A DNA stretch of 64,000 nt from Alloascoidea africana (taxonomy: Eukaryota > Ascomycota > Alloascoideomycetes > Alloascoideales > Alloascoideaceae), in assembly GCA_030581615.1 (NCBI GenBank), contig JAKTTT010000062.1, forward strand, positions 62,001 through 126,000, written 5' to 3'. Each line of letters opens with the position of its first letter. The stretch's first letter is position 1. The notes under the pieces were generated by a model. The model ran no database searches and was not told the DNA's origin. It saw only the letters and a list, made by a program, of their open reading frames with translations. Shown piece after piece: positions 1-64,000 of the stretch. Made by a program: the position numbers and the translations under genes.

Positions 1-1602
1 CTCCATTGTTACAACAACCGTCCAGTGCTCTGGACAAATATTAATGTCTAACCGTTGATCAACAATTCTTTTGAAAAGTTGTAAGCCTCGATCATCACCT
101 TCTGTATAATTTGGATCCATCTGAGTGGTTATAAACAAATGGTTAAAGCTAAAGTCGTCCAGTTCTCGCAGATAGTCCACAAGTGGCTTGCTCAACAATT
201 GATAAAGACCGTATCCTTTGCCAGGTTTCAAAAAGCGTCTGTAAAAAAACACATTTGCACCCAATATTTGAAAGCAATTGCCACCTTCAAACAAAGGTTC
301 AAAAAGATGAACACCAAGATATTTGCCGCTTCCTCTTGCAAATACGACTTTCATAAATGCGCCCTCGGTTAGAGGATAGTTATAGACTGGGTCTTTTGAA
401 ATATTGTAAATGGTACAGAATAAATAGTGCTGTGAGGTTTGTATGCATGTTATTGTTCCTTGGAGAATTACTGTCTTCCAGATGAGATTGGCGGGACTGA
501 AGACATTGGTCCTCACTTCCGATGGCAGTTTGTAAGCGCACAGGACTTCTTTTTTTGTCGTTGGGTCTTCTGTGATGATGTACAAAAAATCCTTGTAGAT
601 GTTACAAACTGGATTCCTTCTAAAGCGGAGTGGAACCTCGAAATCCCAATGATGATCGCGTGAGGTAGATAACATAAGAGAATAAAGAGCTTCTATTACT
701 GGCTTGTTAGAATCCATGTCTGGAGTTGTATTCGTTTCTTCCAAGTTTTTCACAATGATTATTTCTCCATAGTTGCAAATAGAAATGTTTTCCTCGGATA
801 GCTGCCATTTTGTCAGGTCCCTGTTGTAATTGCAAAGCTTCTTTTCAAAATCTCCCAGTAATGTCCTTTTGTCCATATCCAAGCAGGACGAGGTGAGCTG
901 CTCCAAGTCTATCTTTATCAGCTTGGGGCAACCTTGTAAATACAATCCACATGTAGATCTGTTGGCTTGTTCATTGTCGACATGTTGATTAAGAAGAACG
1001 CTCATTCTAAAGGATTCCAAACTATTTACAATGTTGATCTCTGGTTTCGAAAAGGGACTGGGAGCTGTGTCATCATTGGAAGGTCTAATCTGAAATTCAT
1101 CCTCTATCCATTGGTCACTGTCCGGTAAATTATACTTTTCCTTGCTTGAAATATCGATTTTCCTTTGCAAATTTCTTCTTGTATTTACATATCGTTCCAC
1201 TGTTCTCTTCCAACTGTCCCCCACATTCCGTTCAAAGAAAGGATCATACTTGTCTAATATCCCGTCACATTTATTAGCGGCGTCATCACAGCTGCAGCAT
1301 GTATCATTATCATCGTCGCTATCTTCCTTTTCTTGGCACTCACATAGATACAAATGGTGTTTGTATATTGTGTCATCGCTTTTGGTTTCATCTTTCACTT
1401 TTAATCTGTTGCAATAGTCGTTTGATAACGCAACAGTTGAAATGCCTTTAAATATCCAGTTGAATAATCGGTCATGCTTAGGGCTAATGAAGTACTCAAA
1501 CAGATCTTTACTGCATCGTGCAAGATTGTAAAAATCGGTAAGCGTGAGTTCGCTGATGATTATTTCGATAACATCATGGGGAAGTTCAGATAGTCGCGGC
1601 AT
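1..1602 (-). CDS. F-box protein, 3' end outside the window
   Basis: An uninterrupted minus-strand frame of 534 codons begins at the ATG at 1602-1600 and is still open at base 1, so the C-terminus is missing. Read in triplets from base 1, no reverse-strand stop occurs. Residues about 4-40 read LSELPHDVIEIIISELT followed by LARCSKDLFEYF, the usual F-box layout (L-P-x2-V/I, then L..L..C/S). F-box proteins bind Skp1 and bring substrates to SCF ubiquitin ligases; here the substrate is unknown. An acidic, Cys-rich patch (CECQEKEDSDDDNDTCCSC) lies near residues 88-106. No WD40 or leucine-rich repeats are evident in the rest. I chose the start because it places the F-box at the extreme N-terminus, as is common in fungal F-box proteins. 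The plus-strand ORFs at 139-372, 439-663 and 1142-1417 are its shadows. Confidence 0.8.
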   Translation of the reverse strand, partial: MPRLSELPHDVIEIIISELTLTDFYNLARCSKDLFEYFISPKHDRLFNWIFKGISTVALSNDYCNRLKVKDETKSDDTIYKHHLYLCECQEKEDSDDDNDTCCSCDDAANKCDGILDKYDPFFERNVGDSWKRTVERYVNTRRNLQRKIDISSKEKYNLPDSDQWIEDEFQIRPSNDDTAPSPFSKPEINIVNSLESFRMSVLLNQHVDNEQANRSTCGLYLQGCPKLIKIDLEQLTSSCLDMDKRTLLGDFEKKLCNYNRDLTKWQLSEENISICNYGEIIIVKNLEETNTTPDMDSNKPVIEALYSLMLSTSRDHHWDFEVPLRFRRNPVCNIYKDFLYIITEDPTTKKEVLCAYKLPSEVRTNVFSPANLIWKTVILQGTITCIQTSQHYLFCTIYNISKDPVYNYPLTEGAFMKVVFARGSGKYLGVHLFEPLFEGGNCFQILGANVFFYRRFLKPGKGYGLYQLLSKPLVDYLRELDDFSFNHLFITTQMDPNYTEGDDRGLQLFKRIVDQRLDINICPEHWTVVVTME

Positions 1603-2142
1603 CTTTTGATTCTTGCTTTGGGCACTTTCGTTTCAAGTATGAAATTTGTTAATAGTTTATAAGGCAAAAAATCAAATTGAAAAAAATAAAAAAATGCGGA
1701 GGGTTTTTCGTTTGAAAAGTACGAAGATGCTGATATCCCAAAGATTCACCGCCGTCAACTTCTTTCTTGGGTTTAAAGCAACCAAATCAATGAAATGATT
1801 CGACTAAACCACCAGAAAAGGATTCGTGGAGCTTCCGTTTTTAGTAGACAGCGAAGTAATTTCTCAATTCAAGGTGGGGAATGAGATGTGGCGGATTATT
1901 AGTGCTTTTATCATTCTCCGTGTTTTCCTCAGTTCACACGCAGCCAGCGTCAAGATCAATAATATATTATGTCTTGCTTTCTGTAGACTGCTACTTTCAG
2001 GAATAATAATGCTTTATAGGATGATTCTGAATAATGGTGTAGAGTGGCGTGTGTGACCTCTTTTTCTTTCCGTTCTTGTGTCCACAGTAGCTCGTGAATA
2101 AGAAGGGGCAAGCGTGCACTTTGAAGCCGTTTTTATCACACT
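1603..2142. other. intergenic, upstream of the F-box gene
   Basis: No convincing gene. An AT-rich stretch with A-runs lies at about 1678-1695, just upstream of the F-box start, and probably belongs to its promoter. The open frame at 1826-2056 (+) resembles nothing known and is probably chance. Confidence 0.5.
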
Positions 2143-2589
2143 TCAGCTTCCCAAGTCGAGCTCGATAAAAAAAGAGTGGGGAAACATGGTTTTATTAACA
2201 CTTTCATCTTCAAGCACTCTTGATATGCGGCTTCCCATATCCGTGAGTCTCTTGGTCGATGTGATCTGAAGCACCGGGAATGTGGACCCTTCCACTTTTT
2301 CTCTTGTGCGAAAAAAGAAGCCCAAACAAATGTGAACAGATGAAGCTGTCGATAGGAATCCGTATTTCCAACTTATCTTGTACATGTGCCTGAGAAATCG
2401 ATTCCTACTGGACGGCTTAACCGCCAGAATTTGTTCTCTTGCATGATGGAGGAAGAATGGTAAACTGAAAGATTTCGCCGAGACAGTCCATGCCGATAAC
2501 AAAGTTTTTTTTGTTAATGGCACATTTGGTGCTAAAAAGTTTATAAAGAAGTTTGAAAGCTCACTATCGCTGCGCATCTCCATCTCCAA
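2143..2589 (-). CDS. doubtful hypothetical protein (148 aa)
   Basis: An isolated minus-strand ATG-to-stop frame of 148 codons. The product is basic in the middle and begins MEMEMRSDSELSNFF. I recognise no domain, signal peptide or membrane segment. It is in the size range where chance ORFs occur in a region of this composition, and no TATA box is clear upstream. It could be a lineage-specific gene or simply non-coding sequence. Confidence 0.2.
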   Translation of the reverse strand: MEMEMRSDSELSNFFINFLAPNVPLTKKTLLSAWTVSAKSFSLPFFLHHAREQILAVKPSSRNRFLRHMYKISWKYGFLSTASSVHICLGFFFRTREKVEGSTFPVLQITSTKRLTDMGSRISRVLEDESVNKTMFPHSFFIELDLGS

Positions 2590-5003
2590 ATCTTAGTATT
2601 GGCCAGCAAAATAAGGGGCGAAAGGTCAGGGGAATATAAACTCTGACAAATTGTTTCTATGTGCAGGAAATGGGGTATGCGATGTGATCTGTACAGGATA
2701 AATGTTTCGACTCGGCTTTAAAATGGAGGTTGGCAAAGTCGCACCATGCCTTTCGGAAAACTAATCAATCTGCTTGTTGGTCTTGTGGTTGCTTGAGGAA
2801 ATGCCATGCTGTGAGCTGTTCATACATAGATCTGGCAGTATCGTAATCGCCAACAATAGCCGATAAAAGCAAGATGGAAATTGTCATTAGAGACGCTAAA
2901 TTGTCTGCTCGGTACGGCAAAAAGCTCTAGTGAAAAAATCATTCTTTGCAGTGATTCTGTGACGTGTGACGCTGAGAGTGTCTACAGTTTTCAGAGCAAG
3001 TTTGGTCCATGTTAGCGAATATTTGAATGTTGAAGCATAATATGATGGTCAGAGTTCGTTGCTTCACAGTATTGTTTTCTTTTTCGGAAACGACCGCTAT
3101 CACACTTATTTTATTCAACTTCATGAACTTACAACCCTTAAAAGATGAAGAGCAGATGTCATGGGGCGTGTTACTTGAAATCTTGAATACATATTCATGA
3201 GCTTCCTGTGCTTTGATAACTTACCAAAAAAAGGTTACTTTTGGACGGATACAAGCCCACGCGAGTCGCCAGTTGTAAGCTTCCGAAATCACTTTTCTCA
3301 TTTATCCGTATATGGGTAAGTTTTTATCAGACTTAGAGTTTTGGAGTGAAAGGGGAGCGCTGAACTTAGATGATCTATTGTTCTTGGCCCCATCTCCAGT
3401 CTTTTTTGGCATTGATAAATTAAAAAAAAAAACGGTCTAGGTCAAAGTCTGAAACTGTAAAATGCTGGTATTTGAATTGAATTCATTGGGCATATGCTTG
3501 CACAGTTTCATCATATGGGGAAACTAATAATGACTTTTAAAATGCCTAAAGACCGTTTTTTGCAAGCTGTGTTAATCTGGAGAAGGATGGACCTCCATTT
3601 CATCTAAGTCAAAATTACAGATCGAAAAATTTTTGAGAATTCATAAAAACGTTCAAACATTTCAAGCAAAAAAGCAGTAAGAAATTAAAAAACGTCTACA
3701 TGTATCTGGGTCCATTTATCACACAGCAAGAAAAGCGTAAGGGAAAACTGCTTGCTTAATACGACGACTCGCAAAATTATGAAATGCAGGTTTGAGCAGT
3801 TGTTCCTTTTTCGTTTATGGTCTTGCTGTGGATAATTAGATAATTGGCTTTCTTTTTATACAATCATGCCAAAAGTCGTTGTCTTTCCTTCTCAACTCAA
3901 ACTTTCTACAAGGCTAACCAACATCGGCAATACTGAAATTTCTGTTCAAGAACAGGGAGCAATGTTGAATGATACTCCCAGTAGTGCATCTCTTGACACA
4001 GTGTACGGGGGTCATAAGTGGTGGCTTGAAAGCAGGAGCTAAACATAAGAAATTGTTATTGAAATCTGTTTCTCACAAAATAAGACTAGTCTTTATGAAC
4101 AAGCATAAACTTGACGAATGGAAATTGACGATGCGGTCCCATCAGTTAAAGTTTAATTGACTGGGAAAAGAAAATGGTACTGGATGGGGAAGGAAGTAGA
4201 TATTGTCAAAAAGTGGTAAGCCAGACGTTGAAATATAATTGAAGTGGAATTGGTGTGCTTCGCAGGTATCAAGACAAGGTGGGAACTAGTATCTGGAAGC
4301 TTTTACGTTTTCAAGTGGGAAAGGGGAAAATACAGAGATAGTTCTCCAGTGGAAATTTAGGTAGAACTTTGACTAAAAAATGAAATATTAAAGAAAAGTT
4401 AAATCCCCAATAAAGGCTGGATCAGATTGGGGGTCTATATATGGCATGGAAATGGGGATGGATGGCATGTTCTGGTTTAGGTGGGAGAGACTCATCAGGA
4501 GGCAAGAACCACAACCACAATTCTACTTTGACGCCGCGAAAGGTCTCGTGGGATATTTTTCTTGTATTAGTCACAATGAAGGAAGTTAAGTTCATGTTTC
4601 TCTTTGATTTCAGGTTGTTTCATTTTTGGGGGTTTTGGGGAGGTTTCTGATCCGATGTTTTTGTATTTTTTTGATTTAGAGCGTCTGTCTCTTAAAAGCG
4701 GATCTCATTATATGGTGCAATCGCTCGAACATAAATCTTTTGCAAAAGCCAAACAAATCCTTATCGTCATGTTATTGTCTTGTCTCCTCTCTATTGGGGA
4801 AATTCTTGCTCCTCGAATGTCTCAGCGCTTTTGTGGGAACTGCACATCTGACGCGCTTTGCTATACGGTGATAGGGATTGAGTGGTAATTCAACATGTAT
4901 TTCTGATTTTAGAGTTTGAATCCATGGATTTGACTGCTAAAAGGCTTGAGTAGCTCATACTTTCGAAGGAAGAATACTGATCAAGTGAACGTTCTTGTTC
5001 ATC
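2590..5003. other. 2.4 kb non-coding stretch
   Basis: Only short frames are present on either strand, with many A- and T-runs (for example 3421-3434). I see no tRNA, transposon end or tandem repeat. One short ATG frame at 3866-4042 is listed separately. The frames at 4441-4650 and 4604-4888 overlap out of phase and look accidental. Confidence 0.5.
3866..4042 (+). CDS. possible 58-aa small ORF
   Basis: An ATG-to-TAA frame starting MPKVVVFPSQLKLST and ending HKWWLESRS. It sits about 10 bases after a TTTTTATA stretch and has balanced amino-acid composition, unlike most chance frames nearby. There is no recognisable motif. I record it only because small genes are easily missed here; a chance origin is as likely. 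Confidence 0.15.
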   Translation: MPKVVVFPSQLKLSTRLTNIGNTEISVQEQGAMLNDTPSSASLDTVYGGHKWWLESRS

Positions 5004-5657
5004 CTAGTACAACTTTGAATTATGTTTATACCTATGGTCAACTTTTCGCATCTTGTGCGAAAGCTTGATATCCGGCATGCCAACATTATTCGTATCATGG
5101 TCATCGTAACGGTAGCACAAATCTGTGTAGTCATTTTTAAACCCGAAAACTACTTTCTCTTCAGTGCACTGTGGGTGTGTTTCCGAGCAGGAATGAAAGC
5201 TTGCGTTTGAGTAAATGGACGAGTCGGTGGTGATCGACTCCAGCGATGTGGGGAACGTTGATACTGATTCTGAGGATTTTAGAAAGTTTGGATAGCATAA
5301 CGTAGTGCCATCGTTTTGAAATCCTGGGGCTGCTTTTTCTTTAGTGCACTGGATTATTTCCGAACAGAAATTGAAACTTGGGTCAGAGTAAACTGATGAA
5401 CAGTCGGGGGCGATTGAGTCCTCCGATGCTGTCAGAGATGTAGGAATTAATTTGGGGGATAGCGGTGATTCTGTCTTCCCTGGAGATGGCTCTTTGAATG
5501 TTATTCTTGGAGGTTTGTAGTTTAGTTCTCCGAGCATTTCGTCTATCTTTCTCATCATCTCTTCCATTGGGCCCTCGGTTGGGGATTCGTTGCTGATATG
5601 ATTGGGGTGATTGCTCAGCGCTTCAAAAAATTTGCGGTTAGAATTAAAGGTGCTCAT
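5004..5657 (-). CDS. orphan protein with two internal Cys-containing repeats
   Basis: A 217-aa soluble protein of unknown function, with no signal peptide or membrane segment. Residues 32-46 (EEMMRKIDEMLGELN) look helical; the rest is rich in Ser, Pro and Thr. It contains an internal duplication. Residues about 72-122 and 136-182 share the order TSL..., SS(V/I)YS(D/N)xSF, CSE, QCT(K/E)EK, GF(Q/K)ND, LCY. The three cysteines keep their spacing: C98-x5-C104-x16-C121 and C157-x6-C164-x16-C181. The C-terminus is basic and His-rich. The duplicated pattern argues that the frame is truly translated. It resembles no family I know and is probably lineage-specific. It stands alone between two large non-coding stretches. 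Confidence 0.55.
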   Translation of the reverse strand: MSTFNSNRKFFEALSNHPNHISNESPTEGPMEEMMRKIDEMLGELNYKPPRITFKEPSPGKTESPLSPKLIPTSLTASEDSIAPDCSSVYSDPSFNFCSEIIQCTKEKAAPGFQNDGTTLCYPNFLKSSESVSTFPTSLESITTDSSIYSNASFHSCSETHPQCTEEKVVFGFKNDYTDLCYRYDDHDTNNVGMPDIKLSHKMRKVDHRYKHNSKLY

Positions 5658-7548
5658 ATTGGAAATTGGTATCAGGTTTTAAAAGATTCGGAAAAGGTCG
5701 GTGTAGCTCAGAATGATTCAAAGTATTTCAGAATATGTAGTAGATCCGTGTAGCACAGGGTGAAGTGAAATCAAAAGGAAAGATGGCTTCTCCCATTTCT
5801 CAAATACATTTTCCCTGGGCCTTTCTTAAACTTTAAAATCTAGAAAATGGCTGAATATTCGATTTTCGTTTTGTGTCTTGCTCTCTCAATTGTTCTTTAA
5901 CTTTTTATTGGAATTATTATAGGTACGAGGACCTGGAAGATTATTGATCAAATAGGCAACTAAATTACTCAATTCCAAATAGGTATTTACAAAATCATCT
6001 TTATCCAGGGATAATTGGGACAATTGGAGATTCCTCGATATCATAGTTCATCGCTAGTTTCCTAAGGTTCAACTCCCTTGCCTTGTCCCTGCAGGATCAT
6101 CAAGACCCACATAAAAACACAAAGGATTATCTGAGAACTAGGCCAGAAAGGTGGCTAAAACGTAGCATTTATTAATCTATGAAACTTGATTTTTATATTT
6201 ATTGCTAAAATTTATCAAGCGCTGTGCTTGAAATCGCTTGGATTGACTTGACTTGTAGCTTTTGCCTTTGTGTTATTTGTGATTGTAACGCTACCCTATA
6301 ATAGCCCCCCATTACTCGATTCATACAACTTTAAATCATTTCTCTTTTTCAAAGTACACCATCAATTTTAAACTGTTATAAATCGTTTCCTGCACAAAAG
6401 CCTTTTTATGTGTATTGATATTTCCATGGCTTTTTATCATACATTTTGCTCATAGAATGATTTGTATTCATCTGTAACCAAAATGTTAACATGTCATTGA
6501 ATCACAAACAACAATTGACCATGTTTGGAAACCGAATAGCATCATTTTTTTTTGGTTTGTCAGGAACTTGATTGAAAACATGCCCAAGATAATTGATGGA
6601 TGATGCATCACAATAAATTGGGGATATACTGAGCATTAAGGAGTTCAATAGACTTTCATTTTATGCAAACCAATCTAATATTAATAGTCTTGAGTTAGTC
6701 TCCATCGAATACCAAATAACATATCAATATATTACAGTCTAAACTTAGGCTATGGTATCCCAATTGAAACATTATCCAGGCGATATAGACAGAACAATAG
6801 TTATTGCCCAACTTCCCCTCCCCCTCCAATGCATTTATTTGTCGGTAATTTATGCTTGAGCATGGTTATTTCCACTCAAGTTTGGACCCTGGCTCGGATA
6901 CGGCTTAACATAGATCTTCCCTCCCTTAATAATAATCCAAAAGCGAACTCGGACAAGTGAGCAAGTGAGTCCTTTTGGTTTCCAACAAACCTTTTGCATT
7001 ATTGATGGCATGAAGAAACCATCAAAAAGAGATGTATGCGTTTGTAAGAAAACTAGCGTGGTTTAATATGAAACTCGAAAAATTGACAAGGCGATCGAAG
7101 AACACTCTTTTTTCTTGAATCAAGCTGCAAAAAAAAAAAAAACCAGATCAGCCACTATATAACATCTACAGGCAAAGCTCACGGCATTTTCTACCAGTAA
7201 GATAACTCTTAAAAAAAGAAGCCACGAAAAAAGTACAAGGCTTCAAATCTGCAAGAATTTGCATACGAGCGCAGGGAATCAAATCTTCAAGTAAAGTCGC
7301 TTTTATTTGCTTCACCCCACATACTGTGTAACCCCAGACAAGTAATAGATCTTGCCATCAATTTTCTTTTTATTGCAGTCTTGATAAATCATTCTGAGAC
7401 AGTTCTGCAATATATGATTTCTGTTTCTGTCCGCATATATCTGTATTCAGTGCGAACAACTACAAATCCACTTGTTCCTTAAAACGTCAACACCCAAAAT
7501 CTGACACATACGCTGTGAAATTTTTAATCATCCTTATCATGTAATCTC

Positions 7549-7556
7549 CACGTGAC
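7549..7556 (-). promoter_or_regulatory. Cbf1-type E-box in the TRP5 promoter
   Basis: CACGTGAC on the plus strand, which is GTCACGTG on the minus strand and matches the yeast Cbf1 consensus RTCACRTG. It lies 34 bases before the Gcn4-type site at 7590. Binding is inferred from the motif only. Confidence 0.5.
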
Positions 7557-7589
7557 CCGCCACACCCAAAATGGGGGGTTACCCTCTTC

Positions 7590-7596
7590 TGACTCA
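7590..7596 (+). promoter_or_regulatory. Gcn4-type site of TRP5
   Basis: TGACTCA, the full consensus of the amino-acid starvation activator Gcn4, lies 135 bases upstream of the TRP5 ATG and 31 bases before the TATA box. General amino-acid control of tryptophan genes is well established in yeasts, so this site is very plausible. Confidence 0.7.
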
Positions 7597-7620
7597 TCTT
7601 TTCACCTTGAAAAATTGCCG

Positions 7621-7628
7621 TATATATA
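7621..7628 (+). promoter_or_regulatory. TATA box of TRP5
   Basis: TATATATA, followed by AG, lies 104 bases upstream of the TRP5 ATG at 7725. This is the spacing seen at the other TATA boxes in the window. Confidence 0.65.
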
Positions 7629-7724
7629 AGGGAGGAAAGGATCGAGTTATAGAGATCTTGTTCTTGAGACAGAATCAAACATTGCAACTCTCCTCCCCCA
7701 CAAGATCACATCAAAAAAAAAAAA

Positions 7725-9883
7725 ATGTCTCAGCAATTAAAACAAGCGTTTGCGAATGCAAAAGCAGAAGGTATGTTTTTGGGGTGTAATAGGGAATTAA
7801 TTGATTGATTATTAACCAACTCTTGGTTTCTACTACTATAGGCCGTAGTGCACTGATTGTTTTCATCACTGCTGGATTCCCCACATTGGAAGACACAATT
7901 CCAATTTTGTTGGGGGCACAAGAAGGAGGAGTGGATGTGATTGAGTTGGGAGTTCCTTTCAGTGATCCGATTGCCGATGGACCCACGATCCAAAAGGCCA
8001 ACACTGTTGCTTTGGAGAATGGAGTTTCAGTGGTGCGAGTCTTGGAGATTGTGGAGAAGGCACGGGCAGCTGGACTCACGGTTCCTGTTGTGTTGATGGG
8101 ATACTACAACCCTGTTTTGACATACGGGGAGAAGAAATTCATTGCTGATAGTGCCAAGGCCGGGGTAAATGGATTCCTCATTGTTGACCTGCCACCCGAG
8201 GAGGCGATCCAATTCAGAGGCTACGCGGCCGAGGCCGGACTCAGCTACGTCCCGCTGGTTGCTCCCTCGACTACCGATGACAGACTCGAGGTGCTGGCGG
8301 GCATTGCTGATTCGTTCATCTACGTTGTGTCGAGAATGGGCACGACTGGTGATGCACAGGCCGTACAAGGTTCGATTGGCGAGTTTTGCGATCACATTCG
8401 TGAAATCTCGGGTGATATCCCTCTAGGTGTTGGATTTGGTGTCAGTACCAGAGAACACTATTTGAATCTTGGAAAGTCTGCGGATGGTGTTATCATTGGT
8501 AGCAGAGTCATCAACACGGTACAAAATGCCCCCGTGGGTCAGAGACGAGAGGCAATTAGAGACTATGTTTCAAGCATTGTGAAGGGACCTAAAGAAGAAT
8601 CAACGGTACCAAAAGCTGTGCATTCTCACCCCCAGCATCCCAAAACGGCAAAGCAAGAAAAGAGGAAAAACCAATTTGATGCTCGATTCGGGGATTTTGG
8701 AGGACAATATGTGCCTGAAGCACTACATTCATGTCTTGCGGAACTTGAACAAGGATTTGAAGATGCTGTGAATGATCCTTCGTTCTGGGAAGAGTTTCGA
8801 TCTCTTTATTCATACATTGGGCGACCTTCGAGCTTGCACAAGATCCCAAGGTTTTCTGCCCATGCAGGTGGTGCGCAGATCTGGGTGAAAAGAGAGGATT
8901 TAAACCATACGGGAAGTCACAAAATCAACAATGCGTTGGCACAGGTTCTTCTTGCGAAAAGATTGGGCAAGAAGAAGGTTGTTGCTGAGACAGGTGCGGG
9001 CCAACACGGTGTCGCAACAGCCACAGCCGCTGCCAAGTTTGGGCTCGAGTGTACTGTGTTCATGGGAGCGGAGGACGTGCGACGGCAAGCTTTGAACGTT
9101 TTCAGGATGAAGCTTCTGGGTGCGACAGTGGTGGCCGTAACTAACGGGACTCAGACATTGAGAGACGCCACGAGCGAGGCATTCCGATTCTGGGTGCCGA
9201 ATCTTTCAACAACACATTATGTTGTGGGCTCTGCAATTGGGCCTCATCCTTATCCCACCTTGGTGCGAACGTTCCAGAGTGTTATTGGACGGGAGACGAA
9301 AGAGCAATTTAAAGCGATGAACGATGGCAAATTGCCCGACGCTGTGATTGCTTGTGTTGGTGGTGGAAGTAACAGTTCCGGAATGTTTTCACCTTTTGAA
9401 AATGACAAGTCTGTCAAGTTGTATGGTGTCGAGGCTGCTGGAGACGGAGTTGATACTCCAAGACATAGCGCCACGTTGACAGCAGGTGTTAAAGGAGTTC
9501 TACACGGAGTCAAGACCTACGTTTTGCAAGATTCGGATGGACAGATCCAGGATACACATTCTGTGTCCGCTGGATTGGATTACCCTGGTGTAGGGCCCGA
9601 GCTTGCGTTTTGGAAGGCCAGTGGTAGAGTTGAGTTTTTCGCAGCCACAGATGCACAAGCATTGGAAGGTTTCAAGCTCTTGTCACAATTGGAAGGTATA
9701 ATTCCAGCTTTGGAATCGTCACATGCGGTTTACGGAGCAATTCAAGTTGCCGCGAAGATGAAGCCCGAAGAGAACTTGGTGATTTGTTTGTCTGGAAGAG
9801 GTGATAAAGATGTTCAAAACGTTGCGGAGGTTTTACCCAAATTGGGACCCCAAATCGGATGGGATTTGAGATTCGAGGAGTAG
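7725..9883 (+). CDS. TRP5: tryptophan synthase, alpha-beta fusion, one intron
   Basis: This enzyme makes tryptophan from indole-3-glycerol phosphate and serine. Exons are 7725-7770 and 7842-9883; the 71-base intron has a GTATGT donor and ends in CTATAG. Splicing joins MSQQLKQAFANAKAEG to RSALIVFITAGFP, giving 695 residues. The alpha domain comes first (about 1-255), with ELGVPFSDPIADGP carrying the catalytic Glu and Asp. The beta domain follows a basic linker and contains HTGSHKINNA with the PLP lysine, and the glycine-rich GGGSNSSG phosphate-binding loop. The fused order and length match fungal Trp5. A CTG codon (8189) lies at the conserved Leu of IVDLPPEE, so CTG encodes leucine here. S. 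cerevisiae TRP5 has no intron. Regulation by Gcn4 and an E-box factor is likely. Confidence 0.97.
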
Positions 9884-12739
<2,856 letters not shown>

Positions 12740-13187
12740 ATTTTTGGAATTTTGTTTTAGTGTTTGTCCCCCAAACAAAAAATAGTCATCAAGAAAGAAA
12801 GAAAAAAATGTTAATTCTACACCCGAAATTTACAGTTAATCACATATATACATTGGATTCAATGACCTGGTTTAAGGAAATTTACACATCATCGTTTAAC
12901 CCGATGATCTCTACAGATTTTTTTTCTCAGTGCCCTGTATCACACTTCAATCACAGGCAGGTGGTATAAGCATTAAAAATCTGGTTAATCACAACCAAAA
13001 TAAACATAAAAAGACAATGTAAAAAAAATATATCCCAACATAGACAACAACACAGTACAAATAGTAGTAGTAGTAGTAGTAGAAAAATTCTTTTTGGCTT
13101 TGCAGGTCGAATCAGCAAGCCGTTATGTATATATCTAATGCAAATTAAGACAAAACAGACCCTTTTTTGTAAAATTTTTTAATGGAG
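12740..13187. other. convergent 3' region with a TAG repeat
   Basis: AT-rich spacer between the converging 3' ends of the MAP kinase gene and AAT2. A trinucleotide repeat, TAG x7, lies at 13062-13082. No gene is visible. Confidence 0.6.
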
Positions 13188-14567
13188 TTAATACTTTGTG
13201 GACTCCACTCCAACTCTTGTATCCTCGCTAACATCGGTTGAAACAGATTTCGTGCTCATGAGTTCTACATCTGTTTCAGTATCGTCCTCACTCGTGGTCG
13301 TGGCCGTGGCCGTGACCGTGGCCGTGGCAGGGGTGCTTAAAGTGGCAGCAGGTTTCAGAGAATCCCTTACAACTGTGTCGATGCTTTTTGCAACGTATTC
13401 AACGTTATGGGTATTCAAACCGGCCATTGATATCCGGCCGTTTGCAGTGAGATAAATATGGAACTCGTTCACTAGTCTATCAACCTGTTCCTTTGACAAA
13501 CCAGTGAATGAAAACATACCAATTTGGTTTGTAATATGTTCCCATGAACCTGGAGTACGCAATTTGATGAGACCAGCTTTTAGAACTTGTCTATTTAACA
13601 AGATTCTTTGGGACATTGTTTGAAGATCATTAACCCATTGTTTGAACAATACGGGGTCATTAAGAATTGTGGAGACAACTTTAGCGCCGTAGGAAGGAGG
13701 ATTTGAAATTTCACTTCTTTGGAGAATTGCAAGTTGGGATTTGACCGCGTTGCATGTGACAGGGTCGTTTAGAACAAAATGGAGAGCACCTGCTCTTTCA
13801 CCGTAGAGACCAAAGTTCTTGGCAAAGGATTGACAAACAATTAGTTCAGTCTTTTTTTTGGAGACGAAGAATCTGATTGGCCAGGCATCATCATCCAAAT
13901 TACCGGTTGCGAAGCCTTGGTATGCGGTATCAAAGATGGGGAAAAGATGTCTTGAAGAGACAATTTCGTAAATGGTTTGCCATTGTTGTCTTGTTGGATC
14001 AACACCTGTAGGGTTGTGAGCACAGGTATGTAAAACAACGATTGAGCCTTGTGGAACGGAACTCAATTTTGCAATCATGCCTTCAAAATCGAGAGAGAGA
14101 GTTTTTGGGTTCCAATAAGGGTATTTGTCGACATCAAAGCCCACGTTTTGGAAGATTTGGTAATGGTTTGCCCAAGTGGGGTCAGACACGTAGACGGTTG
14201 GATGGCCAGTTGTGAATTTTGCGAGGAAGGCAGCGGCTAGATGGAGGGCACCAGTTCCACTAATGCTTTGTACAGTGACACGATCTGGGGGTAAAGTTTG
14301 TTCACCAAAGATGATTTTAGCAGCCGCTTTTTCAACCAAGGGTTGGAGGCCAGTGATGGGCAAGTATTCGTGGTTGTAATTATCGTCATGGGTCAGTTTA
14401 TCCTCTGCGAGCTTGACACTGGGGAGGATCCAGGGTTTACCATCATTGTCTCTGTAGGCGCCGATGCCCAGGTCGACCTTGTAAGGGTTGCTGTCCTGTT
14501 TATACTTTGCAGCGAGGCCAAAGAGGGGATCTGGGGGGGCGGCGGTGACTTGGCTGAAAAACGACAT
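13188..14567 (-). CDS. AAT2: aspartate aminotransferase, cytosolic type, with a C-terminal tail
   Basis: This PLP enzyme interconverts aspartate/2-oxoglutarate and oxaloacetate/glutamate. It starts at MSFFSQVTAAPPDPLFGL (ATG at 14567), is 459 residues long and ends before the TAA at 13188-13190. HNPTG is at 184-188 and the PLP lysine is K250 in SFAKNFGLYGERAG. The standard fold ends near residue 402 (YVAKSIDTVVRD). About 57 further residues follow, rich in Thr, Ala, Ser, Glu and Asp and partly encoded by a GTGGCC-type hexamer repeat at 13294-13329. The frame stays open upstream to 15095, but that part crosses the TATA box at 14691-14698, so I reject it. There is no mitochondrial presequence and no PTS1, hence the cytosolic assignment. 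Confidence 0.93.
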   Translation of the reverse strand: MSFFSQVTAAPPDPLFGLAAKYKQDSNPYKVDLGIGAYRDNDGKPWILPSVKLAEDKLTHDDNYNHEYLPITGLQPLVEKAAAKIIFGEQTLPPDRVTVQSISGTGALHLAAAFLAKFTTGHPTVYVSDPTWANHYQIFQNVGFDVDKYPYWNPKTLSLDFEGMIAKLSSVPQGSIVVLHTCAHNPTGVDPTRQQWQTIYEIVSSRHLFPIFDTAYQGFATGNLDDDAWPIRFFVSKKKTELIVCQSFAKNFGLYGERAGALHFVLNDPVTCNAVKSQLAILQRSEISNPPSYGAKVVSTILNDPVLFKQWVNDLQTMSQRILLNRQVLKAGLIKLRTPGSWEHITNQIGMFSFTGLSKEQVDRLVNEFHIYLTANGRISMAGLNTHNVEYVAKSIDTVVRDSLKPAATLSTPATATVTATATTTSEDDTETDVELMSTKSVSTDVSEDTRVGVESTKY

Positions 14568-14690
14568 GATTTGGGGGTGTGAAGAGATGTAGATGTAGAT
14601 GTAGATGAGAATAGATGGATGGATATATATGTAGATGGGATGGGATGGGATGGAATAGATGGGGAAACGGATTGGATGTGGAGAAGCAGC

Positions 14691-14698
14691 TTTATATA
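14691..14698 (-). promoter_or_regulatory. TATA box of AAT2
   Basis: TATATAAA on the minus strand, 124 bases before the AAT2 ATG. It fixes the start at 14567 rather than at the upstream end of the open frame. Confidence 0.7.
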
Positions 14699-15434
14699 GG
14701 GCATCTTTCTCATCGCGGGGCGCGGGATGCTCCCCGCCAGGCCCCGGGTGTTTCCGACCGGGTGCTGGACCAGCTGCTGCGGGCCTTGGGGGGCGTGCAG
14801 CCGTCCCGACCCTGGCTTTTCCGGGGCGGGCGGGCTTCCGATTGGCTGGCGCCGCGGGCAACCCCACAGGGCTGCGAATAAATCGCTCAACGCTGGCGAT
14901 GGCGGGGGCGAAGACACCAGGAGCAGAGAAGGAGCAGGAGTAGTGGGAGTGGGAGTAGCAGAGTAGGAGTAGTGGCAGCGGAGCAGAGCAGAGTAACGAG
15001 AGAACAGGCGAGCTAAGAGCTGTGGAGAGAAGAGAGCTGAGGGCTGAGGGCTCTGGAGAGACCGTTGGGCCAGACAGCCAGAGAGAGAGACACACACACA
15101 GAGACAGAAAAAGAACCCTCGCGAGATGATCCGGGCGGAAGCATTGCTTTTTGCGAGGTATGGCAGCAACTTGCGGGAGTACCCCGGATTCCAGAACAGG
15201 CGGCTTTCTTCTCCGGACAGTCCCCGGTCCGTTATCTCTGTCGGTGCTGGGGGTCTTATCTCCCGGGGCTTTGTCTCGTGTTGTGCTTTGTTCGAGGCAG
15301 TGGTCGCGATAAGCGGTCTGCGATCGCTGGGAGTGGTCTGTCTACGGAGCACACGAACACGGACACGGACACGGAGATGGAGATGGGATGGAGATGGAGA
15401 TGGAAGGTCACACGAACAGCCATAGAGGGCAACA

Positions 15435-15464
15435 ATCAGCATCAGCATCAGCATCAGCATCAGC
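15435..15464. repeat. ATCAGC hexanucleotide repeat
   Basis: Five perfect ATCAGC units in the spacer between the AAT2 promoter and the 3' end of the dehydrogenase gene. A shorter ACGAGC x3 run follows at 15521-15538. Confidence 0.85.
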
Positions 15465-15627
15465 ATCAAATTCATAACAATACAAGCAAGCACAATTCGA
15501 GAGCAAAGCGCCAGTCCAGCACGAGCACGAGCACGAGCACAACAGCAATTGCCCGACTCGGCTCGACTTGGCCCCATCTCCATCTCCATCCAGCCATTGC
15601 TCCCATTGTCTCTCTCCAGCTCCAGCT

Positions 15628-16671
15628 CTACCACGCCAGCTCGCGGCCGTCGTGGGCCAGAAACCGCCCGCCGTCGCCGGGCCCCAGCCGCCCCAGCGTG
15701 GCCACGATGGCCGCGGCCGCCTCGTCCGGGCCCACGAGCATGTCGCGCCAGTAGGCCGCTCTGTCCGCGCCGCTGTGGTGCTCCGTGCGCCGGACTCCCG
15801 CGTGGAACATGGCCGTGTCCACCATCCCCGGGTGCACCGCGGCCACCACGAAGCCCTCGCCGCCCAGCTCGGCCGCCAGCGCACGGGCCACGTAGTTCAG
15901 CGCCGCCTTGGACGCGCCGTACGCCGCGCACTGGGCCCCCACGAAGCCGCCGACCGCGCCCGCGATGCTCGTCATCAGCGCGATCTGGCGGGTCCGTTTG
16001 CGCCTCAGCAGGCCCACGACCTGCTTCACGACCGCCACCGTGCCCACGCAGTTGACCGCAAAGTGCTCTGCGAACTGCTCGCTGCTCGTGCCCAGCACGG
16101 GCTCGAAGCTGGTGCCCACCCCGGCGTTCGAAATCAGCACGTCCACGCCATTGCCATTGCCCTCACCCACGAGCCACCCGTCCACCTCGCCCACCGCCGC
16201 CCGCACGCTGTCCTCGTGCTTCACGTCCATCTCCACGACCAAGACCCGTCCCGCGTGCTTCGCCAAAATGGCCCCCAGTTCACTGCCCTTGCCCGTGTGA
16301 GCAGCTCTGTTTCGTACCGTCCCGATGACCACGTTCTCACTGTTTACTTCGCACAGGTGTTGGAAAAGCGCCAGCCCAATCCCTCGATTGACCCCTGTAA
16401 TAAAGTAAACTTTACCTTCCCCAGATTTGGGTGCACTCGTAGTTGCACTTGCACTCGCACTTGCACTTGCACTTTTACTATCAATCAACACTTTCCTAGA
16501 CCTTTTCAACTTGAGCTTGAGTCTGAACATCTTTACTACTTTCTCCCCAAAATACGCCAAACTTGTCTCAATAAATAGTCCTCTAGCCATGTATACTGAT
16601 CCAATCATACTGTCCCAATCTGAGACAATACGCCAATCCAATAGTTCAGCCTTTCTCATCCCCTCCTCCAA
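15628..16671 (-). CDS. short-chain dehydrogenase/reductase with an N-terminal extension
   Basis: A 347-aa NAD(P)-dependent oxidoreductase of the classical SDR family. KVYFITGVNRGIG near residue 88 is the TGxxxGxG cofactor motif. NAG follows in LISNAGVG. The active site shows the Ser in MTSIAG and YGASK (YxxxK). The shape is closest to C-factor-like SDRs; the substrate cannot be inferred. The N-terminal 85 residues are extra. Starting at M28 (MARGLFIETSLAYFGEKVV, then MFRLKLKLKRSRK) would give a basic amphipathic stretch like a mitochondrial presequence. A Ser-Ala repeat encoded by GCACTT x5 (16445-16474 on the plus strand) joins it to the catalytic domain. Base composition is odd: the C-terminal two thirds use mostly G/C third positions, while the first third is AT-rich like the neighbours. 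Confidence 0.85.
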   Translation of the reverse strand: MEEGMRKAELLDWRIVSDWDSMIGSVYMARGLFIETSLAYFGEKVVKMFRLKLKLKRSRKVLIDSKSASASASASATTSAPKSGEGKVYFITGVNRGIGLALFQHLCEVNSENVVIGTVRNRAAHTGKGSELGAILAKHAGRVLVVEMDVKHEDSVRAAVGEVDGWLVGEGNGNGVDVLISNAGVGTSFEPVLGTSSEQFAEHFAVNCVGTVAVVKQVVGLLRRKRTRQIALMTSIAGAVGGFVGAQCAAYGASKAALNYVARALAAELGGEGFVVAAVHPGMVDTAMFHAGVRRTEHHSGADRAAYWRDMLVGPDEAAAAIVATLGRLGPGDGGRFLAHDGRELAW

Positions 16672-17039
16672 AATCGATTATTTCAAATAATTAATCGATT
16701 TTTTTTTTTGCCATTTTGCCATTCTTTCTTCTCGAATGAACCAAAAATAATAATACTTTCATGTTTGATACTCTATATCGTCAGATGACTCCTCATCCCC
16801 TGACTGATACAAAATTATCACTTGCGTATAAAACACGTATTTTTAAATGCCTTGATAATACTCTGGTCCACTTTTTCATGTTTTACAAACTTTCCCACTA
16901 TTCCTTCCTTGTTTTCTTTTACTCTTCATTTTTTCGCATCTGGAAATGTGTACTTCTCATACCGTAGCGTATTAGTGAGACCGCTTTCTTGTATACTTCT
17001 TCCCAACATGTACTCTCCTACTGGTGAACACCCTCACAA
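16672..17039. other. divergent promoter region
   Basis: Spacer of 368 bases between the divergent starts of the dehydrogenase gene and PET117. It is T-rich, with TATATCG at 16776-16782 and many CTTCCT/TTTTC runs. No gene or clear factor site is seen. Confidence 0.5.
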
Positions 17040-17427
17040 ATGTCCAGAGCTTCGAAAATCACCCTTGGTTTGTCTACTCTTCTCGGAGTGGGCACTTTTG
17101 CTGGAGTTTACTACATGCAAGAAATCGAGAGGAATGTAAGTATATAATATACATATTGATTTTGTGTGTGTGTGTGTACATACATACTAAAACTAAAACT
17201 TATAGGCTCTTCATCAAGGTCCACTTAAAGATGCAGAAAGAATTAAAAAACGTAAAGAATCCCAACAATTGATAACAAATCCAAAATTGAGATTAAATGA
17301 ACAAGAACATGAATACCAACGTTCTTTAAGAGAACAATTCGAAAAAATACAACCGTTAAGTGGGAAAGAAGAAATTACCCATGATGAAGCTTCAAATTAT
17401 AACAACAATAATAAGAATGATCAATAG
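17040..17427 (+). CDS. PET117: cytochrome c oxidase assembly protein Pet117, one intron
   Basis: A small mitochondrial protein needed to assemble cytochrome c oxidase; in other species it links to the haem A synthase Cox15. Exons are 17040-17135 and 17206-17427. The 70-base intron (GTAAGT donor, TACTAAAAC branch region, TATAG acceptor) contains a TG dinucleotide run. The product is 105 residues: MSRASKITLGLSTLLGVGTF forms the membrane anchor and start, then YYMQEIERN joins ALHQGPLKDAERIKKRKES. The motif LHQGP(L/I)KDA plus a charged helix is the Pet117 signature. The C-terminus is Asn-rich. The longer frame at 17024-17272 reads through the intron in another phase and is not real. Confidence 0.9.
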
Positions 17428-17520
17428 TATTGATTCCTCTTCAAATTTGTAAATAGACCAAAATCCTCAAAACGCATTGTACATCTAAATCTACTTTTCT
17501 CATTGAATCTATAAAAAAAA

Positions 17521-17528
17521 GTCACGTG
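17521..17528 (+). promoter_or_regulatory. Cbf1-type E-box upstream of MMF1
   Basis: GTCACGTG, a full match to the Cbf1 consensus RTCACRTG, lies 36 bases before a Gcn4-type site and 148 bases before the MMF1 ATG. Confidence 0.5.
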
Positions 17529-17564
17529 TGTTGCAATTATCTATCTATCTATTACTCTCTGTCA

Positions 17565-17571
17565 TGACTCA
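17565..17571 (+). promoter_or_regulatory. Gcn4-type site upstream of MMF1
   Basis: TGACTCA, 105 bases before the MMF1 ATG. Combined with the preceding E-box it repeats the TRP5 promoter layout. Mmf1 supports isoleucine biosynthesis, so amino-acid control is plausible. Confidence 0.6.
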
Positions 17572-17675
17572 ATCAACTTGTCCCTTTTTCCTTTTCCCTT
17601 TTTACCTTTTATCCACTTCATCTCTAGCAAATCATTGACCGAAAACCCCAACCCCAAACAAATTGGACAAAAATA

Positions 17676-18519
17676 ATGCTATCTAGATCAATTTTGAATC
17701 AATCTCGTTATGTTTCCAGATTTGCTGGTGGTCTTGGTTTAAGATATAAATCGTCATTGACTCCAGTAAGTCCCCAACCAACCAGTCAGTTATCATCATC
17801 ATCCTGATTAAAAAACCTAATCCTCTGATATCCAAAATACTACAATTATTTTTTTAACCTTTTCCAGATCCATACAAAAAATGCTCCTCCGCCTGCTGCT
17901 TCATACTCCCAAGCGATTAAAGCCAACAGTATGATTTTTCATGCCATCCTTGTTCTTACAACCCTGACATTTAAATTTCTTGGTTTTTAGACTTTGTCTA
18001 TGTATCTGGTCAAATCCCATTAAAACCAGATGGCAGTCAAGTTGAAGGAGAATTCACAGATCGAGTCGTATGTTGGATACATTATTTCTCAAATTCCCAA
18101 ATTCCCAAATTCTAACAAATGAGATACAGACCCAAGTCATTGAAAATGTGAAAAATATCTTGGAGGCTTCGAATTCCGATATTTCAAACATCGTTAAAGG
18201 TACAGTATATATACATTGGCTTATACTGGGTGGGATTCTCACTAACCAAAACCAAAACCAAAACCAATTTTTTTTTTTTTTTTGGATCCTTAGTAAATGC
18301 TTTCCTCACGGACATGTCCAAATTTGGAGAATTCAATTCCGTCTATATCAAATACTTTACAGAACATAAACCCGCAAGATCTTGTGTCGCTGTTAAAGAA
18401 CTCCCATTGGGTGTCGATGTATGTAAAATCTGCCACCTATTCTTTTATTTTATTTTTTGTTTGCTAACAATTCATATCACCTGCAGATCGAGATCGAGGC
18501 AATCGCTGTTGAAAAATAG
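17676..18519 (+). CDS. MMF1: mitochondrial RidA/YjgF enamine deaminase, five introns
   Basis: RidA-family proteins hydrolyse reactive enamines such as 2-aminoacrylate; mitochondrial Mmf1 protects isoleucine synthesis and mtDNA. Six exons (17676-17765, 17868-17928, 17991-18067, 18130-18199, 18294-18418, 18487-18519) join in frame to 151 residues. All five donors begin GT (GTAAGT, GTATGA, GTATGT, GTACAG, GTATGT) and all acceptors end in AG; CTAAC branch sequences are visible in introns 3 and 4. The N-terminus [16 protein letters not shown] is a typical presequence. Then come [19 protein letters not shown] and [12 protein letters not shown] with the substrate-binding Arg, and the ending [10 protein letters not shown]. 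Length and ending match Mmf1. S. cerevisiae MMF1 has no introns, so the number here is high. Confidence 0.93.
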
Positions 18520-18726
18520 CACCATCATAATGTAGTCCTGATATAGAATAACAATATAAGGTATCTACTAACCAAAACACCCGTGCACCTCCCATCTTCA
18601 TTGTGATTGTGTGCTGAGCCAGGCTGGGCAATTTTGGGAACCGCTGTCCTACTCCTTCTCTTCTCTTCTCTCTTTCTTCCTTTCTGGATCTAATGCCCGC
18701 CACCTGAGAGGTCCCCAATTTTATAT

Positions 18727-21700
18727 ATGTCCTCTTCTCCTTCTTATTCCTCCATCCTGTCGTCGTCTCAGATAAACATCCCTTTGCAAAATATGCCTGC
18801 CCCGCGAGCAAAACCGTCAAATGGGTCCGGCTCTGTCTCTGGTTCTGGTTCTGGTTCTGGTTCTCGTTCAGGCTCAGGCTCAGGCTCAGGCTCTGGTGGG
18901 TCTGGTAGTGGCGACACCCATCGAGGTTATGGGTCCGCGGGAACCTCTTACGCAAACATGTTTCGAACAAGACCTCCGTTCACTATAGCCTCTGATTCCG
19001 AAAGTGAAGATGACTTGGCCCTCAACACCTCCGAACTGTTGCTCTCGAGGCACAAAAAATCCCAGGGAAAGGCCAAAAAATATAAAGACGACATTGGCAA
19101 TGACAGCAGTAGTAGCGTGCCACTTATCGATAGCCATCATCATCATCACCACTATGACACAGATTATGATAATGATGACGCCACAACATCTTTTTATTCC
19201 GCACGAGGGATTCGAAATAGTTTATCCCAATTCTTATCAAATGAAAGCTTGAAAGAGGTTTCCGGGAACGCATCATCTGTCGTCGTGTCCCTTATCGGAC
19301 AACAAGCCTCGAATATGCTGCTCCCTAACAAGGTAACAACCACGGATCCATTTTTGGATCCACCAGAACAACAAGAAACTGATGAACAAACATGTCGAGG
19401 TTTGGAAAGAATCATCTCTCCAAATGGGAAACAGGTCCCAAAATACGACTCAAATGCAATTTCAAATGCAAAATATTCACCAATCTCATTCATCCCTATA
19501 ATCCTATACCAACAGTTCAAGTTTTTTTTCAACCTTTATTTCCTGGTTGTTGCTTTATCCCAGGCAATACCCGCTCTTCGAATAGGATATCTTTCCTCTT
19601 ATATTGTACCCCTTGCATTTGTTCTAACCGTTACAATGGGTAAAGAAGCCGCAGATGATATTCAACGAAGGAGAAGAGATAAGGAATCAAATAATGAAAA
19701 ATACGAAGTTTTGGGGAAATTAAGTCCTGTTGCTTCCAAAAACTTGCGAGTTGGTGATTTGGTTAGAATCCATAAAGATCATAGAGTCCCCGCTGATATC
19801 GTCTTGTTACAATCTAGTGAAAATTCGGGTGAATCTTTCATTAGAACAGATCAATTGGATGGTGAAACCGATTGGAAATTGAGAATTGCCACCTCATTGA
19901 CCCAAAAACTTTCCACAGATGAGTTGGAAAATGTCGTTATAACGGCGTCTCCACCGGCGAAATCAATCCATTCATTCATGGGTAAAATCGATTACAATAA
20001 TTTATCAACAGGTTTAACCGTTGATAATACTCTATGGGCAAATACCGTTTTGGCATCGGGTACAGCTATAGGATGTATAATTTACACCGGTAAAGATACA
20101 AGACAGGCAATGAATACTTCTAGAGCAGGAACGAAAACTGGACTTTTGGAACTTGAAATTAACAATTTATCAAAGATTTTATGTGCCTGTGTTTTCTTAT
20201 TGAGTTTTGCACTTGTTGCATTTGAAGGATTTGGTGAAAATTGGTACGTTAACATTATGCGTTTCCTAATTCTTTTCTCAACAATTATCCCAGTAAGTTT
20301 AAGAGTGAATTTGGATTTGGGGAAAAGTGTTTATGCTTATCAAATTGAACATGATAAAACCATTCCTGAAACAATTGTAAGGACAAGTACGATTCCTGAA
20401 GACCTTGGACGAGTCGAATATCTCCTAAGTGATAAAACTGGAACATTGACACAAAACGATATGGAAATGAAAAAATTACATCTGGGAACGGTGTCCTATG
20501 GTAGTGATTCGATAGATATTGTGGAAAAGGCAATTTCAACTTGGGATACCACTGCCAGTGCCACTGGCACTGGCACTGGCACCGCCACCAGCAGTGCACC
20601 AGGACTGAGTCGAGGACGTAGAGTTCTCAACAATAGAATCAGAGACATTGTAACAACATTGGCAATATGTCATAACGTTACACCGACTTTTGATAACGGT
20701 GAATTGACATATCAAGCTGCTTCTCCCGATGAAATCGCCATTGTCAAATATACAACTGCAGTGGGGCTAAGTTTGTTTAAACGTGATCGTACCTCAATAA
20801 CGTTGATCCATGAAGCTTCACATACCTCTTTTGAATACGACATTCTCCATGTGTTTCCCTTCAATTCCGATTCCAAAAGAATGGGGATAATCATCAAGGA
20901 TAAACAAAAAGATGAGTTGTGGTTTATGCAAAAAGGTGCCGATACCGTTATGGCGGAAATTGTTCAACAGAATGATTGGCTCGATGAGGAAACAGGGAAC
21001 ATGGCACGGGAGGGTTTGAGAACGCTTGTTGTTGGAAGGAAAAAAATATCTACCCATGCCTATGAAACTTTTAACACTAAATACCACCAAGCATCTCTTT
21101 CAATGGTTGATAGGGATGCAGCAATGGCCGGCGTTGTAAACCGATATTTGGAACATGATTTGGAATTGTTGGGACTCACTGGAGTAGAGGATAGACTTCA
21201 AAAAGATGTCAAATCGAGTCTTGAACTTTTACGAAATGCTGGAATCAAAATTTGGATGTTGACGGGAGATAAAGTGGAGACTGCAAGGTGTGTAGCGATC
21301 AGCGCAAAACTCGTTAGCAGGGGTCAATACATTCATCAAATCACAAGGCAAAGGTCAAGAGAAACTGCAATGGAACAAATGGAATTGTTAAAGACACAAA
21401 CAAATTCTTGTTTATTAATTGATGGAGAATCCTTGAACACATATTTGACGCATTTCAAATCCGAATTCATCAAAATTGCAGTCCAACTACCCGGTGTAAT
21501 TGCCTGTAGATGCTCACCACAACAGAAGGCGGATGTTGCTTTACTAATCCGACATGCCACAAACAAACGGGTATGTTGTATTGGTGATGGTGGTAATGAC
21601 GTTAGCATGATTCAGGCTGCTGATGTTGGAGTTGGTATTGTTGGTAAAGAGGGGAAACAAGCTTCTTTGGCTGCAGATTTTTCAATAACCCAATTTTGTC

Positions 21701-22389
21701 ATTTGACAAAGCTTCTTGTTTGGCATGGAAGAAATTCTTATAAACGAAGTGCTAAATTGGCCCAATTTGTGATTCATCGTGGACTTATCATAACGGTTTG
21801 TCAAACGGTTTATTCCGTATCTTCCAAATATGAACCCTTGGCTTTATACCAAGGTTGGTTAATGGTGGGGTATGCAACTCTTTACACCATGGCTCCAGTT
21901 TTTTCACTTGTTACGGATAGAGATGTTAATGAGGGACTTGCAAACCTTTATCCCGAATTGTACAAAGAATTAACAGAGGGGAAATCTTTATCATATAAGA
22001 CTTTTTTCATTTGGGTGTTGATTTCTTTATATCAAGGGATTATAATCCAAGGTTTATCCCAACTTTTCACAAGTTTAAAACAGGACGAATTTACAAAATT
22101 GGTTGCTGTAAGTTTCACAGCATTATTGATAAATGAATTGGCAATGGTTGCATTGGAAATCAGTACTTGGAATTTCACAATGTTTACATCAGAATTGACA
22201 ACTTTGGCATGTTATATTGCTTCATTCCCATTTCTTGGAGAATATTTTGATTTGGAATTTGTTAAAACTGGTAAATTTTATTACAGTTGTGCAATCATAA
22301 TTGCATCCAGTCTTATACCCATTTGGATTGCAAAAGTTCTTAATCGAAGATTAAGACCTCCAAATTACGCCAAAGTTCAACAAATGTAA
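18727..22389 (+). CDS. NEO1: P4-type ATPase (phospholipid flippase) of the Neo1 class
   Basis: An aminophospholipid flippase of Golgi/endosomal membranes, 1220 residues against about 1150 in S. cerevisiae. The phosphorylation motif DKTGTLTQND begins at D569. Just before it, IIPVSLRVNLDLGK is the P4 signature in TM4. TGDKVETA and GDGGNDVSMIQAADVGVG are the later P-type motifs. The N-terminal 150 residues are low-complexity: Gly-Ser repeats encoded by GGTTCT x4 and GGCTCA x3 (18841-18888), and a six-His run. FFNLYFLVVALSQAIPALR marks the first membrane pair, as in Neo1. A second repeat, GGCACT (20566-20583), encodes a Thr-Gly stretch inside the catalytic loop. TATATAT overlaps the first ATG, so the start at 18793 (MPAPRAK) is a reasonable alternative. 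Neo1-type flippases work without a Cdc50 subunit in yeast. Confidence 0.95.
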   Translation: MSSSPSYSSILSSSQINIPLQNMPAPRAKPSNGSGSVSGSGSGSGSRSGSGSGSGSGGSGSGDTHRGYGSAGTSYANMFRTRPPFTIASDSESEDDLALNTSELLLSRHKKSQGKAKKYKDDIGNDSSSSVPLIDSHHHHHHYDTDYDNDDATTSFYSARGIRNSLSQFLSNESLKEVSGNASSVVVSLIGQQASNMLLPNKVTTTDPFLDPPEQQETDEQTCRGLERIISPNGKQVPKYDSNAISNAKYSPISFIPIILYQQFKFFFNLYFLVVALSQAIPALRIGYLSSYIVPLAFVLTVTMGKEAADDIQRRRRDKESNNEKYEVLGKLSPVASKNLRVGDLVRIHKDHRVPADIVLLQSSENSGESFIRTDQLDGETDWKLRIATSLTQKLSTDELENVVITASPPAKSIHSFMGKIDYNNLSTGLTVDNTLWANTVLASGTAIGCIIYTGKDTRQAMNTSRAGTKTGLLELEINNLSKILCACVFLLSFALVAFEGFGENWYVNIMRFLILFSTIIPVSLRVNLDLGKSVYAYQIEHDKTIPETIVRTSTIPEDLGRVEYLLSDKTGTLTQNDMEMKKLHLGTVSYGSDSIDIVEKAISTWDTTASATGTGTGTATSSAPGLSRGRRVLNNRIRDIVTTLAICHNVTPTFDNGELTYQAASPDEIAIVKYTTAVGLSLFKRDRTSITLIHEASHTSFEYDILHVFPFNSDSKRMGIIIKDKQKDELWFMQKGADTVMAEIVQQNDWLDEETGNMAREGLRTLVVGRKKISTHAYETFNTKYHQASLSMVDRDAAMAGVVNRYLEHDLELLGLTGVEDRLQKDVKSSLELLRNAGIKIWMLTGDKVETARCVAISAKLVSRGQYIHQITRQRSRETAMEQMELLKTQTNSCLLIDGESLNTYLTHFKSEFIKIAVQLPGVIACRCSPQQKADVALLIRHATNKRVCCIGDGGNDVSMIQAADVGVGIVGKEGKQASLAADFSITQFCHLTKLLVWHGRNSYKRSAKLAQFVIHRGLIITVCQTVYSVSSKYEPLALYQGWLMVGYATLYTMAPVFSLVTDRDVNEGLANLYPELYKELTEGKSLSYKTFFIWVLISLYQGIIIQGLSQLFTSLKQDEFTKLVAVSFTALLINELAMVALEISTWNFTMFTSELTTLACYIASFPFLGEYFDLEFVKTGKFYYSCAIIIASSLIPIWIAKVLNRRLRPPNYAKVQQM

Positions 22390-22725
22390 ACACACTTCAC
22401 TTCACTTCATTTTTGCTTTTTGCTTTTGATCATCTTGTTTGTTTTTATATTTAGGTAATTTTTTCTTTTTATTTAAGGTTAGTATAATAGTATAAGATGC
22501 CCATAAAGAAAATGTCGGAGAAGGTTCTGGGATCCCAGTCCTGGCCTCTTCTCGAAGCAACAACCCCCGATTCTGGCGCCTATTTGGCCCGATTCGGGCG
22601 GGACGCACGTGCTCCAGAGGCAGCGCTCAGAGGCCGGCGGCTGCGGACTCCAGACATTCGAAACTCACCACTTTTTATCTTTCTTTTTAAGTCCTCTTGT
22701 GTCTCTCCAGCGTTTGACGTACCCG
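22390..22725. other. SYG1 promoter region
   Basis: Spacer of 336 bases between the NEO1 stop and the SYG1 start. It is AT-rich to 22500, then GC-rich (22520-22660). It includes the palindrome CACGTG at 22606-22611. Confidence 0.5.
22606..22611. promoter_or_regulatory. CACGTG E-box upstream of SYG1
   Basis: A perfect CACGTG palindrome, flanked as GCACGTGC, 115 bases before the SYG1 ATG. This is the core bound by Pho4 (phosphate starvation) and also Cbf1. The gene encodes an SPX-domain protein, a family that senses inositol pyrophosphate and phosphate status, so a Pho4 role is attractive but not shown. Confidence 0.4.
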
Positions 22726-25700
22726 ATGAAATTTGCACAGTGAGTGTTTGTGATTATGTTACAGCTAGGGGAAGCGGTTACTGACTGATGCTCTTCTAGG
22801 TATCTGGCTGAGAACTTGGTATATATATTTATCAATTGTGATTGATGATGATGATGGACATTTTGTACCATGCACACTGGTTGGTTTCTTTCTGATTGAT
22901 ACTAACTTGTCCACAGGTTCCAGAATGGAGAGACCAATACATAGACTACAAAGTAAGTTGTTCTCCATTGTCGATTGTTCTTGTTGTTTATTCCCCCCCT
23001 TTAGATACTGACCTACTATATTGTCTGTGGTATTAGGGCGGGAAGAAGAAACTCAAAAAACTCAACAAGAGCTCCCCGGTTAAAATCGATCCTGATAATG
23101 CCTCTTCATCGCCTTTTGAACTTCCTAGACCCGATACCCCGACTCTGTTTTCATCCGATGGGAATAGTCGAACGCCGCCTCAGGCTCATGGCCAGGCTCA
23201 AAAGCAGGGAGATAATGGCACATCTCCGTCCAAACAGGTAAGTGTGCTTTTTATCTTATCTCTCAATAATAAATTGGTATCTAACCCCTCTCGTCGATCA
23301 AGAACTATTATGGATCGTTCTATTTACCTCCACCTGCTTTATCTGCGTCCCAGTCCAAATCTTCTCTCAAGGTGTCATTTCACGAGCCAGACTCGGAATC
23401 AAGCGGTAGTGGTGCGGGCGCTAGCACCAGTGGTTCTCAAGCAAAGTCACAATCTCTAAAAGTCCCAGGACATGCAATTGATGACTTGTACGCGGACCCT
23501 CTTGCACCAGCCTCGAACGTGCCCTCAAAGTCCAAGAAAGAGAATCTTGATACCCAGAGATCAGAACAAGTGTCAGAAGATGAAGAAGGGACTCGAACAG
23601 ATACCACGCCTCTTCTCTCAGCGGGGTATCATCCTTCGTTACGACGTACCTCAATTACAAACAACATCCCCGAGGGATCTCCTTTGCGTCGTGCGATAAC
23701 GATATTCAACAAGGTCAAAATTGCAACCACTGCGGTTGTACCTTTGGCCAATTTGCAGAATCCAGTTGGTGTTTCCCAGCGTGCGAATGCCGAATTTTTG
23801 GAATGGCTTGATGATGAACTTCACAAAATAGAACTTTTTTTCAAAATTAAAGAAGATGATAGTTTGAAAAGATATTTGTTACTTCAGGACCAATTGTATC
23901 AGTTGAGAGAACTGAGAATGCGGATGAAAAAACAAAACATCATTAGTGAAAGTACAGATATAATTGTGAAAACGGCAACAAAGCAAATGGTCAAACTTCG
24001 AAAACTAGAAGCTTTACAAAAGAAAATCATACATTTTAGAAAGGGCAAATCTGACAATAGGGGGTCGTATGATGAACATGCAGATGAGGAGGAAGAACAA
24101 GAAGAAGAGTTGGATTCGGATATTGAACATTTACAAGATCGAGGACATAATGAAGATGAAAATGATTTGGAAGAGGATCCTGCTTATAACCAAAGAGATT
24201 ATCGGAAAAAAAAGAAGAAGAAAAAACAAAAGATTGATCTTGGTCCAAACAGAGCGGCAAGTATGATCAACTCGAGAATCGCTTACTCAACAGCACATAG
24301 ACAACTCAAGACCGCCGTTATTGAGTTTTACCGATCTCTTGACCTGCTCAAATCTTACCGGATGCTCAACAGAACTGGGTTTCGTAAGATGATTAAAAAA
24401 TTCGACAAGACCACAAATTCCAATTGCTTGAATTGGTTCATGGATACAAAAGTAAACTGTTCGCATTTCGGCACAAGTGACATTCTTGATTCCCTCATTG
24501 TCAAAGTTGAAGATCTTTTTTCAATTTACTTTGAAAACGGGAATCGGAAAATTGGTGTTGAGAAGTTGAGACGGATAAACTCAATCTGGTCGAACGGAGG
24601 AAACGGCTTGGGTAAAGATGAAAACGTTGGTGCAATGTTTCTTGGCGGTCTCTTTTTGGGTTTGGCTTTACCCTTCACAATCCAAGCTCTAATCACAGGT
24701 GTAGGATATTTTGGAACCGGCGAAATGCAAGAGGCAGGAGTGGTTTTGCAAATGTGGGGTGGAATTTTTTTGGTAATCTTGTTTTTGTGCATCTTTACAA
24801 TCAATTGTCTCGTTTGGACTAAATTCAAAATCAACTATCGGTTCATCTTTGAATTTGATTCGAGAAATTGTTTGGATTATAAACAATACCTTGTCCTTCC
24901 AGCGTTTCTCCTTTTGGCATTGGCACTGTTTGTCTGGCTTAGTTTTCAAGATTTTTGGCCTAATCGTTTACCAGGACGATATTTCCCTCTTCTTTATACA
25001 GGGTTTGCACTTTTTGTGTTTTTATTACCCGTGAAAAGGTTCCATTATAGGTCTCGACAATGGCTTCAAATAGCTCTTTGGAGATTATTGTTGTCGGGTC
25101 TATATCCTGTTGAATTTCGAGATTTTTTCCTAGGGGATATCGTTGGTTCCTTGACCTATTCCATGAGTAATATAGACATGATGATTTGTCTCTACTCAAA
25201 CCATTTCAAAGGAATTTTGAACCTTCCTTCTTCGTCGCCTTCCCCCACACCAACCAATACATGTACCTCATCACATTCAAGAACCATGGGATTTTTGTCA
25301 GCATTGCCTGCCATTTTCCGTTTACTGCAATGTCTTCGACGTTATGTCGATACAAAAGACTGGTTCCCGCATTTGGCAAATCTTGGCAAGTACTCCTTCA
25401 CAGTGACCTATTACACGGTCCTGAGCATTTATCGTATTGACAAGTCAAAAGGTCATAAAGCTGTGTTTATCTTGCTTGCAATTCTAAACTCCACATATAG
25501 TAGCGTTTGGGATATTTTGATGGATTGGTCGTTGATCCAGGCGAATTCCAAATATCCTTTGTTGAGAAATGAACTTGGGTTTAAAACTCCACATGTTTAC
25601 TACTGTGCGATGGTGATTGACATTGTCCTGCGGTTCAACTGGGTTTTTTATCTGATGGATGAACACATTCAACATTCCGCTGCTGTAGGCTTTTTCGTTG

Positions 25701-26401
25701 CTCTTTCCGAGGTTTTTCGAAGGTTTATCTGGATATTTTTCCGAATGGAAAATGAACACTCAACAAACGTCATTTTCAAAAGGGCCTCTAGAGATGTACC
25801 TTTACCATTCCTCATTATCGAGAGAAAGGGAAGCAGTATCAAGACCAGTGAGGCCGATGATGAAGCCGGCGAAAGGCCAACTGGAATTTTGTTAACGAAA
25901 AAGCCCTCGTCCGGTACAGTACGATTTTCGGAAAATCTTCACGAGGATGTGGATGGAAAGAAGAAGGTGGTAGATGAAGAATCTGGAGTTGGATTGGAAC
26001 CGCTTGGGATCAGCAGCAGTAGTAGTAGCCTCAACAATAATATGCTCAAACGAGTTCGAACCACGCCAGAAATGGGACTGGGAACTTCGTCCTCCGTTTA
26101 CTGGGGCACGCCATCTTCTGCAAGCTCTCAACCCGAGCATAATCTGGAAAGATCAAGTACAATTGTGTCTGGTGCTGGCACTTCTCGACTAGGAAGTAGC
26201 CACGCAAGTGCGATTGGAAGCACCAGTGGACTTCGTAGGTTTGGTTCAAGAAAGTCGATCATTGGATTTTCGTCTCCCACGTTGGAACACGTTTCGAACG
26301 TTTTACAAAGGGCACACACGAAAGATTTTGAAAGGAGAAGGAACGATCCAGAGCATATGCACGACAGTTCGGATGAGGATCGTGATAGTGATGAAGATTG
26401 A
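22726..26401 (+). CDS. SYG1: SPX-EXS membrane protein (Syg1/XPR1 family), four introns
   Basis: Syg1/XPR1 proteins carry an N-terminal SPX domain and a C-terminal EXS membrane domain; animal XPR1 exports phosphate. Exons are 22726-22739, 22800-22818, 22917-22952, 23037-23237 and 23303-26401, joining to 1122 residues. The first three exons (14, 19 and 36 bases) rebuild the SPX start MKFAQYLAEN, then VPEWRDQYIDYK, then GGKKKLKKL, just as in Syg1 (MKFADHL...IPEWRDKYIDYK). An ACTAACTTG branch precedes exon 3. Further SPX parts are RANAEFLEWLDDELHKIE, and RTGFRKMIKKFDKTTNS with the Lys surface cluster. EXS landmarks are SSHSRTMGFLSALP and CLRRYVDTKDWFPHLAN. A highly acidic/basic linker (about 24060-24240) and a Ser-rich C-terminal tail are extra. 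ORF searches starting at 23372 miss the N-terminus. Confidence 0.94.
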
Positions 26402-26501
26402 TCTATTATATATATAGAGGGTATAAATGTTTTGGGGATTACTTTGGATATGTGTTTGTTCATTTGGTCATTTTCCCATTAATATATCATACACGCTAAA
26501 T

Positions 26502-27551
26502 CTAAAATACAAAAGGAAGAACTCTCCAAGCGGGGACTTTTTTCCCGAATTTTTCTCTATACCATGCCCAGGTCTCGTTACTACTGACACCCAAGTCTAC
26601 AATCACCCATAACAACGTACAACCCATACAAACATCAAATCCAGATAAGAAAAAGAAGCTGAGATATATTATCATCTCGTCTAGATAATGGGGGCAAACG
26701 CAATAACGAAACAGGCCGTGAGTGGGTAATGTGTACTTGATCAATCGAGCCAGGTGAAGATGGTTAAAGAACTGGTCAATTGAGGCTAGTGCAAACACAA
26801 ATATGGGTCCAGTTTTCTGTATAAACTCTGATTTTGAGCCTGAGCCTGAGCCTGAGCCTGTAGTTGTGCTTGAGCCTAAAACTGAAATCGATTCTATAGT
26901 AAGGGGTCTTAACGCTGGTGCGGGAAGAGACATTATTGCAAGACACTCAAAGACGTAGAATAGAACACCGACCAACCAGTGAGATATGTGTATTTTGGCT
27001 TTAGATGGTTTCCCAATAAAGAGGCATTCGTATAATCGACGTATACTTTGGATTCCAAGCATTGATAGCAATAAATGTTTCTTCTTGTTTAGATGGGGAT
27101 CCAATCCGAGCCAGTCCAGCAACTGTTTGACAACGATTGGATAAGCGCTCAGGTCAAAGTTGAAGTAGTAAGGGATCATAAATAGAGAGATGCAAACGAG
27201 GGAAACCGCGTAAAAGGAGGCAAAAGAGGATTTTGGAATGTAAAAGTTTAGAAACCACTGATACGCCCTTCTTAGGAATGAGATATTCGCGTGCTCTTCC
27301 TCTCCCTTCTCACCGTTTTGTGCATTTTTTTTGTTATCAACCGAATTAGAACCAGAGCCAGAACTAGCCGCTGGAGGTATTAGAGTTTTGCCGTATTTTA
27401 GCAAAGAATGGGCATCACCTGAAGACAGGTTTGCAAATATGACACAGGATGTAGCGGAAATAAAATATAGCTGAACCAAGAAGCGAATTGGAGTGATCAT
27501 TTTGCTGTTGTCTGTGCAAATGAGACGGTTGAAGGGAAGGTTGTGGGGCAA
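26502..27551 (-). CDS. DFG10: polyprenol reductase (SRD5A3 family)
   Basis: Dfg10 reduces polyprenol to dolichol in the ER, supplying the lipid carrier for N-glycosylation and GPI anchors. The 349-aa product has several hydrophobic segments. Its C-terminus contains the steroid 5-alpha-reductase-type ending ETWAWYREKFGKKVPAWRVLPFVF region, here split as ETWAWYREKFG and VPAWRVLPFVF. The central ESISVLG is followed by a Gly-Ser stretch encoded by the repeat TGAGCC x4 (26835-26858 on plus). A second internal start, MITPIRFLVQLY (residue 18), begins directly at the first membrane segment and may be the true one. It is longer than S. cerevisiae Dfg10 (253) because of low-complexity loops. Its 3' end converges with SYG1, only 100 bases away. 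Confidence 0.88.
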   Translation of the reverse strand: MPHNLPFNRLICTDNSKMITPIRFLVQLYFISATSCVIFANLSSGDAHSLLKYGKTLIPPAASSGSGSNSVDNKKNAQNGEKGEEEHANISFLRRAYQWFLNFYIPKSSFASFYAVSLVCISLFMIPYYFNFDLSAYPIVVKQLLDWLGLDPHLNKKKHLLLSMLGIQSIRRLYECLFIGKPSKAKIHISHWLVGVLFYVFECLAIMSLPAPALRPLTIESISVLGSSTTTGSGSGSGSKSEFIQKTGPIFVFALASIDQFFNHLHLARLIKYTLPTHGLFRYCVCPHYLDEMIIYLSFFFLSGFDVCMGCTLLWVIVDLGVSSNETWAWYREKFGKKVPAWRVLPFVF

Positions 27552-28830
27552 GTACTAAACTTGAGTGGTTTACTCCTCTGGGAGGACAACGACGAGTTGG
27601 GTTGATTCCATCAATCAACGCTCGATAACTGTCTGTAATCAGTTTCAAACTAGTTTGCAATGTTCCTGATACCAGCTTGTGTCAAATGACGGATATGGGG
27701 AAATCAAAATTCCATGATGTTTGTCAATCGTGATGTTTGAGAATGGTAATAATTCAAGAGTGTGCGAAGATTTCAGAACATGTGTAATCCACGGTACGAC
27801 CTAGTATTGGAATTGGAATTGGAATTGGTCCAGCATTTCATCAGGTCATAAATCAGCAAGACCAAAAGCTGTACAGCAGTTGGTGACTCGTGAAGGCACC
27901 AAAAAAAAATAAGCAAAGGCCTGGGGAACTGATTGTTGCGTATACGAAGTTTTAGGAGAGAGAAAATTTTGAAATTCGGGATAGGTCTTTAGATATAATT
28001 TGAGATTGTACTGAGCAAAAGAATGATACAAAAATTAATACAGCAGAAGAAAAATCTATAGCAATTTAGGATCTCCAGTTTCAGTTTTTAATGTAATTGC
28101 AGCTTTCCTATTTCGTATTTTCAATTTGCAGAAGATCGGAGTTGCCAGTTTACAGAGTGACCCTGGACAAGAAGAAGCAGACCCTGATGATAGGCTCTCT
28201 CTATTCTGGTATTGCTTGATGTTCCTGAAATCCGTTCCAACTTGGCAAAATGGGAAATGAAAATAACCACGGCCCGAAGAAAAAAGAAAACGAATAAAAA
28301 TAAAAATATTAACGAGGGGAATCAAAAAAAAAATATAGAAATAAAAGTAAATAGAGGAAATGCAGGCTTCTTTCCAGGGACTAATTACAGTTCAAGCTGG
28401 AGAAAACCGCTGAGAGCAAGTGCTAGCCCGGAGACTCTATTTTCCACCTCCCCCGTAGTTTTAGTTTTCCGGTTGGCTGTTTTGTCCAGACAAGAGATCT
28501 CGATTGATTACCAGAGCATGTGGCATCAAGCTAGCTGGTAGCAGTGGAAGTGGTCAAATGGGGCCTCATTGAATTGCCCTTTCGAGCGCACAAACTACCA
28601 GTGGACAGACACCACCTCTCCATCGAACCATGTCGGGGCGTTTCCAAAGGAGTAGGTGTATGTGTGATCCATTTCATTTTCCTGTTTTTCTCGTTCTCGG
28701 CCTGCATTTCATGGGCAAAATAGCAAAATATCGAGTGCAAAACAGCCAACGCGGTCTAAAATTGGGAGCCGGTTGCTATATTTACACACCTCGCAGATGC
28801 AGGTGTACAGCTGCGCGCCCCTCCCGCGGC

Positions 28831-28890
28831 AGCTTGCACCAGCTTGCACCAGTCTGCGGCCGCTTGCGCCAGCTTGCGCCAGCTTGGGGC
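28831..28890. repeat. six phased decamers in the wall-protein promoter
   Basis: Six consecutive 10-base units with the consensus AGCTTGCRCC (28831, 28841, 28851, 28861, 28871, 28881); units 3, 4 and 6 are diverged. They end about 120 bases before the TATA box. Confidence 0.8.
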
Positions 28891-29010
28891 TGCTCCAGCC
28901 ACTCAGCGGTGGCTGCGGTGGTGGCGGGCGGGAGCTAGTAATGCAGGGGCCGCCCCGGAGACGCAGCTGTTATGCAGGGCGGCGGAGGCCCTGGACGAGC
29001 TTTCCCAGGA

Positions 29011-29018
29011 TATAAAAA
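29011..29018 (+). promoter_or_regulatory. TATA box of the cell-wall protein gene
   Basis: TATAAAAA, 118 bases before the ATG at 29129. It excludes the upstream-extended start at 28844. Confidence 0.7.
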
Positions 29019-29128
29019 CCCGTCCAGGGCCCTCCTTCTCAGTTCTCCATCACATTCCCAAATCCCCAACTTTCCAATCTCCAAAGTCATTCTTTAACTT
29101 AATACTTTCTTTCCGTTTTCTTCTTGTA

Positions 29129-30277
29129 ATGAAGTCCAGTCCTTCGCTAGTTTTCCTTGGCGCTGTTGCATTCAACTTTGCGCTGAATGCAGCAAACCCT
29201 ATTGCCATCTATGCTAATCAAACCGTCACCGACTGCACCACCACCACCAAGACAGTCACCACCTGTCCTCCCGAGCAGGGCTGCCACACCATAACGGTCA
29301 CCTGCACCGAGGAGGACGAGTGCACCGCTCCTCCGGTCACCACCAAGACCATCACCACCTGTCCCGGGGAAGACGCCTGCAAGACCGTCACCATCACGTG
29401 CTTCAGCGACATCTACACCCTCCCACCTCCTCCCCCAGTCACCAAGACCATCACCACCACTCTGTGCGATCTGGACGTGTGCAAGACCGTCACCATCACC
29501 ACCTGTGAAGATGACACCGTCACTCCTCCTCCCACTCCCGAGCCTCCTATCACAAAGACCCACACCATCACCACCTGTGAGGAAGAGGTCTGCACAACCA
29601 TAACCACCTGTGAAACCGTCCCTGCTCCTCCTACCACCCCCGTCCCATGTGAAGATGATGACGAGTGTGATGAGCCAGTTGAGCCCCCATGTGATGATGA
29701 CGAGTGTGAAGAGCCAAAGCCCGAAGAGCCCCCATGTGATGATGACGAGTGTGAAGAGCCAAAGCCCGAAGAGCCTCCTTGTGATGATGATGAGTGTGAA
29801 GAGCCAAAGCCTGAAGAACCTCCTTGTGATGATGATGAGTGTGAAGAGCCAAAGCCTGAAGAACCTCCTTGTGATGATGATGAGTGTGAAGAGCCAAAGC
29901 CCGAAGAACCTCCTTGTGATGATGATGAGTGTGAAGAGCCAAAGCCTGAAGAACCTCCTTGTGATGATGATGAGTGTGAAGAGCCAAAGCCCGAAGAGCC
30001 AAAGCCCGAAGAACCTCCTTGTGATGATGACGAGTGTGAAGAGCCCAAGCCAGAAGAGCCCAAGCCAGAAGAACCAAAGCCAGAGGAGCCAAAGCCAGAA
30101 GTTCCCCCATGTGAAGGTGATGAGTGTGTTGAGGAGCCAGAACCAGTTGTTCCATGTGAAGGAGACGAGTGTGTCGAAGAGCCTGAGCCAATTCAGGAGT
30201 TTGAAGGTGCTGCTTCTGCCATCACCATCTCCAAGGCCATGCTTCTTGCTGTCCCTGTTGCCCTCCTTTTCATCTAA
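29129..30277 (+). CDS. GPI-anchored cell-wall protein with Cys/acidic repeats
   Basis: A 382-aa secreted mannoprotein-like protein. The signal peptide is about residues 1-22 (MKSSPSLVFLGAVAFNFALN). The C-terminus EGAASAITISKAMLLAVPVA is a hydrophobic GPI-attachment signal. Region 1 (about 30-178) has four degenerate modules, each with TKT(I/V/H)TxxC and usually a second T(V/I)TxTC. Region 2 begins at residue 185 (base 29681) and has eight 15-residue repeats, EPPCDDDECEEPKPE. Extra EPKPE units are inserted before the eighth copy and after it, and two CEGDECVEEPEP variants follow. Cysteines in region 2 come as C-DDDE-C pairs. No enzymatic domain is seen, so a structural or adhesive role in the wall is likely. 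Minus-strand frames over the repeats (29413-30063, 29631-30191) are artefacts of its skewed composition. Confidence 0.9.
   Translation: MKSSPSLVFLGAVAFNFALNAANPIAIYANQTVTDCTTTTKTVTTCPPEQGCHTITVTCTEEDECTAPPVTTKTITTCPGEDACKTVTITCFSDIYTLPPPPPVTKTITTTLCDLDVCKTVTITTCEDDTVTPPPTPEPPITKTHTITTCEEEVCTTITTCETVPAPPTTPVPCEDDDECDEPVEPPCDDDECEEPKPEEPPCDDDECEEPKPEEPPCDDDECEEPKPEEPPCDDDECEEPKPEEPPCDDDECEEPKPEEPPCDDDECEEPKPEEPPCDDDECEEPKPEEPKPEEPPCDDDECEEPKPEEPKPEEPKPEEPKPEVPPCEGDECVEEPEPVVPCEGDECVEEPEPIQEFEGAASAITISKAMLLAVPVALLFI
29681..30055 (+). repeat. tandem 45-base coding repeats of the wall protein
   Basis: Eight in-frame 45-base units encode EPPCDDDECEEPKPE. Seven are contiguous (29681-29995), a 15-base EPKPE unit follows (29996-30010), then the eighth (30011-30055). 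Differences are almost all synonymous (GAC/GAT, CCC/CCT, GAG/GAA), which suggests recent expansion. Confidence 0.95.
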
Positions 30278-31277
30278 GCTCCTAGTGGGTTTTTAATCGG
30301 TCAATCATGTCTTAACCAATGACTTTTGTCTTGCATGTCTTTTATTGATTTGATTTGATCTGATACAGCATCTGTCTTCATCCATCATTTCATAGCAAAC
30401 TTTTTCTACCCCGGAATAAATAATGCATAATGCGTTCTTTTCCTACCTTCCCTGATTTCAACAATTTCGTTGTCTTCTACACGCCTTGTCTTTTTTTCAC
30501 ACATTCTTCATTTGTCTCTTCTCATAAGAGAGAACCACACATGTTTTTTGACTTTCCGATGTTTGCAAAAGTTTTGCATTTCTGTTTGTTCAGATTCAGA
30601 ATCTTTTCCATACTGTTTTAACTCATTAGTCGTTTATACGAAAATTAGCATATTTTAACATGATGAATTTTTTCTATCTTTGATCTCTAGGTAATACTAA
30701 GGAAAAAAGCTCGTTTCCACTTCTCTATCAATTATTAATTGATCAATTCACCCCCTCTGTAGAAGTTGAGGAATTAATATCTTTATTATTATTACGTGAG
30801 TTCTCGGTGGATTGTTCAATGTGCTCGAGGCATATATTCTAATAATATGGCTAACGGAACTTTTGAATTTATTTTATTGTACCTTTATTACTTGTATTAT
30901 TGAGCTAAAGGCAGGGGGAATTCTTAAAAGTGCTTGTGTTCTCTATGGTGATTCATAATTGCTCTGAATTTCATGATCTCGTATCCGATATGCCCAATTC
31001 AAATTTCCGACTTTTAACTCTTTCATTGTTTCAAAATCCTATTCTTTCTTCTGGTTGTAAACATTTATAGGCGACATTGATTCGTTCCATTGCTTGTAAA
31101 CTTTAAATTGAATTCCACAATGTGACACATTTGGACTTGGGATAAGGGTTGATCGCTAGCAGGTTGTTTCTAATGGTGACGATAAGGAACAATTTTTTGC
31201 TCAGAGTGTTGGATTCTTATTTGAAGGTCCCATACCTCCAATTGTCTTTTGGGACAAGGTCCTTTGACAATCCCTAA
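30278..31277. other. AT-rich spacer after the wall-protein gene
   Basis: A 1 kb stretch with no supported gene. Short frames at 30430-30621 and 30470-30658 overlap out of phase and look accidental. It contains AT-rich runs (30720-30800) and nothing recognisable. Confidence 0.5.
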
Positions 31278-31679
31278 TCAGATTTCCACTTCATGGTTCA
31301 TCAATGCGATTATTATTTTCTTCTCAATATCGGGACCAGCAAGTTCTAGGAAACGTTTTGTAAGCTGCTTACTATAATTTATAATCTCGTTATTCATTCG
31401 GGTAACCTTGTCCCTGATATTTGCCTGGAGTTCTTCAGTCATCTCATCGCTCATATCCCTAACCTCGTTTCTAATATTTTCCCAAACTTTTTCTTCCAGT
31501 CCCTCACTAATAATCACACGGAATTCGTGTTCAATGTTGTTACAAAGATCGGACCAAGCCCTGCATGCAATATCGTCACCCAAATAATCGAGATGCTGTT
31601 CAATGATTATTAGCATCACCCTAATATACTGTTCTTGAAAAATGCTGATCCTATCAGCCACATCGTTGAACTCATTCAT
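31278..31679 (-). CDS. orphan helical protein (133 aa)
   Basis: An isolated ATG frame. The product is acidic and predicted almost wholly helical from its composition: MNEFNDVADRISIFQEQY at the start and EELQANIRDKVTRMNNEI in the middle, with regularly spaced hydrophobics (I, V, L, M) among Glu, Asp, Lys and Arg. That regularity favours a real gene. I recognise no family; it could be a coiled-coil adaptor or a lineage-specific protein. It lies alone in a large spacer. Confidence 0.4.
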   Translation of the reverse strand: MNEFNDVADRISIFQEQYIRVMLIIIEQHLDYLGDDIACRAWSDLCNNIEHEFRVIISEGLEEKVWENIRNEVRDMSDEMTEELQANIRDKVTRMNNEIINYSKQLTKRFLELAGPDIEKKIIIALMNHEVEI

Positions 31680-32977
31680 CTTTTTTTCTGTTTGTGTTAT
31701 AATGAAGTTTGAGTTGATATTCCTAAATCTTGGATTTGTGTATTGTTTTGAGTTCTAAGATTGGTTTGTTATCTACTTGGTTGTTGATATCCAGTTTTTG
31801 TAGTGTCTAAGATCAATCGGGGAAATCAACAGCATTTAATACTTTTTTATTTAGAAAAGATTTGCTTTGTGTTTAGGTAATCAAAACTTAACATTGTGAG
31901 TAATACAAGGACTTGTCATCTTTGTCTTTGGGAAAATACCAACATTCAAGTTCGACTGTGGAGTTGAAAAAATCCAGAGTAGCGTTCGTCATTGCTATGG
32001 TTTGCCTGTACTAATTGAATTAACTTCCTGTCAAATCTAAAAGTCTATTTTGCTCTATTAGTTGATCAAGGGGTGAAAAAAAAAAAAACCGAGATGTTCA
32101 TCTTACTGCTCGAAGCCATTGACATAATGAGAAGAAAGAAAGAGATGAAAAAAGTCAACATCTACAAAATAAGCTTTTTTTCACACATGCGACGCACAGA
32201 AGCATATACGAACAATCGACCTGTGCTTGTTTGCAAAAAGGAAAAACCGTTGGACATATCTGCCCAAGTTTGCTCAGGGTTGTCAGTTGAAAAGTTCTAT
32301 TCTAGAGCTTATGGTCGGTAACACTTTGCGCCACACACTCGTATAAGTGACAATGATGAGCCATGCTAAAAAGCCCTAACGAATTATAGCTACTTTTGTT
32401 CTTCACCTGTTCTTGTCTCTAACGCCAATTCCACCCCGTGAAAACAATGAGAATGCTTAATAGTCAGATTCCCAAGTTAATTAATAAAAAAAATGGAAGG
32501 ATTTAAAGTTATTTTGGCCAAAGGCTTTTTCATTATCTTTTTTTCAACTTTAGAATTTTCTTGGGATAGGGTAGTTTGCGAAAAGGCTCCTCTAATTTAA
32601 GATCGCCAGGATCATTTGGTAGACATTTTTCACATAGAATGGAGTCTCTCCATAGAAAAATATTCTTCAAAGCAAATTAGAAAGAAAACTCAAACAACGA
32701 ATAATGAAAAAATGCGCATAATCATGATAGATTTTTTTCATTCAAATAAAGTTTTCCTACGTTCTTTACAAAAGAATAAATCAAATATTGACAAAGATAA
32801 ATCGACACAATGAAAAAATAGGGAAGATTTAAAAAAAAACGGCATTGATACCTCGAGTAGTATAAAAGGACCAGATTTTCTCCTTTCTGCCATTTTTTTT
32901 CCTTTACCTTCTTTCCACAAACTCTTGTTTCCTTCTTCATCTTCAACCAAGCTGAACTGTGAAATCACTTTAAGAAG
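31680..32977. other. 1.3 kb spacer, promoter of the seven-TM gene at its end
   Basis: No supported gene. Poly-A at 32077-32088 and 32830-32838. The TATA box for the next gene is at 32861. Frames at 32073-32321, 32616-32813 and 32722-32968 are probably chance. Confidence 0.5.
32861..32867 (+). promoter_or_regulatory. TATA box of the seven-TM gene
   Basis: TATAAAA, 117 bases before the ATG at 32978, in the standard position for this window. Confidence 0.65.
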
Positions 32978-34066
32978 ATGGCTATTCTCGAGATGATTAT
33001 GCCCGAATGGGCTGCCCTTGGTACTGGTTCTATGAAACTCCCAGCACTAACTGCAGAATTTATCGGAGTCAACTCGACCTCCGAAATCCCAGAAGAGCTT
33101 CTTGATGTCGCAAAAGCTCTTGCCTTTGCAACTTTTGGTGGACTTCCTGGTCCATCTGAAACCTGGGTCAATGGCCTATTTATTGCCCTTTTTTCAATCT
33201 TCTTTATTGCGCACACCTTTGTCTTTTGCAAGAACTTGTCCAAAGGTCACTTGTTCCTTCCCAGTCTGAGCTTCATTGGATTCAACTTGCTCAACATTGT
33301 TGGATATGCGCTTCGTCTGGTCTGGAGCAAAAAATTTGTCAAACTTGATTGCGGAGTAGCCTCCACTGTTCTCATCATCATTTCTCATGTTGTTTTGGCA
33401 CATGCAAATGCAGTATTCTCTGTGAGACTTGGAGAATTCATCAACGCGAGACCATTCCAACACAAAATCTTCAAGTACTCTTTCGGGGTTGTTAACGGTT
33501 TTCTTGTTTTGGCAAGCGCGGCCGCCATTGCGTTCTCTGTTGTTCCCCAAGATCTTTTCCTTACACAAGGCCAATTTAACTTTTGTAAAATTGCCACAAG
33601 AATTGTTTCTGTTTTGATGGTCGTCTTTATTGCTGGTTTCCCTGTTGGTGTCTTGGCACTTGCCAAATTGATCCCAAAGGAGCGCAACAACGAGAAGGAA
33701 CAAGCCTTTTTGGATTCATGGATTCGAGACTTTGGCGTGCTTTCTTACTTTAGAGCACCACGAGCAATCGACCTCCAGAATTATCTTGTCGTCCAAGGAA
33801 ACGGTTCAACTAGAGGACATTGGTTTGTTGTTTTTAGTACTGCCGTCTTGCTCTTGATTGGAATGGTTTTCAAAACTGTTTCTACCTTCTATGACCAGCA
33901 AGTAGGTGGTGGTCCATTTGAACTTCCTGTGTGCCATTGGATTTTCAAGCCTGTTGTCATGTTCACAACCTATTCAGCTTTGGCTCTTGTTGTACAACTG
34001 GTTGTTTTGCTTATGAGAGCAGACTTGAGGTTCTACAAGTCATCAATGGTTCCATTCGAGTTTTAA
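32978..34066 (+). CDS. seven-TM membrane protein, possibly DUF3112-like
   Basis: A 362-aa integral membrane protein with about seven hydrophobic segments, the first near residues 66-83 (GLFIALFSIFFIAHTFVF). An N-terminal 60-residue region has a possible N-glycosylation site (NST). The pattern H-T-x-x-F...N-L-S-K-G-H...G-F...LRLVW in TM1-TM3, a second basic loop, and the late CHWIFKPVVMFTTY-x12-LLMRADLRFY recall the fungal DUF3112 family as I remember it (unknown function). RTA1-type lipid exporters are an alternative. No catalytic motif is seen. Codon use is even and biased to C-ending codons, suggesting good expression. It ends at FEF. Confidence 0.7.
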   Translation: MAILEMIMPEWAALGTGSMKLPALTAEFIGVNSTSEIPEELLDVAKALAFATFGGLPGPSETWVNGLFIALFSIFFIAHTFVFCKNLSKGHLFLPSLSFIGFNLLNIVGYALRLVWSKKFVKLDCGVASTVLIIISHVVLAHANAVFSVRLGEFINARPFQHKIFKYSFGVVNGFLVLASAAAIAFSVVPQDLFLTQGQFNFCKIATRIVSVLMVVFIAGFPVGVLALAKLIPKERNNEKEQAFLDSWIRDFGVLSYFRAPRAIDLQNYLVVQGNGSTRGHWFVVFSTAVLLLIGMVFKTVSTFYDQQVGGGPFELPVCHWIFKPVVMFTTYSALALVVQLVVLLMRADLRFYKSSMVPFEF

Positions 34067-35625
34067 GTCACTTGTATTCACCTCAATTTGGGTTGTGATG
34101 GGAGAGACACAATGCTTATAGCACACAAAGTCAATTAGTTAAGGAAGTACAGGCACACATAAGTTAAGTAGCAATAATCAAACGCAATTAATTATTGAGA
34201 TTTTGATGTAGATATATCATTCAATGGTGAGTTCGTAGTTTTCTATGGATACATTGATCCCAGCCGCTAATCCAAAAAAGAAAACTATAGTAGCAGATTG
34301 GAAAAGTGAAAAAGGCTCGTGCGTTTGTGGAAGTTACAGAGGCTTTTTATTTTTTCAAGCGCCGAGGCTTGTGGCCTGTTTTTGAGTATGCCGTTGATGG
34401 GCTAATACTGTCCTATTCATAATGCTGCATTTGCTTTTACATCACTGGAGCATTAAAGATGTTTGGTAATAAAGCGCTACAATGAAGAACGGCTTGGGAA
34501 ACAAACCTAGCAAGTTCAGCGTAAAGAGCGAATGCCACAATAGCCGAAAAATAGCACCCAAGTTATCTGCCAAGAATAATTACAAAACTTCTGCACTTTG
34601 TTACGGAATATTGACACAATTTTTCACTTTCTATCTCTCCATTATGATACTCTTCATGATAAGTTGCTACTACAGATGGCACACGATACGGCTCTCCTGC
34701 TGTGGTATTAATTTTATTGGTGCATGTTAATGATCAAATGCTTGAGAATGACTTGGTCTCAGCTAAATCACTTTGCCCATCCATGTTTCTAAGAGAAAAG
34801 GGTAAAAAATCAATGTAGCGGGATTGTCCTTGTGATTGTCGCCGGCATATCCTACTATGGAAGTGATACCAAGGGCCCATCCCGTCTTCATCATTTTTGG
34901 TGTGCTTATCTTTCCGCTTATAATGTTTTCTTGCGGCGGTCAGAGAACGCAAATAATTTCCTTATTCCTCTAGGATCTTTTTGGCTTCTCCTCGATTGAC
35001 GATACTGAAACAAAGAATCGAGATAGTGTGTGAAATCAAAAGAAATGGGGACAATGAGTTAACTTCGGAATTTTCCTATCTTGGCCACATTCATGTTTCG
35101 AACTATGTTTCGCTCCCCCAACAGTCAAAACTCTTTTCGGCACTTTGTGTCCCAAGCAGGGGTGGCCAAGATACGAGAGAACGCAGTGTCGATCACAAAT
35201 GGAGAGACTTTGAATCACAGTTTGAGATACAATTATGTCCAGCCTTGAATCCTGAACAAAAGGATGACAGGTTCAGTACAATAGTGGTCCAATAGTGGCA
35301 GCGTGAGACAGGATTTTAGCGTGAAGTGCCATTGGCTTATCTAGGCACCTTATCTTCAAGCATGCAAAACCTTTTTTCTCCATTTCGGCCTCTCAAACTA
35401 GACTTACACATGACACACAGAAATAATGCGCCGTGGATTCTGTGCGTTATGGGTCAAAAACATTTCAGTTTTTAACTTCATCGATTTGCTTTCTTCTTTT
35501 TTTTTTTTTCACCTTCTCTACACTCATCATCTCTACCAGCTTTAAAAGAAACACATCTGGCCTCCTGTTGTAGCTTTTATTTTTTCAGCTAGGCGCAACC
35601 CAGTGGATCAACAAAATTTTCAGTC
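34067..35625. other. 1.56 kb intergenic region upstream of the permease gene
   Basis: No supported gene; frames at 34482-34730 and 34981-35295 look accidental. Four GATAAG hexamers occur (34658-34663 plus; 34905-34910, 35336-35341 and 35349-35354 minus), the last two 13 bases apart. Poly-T lies at about 35494-35509. This is probably the nitrogen-responsive promoter of the FCY-type gene. Confidence 0.45.
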
Positions 35626-37200
35626 ATGTCACCACCACCTCAGGAACAAGTGCTGGGCGAGGAGAAAGATTTCTTGGTCAAAACCGATGTCACACAGGGC
35701 AAAGAGATTGAATCGAATTCACAATCTGATTTCGGCGATGTTGAACACCAGCACCAGACCCAGCCTGGAATATTTGGAGTAATCCAGCGAACGCTGCTGA
35801 CAATTGGGGGTGAAATTCGAGGAATCGAAAGGGTGCCAAGAGAAGAGCAAACCGACACCAAGATGTGGAATACGGCGTCGATGTGGTTTTCGGCAAACAT
35901 GGTCATTGCAACTTTCAGTTTAGGAGCTCTTGGTGTGGGGATATGGCGACTCAACTTTTGGATATGTTTTTTGACAATTATTTTCTTCAACTTGCTTGGG
36001 CTGTTGTCAGTTGCATTTTTCTCAACTTTTGGACCCAGAACAGGTCTGAGACAGATGGTTTTAACGAGATTCTTCATGGGATTTTGGGGACTCAAGATTT
36101 TTGCAATTCTGAACTGTATTGCGTGTATTGGATGGGGGTCGGTGAATACTATGGTAAGCGCTCAGTTACTGCACATGATTGGGAAGGGTTGTCCACCATG
36201 GGCTGGATGTCTAGTTATCGTGGTTCTCACAATTTTCGTTTCCATCTTTGGGTACGACATTATTCATCTTTACGAAAAATTCAGCTGGATTCCAAATGCG
36301 ATTGTCTTCATCATAATTGCTTCCAGGATGGGCATGTCCCATCAGTTTACACCTGGAGAGTGGACACATGGAGCAAACACAGCAGCGAACGTGCTCAGCT
36401 TTGGAGGAGCCATTTTCGGGTTTGCTACAGGATGGACCTCGTACGCTGCTGACTATACAGTCTACGTGAATCCGCAACAGATGAAGCCGTGGAAAGTGTT
36501 TTTCTCTATTGTATTGGGGCTGGGGACACCCTTGATTTGTGTCATGACCTTGGGAGCAGCTTGCGCTACAGGCATTTATTCAAATGAGGAATGGGCCAAA
36601 CTGTACAATGAAAAGTCGATTGGAGGATTGGTATACGCGATCCTCGTCAAGGACTCGCTTCATGGATTTGGCGAGTTTTGTATGGTCCTGCTTGCACTGT
36701 CCACGGTCGCGAACAACGTTCCCAACATGTACTCCTTGGCCTTAAGCGCCCAGGCCTTTTGGCATCCTTTCCAGAAGGTGCCCCGAGTGATCTGGTCGCT
36801 GTTCGGCAACTTTGCCACGCTGATTCTCGCCATCCCCGGGTACTCGCACTTTGAAGACGTCATGGACAACTTTATGAACCTCATTGGGTACTGGCTCGCG
36901 GTCTACTCGGCAATAGCGGTCTCGGAGCATTTTATCTGGAGACGCGGCTTCAAAGGTTACAACTTTGACGACTATGACAACTACAAAAAGCTCCCGCTCG
37001 GCCTCGCATCCACGTTCGGCTTCCTGTGCGGCGTGGCGGGCGCTGTGTGCGGAATGTGCCAGGTGTGGTTCACAGGCCCCATTGGCAAGCAGATCGGAAA
37101 CATGGGCGGAGGTGATATTGGATTCGAGCTGGCGGCCTCGTGGGCGTTTCTGGGCTTCAACGCGGCCCGGGCCGTCGAGCTTCGGATCGTGGGGCGGTAG
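35626..37200 (+). CDS. purine-cytosine permease (NCS1 family, Fcy2-like)
   Basis: A plasma-membrane nucleobase-proton symporter of 524 residues with about 12 membrane segments. The typical order is present: a hydrophilic N-tail, IRGIERVPREEQTDTKMWN, then MWFSANMVIATFSLGALG in TM1, FFSTFGPRTGLRQMVLTRF, and ASRMGMSHQFTPGEW. GWTSYAADYTVYVN is the conserved substrate-region loop. S. cerevisiae FCY2, FCY21 and FCY22 are paralogues and I cannot choose among them. A C-terminal GYNFDDYDNYKKLPLGLA is family-typical. GC content rises sharply in the last 400 bases (36780-37200). Substrates are likely cytosine, adenine, guanine and hypoxanthine by family knowledge. Confidence 0.93.
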   Translation: MSPPPQEQVLGEEKDFLVKTDVTQGKEIESNSQSDFGDVEHQHQTQPGIFGVIQRTLLTIGGEIRGIERVPREEQTDTKMWNTASMWFSANMVIATFSLGALGVGIWRLNFWICFLTIIFFNLLGLLSVAFFSTFGPRTGLRQMVLTRFFMGFWGLKIFAILNCIACIGWGSVNTMVSAQLLHMIGKGCPPWAGCLVIVVLTIFVSIFGYDIIHLYEKFSWIPNAIVFIIIASRMGMSHQFTPGEWTHGANTAANVLSFGGAIFGFATGWTSYAADYTVYVNPQQMKPWKVFFSIVLGLGTPLICVMTLGAACATGIYSNEEWAKLYNEKSIGGLVYAILVKDSLHGFGEFCMVLLALSTVANNVPNMYSLALSAQAFWHPFQKVPRVIWSLFGNFATLILAIPGYSHFEDVMDNFMNLIGYWLAVYSAIAVSEHFIWRRGFKGYNFDDYDNYKKLPLGLASTFGFLCGVAGAVCGMCQVWFTGPIGKQIGNMGGGDIGFELAASWAFLGFNAARAVELRIVGR

Positions 37201-37276
37201 TGCAGAGCTGACGGTGTAGAGTAGGGTAACTTATAGAATAGAACAGACACAACTAATCGATGACCTAATCCCAGAC

Positions 37277-37282
37277 CACGTG
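37277..37282. promoter_or_regulatory. CACGTG E-box before the propeller gene
   Basis: CACGTG in CCACGTGCGC, 95 bases before the ATG at 37377, inside a 176-base promoter. A bHLH factor site by motif only. Confidence 0.35.
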
Positions 37283-37376
37283 CGCACCTCCACGACACGG
37301 GACGCAACATCGCTGACTCCATACTCTCCTTCTCTTCTCTTTTCTCTTGCTACAACTCTTATCGTCTTTCCGATTG

Positions 37377-39570
37377 ATGTCTGCTTTGTTGTCTGATCTC
37401 TCTAAAGCCCCTGCTACTCCCGCCCCCGCGACTGCCGCTGCCAATGATAGAACCAAGATCACTCGCCAGTAAGCTTCGCGTTGCATGCCTGTTTTGCCTC
37501 TTTGCCTTCGTACTAACACAACCGCCCAACAGATCTATATCAACATCCTCTTCGGATCTTCTTGCCGCAGCTGCTAGATGGACCAAGTCTCGCTTTGCCT
37601 CGCCGCCCTCTGGACCCACATCTCCCGATCACCCTCACATAAGCCGCCAGAATCAAAACCTGCCGGAGCCCCAGATCCAGGAACGTGCAGCACCCTTATT
37701 TGTCCAGTTCGGGTTGCAGAACGAAGTATTGTTGGGGTTCCCCCATTCAGTTGAGTTGTGGGACTTTTTCCCTTATAGGTCTGAAATAGATCCTGTTCCT
37801 CAGCAAAACACCGGCGGTGTGCTTCATCTGATCGGGTTGATCCAAATCCCCGATGGTGAGATCATCCATGCAACGCCTATCAATTACTATCAGAAGCATG
37901 GCGAACCTGGTCCTGATTCCGAATACGTTGTGCTCTTACAGATCAGTCGCAATAACAGAGTGTTTTTTGAAGTACACATTTTCGGGAATGAACCAAAAAC
38001 CCTTTACAAGCAGCTTACTTTGCCCCCTTCCTCTATGGACGAAGACCAAACAACCTTCTTCGTACATGTCACGAACAAGTATTTTACAATTACCAGTGCC
38101 ACGGGTCAAATCACTCTTTTCGACTCTGTTGACCTCTATCCGATCTCCCTATCTGGAATCGAGACTGCTGTTGTGAATGGGTTGCCATTACTAGATATCC
38201 AGGACAGATTCCTTATCGTTAGTCCTACATCTCTCTCAAGTTCCAGAGATACAGCCACCACTCCTGCAGGTGCAATCGACTTGCCTAATAACGACGAAAT
38301 CACACCCGTGAGATTACCTCCTCCGGGCCCTCTTTTTGAACGGATTCTAAGCACACTCTCCTCGACTGCGGTCTCCTCAGCTCGTAGACTCAGCGACGCC
38401 GGCGTTGCTGGGATCAAACACTACTTCAACCCTCCTTCTCCTTCAGAGCCATTGCAACTGGACGCTGCTCGCAACATAGACAAGAAACGTGGTAAGCTTT
38501 TCTCTCCATTTGCGCTTAACCAATTGTTTCAATCGACTGCTGAGAAACGGTACATACAAGTCATTGATATACCTACACAAACCAGAATGGGCTTGTTTGC
38601 ACCTCCTTCTGGCGTTTCTTTTGTTTCTGTATCTCCTTACGACTCCATACTGGCCACTGTTTCTTCAAAAGGAGACTTGATATATCTTTGGGATCTTACT
38701 TTTATGCCTAGCGAAGTTGGTCTAATTGATAAGTACACTCGTGGTCTTAGTGGTGCTTCCGTATCCGAGATCATTTGGCAACAGAATAGTAATGGATTTG
38801 GCGTTGTCACCAAGAGAAACGGAAGCCTGCATTGGTTCAGCCGAAAGCTACATGAGCTGGGATCTGGGAAAATAGGCATTGACAGAAACATAAATAGGCA
38901 AACTTGGAAGCGAACAGGGAGCAATGTTGTTCAGGCAAAAGTTGGAACCAAAGTTGCAGAAATACTTCCTTCAAAAGGCGAGCTAAATAAAATGAGTTAT
39001 TTGATGAAACAAAGCAATGTCCTGGTTTACTGTAGAGATAACTTGCTCAAGGTTGTGAATCTTGAAACAGGAAAGTGCAATTGGAAGTATGAATTGCCTT
39101 GCGATGCTGTTCCTGGTGAATTGGCTCCTAAACACAGCACAACTGAACGAAGCGAAAAGACATCGAGAGATAAATTGGAGTCTGATGTTCAAAATGCAAC
39201 AAAAATAGATCCTTTATCGCAATTTGAGATAGAAACAAGCGAACCTACTATTCATGTAATCCGAGAAAAAAAAATGTATTACTCAAAGTATCCTGAGAAT
39301 CTCGACATACAAGAACATTTTGTCACTTTTGGAGATAAACTGGACTCTGAGCAGATGAATTTTGGCCGTGGACATGGCTCTGTGATTTTTGCTCCAGATA
39401 ATGGCAATATAGATGGGATCAAAAGGGCAATGGAGAGCGTACTGATCTATGACTCGGGTAGCAATCGTCCCCGTCTACACAGAATCGAAGATGTGAGAGT
39501 TGACAAGATCGACTCCGAGTTTGATTTAAACATACTGGACTTTGACGACGAGTATGCTATTGTTGATTAG
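37377..39570 (+). CDS. beta-propeller (WD40-like) protein, one intron
   Basis: Exons are 37377-37468 and 37533-39570. The 64-base intron has GTAAGC, a perfect TACTAAC at 37511 and a CAACAG acceptor. Splicing gives MSALLSDLSKAPATPAPATA, then RTKITRQSISTSSSDLLAA, and a 709-aa product. Blade-like segments are VLLGFPHSVELWDFFPY, TGQITLFDSVDLYPI and VSPYDSILATVSSKGDLIYL with WDLTF after it. The last resembles BCAS3/PROPPIN-type propellers (autophagy-linked), but I am not certain of the family. No membrane segment is seen. The unspliced frame from 37444 gives a false hydrophobic start (LRVACLFCLFAFVL) that could be mistaken for a signal peptide. The gene lies 176 bases after the permease stop. Confidence 0.75.
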
Positions 39571-40088
39571 TTCACACGTTGAACTCGGAGCGACGATTCT
39601 CTACTTTTTAACCACAAAATACATGATTGCAAAGCTGGCGATAGTAGCTTTGTCTCAAGTCGATTAAAGGGGCACCTTCCTTCATACCCATAAAGACCTG
39701 AAAAAAAATTTAAAAAGTAATTAATGAAACCAAAAAAACCTGAAAACACAAAAAGAAAGAAAAAAAACAAACAAGTTTTAAGGTGCACATACAGGAAATT
39801 AACGAAAAGATAAACATTTGATATATACTATTGCTGGGAATTGCCATATATATTGGCTGGGCGTTTTATTTTGCTATAACTAGGTTATTGTGTCAAGTTG
39901 ATCTTTTGTACTTCTGTTTTTTGGTGATGTAAAGCCAAACATCCAATCTTCTTCCTTCTTCAACGCGCTTTAGTTCTGGGACGCGTGGGAGTAAACTTCA
40001 TACTTGACGACTAAACAAAAGTGCTTCATTTGCAGCCATCTAAAACCCATTACATATATACCGTCAACCAGCCAGGTTCTATTTCTCG
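39571..40088. other. THO1 promoter region
   Basis: 518 bases, AT-rich. The A-rich part at 39700-39780 is probably the 3' flank of the propeller gene. No factor site stands out, and no gene is visible. Confidence 0.5.
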
Positions 40089-40856
40089 ATGGGGTACTCG
40101 ACGCAAACAGTTGCTCAGCTGAAGGAATTGCTAAAGACACGCGGTCTCTCCACTTCTGGAGTAAAGCAAGAATTGATTACAAGGCTTACTGAGGCTGACA
40201 AGCAACAAGAGAGCAGCGCTGTGTCTGAACCCACTGCTGCTCCAGAAGTTGAAAAAGCTCAAGTTGAGGACTCATCGAAATCCGAACAGATTACGGAAGC
40301 GGCCGATGCGACAGCAGCTGTGACAGAGGCTGCTCCAGCCTCAGGTCCAGCTCCAGTTGCTGAAACAGACCCAGCAGATAGCACAACATCAAAGACAACA
40401 AATGACCTTACGGAAAAGACTCTGACAATTAAGTATCCGGATCCAGAACCTGAACCAGTGAAAGAGTTGACACAAGAGGAGAAACTCGCCCAAACAGTTG
40501 AGAATCTCGAAAAGCAAATTGAGCGTGCGAAAAGGTTTGGCGATGCTGATGGACAAGACCAGGCTGAAAAAACCCTTGCTCGAATCCGCAAGTTTGGTCT
40601 TATGGACTCTGATGTAACTCCCACATCCCAAAGATTGAACAGTGAGTTGGGGACTGGCCATAATAATAGAAACCGCCATGGGAGAAGAGGTCAGGGTGCA
40701 AGACGAAATGGTGGAAGATTCAGAAACAACAACAATGGCCATTCGGGAAAGGACGCCTATCGAAATCTGGGAAGTTCCAGTGCTCCAAAACCTCCTAAAT
40801 TCAGTGCAGACGATGAGGAGAAAAGGAGGAAGCGAGCAGAGCGTTTTGGTGCTTGA
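40089..40856 (+). CDS. THO1: SAP-domain RNA-binding protein Tho1
   Basis: Tho1 (CIP29/SARNP family) is a nuclear RNA/DNA-binding protein linked to mRNP assembly and export with the THO complex and Sub2. The 255-aa product has a SAP domain at about 4-38 (TVAQLKELLKTRGLSTSG, then KQELITRL). A Glu/Ala/Thr-rich linker follows. The conserved second region is EEKLAQTVENLEKQIERAKR, then RIRKFGL. The C-terminus is an Arg/Gly/Asn-rich RNA-binding tail ending KRRKRAERFGA, the usual family ending. Length agrees with S. cerevisiae Tho1 (218) plus a longer linker. There are no introns. The gene converges with CDC20 across 167 bases. Confidence 0.9.
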   Translation: MGYSTQTVAQLKELLKTRGLSTSGVKQELITRLTEADKQQESSAVSEPTAAPEVEKAQVEDSSKSEQITEAADATAAVTEAAPASGPAPVAETDPADSTTSKTTNDLTEKTLTIKYPDPEPEPVKELTQEEKLAQTVENLEKQIERAKRFGDADGQDQAEKTLARIRKFGLMDSDVTPTSQRLNSELGTGHNNRNRHGRRGQGARRNGGRFRNNNNGHSGKDAYRNLGSSSAPKPPKFSADDEEKRRKRAERFGA

Positions 40857-41023
40857 ACAGAGCGAGATATACCACTATAAATCTTTTACTTTCTTTTTGT
40901 CTCGCAACCAAAACCAAAAAACAAACCAAGAAAAGAACGTATAATAGCAAGTTTTGTTTCCCTTTTTGTCTCCGATTGTTTATCTTTTATATTTCAATGG
41001 TATCGACATCATAAATTTTAGAA

Positions 41024-42811
41024 CTACCTAATCGTGCTAACTATTGTTTCTTTATTCTCCACAGAAAACCCTTTTGCGCGGACTTTTGCCGGTTCACAAA
41101 GTTTCCAAAACTTTAGACAATCATCCGTAGCGAGAGTTGCAAGAGTCGTTTCATCCGGTGAAAGACTTGAGTGAAGTATACGGTTGTCATGAGCTGGGAC
41201 TTCGAAAGTCTTGGTCAAGGAGGCGTAATCCCATATTACAAGTTTGTTATCAGGGTATCCATGTGTCGAAATTAGCTCTTTGTATTGCTTATTCCAATGA
41301 AGTGAAGTGACCTGGGAATCAGTCTCCAGCGAATTTACTCTGGAGCCAGTTGTAGAATTCCAGAAATGAATTGTTTTGTCTCTTGATCCACCACCAGTTG
41401 CTAGTAGATTGACTTTCCATGGACACCAAGCCATGGCTTTCACAGCAGATGAGTGATTTGTCTTGGTGAATTGGGGAGTTGTAGTGTCTCTATAATCCCA
41501 AATGTTGACAAGATTGTCATTTCCTCCACTTGCCAACTGACTCCCATCTGCTCTCCATTGCAAACCACAAATCTCAGATTGATGGTTGCACATTTGTGAC
41601 ACCTTGTGTTCTGCTATTCGCACATCATTGTTCCATATAATACCGTCTCTTGAACCAGTTGTCAAGATATGTTGGTTCCACGTCAGAACCCCAACTCTTG
41701 TAGGATTTACGCGCATTTTTCTCAGCATTTTAACTTTTTCAACATCCCAGATCATCACATTTCCATCTGAAGTGCCTATAGAGAGATAATGACCTTCCTG
41801 TGACCACTTTAAGGAGGAAAGGTAGCCATGGGGCTCTCCATACTCCATCAACATAAAAACCTGCCCAGTTTCAGCATCCCAGATGTAAACACTGCTTTCA
41901 AGAGCAATAGCTACTTTATTCCCAGAAGACCAGTCCAGCAAATAGAGATAATAATCATCAAGGAGACCCGGTGCATCCAAAACTATATCTGGAGAGCGGG
42001 ATATTCTTCTCCTTTGTCTACCTGAGACTCTACTACCACCACCAATCAAAAGGTCTTTATTGTATAGCGTTTTGAAGTCTATAGGCCCTTTCGGTTGTGG
42101 TGGTTGAACTTGAAACTCTAGAATTCTTGTACTTTTGAAAAAATCAAATCCACAGGCCTGTGCGATTGTCGCTTTATATCCAAAGTTTGGAGATACTTTT
42201 CTCAATTTTGGCGGTGAGCTGAGAAAACGCGAATCGATAAGACGAGACGAGGGAGAAATAACGTTGAATTGTGTTAGATTCTTGTTTCTGATTTTTCTTG
42301 GGCTTGTAAAGGTCAGTTTCGATATTCCAGAGGTTGTTGAAGCCGGAATATACCGATCTCCATGCAATGTTATTCTATTAGGAGTTTTTCTTAAAGATTT
42401 AACTCTCGGAGATCCTGTACGCCCGGTTGACTTTGTGTTTCCTATATCGGAGCCTCTGTGATGTAGTTTCATTGTGGGTGAGAAGGGTGAGGAAAGGAGA
42501 TCCATAGTACAATTTGGTGAAACATTGTTGTCCCAATCATCAGTCACCACATCAAATCTAATTGGAGTTTGTGTTAATGCTAGTGTACTAGCACTATTAT
42601 GATGTTGTTGTTGGACAGGGGTTGAAAATGTTGTAGATTCTCTAGTTGTTCCTGAGTTTGGCGTTTGCAACAACAATGACAGCGGCTCTGACACAATTGG
42701 ACTGTATGGTGAGTCATTAACTTTAGATTTGCATTTTGATCTTTTTGTCTGTGACTTAATCGGAGAAGATGAAAGGAATTTGGCAGCATTCATTTTCCAG
42801 ATAATTAGCAC
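41024..42811 (-). CDS. CDC20: APC/C activator Cdc20
   Basis: Cdc20 activates the anaphase-promoting complex and picks its substrates in mitosis. The C-box DRYIP is at 152-156. The propeller entry is RRRISRSPDIVLDAPGLLDD then YYLYLLDWSSGNKVAIAL, nearer to Cdc20 (LDAPG) than to Cdh1 (LDAPEL). WD repeats with ASGGNDNLVNIWD, WCPWKVNLLATGGGSRDKT and TLATLATDDCLKFWK follow. The last residues are Ile-Arg, the IR tail that docks on the APC/C. The N-terminus MLIIWKMNAAKFLSS offers a second start at M7, which fits family alignments better. A Ser/Pro-rich stretch (30-150) has many SP/TP sites for CDK control. No clear KEN box is seen. Product up to 595 aa. Confidence 0.92.
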   Translation of the reverse strand: MLIIWKMNAAKFLSSSPIKSQTKRSKCKSKVNDSPYSPIVSEPLSLLLQTPNSGTTRESTTFSTPVQQQHHNSASTLALTQTPIRFDVVTDDWDNNVSPNCTMDLLSSPFSPTMKLHHRGSDIGNTKSTGRTGSPRVKSLRKTPNRITLHGDRYIPASTTSGISKLTFTSPRKIRNKNLTQFNVISPSSRLIDSRFLSSPPKLRKVSPNFGYKATIAQACGFDFFKSTRILEFQVQPPQPKGPIDFKTLYNKDLLIGGGSRVSGRQRRRISRSPDIVLDAPGLLDDYYLYLLDWSSGNKVAIALESSVYIWDAETGQVFMLMEYGEPHGYLSSLKWSQEGHYLSIGTSDGNVMIWDVEKVKMLRKMRVNPTRVGVLTWNQHILTTGSRDGIIWNNDVRIAEHKVSQMCNHQSEICGLQWRADGSQLASGGNDNLVNIWDYRDTTTPQFTKTNHSSAVKAMAWCPWKVNLLATGGGSRDKTIHFWNSTTGSRVNSLETDSQVTSLHWNKQYKELISTHGYPDNKLVIWDYASLTKTFEVPAHDNRILHSSLSPDETTLATLATDDCLKFWKLCEPAKVRAKGFSVENKETIVSTIR

Positions 42812-43616
42812 TCCTGCCTAGTGCTAACCAAATAAAAATATCCAAGTAAAAGAAAAAAAAAAGAAAGTTCAATTGGTTACTGTCCTATATCAATTCCATC
42901 GACCAGTTAAATAATTCACGCGACAATACTCAAGTAAGAAGTATTGAGAACAAGTAAGTATTGGGTAGTAATGGTGGACACAAAAACGGTGGGTTGTTTA
43001 CGTGTTTCCCAAAGGAGTAACCATGCATCTCGCATTTCATTCTGGAATGCTTTCTGTAGAACGGACAAAACTTCTGCGACAACATCGAAAAGGGATAAGT
43101 CGGTACTTTAGATAAGAAAATCATGAAGTTCTTAATTCTTTGAATGGTTAGAAAAAGCATAAACATAGGCAACCCCTATATGATCACAATTACCAATTCC
43201 AAGAAGAAACCAACAATCTGGAATAGCTTTACATCCACACACTGTTCTACAAGCCATGGAAACAAATAGTCACAAAAGGCAATTAGCGTTAGTATTATAT
43301 TCAAGAAGTACAGGATCAACGACAACTATAAAAATAGTAATCATAAAAATAAAAAAAAAGAGAAGGTCGTTAGGAATAAAATCAAAGATACGAGGTTTAA
43401 GACCAAACTCCGGATGCTGGTAAATAACCGACCAAAATCAACCCATGGTTTCCACCATTGCGGACAGACCTTCTTCCGTTTTCCAATAAAAAACGAGAAT
43501 TCTAGTTAGTCGCGTTTTGTGTTTTTAAAGTTGAGAAGGATAGTCTCAACGTGTACAAATATACTCTAATGCAGCAGCATATCATGTCTTTCAAATAAAT
43601 ACCTTCTTCAATAATC
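42812..43616. other. 805-base intergenic region, CDC20 promoter
   Basis: AT-rich. CACGCGA near 42917 resembles an SCB/MCB-type cell-cycle site, a weak match. The frame at 42930-43172 looks accidental. No gene is supported. Confidence 0.45.
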
Positions 43617-45941
43617 TTAAAGAAGTCTTTGGAAATGCGGAAGCTTTGCATTCAGATTTGCGAGTCGAGGATACTCATCTCCTCCAATGCCAGTCCCTAA
43701 AGTTGACGGCGGGCTTTCTGGACTTAGACTTTCCGAATTGGAATAGCTTTTCTCACTAGAAGGCTGTCGGGATCGCCACTGTTCATGCGCGCCAGGAAGA
43801 ACTGGAGAAGGTCCTGAGGTGAGAAGTCTCGAATTGGACAAACTTCTAGAGGTGTCTGAACTTGTATTTGAGATTGCGTAACGGTTTAAATCAGATGAAA
43901 CAGAAACCGCTGGAGCTTCAAAGACTGAGGGTACATGTTGGTGGTGATGGTGTACAACCGATGGGAAAAACAACTCCAACTCCACTTTATCACCGTTGAA
44001 TAAAACTTCTAGATGGCTGTCTGAGTAAATGACCTCATCTTTAATCACATCTTTAAGCCGTAATATTTTGGAGTCTCCCAAAATGTGGAAAGCAGTTTTC
44101 CCATTCTCTATCAGTTCCTGCATAGTTGGCGGGGTCGAGTTCAACGGAGCATAGGTAAAATGAAGAACCTGTGACATAAACTTTAGCGTTACAGGCTTGA
44201 TGACCGATATAGGAGTAGTACCAGCAGTTGGTGGAGTCACTTCTTTATTTTTCCCAGCTGTAGATTCCTGAGCTGACAACTGTGCTAATTTGCTTGGAGG
44301 GTATTCCTCATTCATAATCTCGCGAAAGACATCTGATAATGCAAAGACCACATTATCAAAACCAAAATCTATGATGAAAGATCCAACAAGGGATTTGAGA
44401 TAGTTTGCCATGAGCTTATTATTTGGTTCAGTGGACGAGTCTACTGGAAGCAACTCCAGATTTGTTGCAATTTGCGCTAACGAGTTGTCTGAAACAAGCT
44501 TCCCTCGTATTATTTCAATTGAAAAAGGTGCCAACTTGGTGAAATACCGCGCCATGACAAAGGCAACAGTGGCACTTATAGCGGCATCTCCTAGGAATTC
44601 CATATTTTCAGATACCAAGTTGTCCGAGCTAGAACAAGTGCGTGATCTTTTAAGAAAAGAAAGCAGCTTCTGCTTTGATGTCTGGATGCGAGTGCCAGAT
44701 CCATCAATCGTCAAAGCTGAAATTGACAGCAGGGGATTTGCCGGAGGTGGGTAAGAAGAGGAAGCGCTTTTGCTGTTCACCAAAGATCTAATGGGTACCC
44801 GATTATTTCTTAGAGATTTGTCTGCAGCTCCTCCTGCGGTATCTCCGGCTGAGGAATTATCTGAAAGCCTTGAGTGAGTATAATTAATTTTGCTTCTTCG
44901 ACGCTTCTGAGGGATGGATATATCAGACAAAGTTTCATCAGCAGAGAGCTTGGCTTCACTACCGTTATTGTCCGAAGTATAAACAACAAACCTATGCTGT
45001 TTTTTCTCGGGCCGCCGTGTAGATGTCGAAGTAGCGGTTCGGGCAATAGTGGGTGGTGGGTCTTCCATCTCAACATCATTATCCACGTCCTGCTGTTCAA
45101 GACTATCCTGTATAGCTGGCAGTTGGCCCTTTGGCTTTTTCTGTCCTGAAACACCACCATTTCCACCAGATTTTGAACTAGTACTCTCGCTTTTACCTTT
45201 CTGTTTCTCTTTAGGAGTGCCTTCCGATGATCCCTTGTTCTTGCTAAGCCGCTTTCTATTTCGCCTTGCGGATTGAATAGCAGCTTTTACCAGTTTGTCA
45301 AAATCGTCCAGCGTATTCTCCGGATAGCCGAATTCGATCCTTAGAGTGTTTGCAACATTATTGATTTCCTCGTCTTGCTCACTTGCTTTCTTGGAAGACA
45401 AAGACATGGCATCGATAAGTTCCAATCTCCGTGCAGAGAACTTTTTCCATTGAGAGTCGTTTGTAAAGTTCAATTTGGTCCTGATTGCTTGAGTGAAGCC
45501 TATGGATGATTTTTTATCTTTTGTACCAGTGGACTTGGAACCTGAAGCTGATTCACCCTTTTTACTACCGGCTCTGGCTGATGATCTATTACCCTGAACT
45601 TCATTGGACTCGTCATTTGACTCGTTCTCATCTTCACTTTGATCGATATCACTTGTATACAACTCATGGACAGTACCATTCAAGGTATGGAAAGGAGTTG
45701 GAGAGGCTGTTCTGGCTTCTCTTCCTCCTAAAGTGGGTTTAAGACCGGAGTTGGAAGGAGATATACTTTTGTGTAGAAGCACAGACGAAGCGCGATCCAG
45801 CCTAGAAACCGTGGTGGTCTTGTTATTTGCAGCCGAGGCAAGCAGAAGGATTGAAGAAGCAGCTTGGTTTTCAAGAGTGGTGCTTGGCAAAGCATTCTCT
45901 GGCGGAGGAACTGGAGCAGAGGATGTTCTAGTAACGGACAT
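43617..45941 (-). CDS. VHR1-type transcription factor with an RNase III-like segment
   Basis: A 774-aa protein. Residues about 147-236 are the Vhr1 DNA-binding domain: IGFTQAIRTKLNFTND, W-KKFSARRLELIDAMSLS, KASEQDEEINNVANTLR and IEFGYP, ending with basic ARRNRKR. In S. cerevisiae Vhr1 activates biotin-uptake genes (VHT1, BIO5). Low-complexity Ser/Lys/Glu linkers follow. Residues 444-540 contain SENMEFLGDA and RGKLVSDNSLAQIATNLELL, then KLMANYLKSLVGSFIIDFGF, in the order and spacing of an RNase III domain. The first catalytic pair is kept (E448, D452); the second is replaced (N513, K516). It is therefore probably a non-catalytic RNase III fold. No double-stranded-RNA-binding domain is clear. 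The promoter has Gcn4- and Reb1-type sites. Naming it VHR1 is reasonable for the DNA-binding part only. Confidence 0.85.
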   Translation of the reverse strand: MSVTRTSSAPVPPPENALPSTTLENQAASSILLLASAANNKTTTVSRLDRASSVLLHKSISPSNSGLKPTLGGREARTASPTPFHTLNGTVHELYTSDIDQSEDENESNDESNEVQGNRSSARAGSKKGESASGSKSTGTKDKKSSIGFTQAIRTKLNFTNDSQWKKFSARRLELIDAMSLSSKKASEQDEEINNVANTLRIEFGYPENTLDDFDKLVKAAIQSARRNRKRLSKNKGSSEGTPKEKQKGKSESTSSKSGGNGGVSGQKKPKGQLPAIQDSLEQQDVDNDVEMEDPPPTIARTATSTSTRRPEKKQHRFVVYTSDNNGSEAKLSADETLSDISIPQKRRRSKINYTHSRLSDNSSAGDTAGGAADKSLRNNRVPIRSLVNSKSASSSYPPPANPLLSISALTIDGSGTRIQTSKQKLLSFLKRSRTCSSSDNLVSENMEFLGDAAISATVAFVMARYFTKLAPFSIEIIRGKLVSDNSLAQIATNLELLPVDSSTEPNNKLMANYLKSLVGSFIIDFGFDNVVFALSDVFREIMNEEYPPSKLAQLSAQESTAGKNKEVTPPTAGTTPISVIKPVTLKFMSQVLHFTYAPLNSTPPTMQELIENGKTAFHILGDSKILRLKDVIKDEVIYSDSHLEVLFNGDKVELELFFPSVVHHHHQHVPSVFEAPAVSVSSDLNRYAISNTSSDTSRSLSNSRLLTSGPSPVLPGAHEQWRSRQPSSEKSYSNSESLSPESPPSTLGTGIGGDEYPRLANLNAKLPHFQRLL

Positions 45942-46019
45942 TGCTGGTTACACTCTTATCCATTCTATTGAAGGCCACCGGCAAATCCAAAAAGAGGTGA
46001 TCATGACAAATGAATCAAC

Positions 46020-46112
46020 TGAGTCAGGTATTTGGATATAATCCGGGTAACATATGGCAGAAGAGTCTAGTTACCCGCCCACTGACATGACTCAAAATAA
46101 ACCCGTGAGTCA
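46020..46112. promoter_or_regulatory. cluster of three Gcn4-type sites
   Basis: TGAGTCA at 46020-46026, TGACTCA at 46088-46094 and TGAGTCA at 46106-46112, all exact 7-base matches, lie 79-171 bases upstream of the VHR1-type start (minus strand, 45941). ICL1 starts more than 800 bases away, so the sites most likely serve the regulator gene. Confidence 0.65.
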
Positions 46113-46204
46113 TGCAAAGCGAAAAGCGAAACGGCCTTTACGAGCCCAAAAGAAAGCGTTAACCCTAATGTGCGTTCCACAACACCTCGGGTAATGTTAA
46201 TCTG
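46044..46204. promoter_or_regulatory. three Reb1-type sites
   Basis: CGGGTAA at 46044-46050, TTACCCG at 46071-46077 and CGGGTAA at 46198-46204 match the core of the yeast general regulatory factor Reb1. Two lie between Gcn4-type sites. Reb1 commonly clears nucleosomes from divergent promoters. Confidence 0.5.
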
Positions 46205-46560
46205 CTACCACCAAATGCGAGAAAGCAACACAGGATACAGAAAAGAAGAAAAATATTTTTCACAAGAAAACGAAAACTCGGACGGGTTCACTGGGGATTA
46301 TAAATGTAGTATGTCCATGCCCATGTCCATGTCCTTGGAAGGAGGATAGCCCGCTGGGTCTTTTCCAATCACACGATGTCATAGCTTTTAGAGCTTGACT
46401 GGATGCTGGCAGCGCCCTTCAACTTTAAAATGAATGTGAAAACAGCCGAGGGAGATGAGACCCCAGTTCCCCAGTTTCTTCTCTCCATTGTATGTGCTCT
46501 CCAGCACAGCGACAAGTGCCCTTCTGACACAGACACAGACGAGAGCCGTACGAGAGACAT

Positions 46561-46593
46561 CCGCGATCTGCCCGCGATCTGCCCGCGATCTGT
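46561..46593. repeat. 11-base tandem repeat in the ICL1 upstream region
   Basis: CCGCGATCTGC repeated three times (the last base of the third unit differs), about 350 bases before the ICL1 ATG. Confidence 0.85.
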
Positions 46594-46845
46594 CTCTCGT
46601 GTGCAATTTAGTGATGACGGAGTCTGGGGAAATGCGGCCGAATGAGGCTCTCTACATCCGTACACCCTCCAGTGTCCGTTCCGCAAGAAACCGTCCCGGC
46701 GCGGCCGCTGATTGGCTGTCGGAACGCAAGCCCCGAAGTTCGGGGGGTCACCCGGCTGCATTTTCGGTTCCCGTCCGGACCTTTACCCCGGATTTTATTT
46801 TTTCAGCACGAGCTAGAGTCATATAGGTTTGCTACCGGCCCTTGC

Positions 46846-46852
46846 TATAAAA
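46846..46852 (+). promoter_or_regulatory. TATA box of ICL1
   Basis: TATAAAA, 94 bases before the ATG at 46940. It excludes an upstream start at 46829 in the same open frame. Confidence 0.7.
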
Positions 46853-46939
46853 CCCCCCGGCTTTCCCCCGCTCTTTCCAATCTTGTCTTTTCCTTTCCTT
46901 CTCCACAAACCCTTTTCCTTTTTCAATCTCTATTTTAAA

Positions 46940-48583
46940 ATGGCTTACTCTAAAATCAACATCCAGCAGGAACAGCGCGACTTTGAGAAAGAAGTCGCCG
47001 AGGTCAAACAATGGTGGTCCCAGCCAAGATGGAAGCACACCAAGAGAATCTACACTGCCGAGGATATCGTCAGCAAACGTGGATCTCTCAAGATCAACTA
47101 CCCATCTTCTGATCAGGCAAAGAAATTGTTTGCTCTTTTGACCGAACATGACCAGAACAAGACTGCCTCTGCCACCTTTGGTGCTCTTGATCCCATCCAC
47201 GTCTCCCAGATGGCCAAGTACATCGATACCGTCTACATCTCTGGATGGCAATCATCTTCCACTGCCTCTACATCCAACGAGCCTTCCCCAGATTTGGCTG
47301 ACTACCCTTATGACACTGTTCCCAACAAGTGCGAGCAGTTGTGGTTTGCACAGTTGTTCCATGACAGGAAACAGCGTGAGGAGAGACTCAGCCTTTCTCC
47401 CGAGGAACGGTCAAAGCTCAACTACATTGACTTTCTGAGACCAATCATCGCAGATGCCGATACTGGACATGGTGGCATCACCGCCATCATCAAGCTCACC
47501 AAGCTGTTTGTTGAGAGAGGTGCTGCTGGCATTCACATTGAAGACCAGGCCCCAGGTACCAAAAAATGCGGACACATGGCCGGTAAGGTTTTGGTCCCAG
47601 TTCAGGAGCACATCAACAGATTGGTTGCTATCCGTGCCTCTGCTGACATTTTGGGAAGTGATCTCTTGGCAGTTGCCAGAACCGATTCTGAGGCTGCTAC
47701 TCTTCTCACATCCACCATTGACTACAGGGACCACTACTTCGTCATTGGTTCCACCAACCCAGACATTCCCTCCTTGGTTGACGTTATGGTCAAGGCCGAG
47801 AATGACGGTTTGTTTGGCGCTGCTCTCCAAAAGGTTGAGGATGATTGGGTTGCACAGGCTGGGCTCAAGCTCTTCCACGAGGCCGTCATTGACGAAATCA
47901 ACAAAGGATCTTATCCTAACAAGCAGCAGCTTATTGCAGCTGTGCAGAAGGAGTTGACTCCAATTTCCAACAAGTCCAACCAGGAAGCCAGAGCTTTCGC
48001 CAAGTCTTTGTTAGGAAAGGAGATCTTCTTTGACTGGGAGAAACCAAGAGTCCGTGAGGGATACTACAGATACCAGGGTGGTACTCAGTGTGCCGTCAAC
48101 AGAGCCCGAGCCTATGCTCCTTATGCCGATCTAATCTGGATGGAGTCCAAGCTCCCTGACTATGACCAGGCCAAGGAGTTTGCCGAGGGTGTCAAGTCGC
48201 TATACCCTGAGCAGTGGCTCGCTTACAACCTGTCCCCATCTTTCAACTGGACAAAGGCCATGTCTCCTGAGAACCAGGCCACCTACATCCAGCGTTTGGC
48301 TAAGCTCGGATACGTTTGGCAATTCATCACACTTGCTGGTCTGCACACCACTGCTTTGGCTGTTGACAACTTTGCCAAGGGATACAGTGAGATTGGCATG
48401 AAGCACTACGGTGCCACTATCCAGCAGCCTGAGATTGACAACAACGTTGAGGTTGTCAAGCATCAGAAATGGTCTGGCGCTGAGTACATTGATAACTTAC
48501 TCAAGATGGTTACTGGCGGCGTCACAAGTACCGCTGCTATGGGTGCTGGTGTTACTGAGGATCAATTCAAATCCAAGTTGTAA
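46940..48583 (+). CDS. ICL1: isocitrate lyase with a peroxisomal targeting tail
   Basis: Isocitrate lyase splits isocitrate into succinate and glyoxylate, the first glyoxylate-cycle step for growth on acetate, ethanol or fatty acids. The start [19 protein letters not shown] gives 547 residues, in line with fungal enzymes. The signature KKCGHMAGK carries the catalytic Cys. Other landmarks are DADTGHGG and [15 protein letters not shown]. The protein ends SKL, a canonical PTS1 for import into peroxisomes/glyoxysomes, as in alkane-using yeasts. A CTG codon (47504) at the conserved Leu of [10 protein letters not shown] supports the standard code. Codon use is strongly biased to C-ending codons, suggesting high expression. 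The GC-rich promoter probably carries carbon-source control, though I could not fix a site. Confidence 0.97.
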
Positions 48584-49319
48584 GTAGAACCTCCCAGTTT
48601 TCTGTAATTGATGGACATTTGTTGTTGGCTGGTTGGATATGAACTTTAAGAATGATTAAACAAAATAGAAAAACCTTGTTATGTAAAAAAATAATAGTAA
48701 AAGCTGGATGTTTAAGCTGCACTCTATAGTTTTTGAAAATTAAGGAATATATTTGGGTTTACAATAAACTGTTTTGCAACGATTAGCTACAATTTCCACA
48801 GTGATCTTGTTTTGTGATTTTCTGTGTCTGCTTCCATGCCTAGCGTATTTTCCAGCCACAACTGAGGAAAGCTATCCAAGGCGTGCCAACTGTGCACACA
48901 TGAAGCCCTTCTTCCTGCAAAAAACGCCATTTCACTGCCAATGATCGACAAGCATCGGTCTTTAGAAAGCGATGATTGGGCATTTCTGCTTTTCCCCCAC
49001 GGATTTCTGAATTTTGGGTGGGGAGACACAGATAGCCGTGCTGGCTCGGTCTCAAATATACCGCAAAGAGAAATATAGTCGTAACTCTTATACCAGGCGC
49101 CATCCTTCTCATCTGCTAACAACCCATGATATCAAGTTCTCACTGATTTCTATTACTTCGCTCTTTTTCCTTACTCCCCGCATCTCGTGTTGACACTGCT
49201 TTTTTCATCGTTTTATTATGACTATTTAACAGTCTTGTACATAGACTGAGCATATACTGTTTTATACCCCGCCACCAAGGAGAATTTTTTGAACGAAACG
49301 GAAGCTCATCATTCCCATC
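48584..49319. other. intergenic region upstream of the Zn2Cys6 gene
   Basis: 736 bases. AT-rich to 48780; then two minus-strand frames overlap out of phase (48787-49122, 111 codons; 48840-49112, 90 codons). Neither shows a motif. I treat the stretch as non-coding. Confidence 0.4.
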
Positions 49320-52100
49320 ATGAAACGGCTTCCTCCAGCAAATGATGCCCATTTTACAGATGCTGATCCCGCAGGCGAGGTAACTGCCCGCAAAACAAAA
49401 ATCCCCCGAACTCTAACAACAGCGTGGTCTATCAAGGAGTCGCTTTCTAACGCTTCTAAATCGTCAAGCAATGATTCTGCTAAAACGGCTAGCCACTCCA
49501 CTAGCAAGTCTACTTCGAATTCTGGTGCTACCCCGCCAAAGAAGATGAAAGCTTGCACCAGCTGTAGAAGGGCAAAAGTAAGATAGCCTAGATATGGAGT
49601 ATTAAGGAATCTAGACAACTAACGAATACTTTTCTAGACGCGTTGTGAACATGAAGGAGTAGCACCTTGCAAAAGGTGCAAAGTCCATGGGCTTGAATGT
49701 GTGTTTGAAATGAAGATACCAACATACTCTACATGCTCCTCAAATGTGGTACAAACGCAAGTTAATGATAATGCCTGGATGAGCACTGTAGAAAGCCGGC
49801 TAGACTCATTTGGTTCAGCTCTAGAAAACATCTTGTCTTTGCTTCAGAATAACAATTCCAATGGTTTCCAACAAAATCGAAATACCCAATTACAACCCCA
49901 GTCGCCATACCACAAGAGCCAATCCTTGACTAATGAATTGCAACCAGCACCATTACATCAACAGAGTAATCCCCAGCTCCCCAGCCTTCTCAGAAATTTG
50001 AATCAAAGCCATTCAAACTCCCATCTAATCAACGGGCCGCCATCAGGTGTTGGAGCGTTTAATTATGGCCCCCAAGTTATGAATCAACCAGCTCCTCTTC
50101 ATCCTCCATCTTTTGATCAGCCACATTTTAGGTCTACTCAAGCTTCAGATCCACTACACAGCTCTGTTCTTCCTGGTAGAACATTTAATAACCAGCCAAG
50201 TAGCCACCAAGAACTAGCAAGTACCAAACCCTCTCTTTCATTAAGCAACAAGAGTTTGGGGATACCATTACTCTCAGAAGAGGAAGAACGAAATTTGACA
50301 CAGTTGTTTTCGTCCAAATCATCAGATAGACTTTCTTTTTTGACCAATATCCAGCCTCCGAATCTTTCCAACCTTGATCATCTATCTTTTGATGCCAAGA
50401 AGTTTAATTTAGCAGACATTCTCTCGCCCACAAATTCATTATTCAGCCTTGCGAATTCTGAAGCCTCCACAGGCGGGAATGTTCAACCCATTAATTCAAG
50501 TTCAAGTGCAACAGATTTCCGGAAAAACGGTAAAATAACCTACAAACAAGCAAATGATCTATTTGATTTTTTTGAAAGAAACTTTCAGACGCATCTATTT
50601 GGCATCAAGTTGATCAATGACTCTTTTGATAGAGCATGGAAAACATCTCCAATCTTGGTTGCTTCTGTTTGTACCGTCGCCTCTATGCACCATGTTTCTC
50701 TTAGTCATTTGTATGAGCCCATTAAAGAAGAGTTTGAAGGTTTTTGCAAGAGTCTTCTTTTTGAGTCTCCACAGTCGGAGGTAGACTGCGTTAACACCAT
50801 ATCAGCTCTGTGCATTGCCAGTCTTTGGCTTCCAGACAGTTATATGCTAAGTGGTCTGGCTCTTAGAATGGCAACAAGCATTGGACTCAACCTCCCGATC
50901 ATGTCTGGAAACAACAAGGGCGAAAAAAGTGTTTCCTTGAAAGAAAAATTGAAGCTATGGTATCTGCTTTATATTTTGGATGGGAACCAAAGTTTCGCTT
51001 ATAACAGACCGCCAATGGTGAGCAGCAGTGATCCCGCAATCGATCAAAGTCGAAGGTTGCTTGATGTGAACCTGAGCCATGAGAACCCAGCAACTTTGGG
51101 TGAGTATTTGAAAGGGTTGTTAAGAGAAGGTTTTATCCCAACCCACCGGCTATCAACAAGCAGGATGATTTTAAAAGGCAGCGACTCGGATACCCCAGAA
51201 AATCGATTGAAAAAGATAGGCTCCAGTTCGGCCCACTTGGCCAAACAAATGAAAGCATATTCGACTCAATTCAATGACATGAGGCTGGTTTCGCAATTGG
51301 AGTATAGCCAAGCAATCAGAGGTGTCTTTGATCAATTTAGTTGGAACATTATAACCCCACAGGCTCTAGGAGTTCCATGGAAAACAAATATCGAGCTTGA
51401 TAAATGGATGGTTTCCTGGGCTTGCTTGTTAACTCCATCAAGAGAAAATTCCTGGCCTTCCAAGTCCACCCTCTTACATTACAACTTTGCAAAAATGCAT
51501 ATAAACTCTTCTAGCATGAAAAAGCTACGTTTTAAAGGTGGCCATCTGCCACAGTGGGCTAATCAACTTCAAGAAAGCTCTGGCCCTCAACAAGGAAAGT
51601 CTGTTGAGCAAATAACCAAAGAAGAGTCGTTCATTTCTGATAGTATTGCTATATCTGCGGCTCAGGCAGTACTGAAAATGGCCACTACCGATGAAGACGT
51701 TATAAACTCTCTTCGATACGTACCAATTTATATTCACATGATGCTTTACTATGCTGCGCTCCTGTTGCTCAATACAAAAGGTGAAAACGATAGTCGGTCT
51801 TCATCATCACCGCCTCTTCCCCCTGTCAATTCATCGTCTATGCCAAGACTCGAGATAAGTTCTAATGATACCAAAACAATCTCTTTGGTGAGATCTCTGA
51901 AAGAGGTGTTGAAGGGGAACACACCTTCCGAGCAGCATTTAGCCAGCCAGCTGGTTGAAGGTCTTGACAGTGCTCTGGCCCAAAAATTGAAGCAGCTTAA
52001 TCTTAACTCGGATAAAATATATTCAGTCGAAGAGGATGGATCGAACAGTGGGCCTTCCGCCATTGCTGCCTGGCCTGGAACCAGCCATGCTCATCCTTAA
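49320..52100 (+). CDS. Zn(II)2Cys6 transcription factor, one intron inside the zinc cluster
   Basis: A fungal binuclear-zinc regulator of 906 residues. Exons are 49320-49577 and 49638-52100. The 60-base intron has a GTAAGA donor, a CTAAC branch near 49615 and a TTCTAG acceptor. Splicing rebuilds the cluster: C79-x2-C82-x6-C89-x7-C97-x2-C100-x6-C107 (KACTSCRRAK, then TRCEHEGVAPCKRCKVHGLE). The intron lies between Cys 2 and Cys 3, so unspliced mRNA would lose DNA binding. A Gln/Asn/Ser-rich linker follows, then a Fungal_trans-type middle region near residues 360-460 (FFERNFQTHLFG, LALRMATSIGLNLP, KLWYLLYILDGNQSF). The regulated pathway is unknown; the location beside ICL1 proves nothing. Confidence 0.9.
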
Positions 52101-53009
52101 TCCGAAGCAAGTTCTTGACGAATAATTTTTATGACTTGTACAAATGTATTATTATCCCGCCATGCCCTTTCCCAACATCAATTCAATAGATTTTTATTTC
52201 TGTTCACTTGCTTTGTTCTTTTGTCCTTTTTGGAATATAAAATATTTACTGGCAGAGATGGGGCATTGTGATATACAGATTACTTCTCTTGTATTTGGCA
52301 TCATCACTATACTTTAATTGGTGAACATAATCGCCTTTATTGCTTTCTTTTTTTTTCTTTATTTGATGTTTATGCTTTAGTATCACGAAGTTAAAATATG
52401 CTTAATGAGTTGACGATAGTACACAATGAAAGAAAAGTTGAGTAGGAGATAGAAAAGTTTGGCAAGGTGGTTCTCTCTTAGGATCCATCTCATGAGTTGG
52501 TCTTCTGAAGGTTTGTGCTTGCTATTTCCTCTATTCAAAATGAGTGTAAAAACCATCAGCATTATTTTCAGGCCAAGCAAGTGAAGAAAACAACATGTGG
52601 TACCTTACCCACAGTCCTCATTTACACAACCTCGAGATGAATGTGCCATTGAATAGACACACAGTAAGTTGTTCGGATACCGTCATCACATTTTGGAAAA
52701 CAAGCAAGGCCAAGAAAATGAGATGAGATTCATCTTGAGCCATTCCATGTAATATGTGGAAGCGAGATGCAGCACGTTTTTTTGAAGAATAATTTGATTG
52801 ACGAATGGAATAGGATGAAAACGGTATATGCATGCAGAACGTGCGTAGTGCTTAGGTTATAGTTTTTCCGATAAGGATTAGTATGTTTAGGAGGAAGTAT
52901 GAACAAATTGTTCTCCAGGTATAAATATCGCTCCCTCGTCTTATTGTCTTCCGGCCGAAGCAGATCACTTTGTTGTAGATTCTCGGGTCTAGGTGTACAG
53001 GAATCTCGA
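52101..53009. other. intergenic region upstream of the phosphodiesterase gene
   Basis: 909 bases, no supported gene; frames at 52383-52580 and 52618-53023 on the minus strand look accidental. A TATA box lies at 52920. Confidence 0.5.
52920..52926 (+). promoter_or_regulatory. TATA box of the phosphodiesterase gene
   Basis: TATAAAT, 90 bases before the ATG at 53010 and downstream of the first in-frame ATG at 52899, which is therefore unlikely to be the start. Confidence 0.65.
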
Positions 53010-54860
53010 ATGGTTAATTTCATTCACATTGTCAGTGGTCTTCTGTTGTCACAGTTAAGTCGGGCAGCGCCCACTGAACGGTCTGAAGAGCTTGTCGATC
53101 AATATTGGCCAAACGACTATTCCCCGAGCGACTTGGCAATCATTGAGCAGTCTCTGCAAACAATATATGCCATTGGTAATTCCACTTCTCTATCGAAATG
53201 CGAAAAGTGCAAATCTAGGTTAGCTCTTGGAAAGAGTCTTGCTTTGACTAAGGCCAACCTCTTCAACGATGTTTTCTCTGCTTGGTGTATCGCGGAGGGC
53301 AAGGCACCCTCCGAGTGCGAAACAACTTATGGTGAAGCAACTGTTTATGCTTCGACCAGAGGTGGAGATATGGCCAATGCGCTCACACTGTTGGACCCCT
53401 ACAGTCTTGATGGTGACTACTTTTGCTATTACCAGATGAAGAAAGCGTGTCCTTTGCCAGCTACCCCTGATGTCAATATTCTTGACTTGATACCGCCAAA
53501 GCCAGACAACTTGTCAAAGGTTGAAGATTCCGGAGAAACCTTTAATGTGCTTCATATTTCTGACTTTCACTTGAGTGTTGAGTACGAAGTTGGAAGAGAA
53601 GCCAATTGCACTGATAACAATATGTGCTGTACCCCACACTCCTACAATGAAGATATACCAGCTGGAAACATTTCTCTACCCGCGCCAACCTGGGGGTCAT
53701 ATTCTTGTGATGTGCCAGAAGTGCTTATCAAAGATGTATTGAGAGCAATTGCTGAGCTGAACAAGACTGAGGAGTTGGACTTGCAGTTTTCCATCTTCAC
53801 AGGTGATCTTTTCGACCATTCAAAGGAAGAGTATACCAGCTTGGAAGGGGTCCTACAGGCAGAGGACACCATTTTCAGGAACATGAAGCATTATTTAGAA
53901 GATATTCCAGTATATGCTACTCTTGGAAATCATGACTGCTTTCCTTATGGCCAGCTCGCACCTGAAAACTCTGGCTTTAGAAATAAGCACGATTGGAATG
54001 CTGAGCTGTTTTCGCACCTGTGGTCAGAGTATGGCTGGATCGATAATGAAACTGCTCAGGAAGTCAAGACACATTACGCTGGATTTGCGGTGAGACCAAC
54101 CCCAGGTTTGAAAGTCATTTCCTATAACTCGAACTCTTTCTACCAGAAAAATGTTTACGCCTATTACAACATCTCGCACCCTGATTCATTTGGAACATTC
54201 CAATTCTTGATTGATGAGCTTGTGGAATCAGAGAAAATAGGAGAAAGAGTATGGTTGATTGCCCATATACCTACTCAAGACGAAGACACTCTACCGATTT
54301 CTTCAGAATCCTTCATGAAGGTCGTAGAACGATTTTCGCCTGAAACTGTTGCTGGAGTCTTCTTTGGTCACACTCATCAAGACGAATTTACTGTTTTATA
54401 TGCGAATAATGCCACCGAGAAGAGCGAAGCAACTGCTTTGAATAACGCTTGGATTTCCCAGTCCCTCACACCGTACGTTAACAATAATCCCTCTTTCAGG
54501 TATTATGAGATTGATAAAAAGAGTTTTTCAGTCATCAATGCCTACCACTATTGGACCAAGCTTAATGATACTTTCATCGATACCCCCGATATCACTGAAC
54601 TGGTTTGGGAATTAGAGTATTCTGCCCGTGATATTTACGACCCACAACACACCTGGCCAGAGAAAGCTGCACTAAACGGAACTTTTTGGCATAGAGCTGC
54701 TGAGCTGATTCGTGATAACAATACAATTTCCCAAGATTATACCAATTTCAAGACTAGGTATAGCCCAGTTTATGATGACTGCACCAGTGAAAAATGTAGA
54801 AACGAGTTGTTTTGCAAATTGACGTCATTTTCTATCCCGTTGGTGCTTGAATGTGATTAA
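53010..54860 (+). CDS. secreted acid sphingomyelinase-like phosphodiesterase
   Basis: A metallophosphoesterase of the acid sphingomyelinase family, about 616 residues. The start MVNFIHIVSGLLLSQLSRAA is a clean signal peptide. A saposin B-like Cys region comes first (CEKC, ..AWC, ..SEC), as in ASMase. The catalytic part shows HISDFHL with the metal-binding Asp/His, then an NCTDNNMCC loop, FTGDLFDHS, TLGNHDCFPYG, HIPTQDED and GHTHQDEF, the full two-metal set. Several N-glycosylation sites (NST, NIS, NET, NAT) agree with secretion. There is no GPI signal at the C-terminus (LVLECD). The likely reaction is phosphodiester cleavage of sphingomyelin-like or inositol-phosphorylated lipids; polyphosphatases such as Ppn1 are distant relatives, but they lack this saposin part. 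Confidence 0.9.
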   Translation: MVNFIHIVSGLLLSQLSRAAPTERSEELVDQYWPNDYSPSDLAIIEQSLQTIYAIGNSTSLSKCEKCKSRLALGKSLALTKANLFNDVFSAWCIAEGKAPSECETTYGEATVYASTRGGDMANALTLLDPYSLDGDYFCYYQMKKACPLPATPDVNILDLIPPKPDNLSKVEDSGETFNVLHISDFHLSVEYEVGREANCTDNNMCCTPHSYNEDIPAGNISLPAPTWGSYSCDVPEVLIKDVLRAIAELNKTEELDLQFSIFTGDLFDHSKEEYTSLEGVLQAEDTIFRNMKHYLEDIPVYATLGNHDCFPYGQLAPENSGFRNKHDWNAELFSHLWSEYGWIDNETAQEVKTHYAGFAVRPTPGLKVISYNSNSFYQKNVYAYYNISHPDSFGTFQFLIDELVESEKIGERVWLIAHIPTQDEDTLPISSESFMKVVERFSPETVAGVFFGHTHQDEFTVLYANNATEKSEATALNNAWISQSLTPYVNNNPSFRYYEIDKKSFSVINAYHYWTKLNDTFIDTPDITELVWELEYSARDIYDPQHTWPEKAALNGTFWHRAAELIRDNNTISQDYTNFKTRYSPVYDDCTSEKCRNELFCKLTSFSIPLVLECD

Positions 54861-55454
54861 GAATTGTTTTCATTTTGATACATACGACTTTCCATAGCTC
54901 TTTTGAAGTTTTAAAAATATTTTTTTAATTCCATTAGTTTGACGAATAAAAAATTAGGCAAAGAAGCCTCAGATGTGATGACCATGTGCACCTCCAAGAT
55001 TAAACTCTAAATCGATATGTTTGTTGCGTCTTGTCGCAATTTCCTTTTTCCGGCCGGATATAAGGCTGTCGAATCTATACTTTTTGATTCGTTTAAACAA
55101 CTGATGTGGTTAGAAGCACAAGCCAATTTCTGATAACTGATTGGCTTCTTTATTCAACCCACCACTTTAGTAAGATTTCAATCTTCAAGACCAATTCAAG
55201 GATTTAGATTTACTCCGAGTAATAAGAAAAAACCAAACCAGTGCGTCAATTCAGTTTTAACACATGCTAATCAAATATTGCCTAAAAACTATTTCAATAA
55301 CCAACAATTTGAAATACAAATAACACGGACTGGAGGTGAGATGAGATGAAAACCTTACTGCTTTCGGATTGTATCAAGGGGCATTACCCGCCTTCACCGC
55401 TTCCTAACGCGACAATCTCCTTTATCAGCTGTTCATGAATTGGCCGACCAAAAC
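54861..55454. other. SRS2-type gene promoter with an upstream ORF
   Basis: 594 bases. AT-rich to 54960, mixed afterwards. A 30-codon ATG frame (55346-55438) ends 16 bases before the helicase start. TTACCCG, a Reb1-type core, lies at 55384-55390 inside it. Whether the mRNA includes this frame is unknown. Confidence 0.4.
55346..55438 (+). promoter_or_regulatory. possible upstream ORF of the helicase gene
   Basis: ATG to TGA, 30 codons (MKTLLLSDCIKGHY...), in a different frame from the helicase and ending 16 bases before its ATG. If transcribed it could lower translation of the helicase. Confidence 0.25.
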
Positions 55455-58027
55455 ATGGAGGAAATTGGCGGAGATTTAAATGAGTTTCAGCGAAAGGCTG
55501 TGTTTCATTCTCCAACAGGCCAATTGCAAATTCTTGCGGGTCCTGGAACGGGTATGTATACTTGTATTTTTGTTTTCATACATTACCCTCCATCTTTTGA
55601 AAAAGAAAGCTGACGCGTTGCTGAGAGCATTTCTTAGGGAAAACAAAAGTTTTGGTGTCTAGGGTAGCACGATTTGTTGAAAGAGGCATAAATCCTGAAA
55701 ACATCATTCTTACCACTTTTACGAATAAAGCAGCAAATGAGATGAAAAGCAGAATCGAAAAATATGTCAAAGATTCTAAGGCTGTCGGGGAAATGGTGAT
55801 TGGGACATCTCACGGGATTTGTCTTCGATATTTGAGAAAGTATGGACACATAATTGGCTTGAATAACCAATTCAAAGTAGCCGCCCAAAGGGATAGCGCA
55901 GATATGATAAAGCGTGTGGTGAACGCTATCCCTGCGGACATTATGAAAAAGTTTCGTAAACATGTTTTCACTCTTATATGGAGCGCTAAAACCAAATCTA
56001 ATAATGGATACTCGATTGAGGCAGTCAGTAAAGCGATTGGCTCCTTAAAATCCAAAGGGATCACATCCGACAAGTACGCATCAACCCCAAAGCATGGAGA
56101 AGAACTGAGCTATCTCTACACAATGTATCAAGCTGCCCTAGAAGAGCACAACTTGCTTGATTTTGACGATTTATTGATGAAGTGCGTACAGCTATTGGGG
56201 GAAGAACCTAAATGTGTTGAGAATATCGAGGAAGTACTGGTTGACGAATTTCAAGATATTAATGAGCTACAATTGAATCTGGTGATGCTGTTTTCTCAAG
56301 CCAGGAAGAATATAACAGTTGTAGGTGATCCTGATCAGAGTATTTATGGTTTTCGTCATGCGGAAGCAGCAGTTTTTGAGAAGATGAGATCGCATTATCC
56401 AAAATGTTCAGTCGTTACACTGAACCAAAATTATCGATCTACAACGCCAATTCTGTCAATTTCGGAATCTTTAATGCAGCAACAGCAGAAGCGAGCTCCT
56501 TTAAATTTGAGTTCAAATCTGGCAGAGCAATTCAAAGTTGTCTTTTCAGAGCAGCTAGATAATCAGCATGAATCCAATTGGATTGCAAATGAGATCAGAA
56601 AGTTCATGGAGTTGCCAGGTCTTATTGAAGATAACGATATAGCTGTCTTGGTGAGAGCCGGATGTCAGTCTCGGAGTATAGAGCAAGCCTTGATTGCAAA
56701 GCGTATTCCCTATAGGGTTGTGAAGGGTAGGCGATTTTGGGACAGAAAAGAAGTCACTGTAATGATAGACTATCTGCGCGTGGTAAGCTCCAGTGACGAT
56801 TCACCTGCGATTTTGAGAGTACTGAATTTTCCTGCTCGTGGTTTAGGAGAAAAGGGTCTCTCAAACATCGGGGCGCTTTTCGATACAAAACATGACACTC
56901 CTTACGAGTTGCTTAGACTGGCGATTGAATATGCGTCTTTGAGTCCTTCTAAACGGAAGCAATTTGATCCGAAATTGGCACCCTTTTTAAACGAAGTGAA
57001 GAGGTCAGTCAATGGAATTAAACAATTCGTTACTATAATCGACAAGACCAGATCAATAGTTGCTAGAGATAAACAATCGGTTGAATACTTATTGGAAGCC
57101 TTTGATTATCTTTACGAAGAATCTGGTTGCAAGAAAGATTTCGAAAAGGAGACAGAAAGAGATGAGAATGTTCGCGAGCTCAAAACACAGATGTCAGAGG
57201 TTGCGAGTAAGCCTTTCAAAGACGACGAAGCCGATTCTGCTTCGCCGAAAATTGAAGATACAGAAGAAGACGTTCCACTTCTACAACAATTTCTTGATTC
57301 GGTACAGCTATATGATAACAACAATAATCTCCTGGGTAGTACTAACGCTACATCGGTAACTATTTCCACAATTCATGCTGCAAAAGGCTTGGAATGGCCG
57401 ATAGTATTCATTCCCGGTTTGAATGAAGGCATAATGCCTCATTCTCTTAGTGCATCTGAACAAGACATTGACGAAGACCGGCGCTGTTTTTATGTATCTA
57501 TGACCCGCGCAAAATACTTGCTTTATCTCACGAGAAATAAAACCTCATCCACTGGTTGGTCTGGATCTTTCGAACAAGGGCCATCAAGATTCTTAACTTC
57601 GGCAATAACTGGCGCATGCTCGAAAACACAAGAAGGGTTGGAGCCAGAAAACATTAAAAAACTGTATTCACTATTTGGAAAAACTCTGCCAGAGAACTAC
57701 GTCATTCAAATAAAGAAAGATAAATCCAAAAAGTCGAAAAAGCGGTCGAGAAAAAATGTCGATGTTGATTTTACAAAAGCTTCGGCTCTCATTTCCAATA
57801 AAGAAAATTCCAAAATATACAAATTCCAACCAACCGTGACGAAAGAATCCAATTATTCTACGTCGGTCTCAAATATGTCTATTTACAACAAAACCAGTGC
57901 TGAAAATGCAAAGGAATCTATATCAGTGATTGATCTTACTGATGCACAAACGCCTGAAATCAGAGAGTTACAGCCATTTCCTTTTCAAAGGAAGCGTGCC
58001 TTGGGTGGTAAAAGACGTCGGTTCTGA
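55455..58027 (+). CDS. SRS2: UvrD/Rep-type DNA helicase, Srs2 family, one intron
   Basis: Srs2 is a 3'-5' helicase that strips Rad51 and restrains recombination. Exons are 55455-55551 and 55638-58027; the 86-base intron (GTATGT ... CTTAG) interrupts Walker A. Splicing gives ILAGPGTGKTKVLVSRVARF, 828 residues in all. Motifs: G29-T35 Walker A, TTFTNKAANEMK (Ia), VDEFQDINE (II), GDPDQSIYGFRHAEAA (III), TISTIHAAKGLEWPIVFIPG (V) and DEDRRCFYVSMTRAKYLL (VI). The middle agrees closely with Srs2 (RVVKGRRFWDRKE, LNFPARGLG). It is much shorter than the about 1170 residues of S. cerevisiae. The C-terminus keeps VIDLTD (796-801), a SUMO-interaction-type motif, and a basic end KRRRF. The start is the first ATG in frame after an upstream stop. 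Confidence 0.88.
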
Positions 58028-58479
58028 GCTCTGTTTTCTTATAGTTCGTATTCTTTATTCGATATGAATTATGACAATTTGAATGCATTTTCCAGTGATT
58101 TCAATGGCACTTCAAACAGATCATCACAAATTAAATCCAGAGCTGGCTCTGGACAAAGAACTCTAAATCATTCCAATATACGAAACATTCTTTAAATTAA
58201 AAGGCTTTCTTATTTAATGCATAATTATGATACAGTGCTGAATACTTTGGTATCCGCACTAAGGTCAATTGAGATGCTCGATTTTAAAATCATTCTGATG
58301 AGGTTGAGCGTCAAGAGTAAAAGAAGATAGTTTATACAATAAAATCAAAGAGAAAAAAATGAAGCAAGAGAAACAATGAGCTTTGTAATTGTGCCATAGA
58401 TGCCGATTCATAGGAATAGATGCCCAAATCATTTTTTTTTTCTTCTTATGGCATTACATTATAGTCGAAAACCGCTTCT
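58028..58479. other. convergent 3' region
   Basis: AT-rich spacer of 452 bases between the 3' ends of the helicase gene and SKY1, with a T-run at 58432-58441. No gene is visible. Confidence 0.6.
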
Positions 58480-61226
<2,747 letters not shown>

Positions 61227-62657
61227 TTAAAAGAAAGATAAAACAAAGACAAATAAAAAGGCCAGTAATCCAGAAGAATTGGCTCCATACCCACTAGCAG
61301 CAGCGTCCTTAGAAGAACTGCCTGATTGGGTAGCAGAACCAGAGGTGGTGGCTGTTCCATCAACACTGTTTATCAAATTATCAGAATTGAAATTCAGATT
61401 TGTATCCTTGATTTCTTTACCATCAGACCCGTAAATCTTGAAGCTAGTCTGTGTAGAGTTCAGTTTCACCAGCTTTCCGTAATTGGACGTGTCCACTCCA
61501 TTGTCAATCATATCTTGGACATCATCTGGAATGCTGGGCAAGTCTTCACTGGAGTCAAAGTCATCGTCAAGCTTATCAATCGCATTGGAATCGCATTTTG
61601 GAGTGCTTCGATCTTCAACACTGCTCTCTGATATTTTTTGCAACTTGAGATCAGCGTATCTCTTTTTCAAGTTGTCAAATTCTTCGCCTTCTTTGAGAGA
61701 TCCATCAGAATCAATAGTCACAATACCATAATTACTCTCTTCTTCCGAGTATTCGTAGACCAAACCCCCCGAAAATGTTTCAACCAAGCCGTCGTAGAGT
61801 CCATCGGTGACCTCCTCGAATGTCCTTGGTCTGTTCTTATTACAACCATACTCAGAAAAGAGAAGTGGAATTGAGCTGTCAGAGAAAGTTGAGTTCACGG
61901 TAGAGTAGCCGCTGCTTTGCCAGTCATTGACACCATCACACCATTCATAAGAGTTTAACCCATAGAAATCAGAACGTGAAGAATCATCTCCACACTGCAA
62001 ATATTCCCACCCAGCGACGCGAAGCGTGCCATCATCAGCTGCAGAGTAGCCGACTGGAATTGAACGATCGGAATGCTTGGAGATGTAACTCTTCATATCT
62101 CTTTGAACAGCTCTAATGTATGGTGGCGAAGCCTTTGCAGATTCAGCATCGTTAATAATTTCGTTCCCAGAGAAGAATCCAAGGACATTTGGAAAATTTT
62201 TGAAGCCTTCAATGACCTTGAAAACTCTGCTCATATAAAGCGCGTTGTAGGTCGAGCCTGGATCGTGTCTATTCAAGGAATTGCCATATGTTCCCGCATT
62301 CACGTCTAAAATGACATAAATACCAGCATTGTTAAAAATGGTCATACACTCGTCGTGATTCAAGTCTGGATTAACGGTGTAGACTCTGAGAACATTGACG
62401 CCCAACTGGTTCAACACAAAAGCATCACGAAGACATGCATCTCCATCTGTCAACACATCATGAGGGTCATCCGCGTTGTATGCTGAGGCTCCACCGATTT
62501 GATAATCAATCCCGATAGCGAAAAATACTTGACCATCATCAGTAGACTTTTTCCCCGGCTTGATGAACCTATTGCCCTTAATATGGATGGGGACAAGCGC
62601 AGAAGTTAATGCGGAAAATGCAAGAGCACTAACGGCAGATAATGTCCAGAGTTTCAT
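61227..62657 (-). CDS. GPI-anchored beta-1,3-glucanosyltransferase, Gas4/Gas5 type
   Basis: A GH72 enzyme that elongates and rearranges beta-1,3-glucan in the cell wall. The 476-aa product begins with a signal peptide MKLWTLSAVSALAFSALTSA. GH72 landmarks are KGNRFIKPG, FFAIGIDYQIGG, VNVLRVYTVNP and DVNAGTYGNSLNRHDP. The acid/base Glu is E166 in FFSGNEIIND and the nucleophile is E269 in LLFSEYGCNK. There is no Cys-rich CBM43 module, so it belongs with Gas4/Gas5 (471 and 484 residues) and not with Gas1/Gas2. The C-terminus is Ser/Thr/Gly-rich, then hydrophobic (LLAFLFVFVLSFF), a GPI signal. The two paralogues cannot be told apart here. An E-box GTCACGTG lies at 62849-62856. Confidence 0.93.
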   Translation of the reverse strand: MKLWTLSAVSALAFSALTSALVPIHIKGNRFIKPGKKSTDDGQVFFAIGIDYQIGGASAYNADDPHDVLTDGDACLRDAFVLNQLGVNVLRVYTVNPDLNHDECMTIFNNAGIYVILDVNAGTYGNSLNRHDPGSTYNALYMSRVFKVIEGFKNFPNVLGFFSGNEIINDAESAKASPPYIRAVQRDMKSYISKHSDRSIPVGYSAADDGTLRVAGWEYLQCGDDSSRSDFYGLNSYEWCDGVNDWQSSGYSTVNSTFSDSSIPLLFSEYGCNKNRPRTFEEVTDGLYDGLVETFSGGLVYEYSEEESNYGIVTIDSDGSLKEGEEFDNLKKRYADLKLQKISESSVEDRSTPKCDSNAIDKLDDDFDSSEDLPSIPDDVQDMIDNGVDTSNYGKLVKLNSTQTSFKIYGSDGKEIKDTNLNFNSDNLINSVDGTATTSGSATQSGSSSKDAAASGYGANSSGLLAFLFVFVLSFF

Positions 62658-63416
62658 AATATTCTAATCCAAAGCAGCCACCAATGGAAACGAGAAAAGA
62701 GAAGAAAAGAAAGAGAAGGGGGTAAACACGAACGAGGGCAAAAGGGGGTACAAGCTTGGTGTTTTTATTGTTAGCGCGAGCCTTATGTTTCTCCCAAAGA
62801 CAAGACGGTTACGACATGCATACGAGAGCTTGTTCCCAATGCAGAAAGGTCACGTGTGGAAGTTCCGAGGTGCAGGGGTTTTCAGCTTGGAAAAAAGACC
62901 AGCCTCTCCTGCTGAAAAACCGATTTAGGTGAGGGCTGATGAGGCAAGAGCCATTGATCTATGAGTATAGAATTTATGTGTCGTTTTCCACGAAGAGCTG
63001 TACTGTATAGACCAGTTTTTTTAGATATTGTATTGAATTGACTGCACAAAAGCGTGGGGAAGAAAAAAGGCCAACTTCAAGGATCTATCTTGTCCAATCT
63101 AATTTTAACCGTTGAGAAACGTGTATCAAATTAGTCTGGCATCCGCCGAAATGTTGCCACGAAAAATAAACTCTCTGAATTTTTGGGCTATGAAACATAG
63201 CATCGTGATTTCCCAAAGTATCTCCAATAGCTTGCCCATAATCGCTCAAATGTCGTTTCAAACCAAGCCTATACAAACATGTAACCACACTATTTCAGAA
63301 TCAGGCGCTTAATCTCTCCACCCACCCATCAATTCTCTGGGTTACCCAGCCTTTAGTCATTTTTTGTGACCTACTAGAACATTAGCATTGTGAAAATCTG
63401 AATATTGGGGTTAGTT
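62658..63416. other. divergent promoter between the GAS-type gene and TRM44
   Basis: 759 bases between divergent starts. The GAS side has a purine-rich leader (62680-62750 on plus). GTCACGTG lies at 62849-62856. The frames at 63085-63288 and 63112-63312 overlap on opposite strands and are not supported. Confidence 0.5.
62849..62856 (+). promoter_or_regulatory. Cbf1-type E-box upstream of the GAS-type gene
   Basis: GTCACGTG, about 190 bases upstream of the GAS start (minus strand, 62657). This is the third exact RTCACRTG match found in a promoter of this window. Confidence 0.45.
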
Positions 63417-64000
63417 ATGTTTGCCCCAATAGACGTAAGGTCTCAAGAGAGTGTTATTGGCCCAGAATGGGTCAGTGTGTTTGAGCAGCAAGGACTTGAG
63501 TTTGAGTCTGCTCATTTTGAGCAGGCTATGAATAACGTTATCCTAATGCCAAACATTAACTCCACAGTCATTTTACGTTCAGATATAATGAAGCGCGAGG
63601 ACTATGATCCAGATTCCGATTCCAATGATCTAGTAAAACGTTTCCAAAGCGAGGTACCAGAAATACCAGATATTACCTCCAAGAATCTGTGTGACAATAA
63701 GATCAGCCAAGCCGAAGATGCATCACCAAAGATGATAGCCCACTCTCTTGAGGATATGGAATATAGAACAATCCCTATAGGGCCAGAATTGAAGATTAGG
63801 AGAAAAATCCGCCTAGTTCGAAGGATAATTCCCCGGAACCCTTTCAAAGATGCGATTATCAACCAAACATGCCTTTTGCTTTCTTCACCAAAGCACGCAG
63901 ACACTCAACCATCAATATTTGTCGCATATGTTCCTCACATAACAAATGAGAAAGAATGCCCTTTCTACCTCCCTCCAGTCAACTGCGTTGGCATCCTTTT
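63417..64000 (+). CDS. TRM44: tRNA(Ser) Um44 2'-O-methyltransferase, 5' part
   Basis: Trm44 methylates the ribose of U44 in tRNA(Ser) in the cytoplasm. An open frame of 194 codons starts at the ATG at 63417 and runs off the right edge. Near residues 133-152 it reads RRIIPRNPFKDAIINQTCLL, followed by FVAYVPHITNEKECPFYLPP and NCVGILF, a stretch I recognise as the conserved start of the Trm44 methyltransferase region. The N-terminal 120 residues are less conserved. The SAM-binding part lies outside the window. The minus-strand frame at 63602-63904 is its shadow. The name rests on remembered similarity. Confidence 0.75.
   Translation, partial: MFAPIDVRSQESVIGPEWVSVFEQQGLEFESAHFEQAMNNVILMPNINSTVILRSDIMKREDYDPDSDSNDLVKRFQSEVPEIPDITSKNLCDNKISQAEDASPKMIAHSLEDMEYRTIPIGPELKIRRKIRLVRRIIPRNPFKDAIINQTCLLLSSPKHADTQPSIFVAYVPHITNEKECPFYLPPVNCVGIL

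What the first reader, a model, noticed from the sequence alone, without database searches (positions are those of the whole stretch)
43617..45941. VHR1-type DNA-binding protein fused to a degenerate RNase III domain
The protein joins a Vhr1 DNA-binding domain (147-236) to a segment (about 444-540) with SENMEFLGDA, close to the RNase III signature (E-R-L-E-F-L-G-D-A). RGKLVSDNSLAQIA and then MANYLKSLVGSFIIDFGF follow at the right distances. The first catalytic Glu/Asp are present, but the second pair (canonical A-D-x2-E-A) is A-N513-x2-K516. This suggests an RNase III fold kept for dimerisation or RNA/DNA binding within a transcription factor. I know of no description of this in the Vhr1 family, though it may simply be unnoticed.
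Basis: partly seen in the sequence, partly recalled or inferred. Interest (0 to 1): 0.75.

Follow-up and report, generated by a model that had tools for sequence, protein, structure and literature searches.

The report
Dead RNase III domain in Vhr1
A yeast gene regulator called Vhr1 carries, behind its DNA-binding part, the worn-down remains of an RNA-cutting enzyme (RNase III) that has lost its cutting residues and may now serve to bring protein copies or partners together.

The parts
43617..45941 (-). Uninterrupted ORF of 774 aa (with stop), Vhr1-family transcription factor
   Evidence: full-length match to P0001 at 49% identity; CTG read as Leu fits the alignment, e.g. residue 217 is Leu in 77 of 77
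45240..45506 (-). Vhr1 DNA-binding domain, residues 146-234, helical
   Evidence: Pfam PF04001 8.3e-41; AlphaFold2 helices 149-233, pLDDT mostly above 90
44256..44702 (-). RNase III-type domain without the catalytic set, residues 414-562 (helices 415-561)
44586..44609 (-). Remnant of the RNase III signature, ENMEFLGD, residues 445-452 (E37, E40, D44 positions, Aquifex numbering)
   Evidence: canonical in 20, 45 and 4 of 77 members
44394..44405 (-). Site of the second catalytic pair, N513 and K516 in place of Asp and Glu
   Evidence: canonical in 1 and 0 of 77 members
44355..44369 (-). Family motif DFGFD, residues 525-529, in the place of RNase III 'YLDxGxE' (RNase III motif by recall)
   Evidence: G527 77 of 77, F528 73 of 77, D525 63 of 77
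43959..44201 (-).

Best explanation
Vhr1 proteins of the budding yeasts sampled outside Lipomycetaceae are three-domain transcription factors: an N-terminal Vhr1 DNA-binding domain, an RNase III domain without its catalytic residues, and a C-terminal PB1-like beta-grasp domain, joined by stretches predicted to be disordered. Shown here by computation: the domain layout, the RNase III fold, the loss of the catalytic acids across 77 members, and conservation of the domain between species. Inferred: the RNase III domain came from a Rnt1/Dcr1-type enzyme, lost cutting, and was kept as a protein-protein module. Most probably it is a homodimer module (RNase III domains work as dimers) that pairs two DNA-binding domains on the two-half-site TGAC-type targets of Vhr1, with the PB1-like domain recruiting a regulator. 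Domain identity about 0.95; the dimer mechanism about 0.45.
Confidence: 0.55

Rival explanations
1. The RNase III-like domain is a docking platform for other proteins (coactivator, sensor or chromatin factor) and does not dimerise.
For: mL44 of the mitoribosome is a cut-dead RNase III used as a scaffold (recalled). Conserved polar residues such as the E464-R465 pair (E 63 of 77; R or K 61 of 77), S474 (45 of 77), Y477 (49 of 77) and the DFGFD loop would suit partner binding; exposure was not computed. The canonical socket is not kept at position 464.
Against: The 'ball' position stays hydrophobic in 59 of 77; Vhr1 targets are made of two half-sites (passages).
Confidence: 0.3
2. The domain still binds double-stranded RNA or DNA and makes Vhr1 an RNA-responsive regulator.
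For: RNase III fold; in E. coli RNase III binding and cleavage are separable (PMC8708148, passage on the rnc70 mutant).
Against: The Pfam scan of the window protein lists no dsRNA-binding domain; a PB1-like domain follows instead. The catalytic acids are replaced variably, not by one conserved basic set.
Confidence: 0.12
3. An active nuclease with a relocated catalytic site.
For: The window protein keeps E445, E448 and D452.
Against: The second pair is N513 and K516; across the family the last Glu is kept in 0 of 77 and the last Asp in 1 of 77, and no other member has three of the five.
Confidence: 0.02
4. Not homologous: a helical bundle and a short look-alike motif by chance.
For: Single-sequence Pfam scores lie under the curated cut-offs; the Saccharomycetaceae-like profile finds nothing; one of 40 shuffled profiles reached E 3.5e-4 on some ORF.
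Confidence: 0.03

Closest known systems
Vhr1/Vhr2 transcription factors (Pfam PF04001; S. cerevisiae VHR1 YIL056W, VHR2 YER064C)
   Same: Same DNA-binding domain and family; an RNase III-type segment aligns in 76 of the 88 homologues and in three Vhr2-type proteins
   Different: The passages seen on Vhr1 speak of its DNA binding or of paralogue divergence only (PMC3334620, PMC4331311, PMC9000951); RNase III and PB1 parts are not named in them
Budding-yeast Dcr1 and Rnt1 (RNase III)
   Different: Catalytic acids lost; no dsRNA-binding domain found; joined to a DNA-binding domain
mL44/Mrpl3, dead RNase III of the mitoribosome (PF22935)
   Same: RNase III fold without catalysis (recalled); PF22935 matches 11 of 77 members weakly
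   Different: No dsRNA-binding domain found; the mL44-like L005 of the same genome scores only E 3 with the Vhr1 profile
PB1 domains (NBR1, Par6/aPKC, MEKK)
   Same: Beta-grasp fold of residues 581-661 and of the S. pastorianus equivalent
   Different: No sequence-profile support; ubiquitin-like folds also match

Membership tests
Vhr1 family (PF04001) | Vhr1 domain over the curated cut-off | tested here: met
   138.6 bits against 25
RNase III superfamily | RNase III helical fold | tested here: met
RNase III superfamily | Signature motif E-R-L-E-F-L-G-D | tested here: met
   Window ENMEFLGD, 6 of 8 positions; in the family it is degenerate, only L450 (63 of 77) and G451 (76 of 77) being well kept
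RNase III enzymes | Full catalytic acid set (E/E, D, D, E) | tested here: not met
   N513 and K516; Asp 1 of 77, Glu 0 of 77
RNase III enzymes | dsRNA cleavage | not testable with these tools
   needs purified protein
RNase III equivalog TIGR02191 / PF00636 | Score over curated cut-off | tested here: not met
   34.8 of 166.25 and 21.2 of 27 bits
RNase III superfamily | Dimer through ball-and-socket contact | tested here: inconclusive
   ball position hydrophobic 59 of 77; socket position 464 Glu in 63 of 77; no dimer modelled
mL44 (PF22935) | Score over curated cut-off | tested here: not met
   16.2 of 27 bits
PB1 domain | PB1 beta-grasp fold | tested here: met
PB1 domain | PB1 sequence profile | tested here: inconclusive
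   one of 77 members, E 0.12; 0 PDB hits with A5

The most novel reading that the evidence does not exclude
After the Lipomycetaceae branched off, a budding-yeast ancestor captured a Rnt1/Dcr1-type RNase III domain into a transcription factor. It died as an enzyme and became the regulatory core of the Vhr family, so that the biotin response of S. cerevisiae runs through a repurposed RNase III dimer with a PB1 arm that Vhr2 later lost.
Probability: 0.3. Interest if true: 0.78.

Novelty: new variant of a known kind. Interest (0 to 1): 0.62.

Why it matters
Vhr1 is a named regulator in a model organism. If two of its three folded domains have gone unrecognised, that gives direct experiments on how it senses nutrients and how it assembles on DNA. 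It would also be, to my knowledge (recalled, not searched exhaustively), the first RNase III-derived domain inside a sequence-specific transcription factor, and a clean case of an enzyme domain turned into a regulatory module. The missing PB1-like part in Vhr2-type proteins offers a testable reason for the asymmetric divergence of the two paralogues that PMC9000951 reports (passages).

Tried and rejected
Active nuclease: rejected on the acids. Chance resemblance: rejected on reverse search and controls. mL44 origin: less likely, although PF22935 matches 11 of 77. Wrong genetic code: CTG as Leu fits the alignment. PB1 by sequence: A5 against PDB gave no hits. Saccharomycetaceae-like profile: one hit, mL77, E 1.2, in profile positions 94-157, not in the RNase III part. 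Lipomycetaceae profile: six antibody light chains, no RNase III. The grouping of unnamed members into these clades is by similarity and a few named rows, and family placements are recalled. A DNA-binding-domain tree of 37 rows (38 chosen, P0018 dropped because my pattern failed) groups the window with P0001, but only 7 of 34 inner branches are well supported, so gain against loss in Lipomycetaceae is not decided. Dimer-contact test by position: inconclusive. Homologue lists are capped: one search scored 7996 candidates, one search gave 90, one search gave 205 with 120 listed; only those in A1-A9 were aligned. Paper searches for a prior description gave listings only; none listed a paper that joins Vhr1 with RNase III or PB1 (0 papers). 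One paper listed holds 'vhr1' and 'ribonuclease', but its VHR1 is a phosphatase (PMC10218792, passage). In two others listed the text search found no mention or only a table row (PMC9648973, PMC12405880). Weider et al. 2006, the founding Vhr1 paper, is not held and I know it only by recall.

Full report
What is there. The minus-strand ORF at 43617-45941 encodes 774 residues from ATG to TAA and is matched over its full length by a 709-residue protein at 49% identity (P0001). It is the only PF04001 match found in its 23.2-Mb genome. The AlphaFold2 model, built on 77 sequences, has three confident regions in an otherwise low-confidence chain (404 of 774 residues under pLDDT 50): helices 149-233 (the Vhr1 DNA-binding domain), helices 415-561, and a strand-rich unit 582-658.

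The RNase III domain by sequence. On its own the window protein matches PF00636 (5.2e-4), PF14622 (5.3e-4) and the mL44 model PF22935 (0.011), all under their curated cut-offs, and NCBIfam TIGR02191 at 1.2e-8 over 433-549. Scanning 77 members one by one, PF00636, PF22935 and PF14622 match 12, 11 and 5 of 77 at E<=1 and are the commonest families after Vhr1 itself; TIGR02191 matches 10 of 77. A profile of the 77 against PDB sequences gives 35 hits, all RNase III, Drosha, Dicer, Dcr1 or mL44 chains, best 9.2e-7 (the one labelled 'DRBM domain-containing protein', 6zdw, is titled a ribonuclease core). A profile of the domain alone (16 members, the window among them) gives 39 hits, 35 of them RNase III-type including the best 28.

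Controls and results against. A profile of 75 members without the window and P0001 was searched against 421 ORFs from the window and six RNase III loci. It finds the window protein (6.4e-38) and the four Rnt1/Dcr1-type proteins L002, L003, L008 and L004 (3.6e-7 to 5.2e-5); the next hit is E 0.46. All four carry the Rnt1-type N-terminal domain and dsRNA-binding motifs. Reversed rows gave a best E of 0.042; 40 column shuffles gave a best E of 3.5e-4 on any ORF and 0.12 on those four proteins. Against: a profile of 13 Saccharomycetaceae-like members finds no RNase III, and one of 22 CUG-clade-like members finds six RNase III chains of six, but only at E 0.09 to 0.83. So the diversity of the whole alignment, and structure, carry the case for those branches.

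A dead enzyme. With E445, E448, D452, N513 and K516 in the places of the five acids, the canonical residue is found in 20, 45, 4, 1 and 0 of 77 members; the window protein, with three of five, is the only one above two. What is kept is structural: G451 in 76 of 77, G527 in 77, F528 in 73, D525 in 63. The acid positions were placed by MAFFT columns; the stretch just before 513 is gappy, so the count at 513 is the least sure.

Where it occurs. MAFFT aligns a segment in the 76 homologues outside Lipomycetaceae, out of 88 found, with the two glycines almost invariant; some rows (for example P0002, P0029, P0042) are much diverged and were not tested one by one. The 12 Lipomycetaceae proteins show no RNase III match, and between their DNA-binding domain and C-terminal conserved part lies a serine-rich stretch. 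That Lipomycetaceae branch early is recalled; the small DNA-binding-domain tree does not settle the order. So capture after their branching, or loss in them, both stand. Within this genome the profile points to the Rnt1/Dcr1 type: the mL44-like L005 scores E 3. L005 and L006 are called mL44-like on weak model matches and by eye.

How it may work. RNase III domains act as dimers through a hydrophobic ball-and-socket contact (PMC8708148, PMC3991619, passages). Vhr1 and Vhr2 bind overlapping TGAC half-sites although their domain is not bZIP, a class that pairs through its leucine zipper (PMC3334620, passages). A dead RNase III domain could supply the pairing. The ball position is hydrophobic in 59 of 77, but one socket position is Glu in 63 of 77, so a changed contact, or a docking role without dimers, is a real rival. 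No experiment that I saw bears on this.

What is known. Nine searches of the held open-access library listed no paper that joins Vhr1 with RNase III or PB1. Passages of PMC3334620, PMC4331311 and PMC9000951 speak only of DNA binding or of paralogue divergence; I did not read these papers whole. The founding paper is not held, and InterPro could not be consulted, so an unannounced database assignment may exist.

Verdict. Domain identity is close to certain for the window and for the family alignment; the function is a reasoned guess.

Noticed in passing
G000:C6:123890-124126 (L004, 634 aa) and G000:C97:40960-41133 (L008, 639 aa): Two further RNase III paralogues of the same genome with the Rnt1-type N-terminal domain and dsRNA-binding motifs but degenerate signatures (LVFFGRSLLS, LVFLGESLLN), beside two with intact ERLEFLGD (L002, L003). 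They look like dead Dcr1/Rnt1 paralogues.
   Followed up: partly
G000:C79:61084-61461 (L005) and G000:C2:450018-450380 (L006): Two diverged RNase III plus dsRNA-binding genes that look mL44-like by eye; PF22935 matches both only weakly, and the MRPL44 dsRBD model only L005, weakly.
   Followed up: partly
Lipomycetaceae Vhr1 proteins, e.g. P0074 about 88-165 and 528-625: Conserved stretches before and after the DNA-binding domain that look PB1- or ubiquitin-like by eye; not tested.
   Followed up: no
Vhr2-type proteins P0143, P0146, P0163: RNase III segment kept, PB1-like segment missing.
   Followed up: partly
window 46829-48583 (+) and 41024-42811 (-): Neighbours read by eye as isocitrate lyase and a Cdc20/Cdh1-like WD40 protein; not searched.
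   Followed up: no
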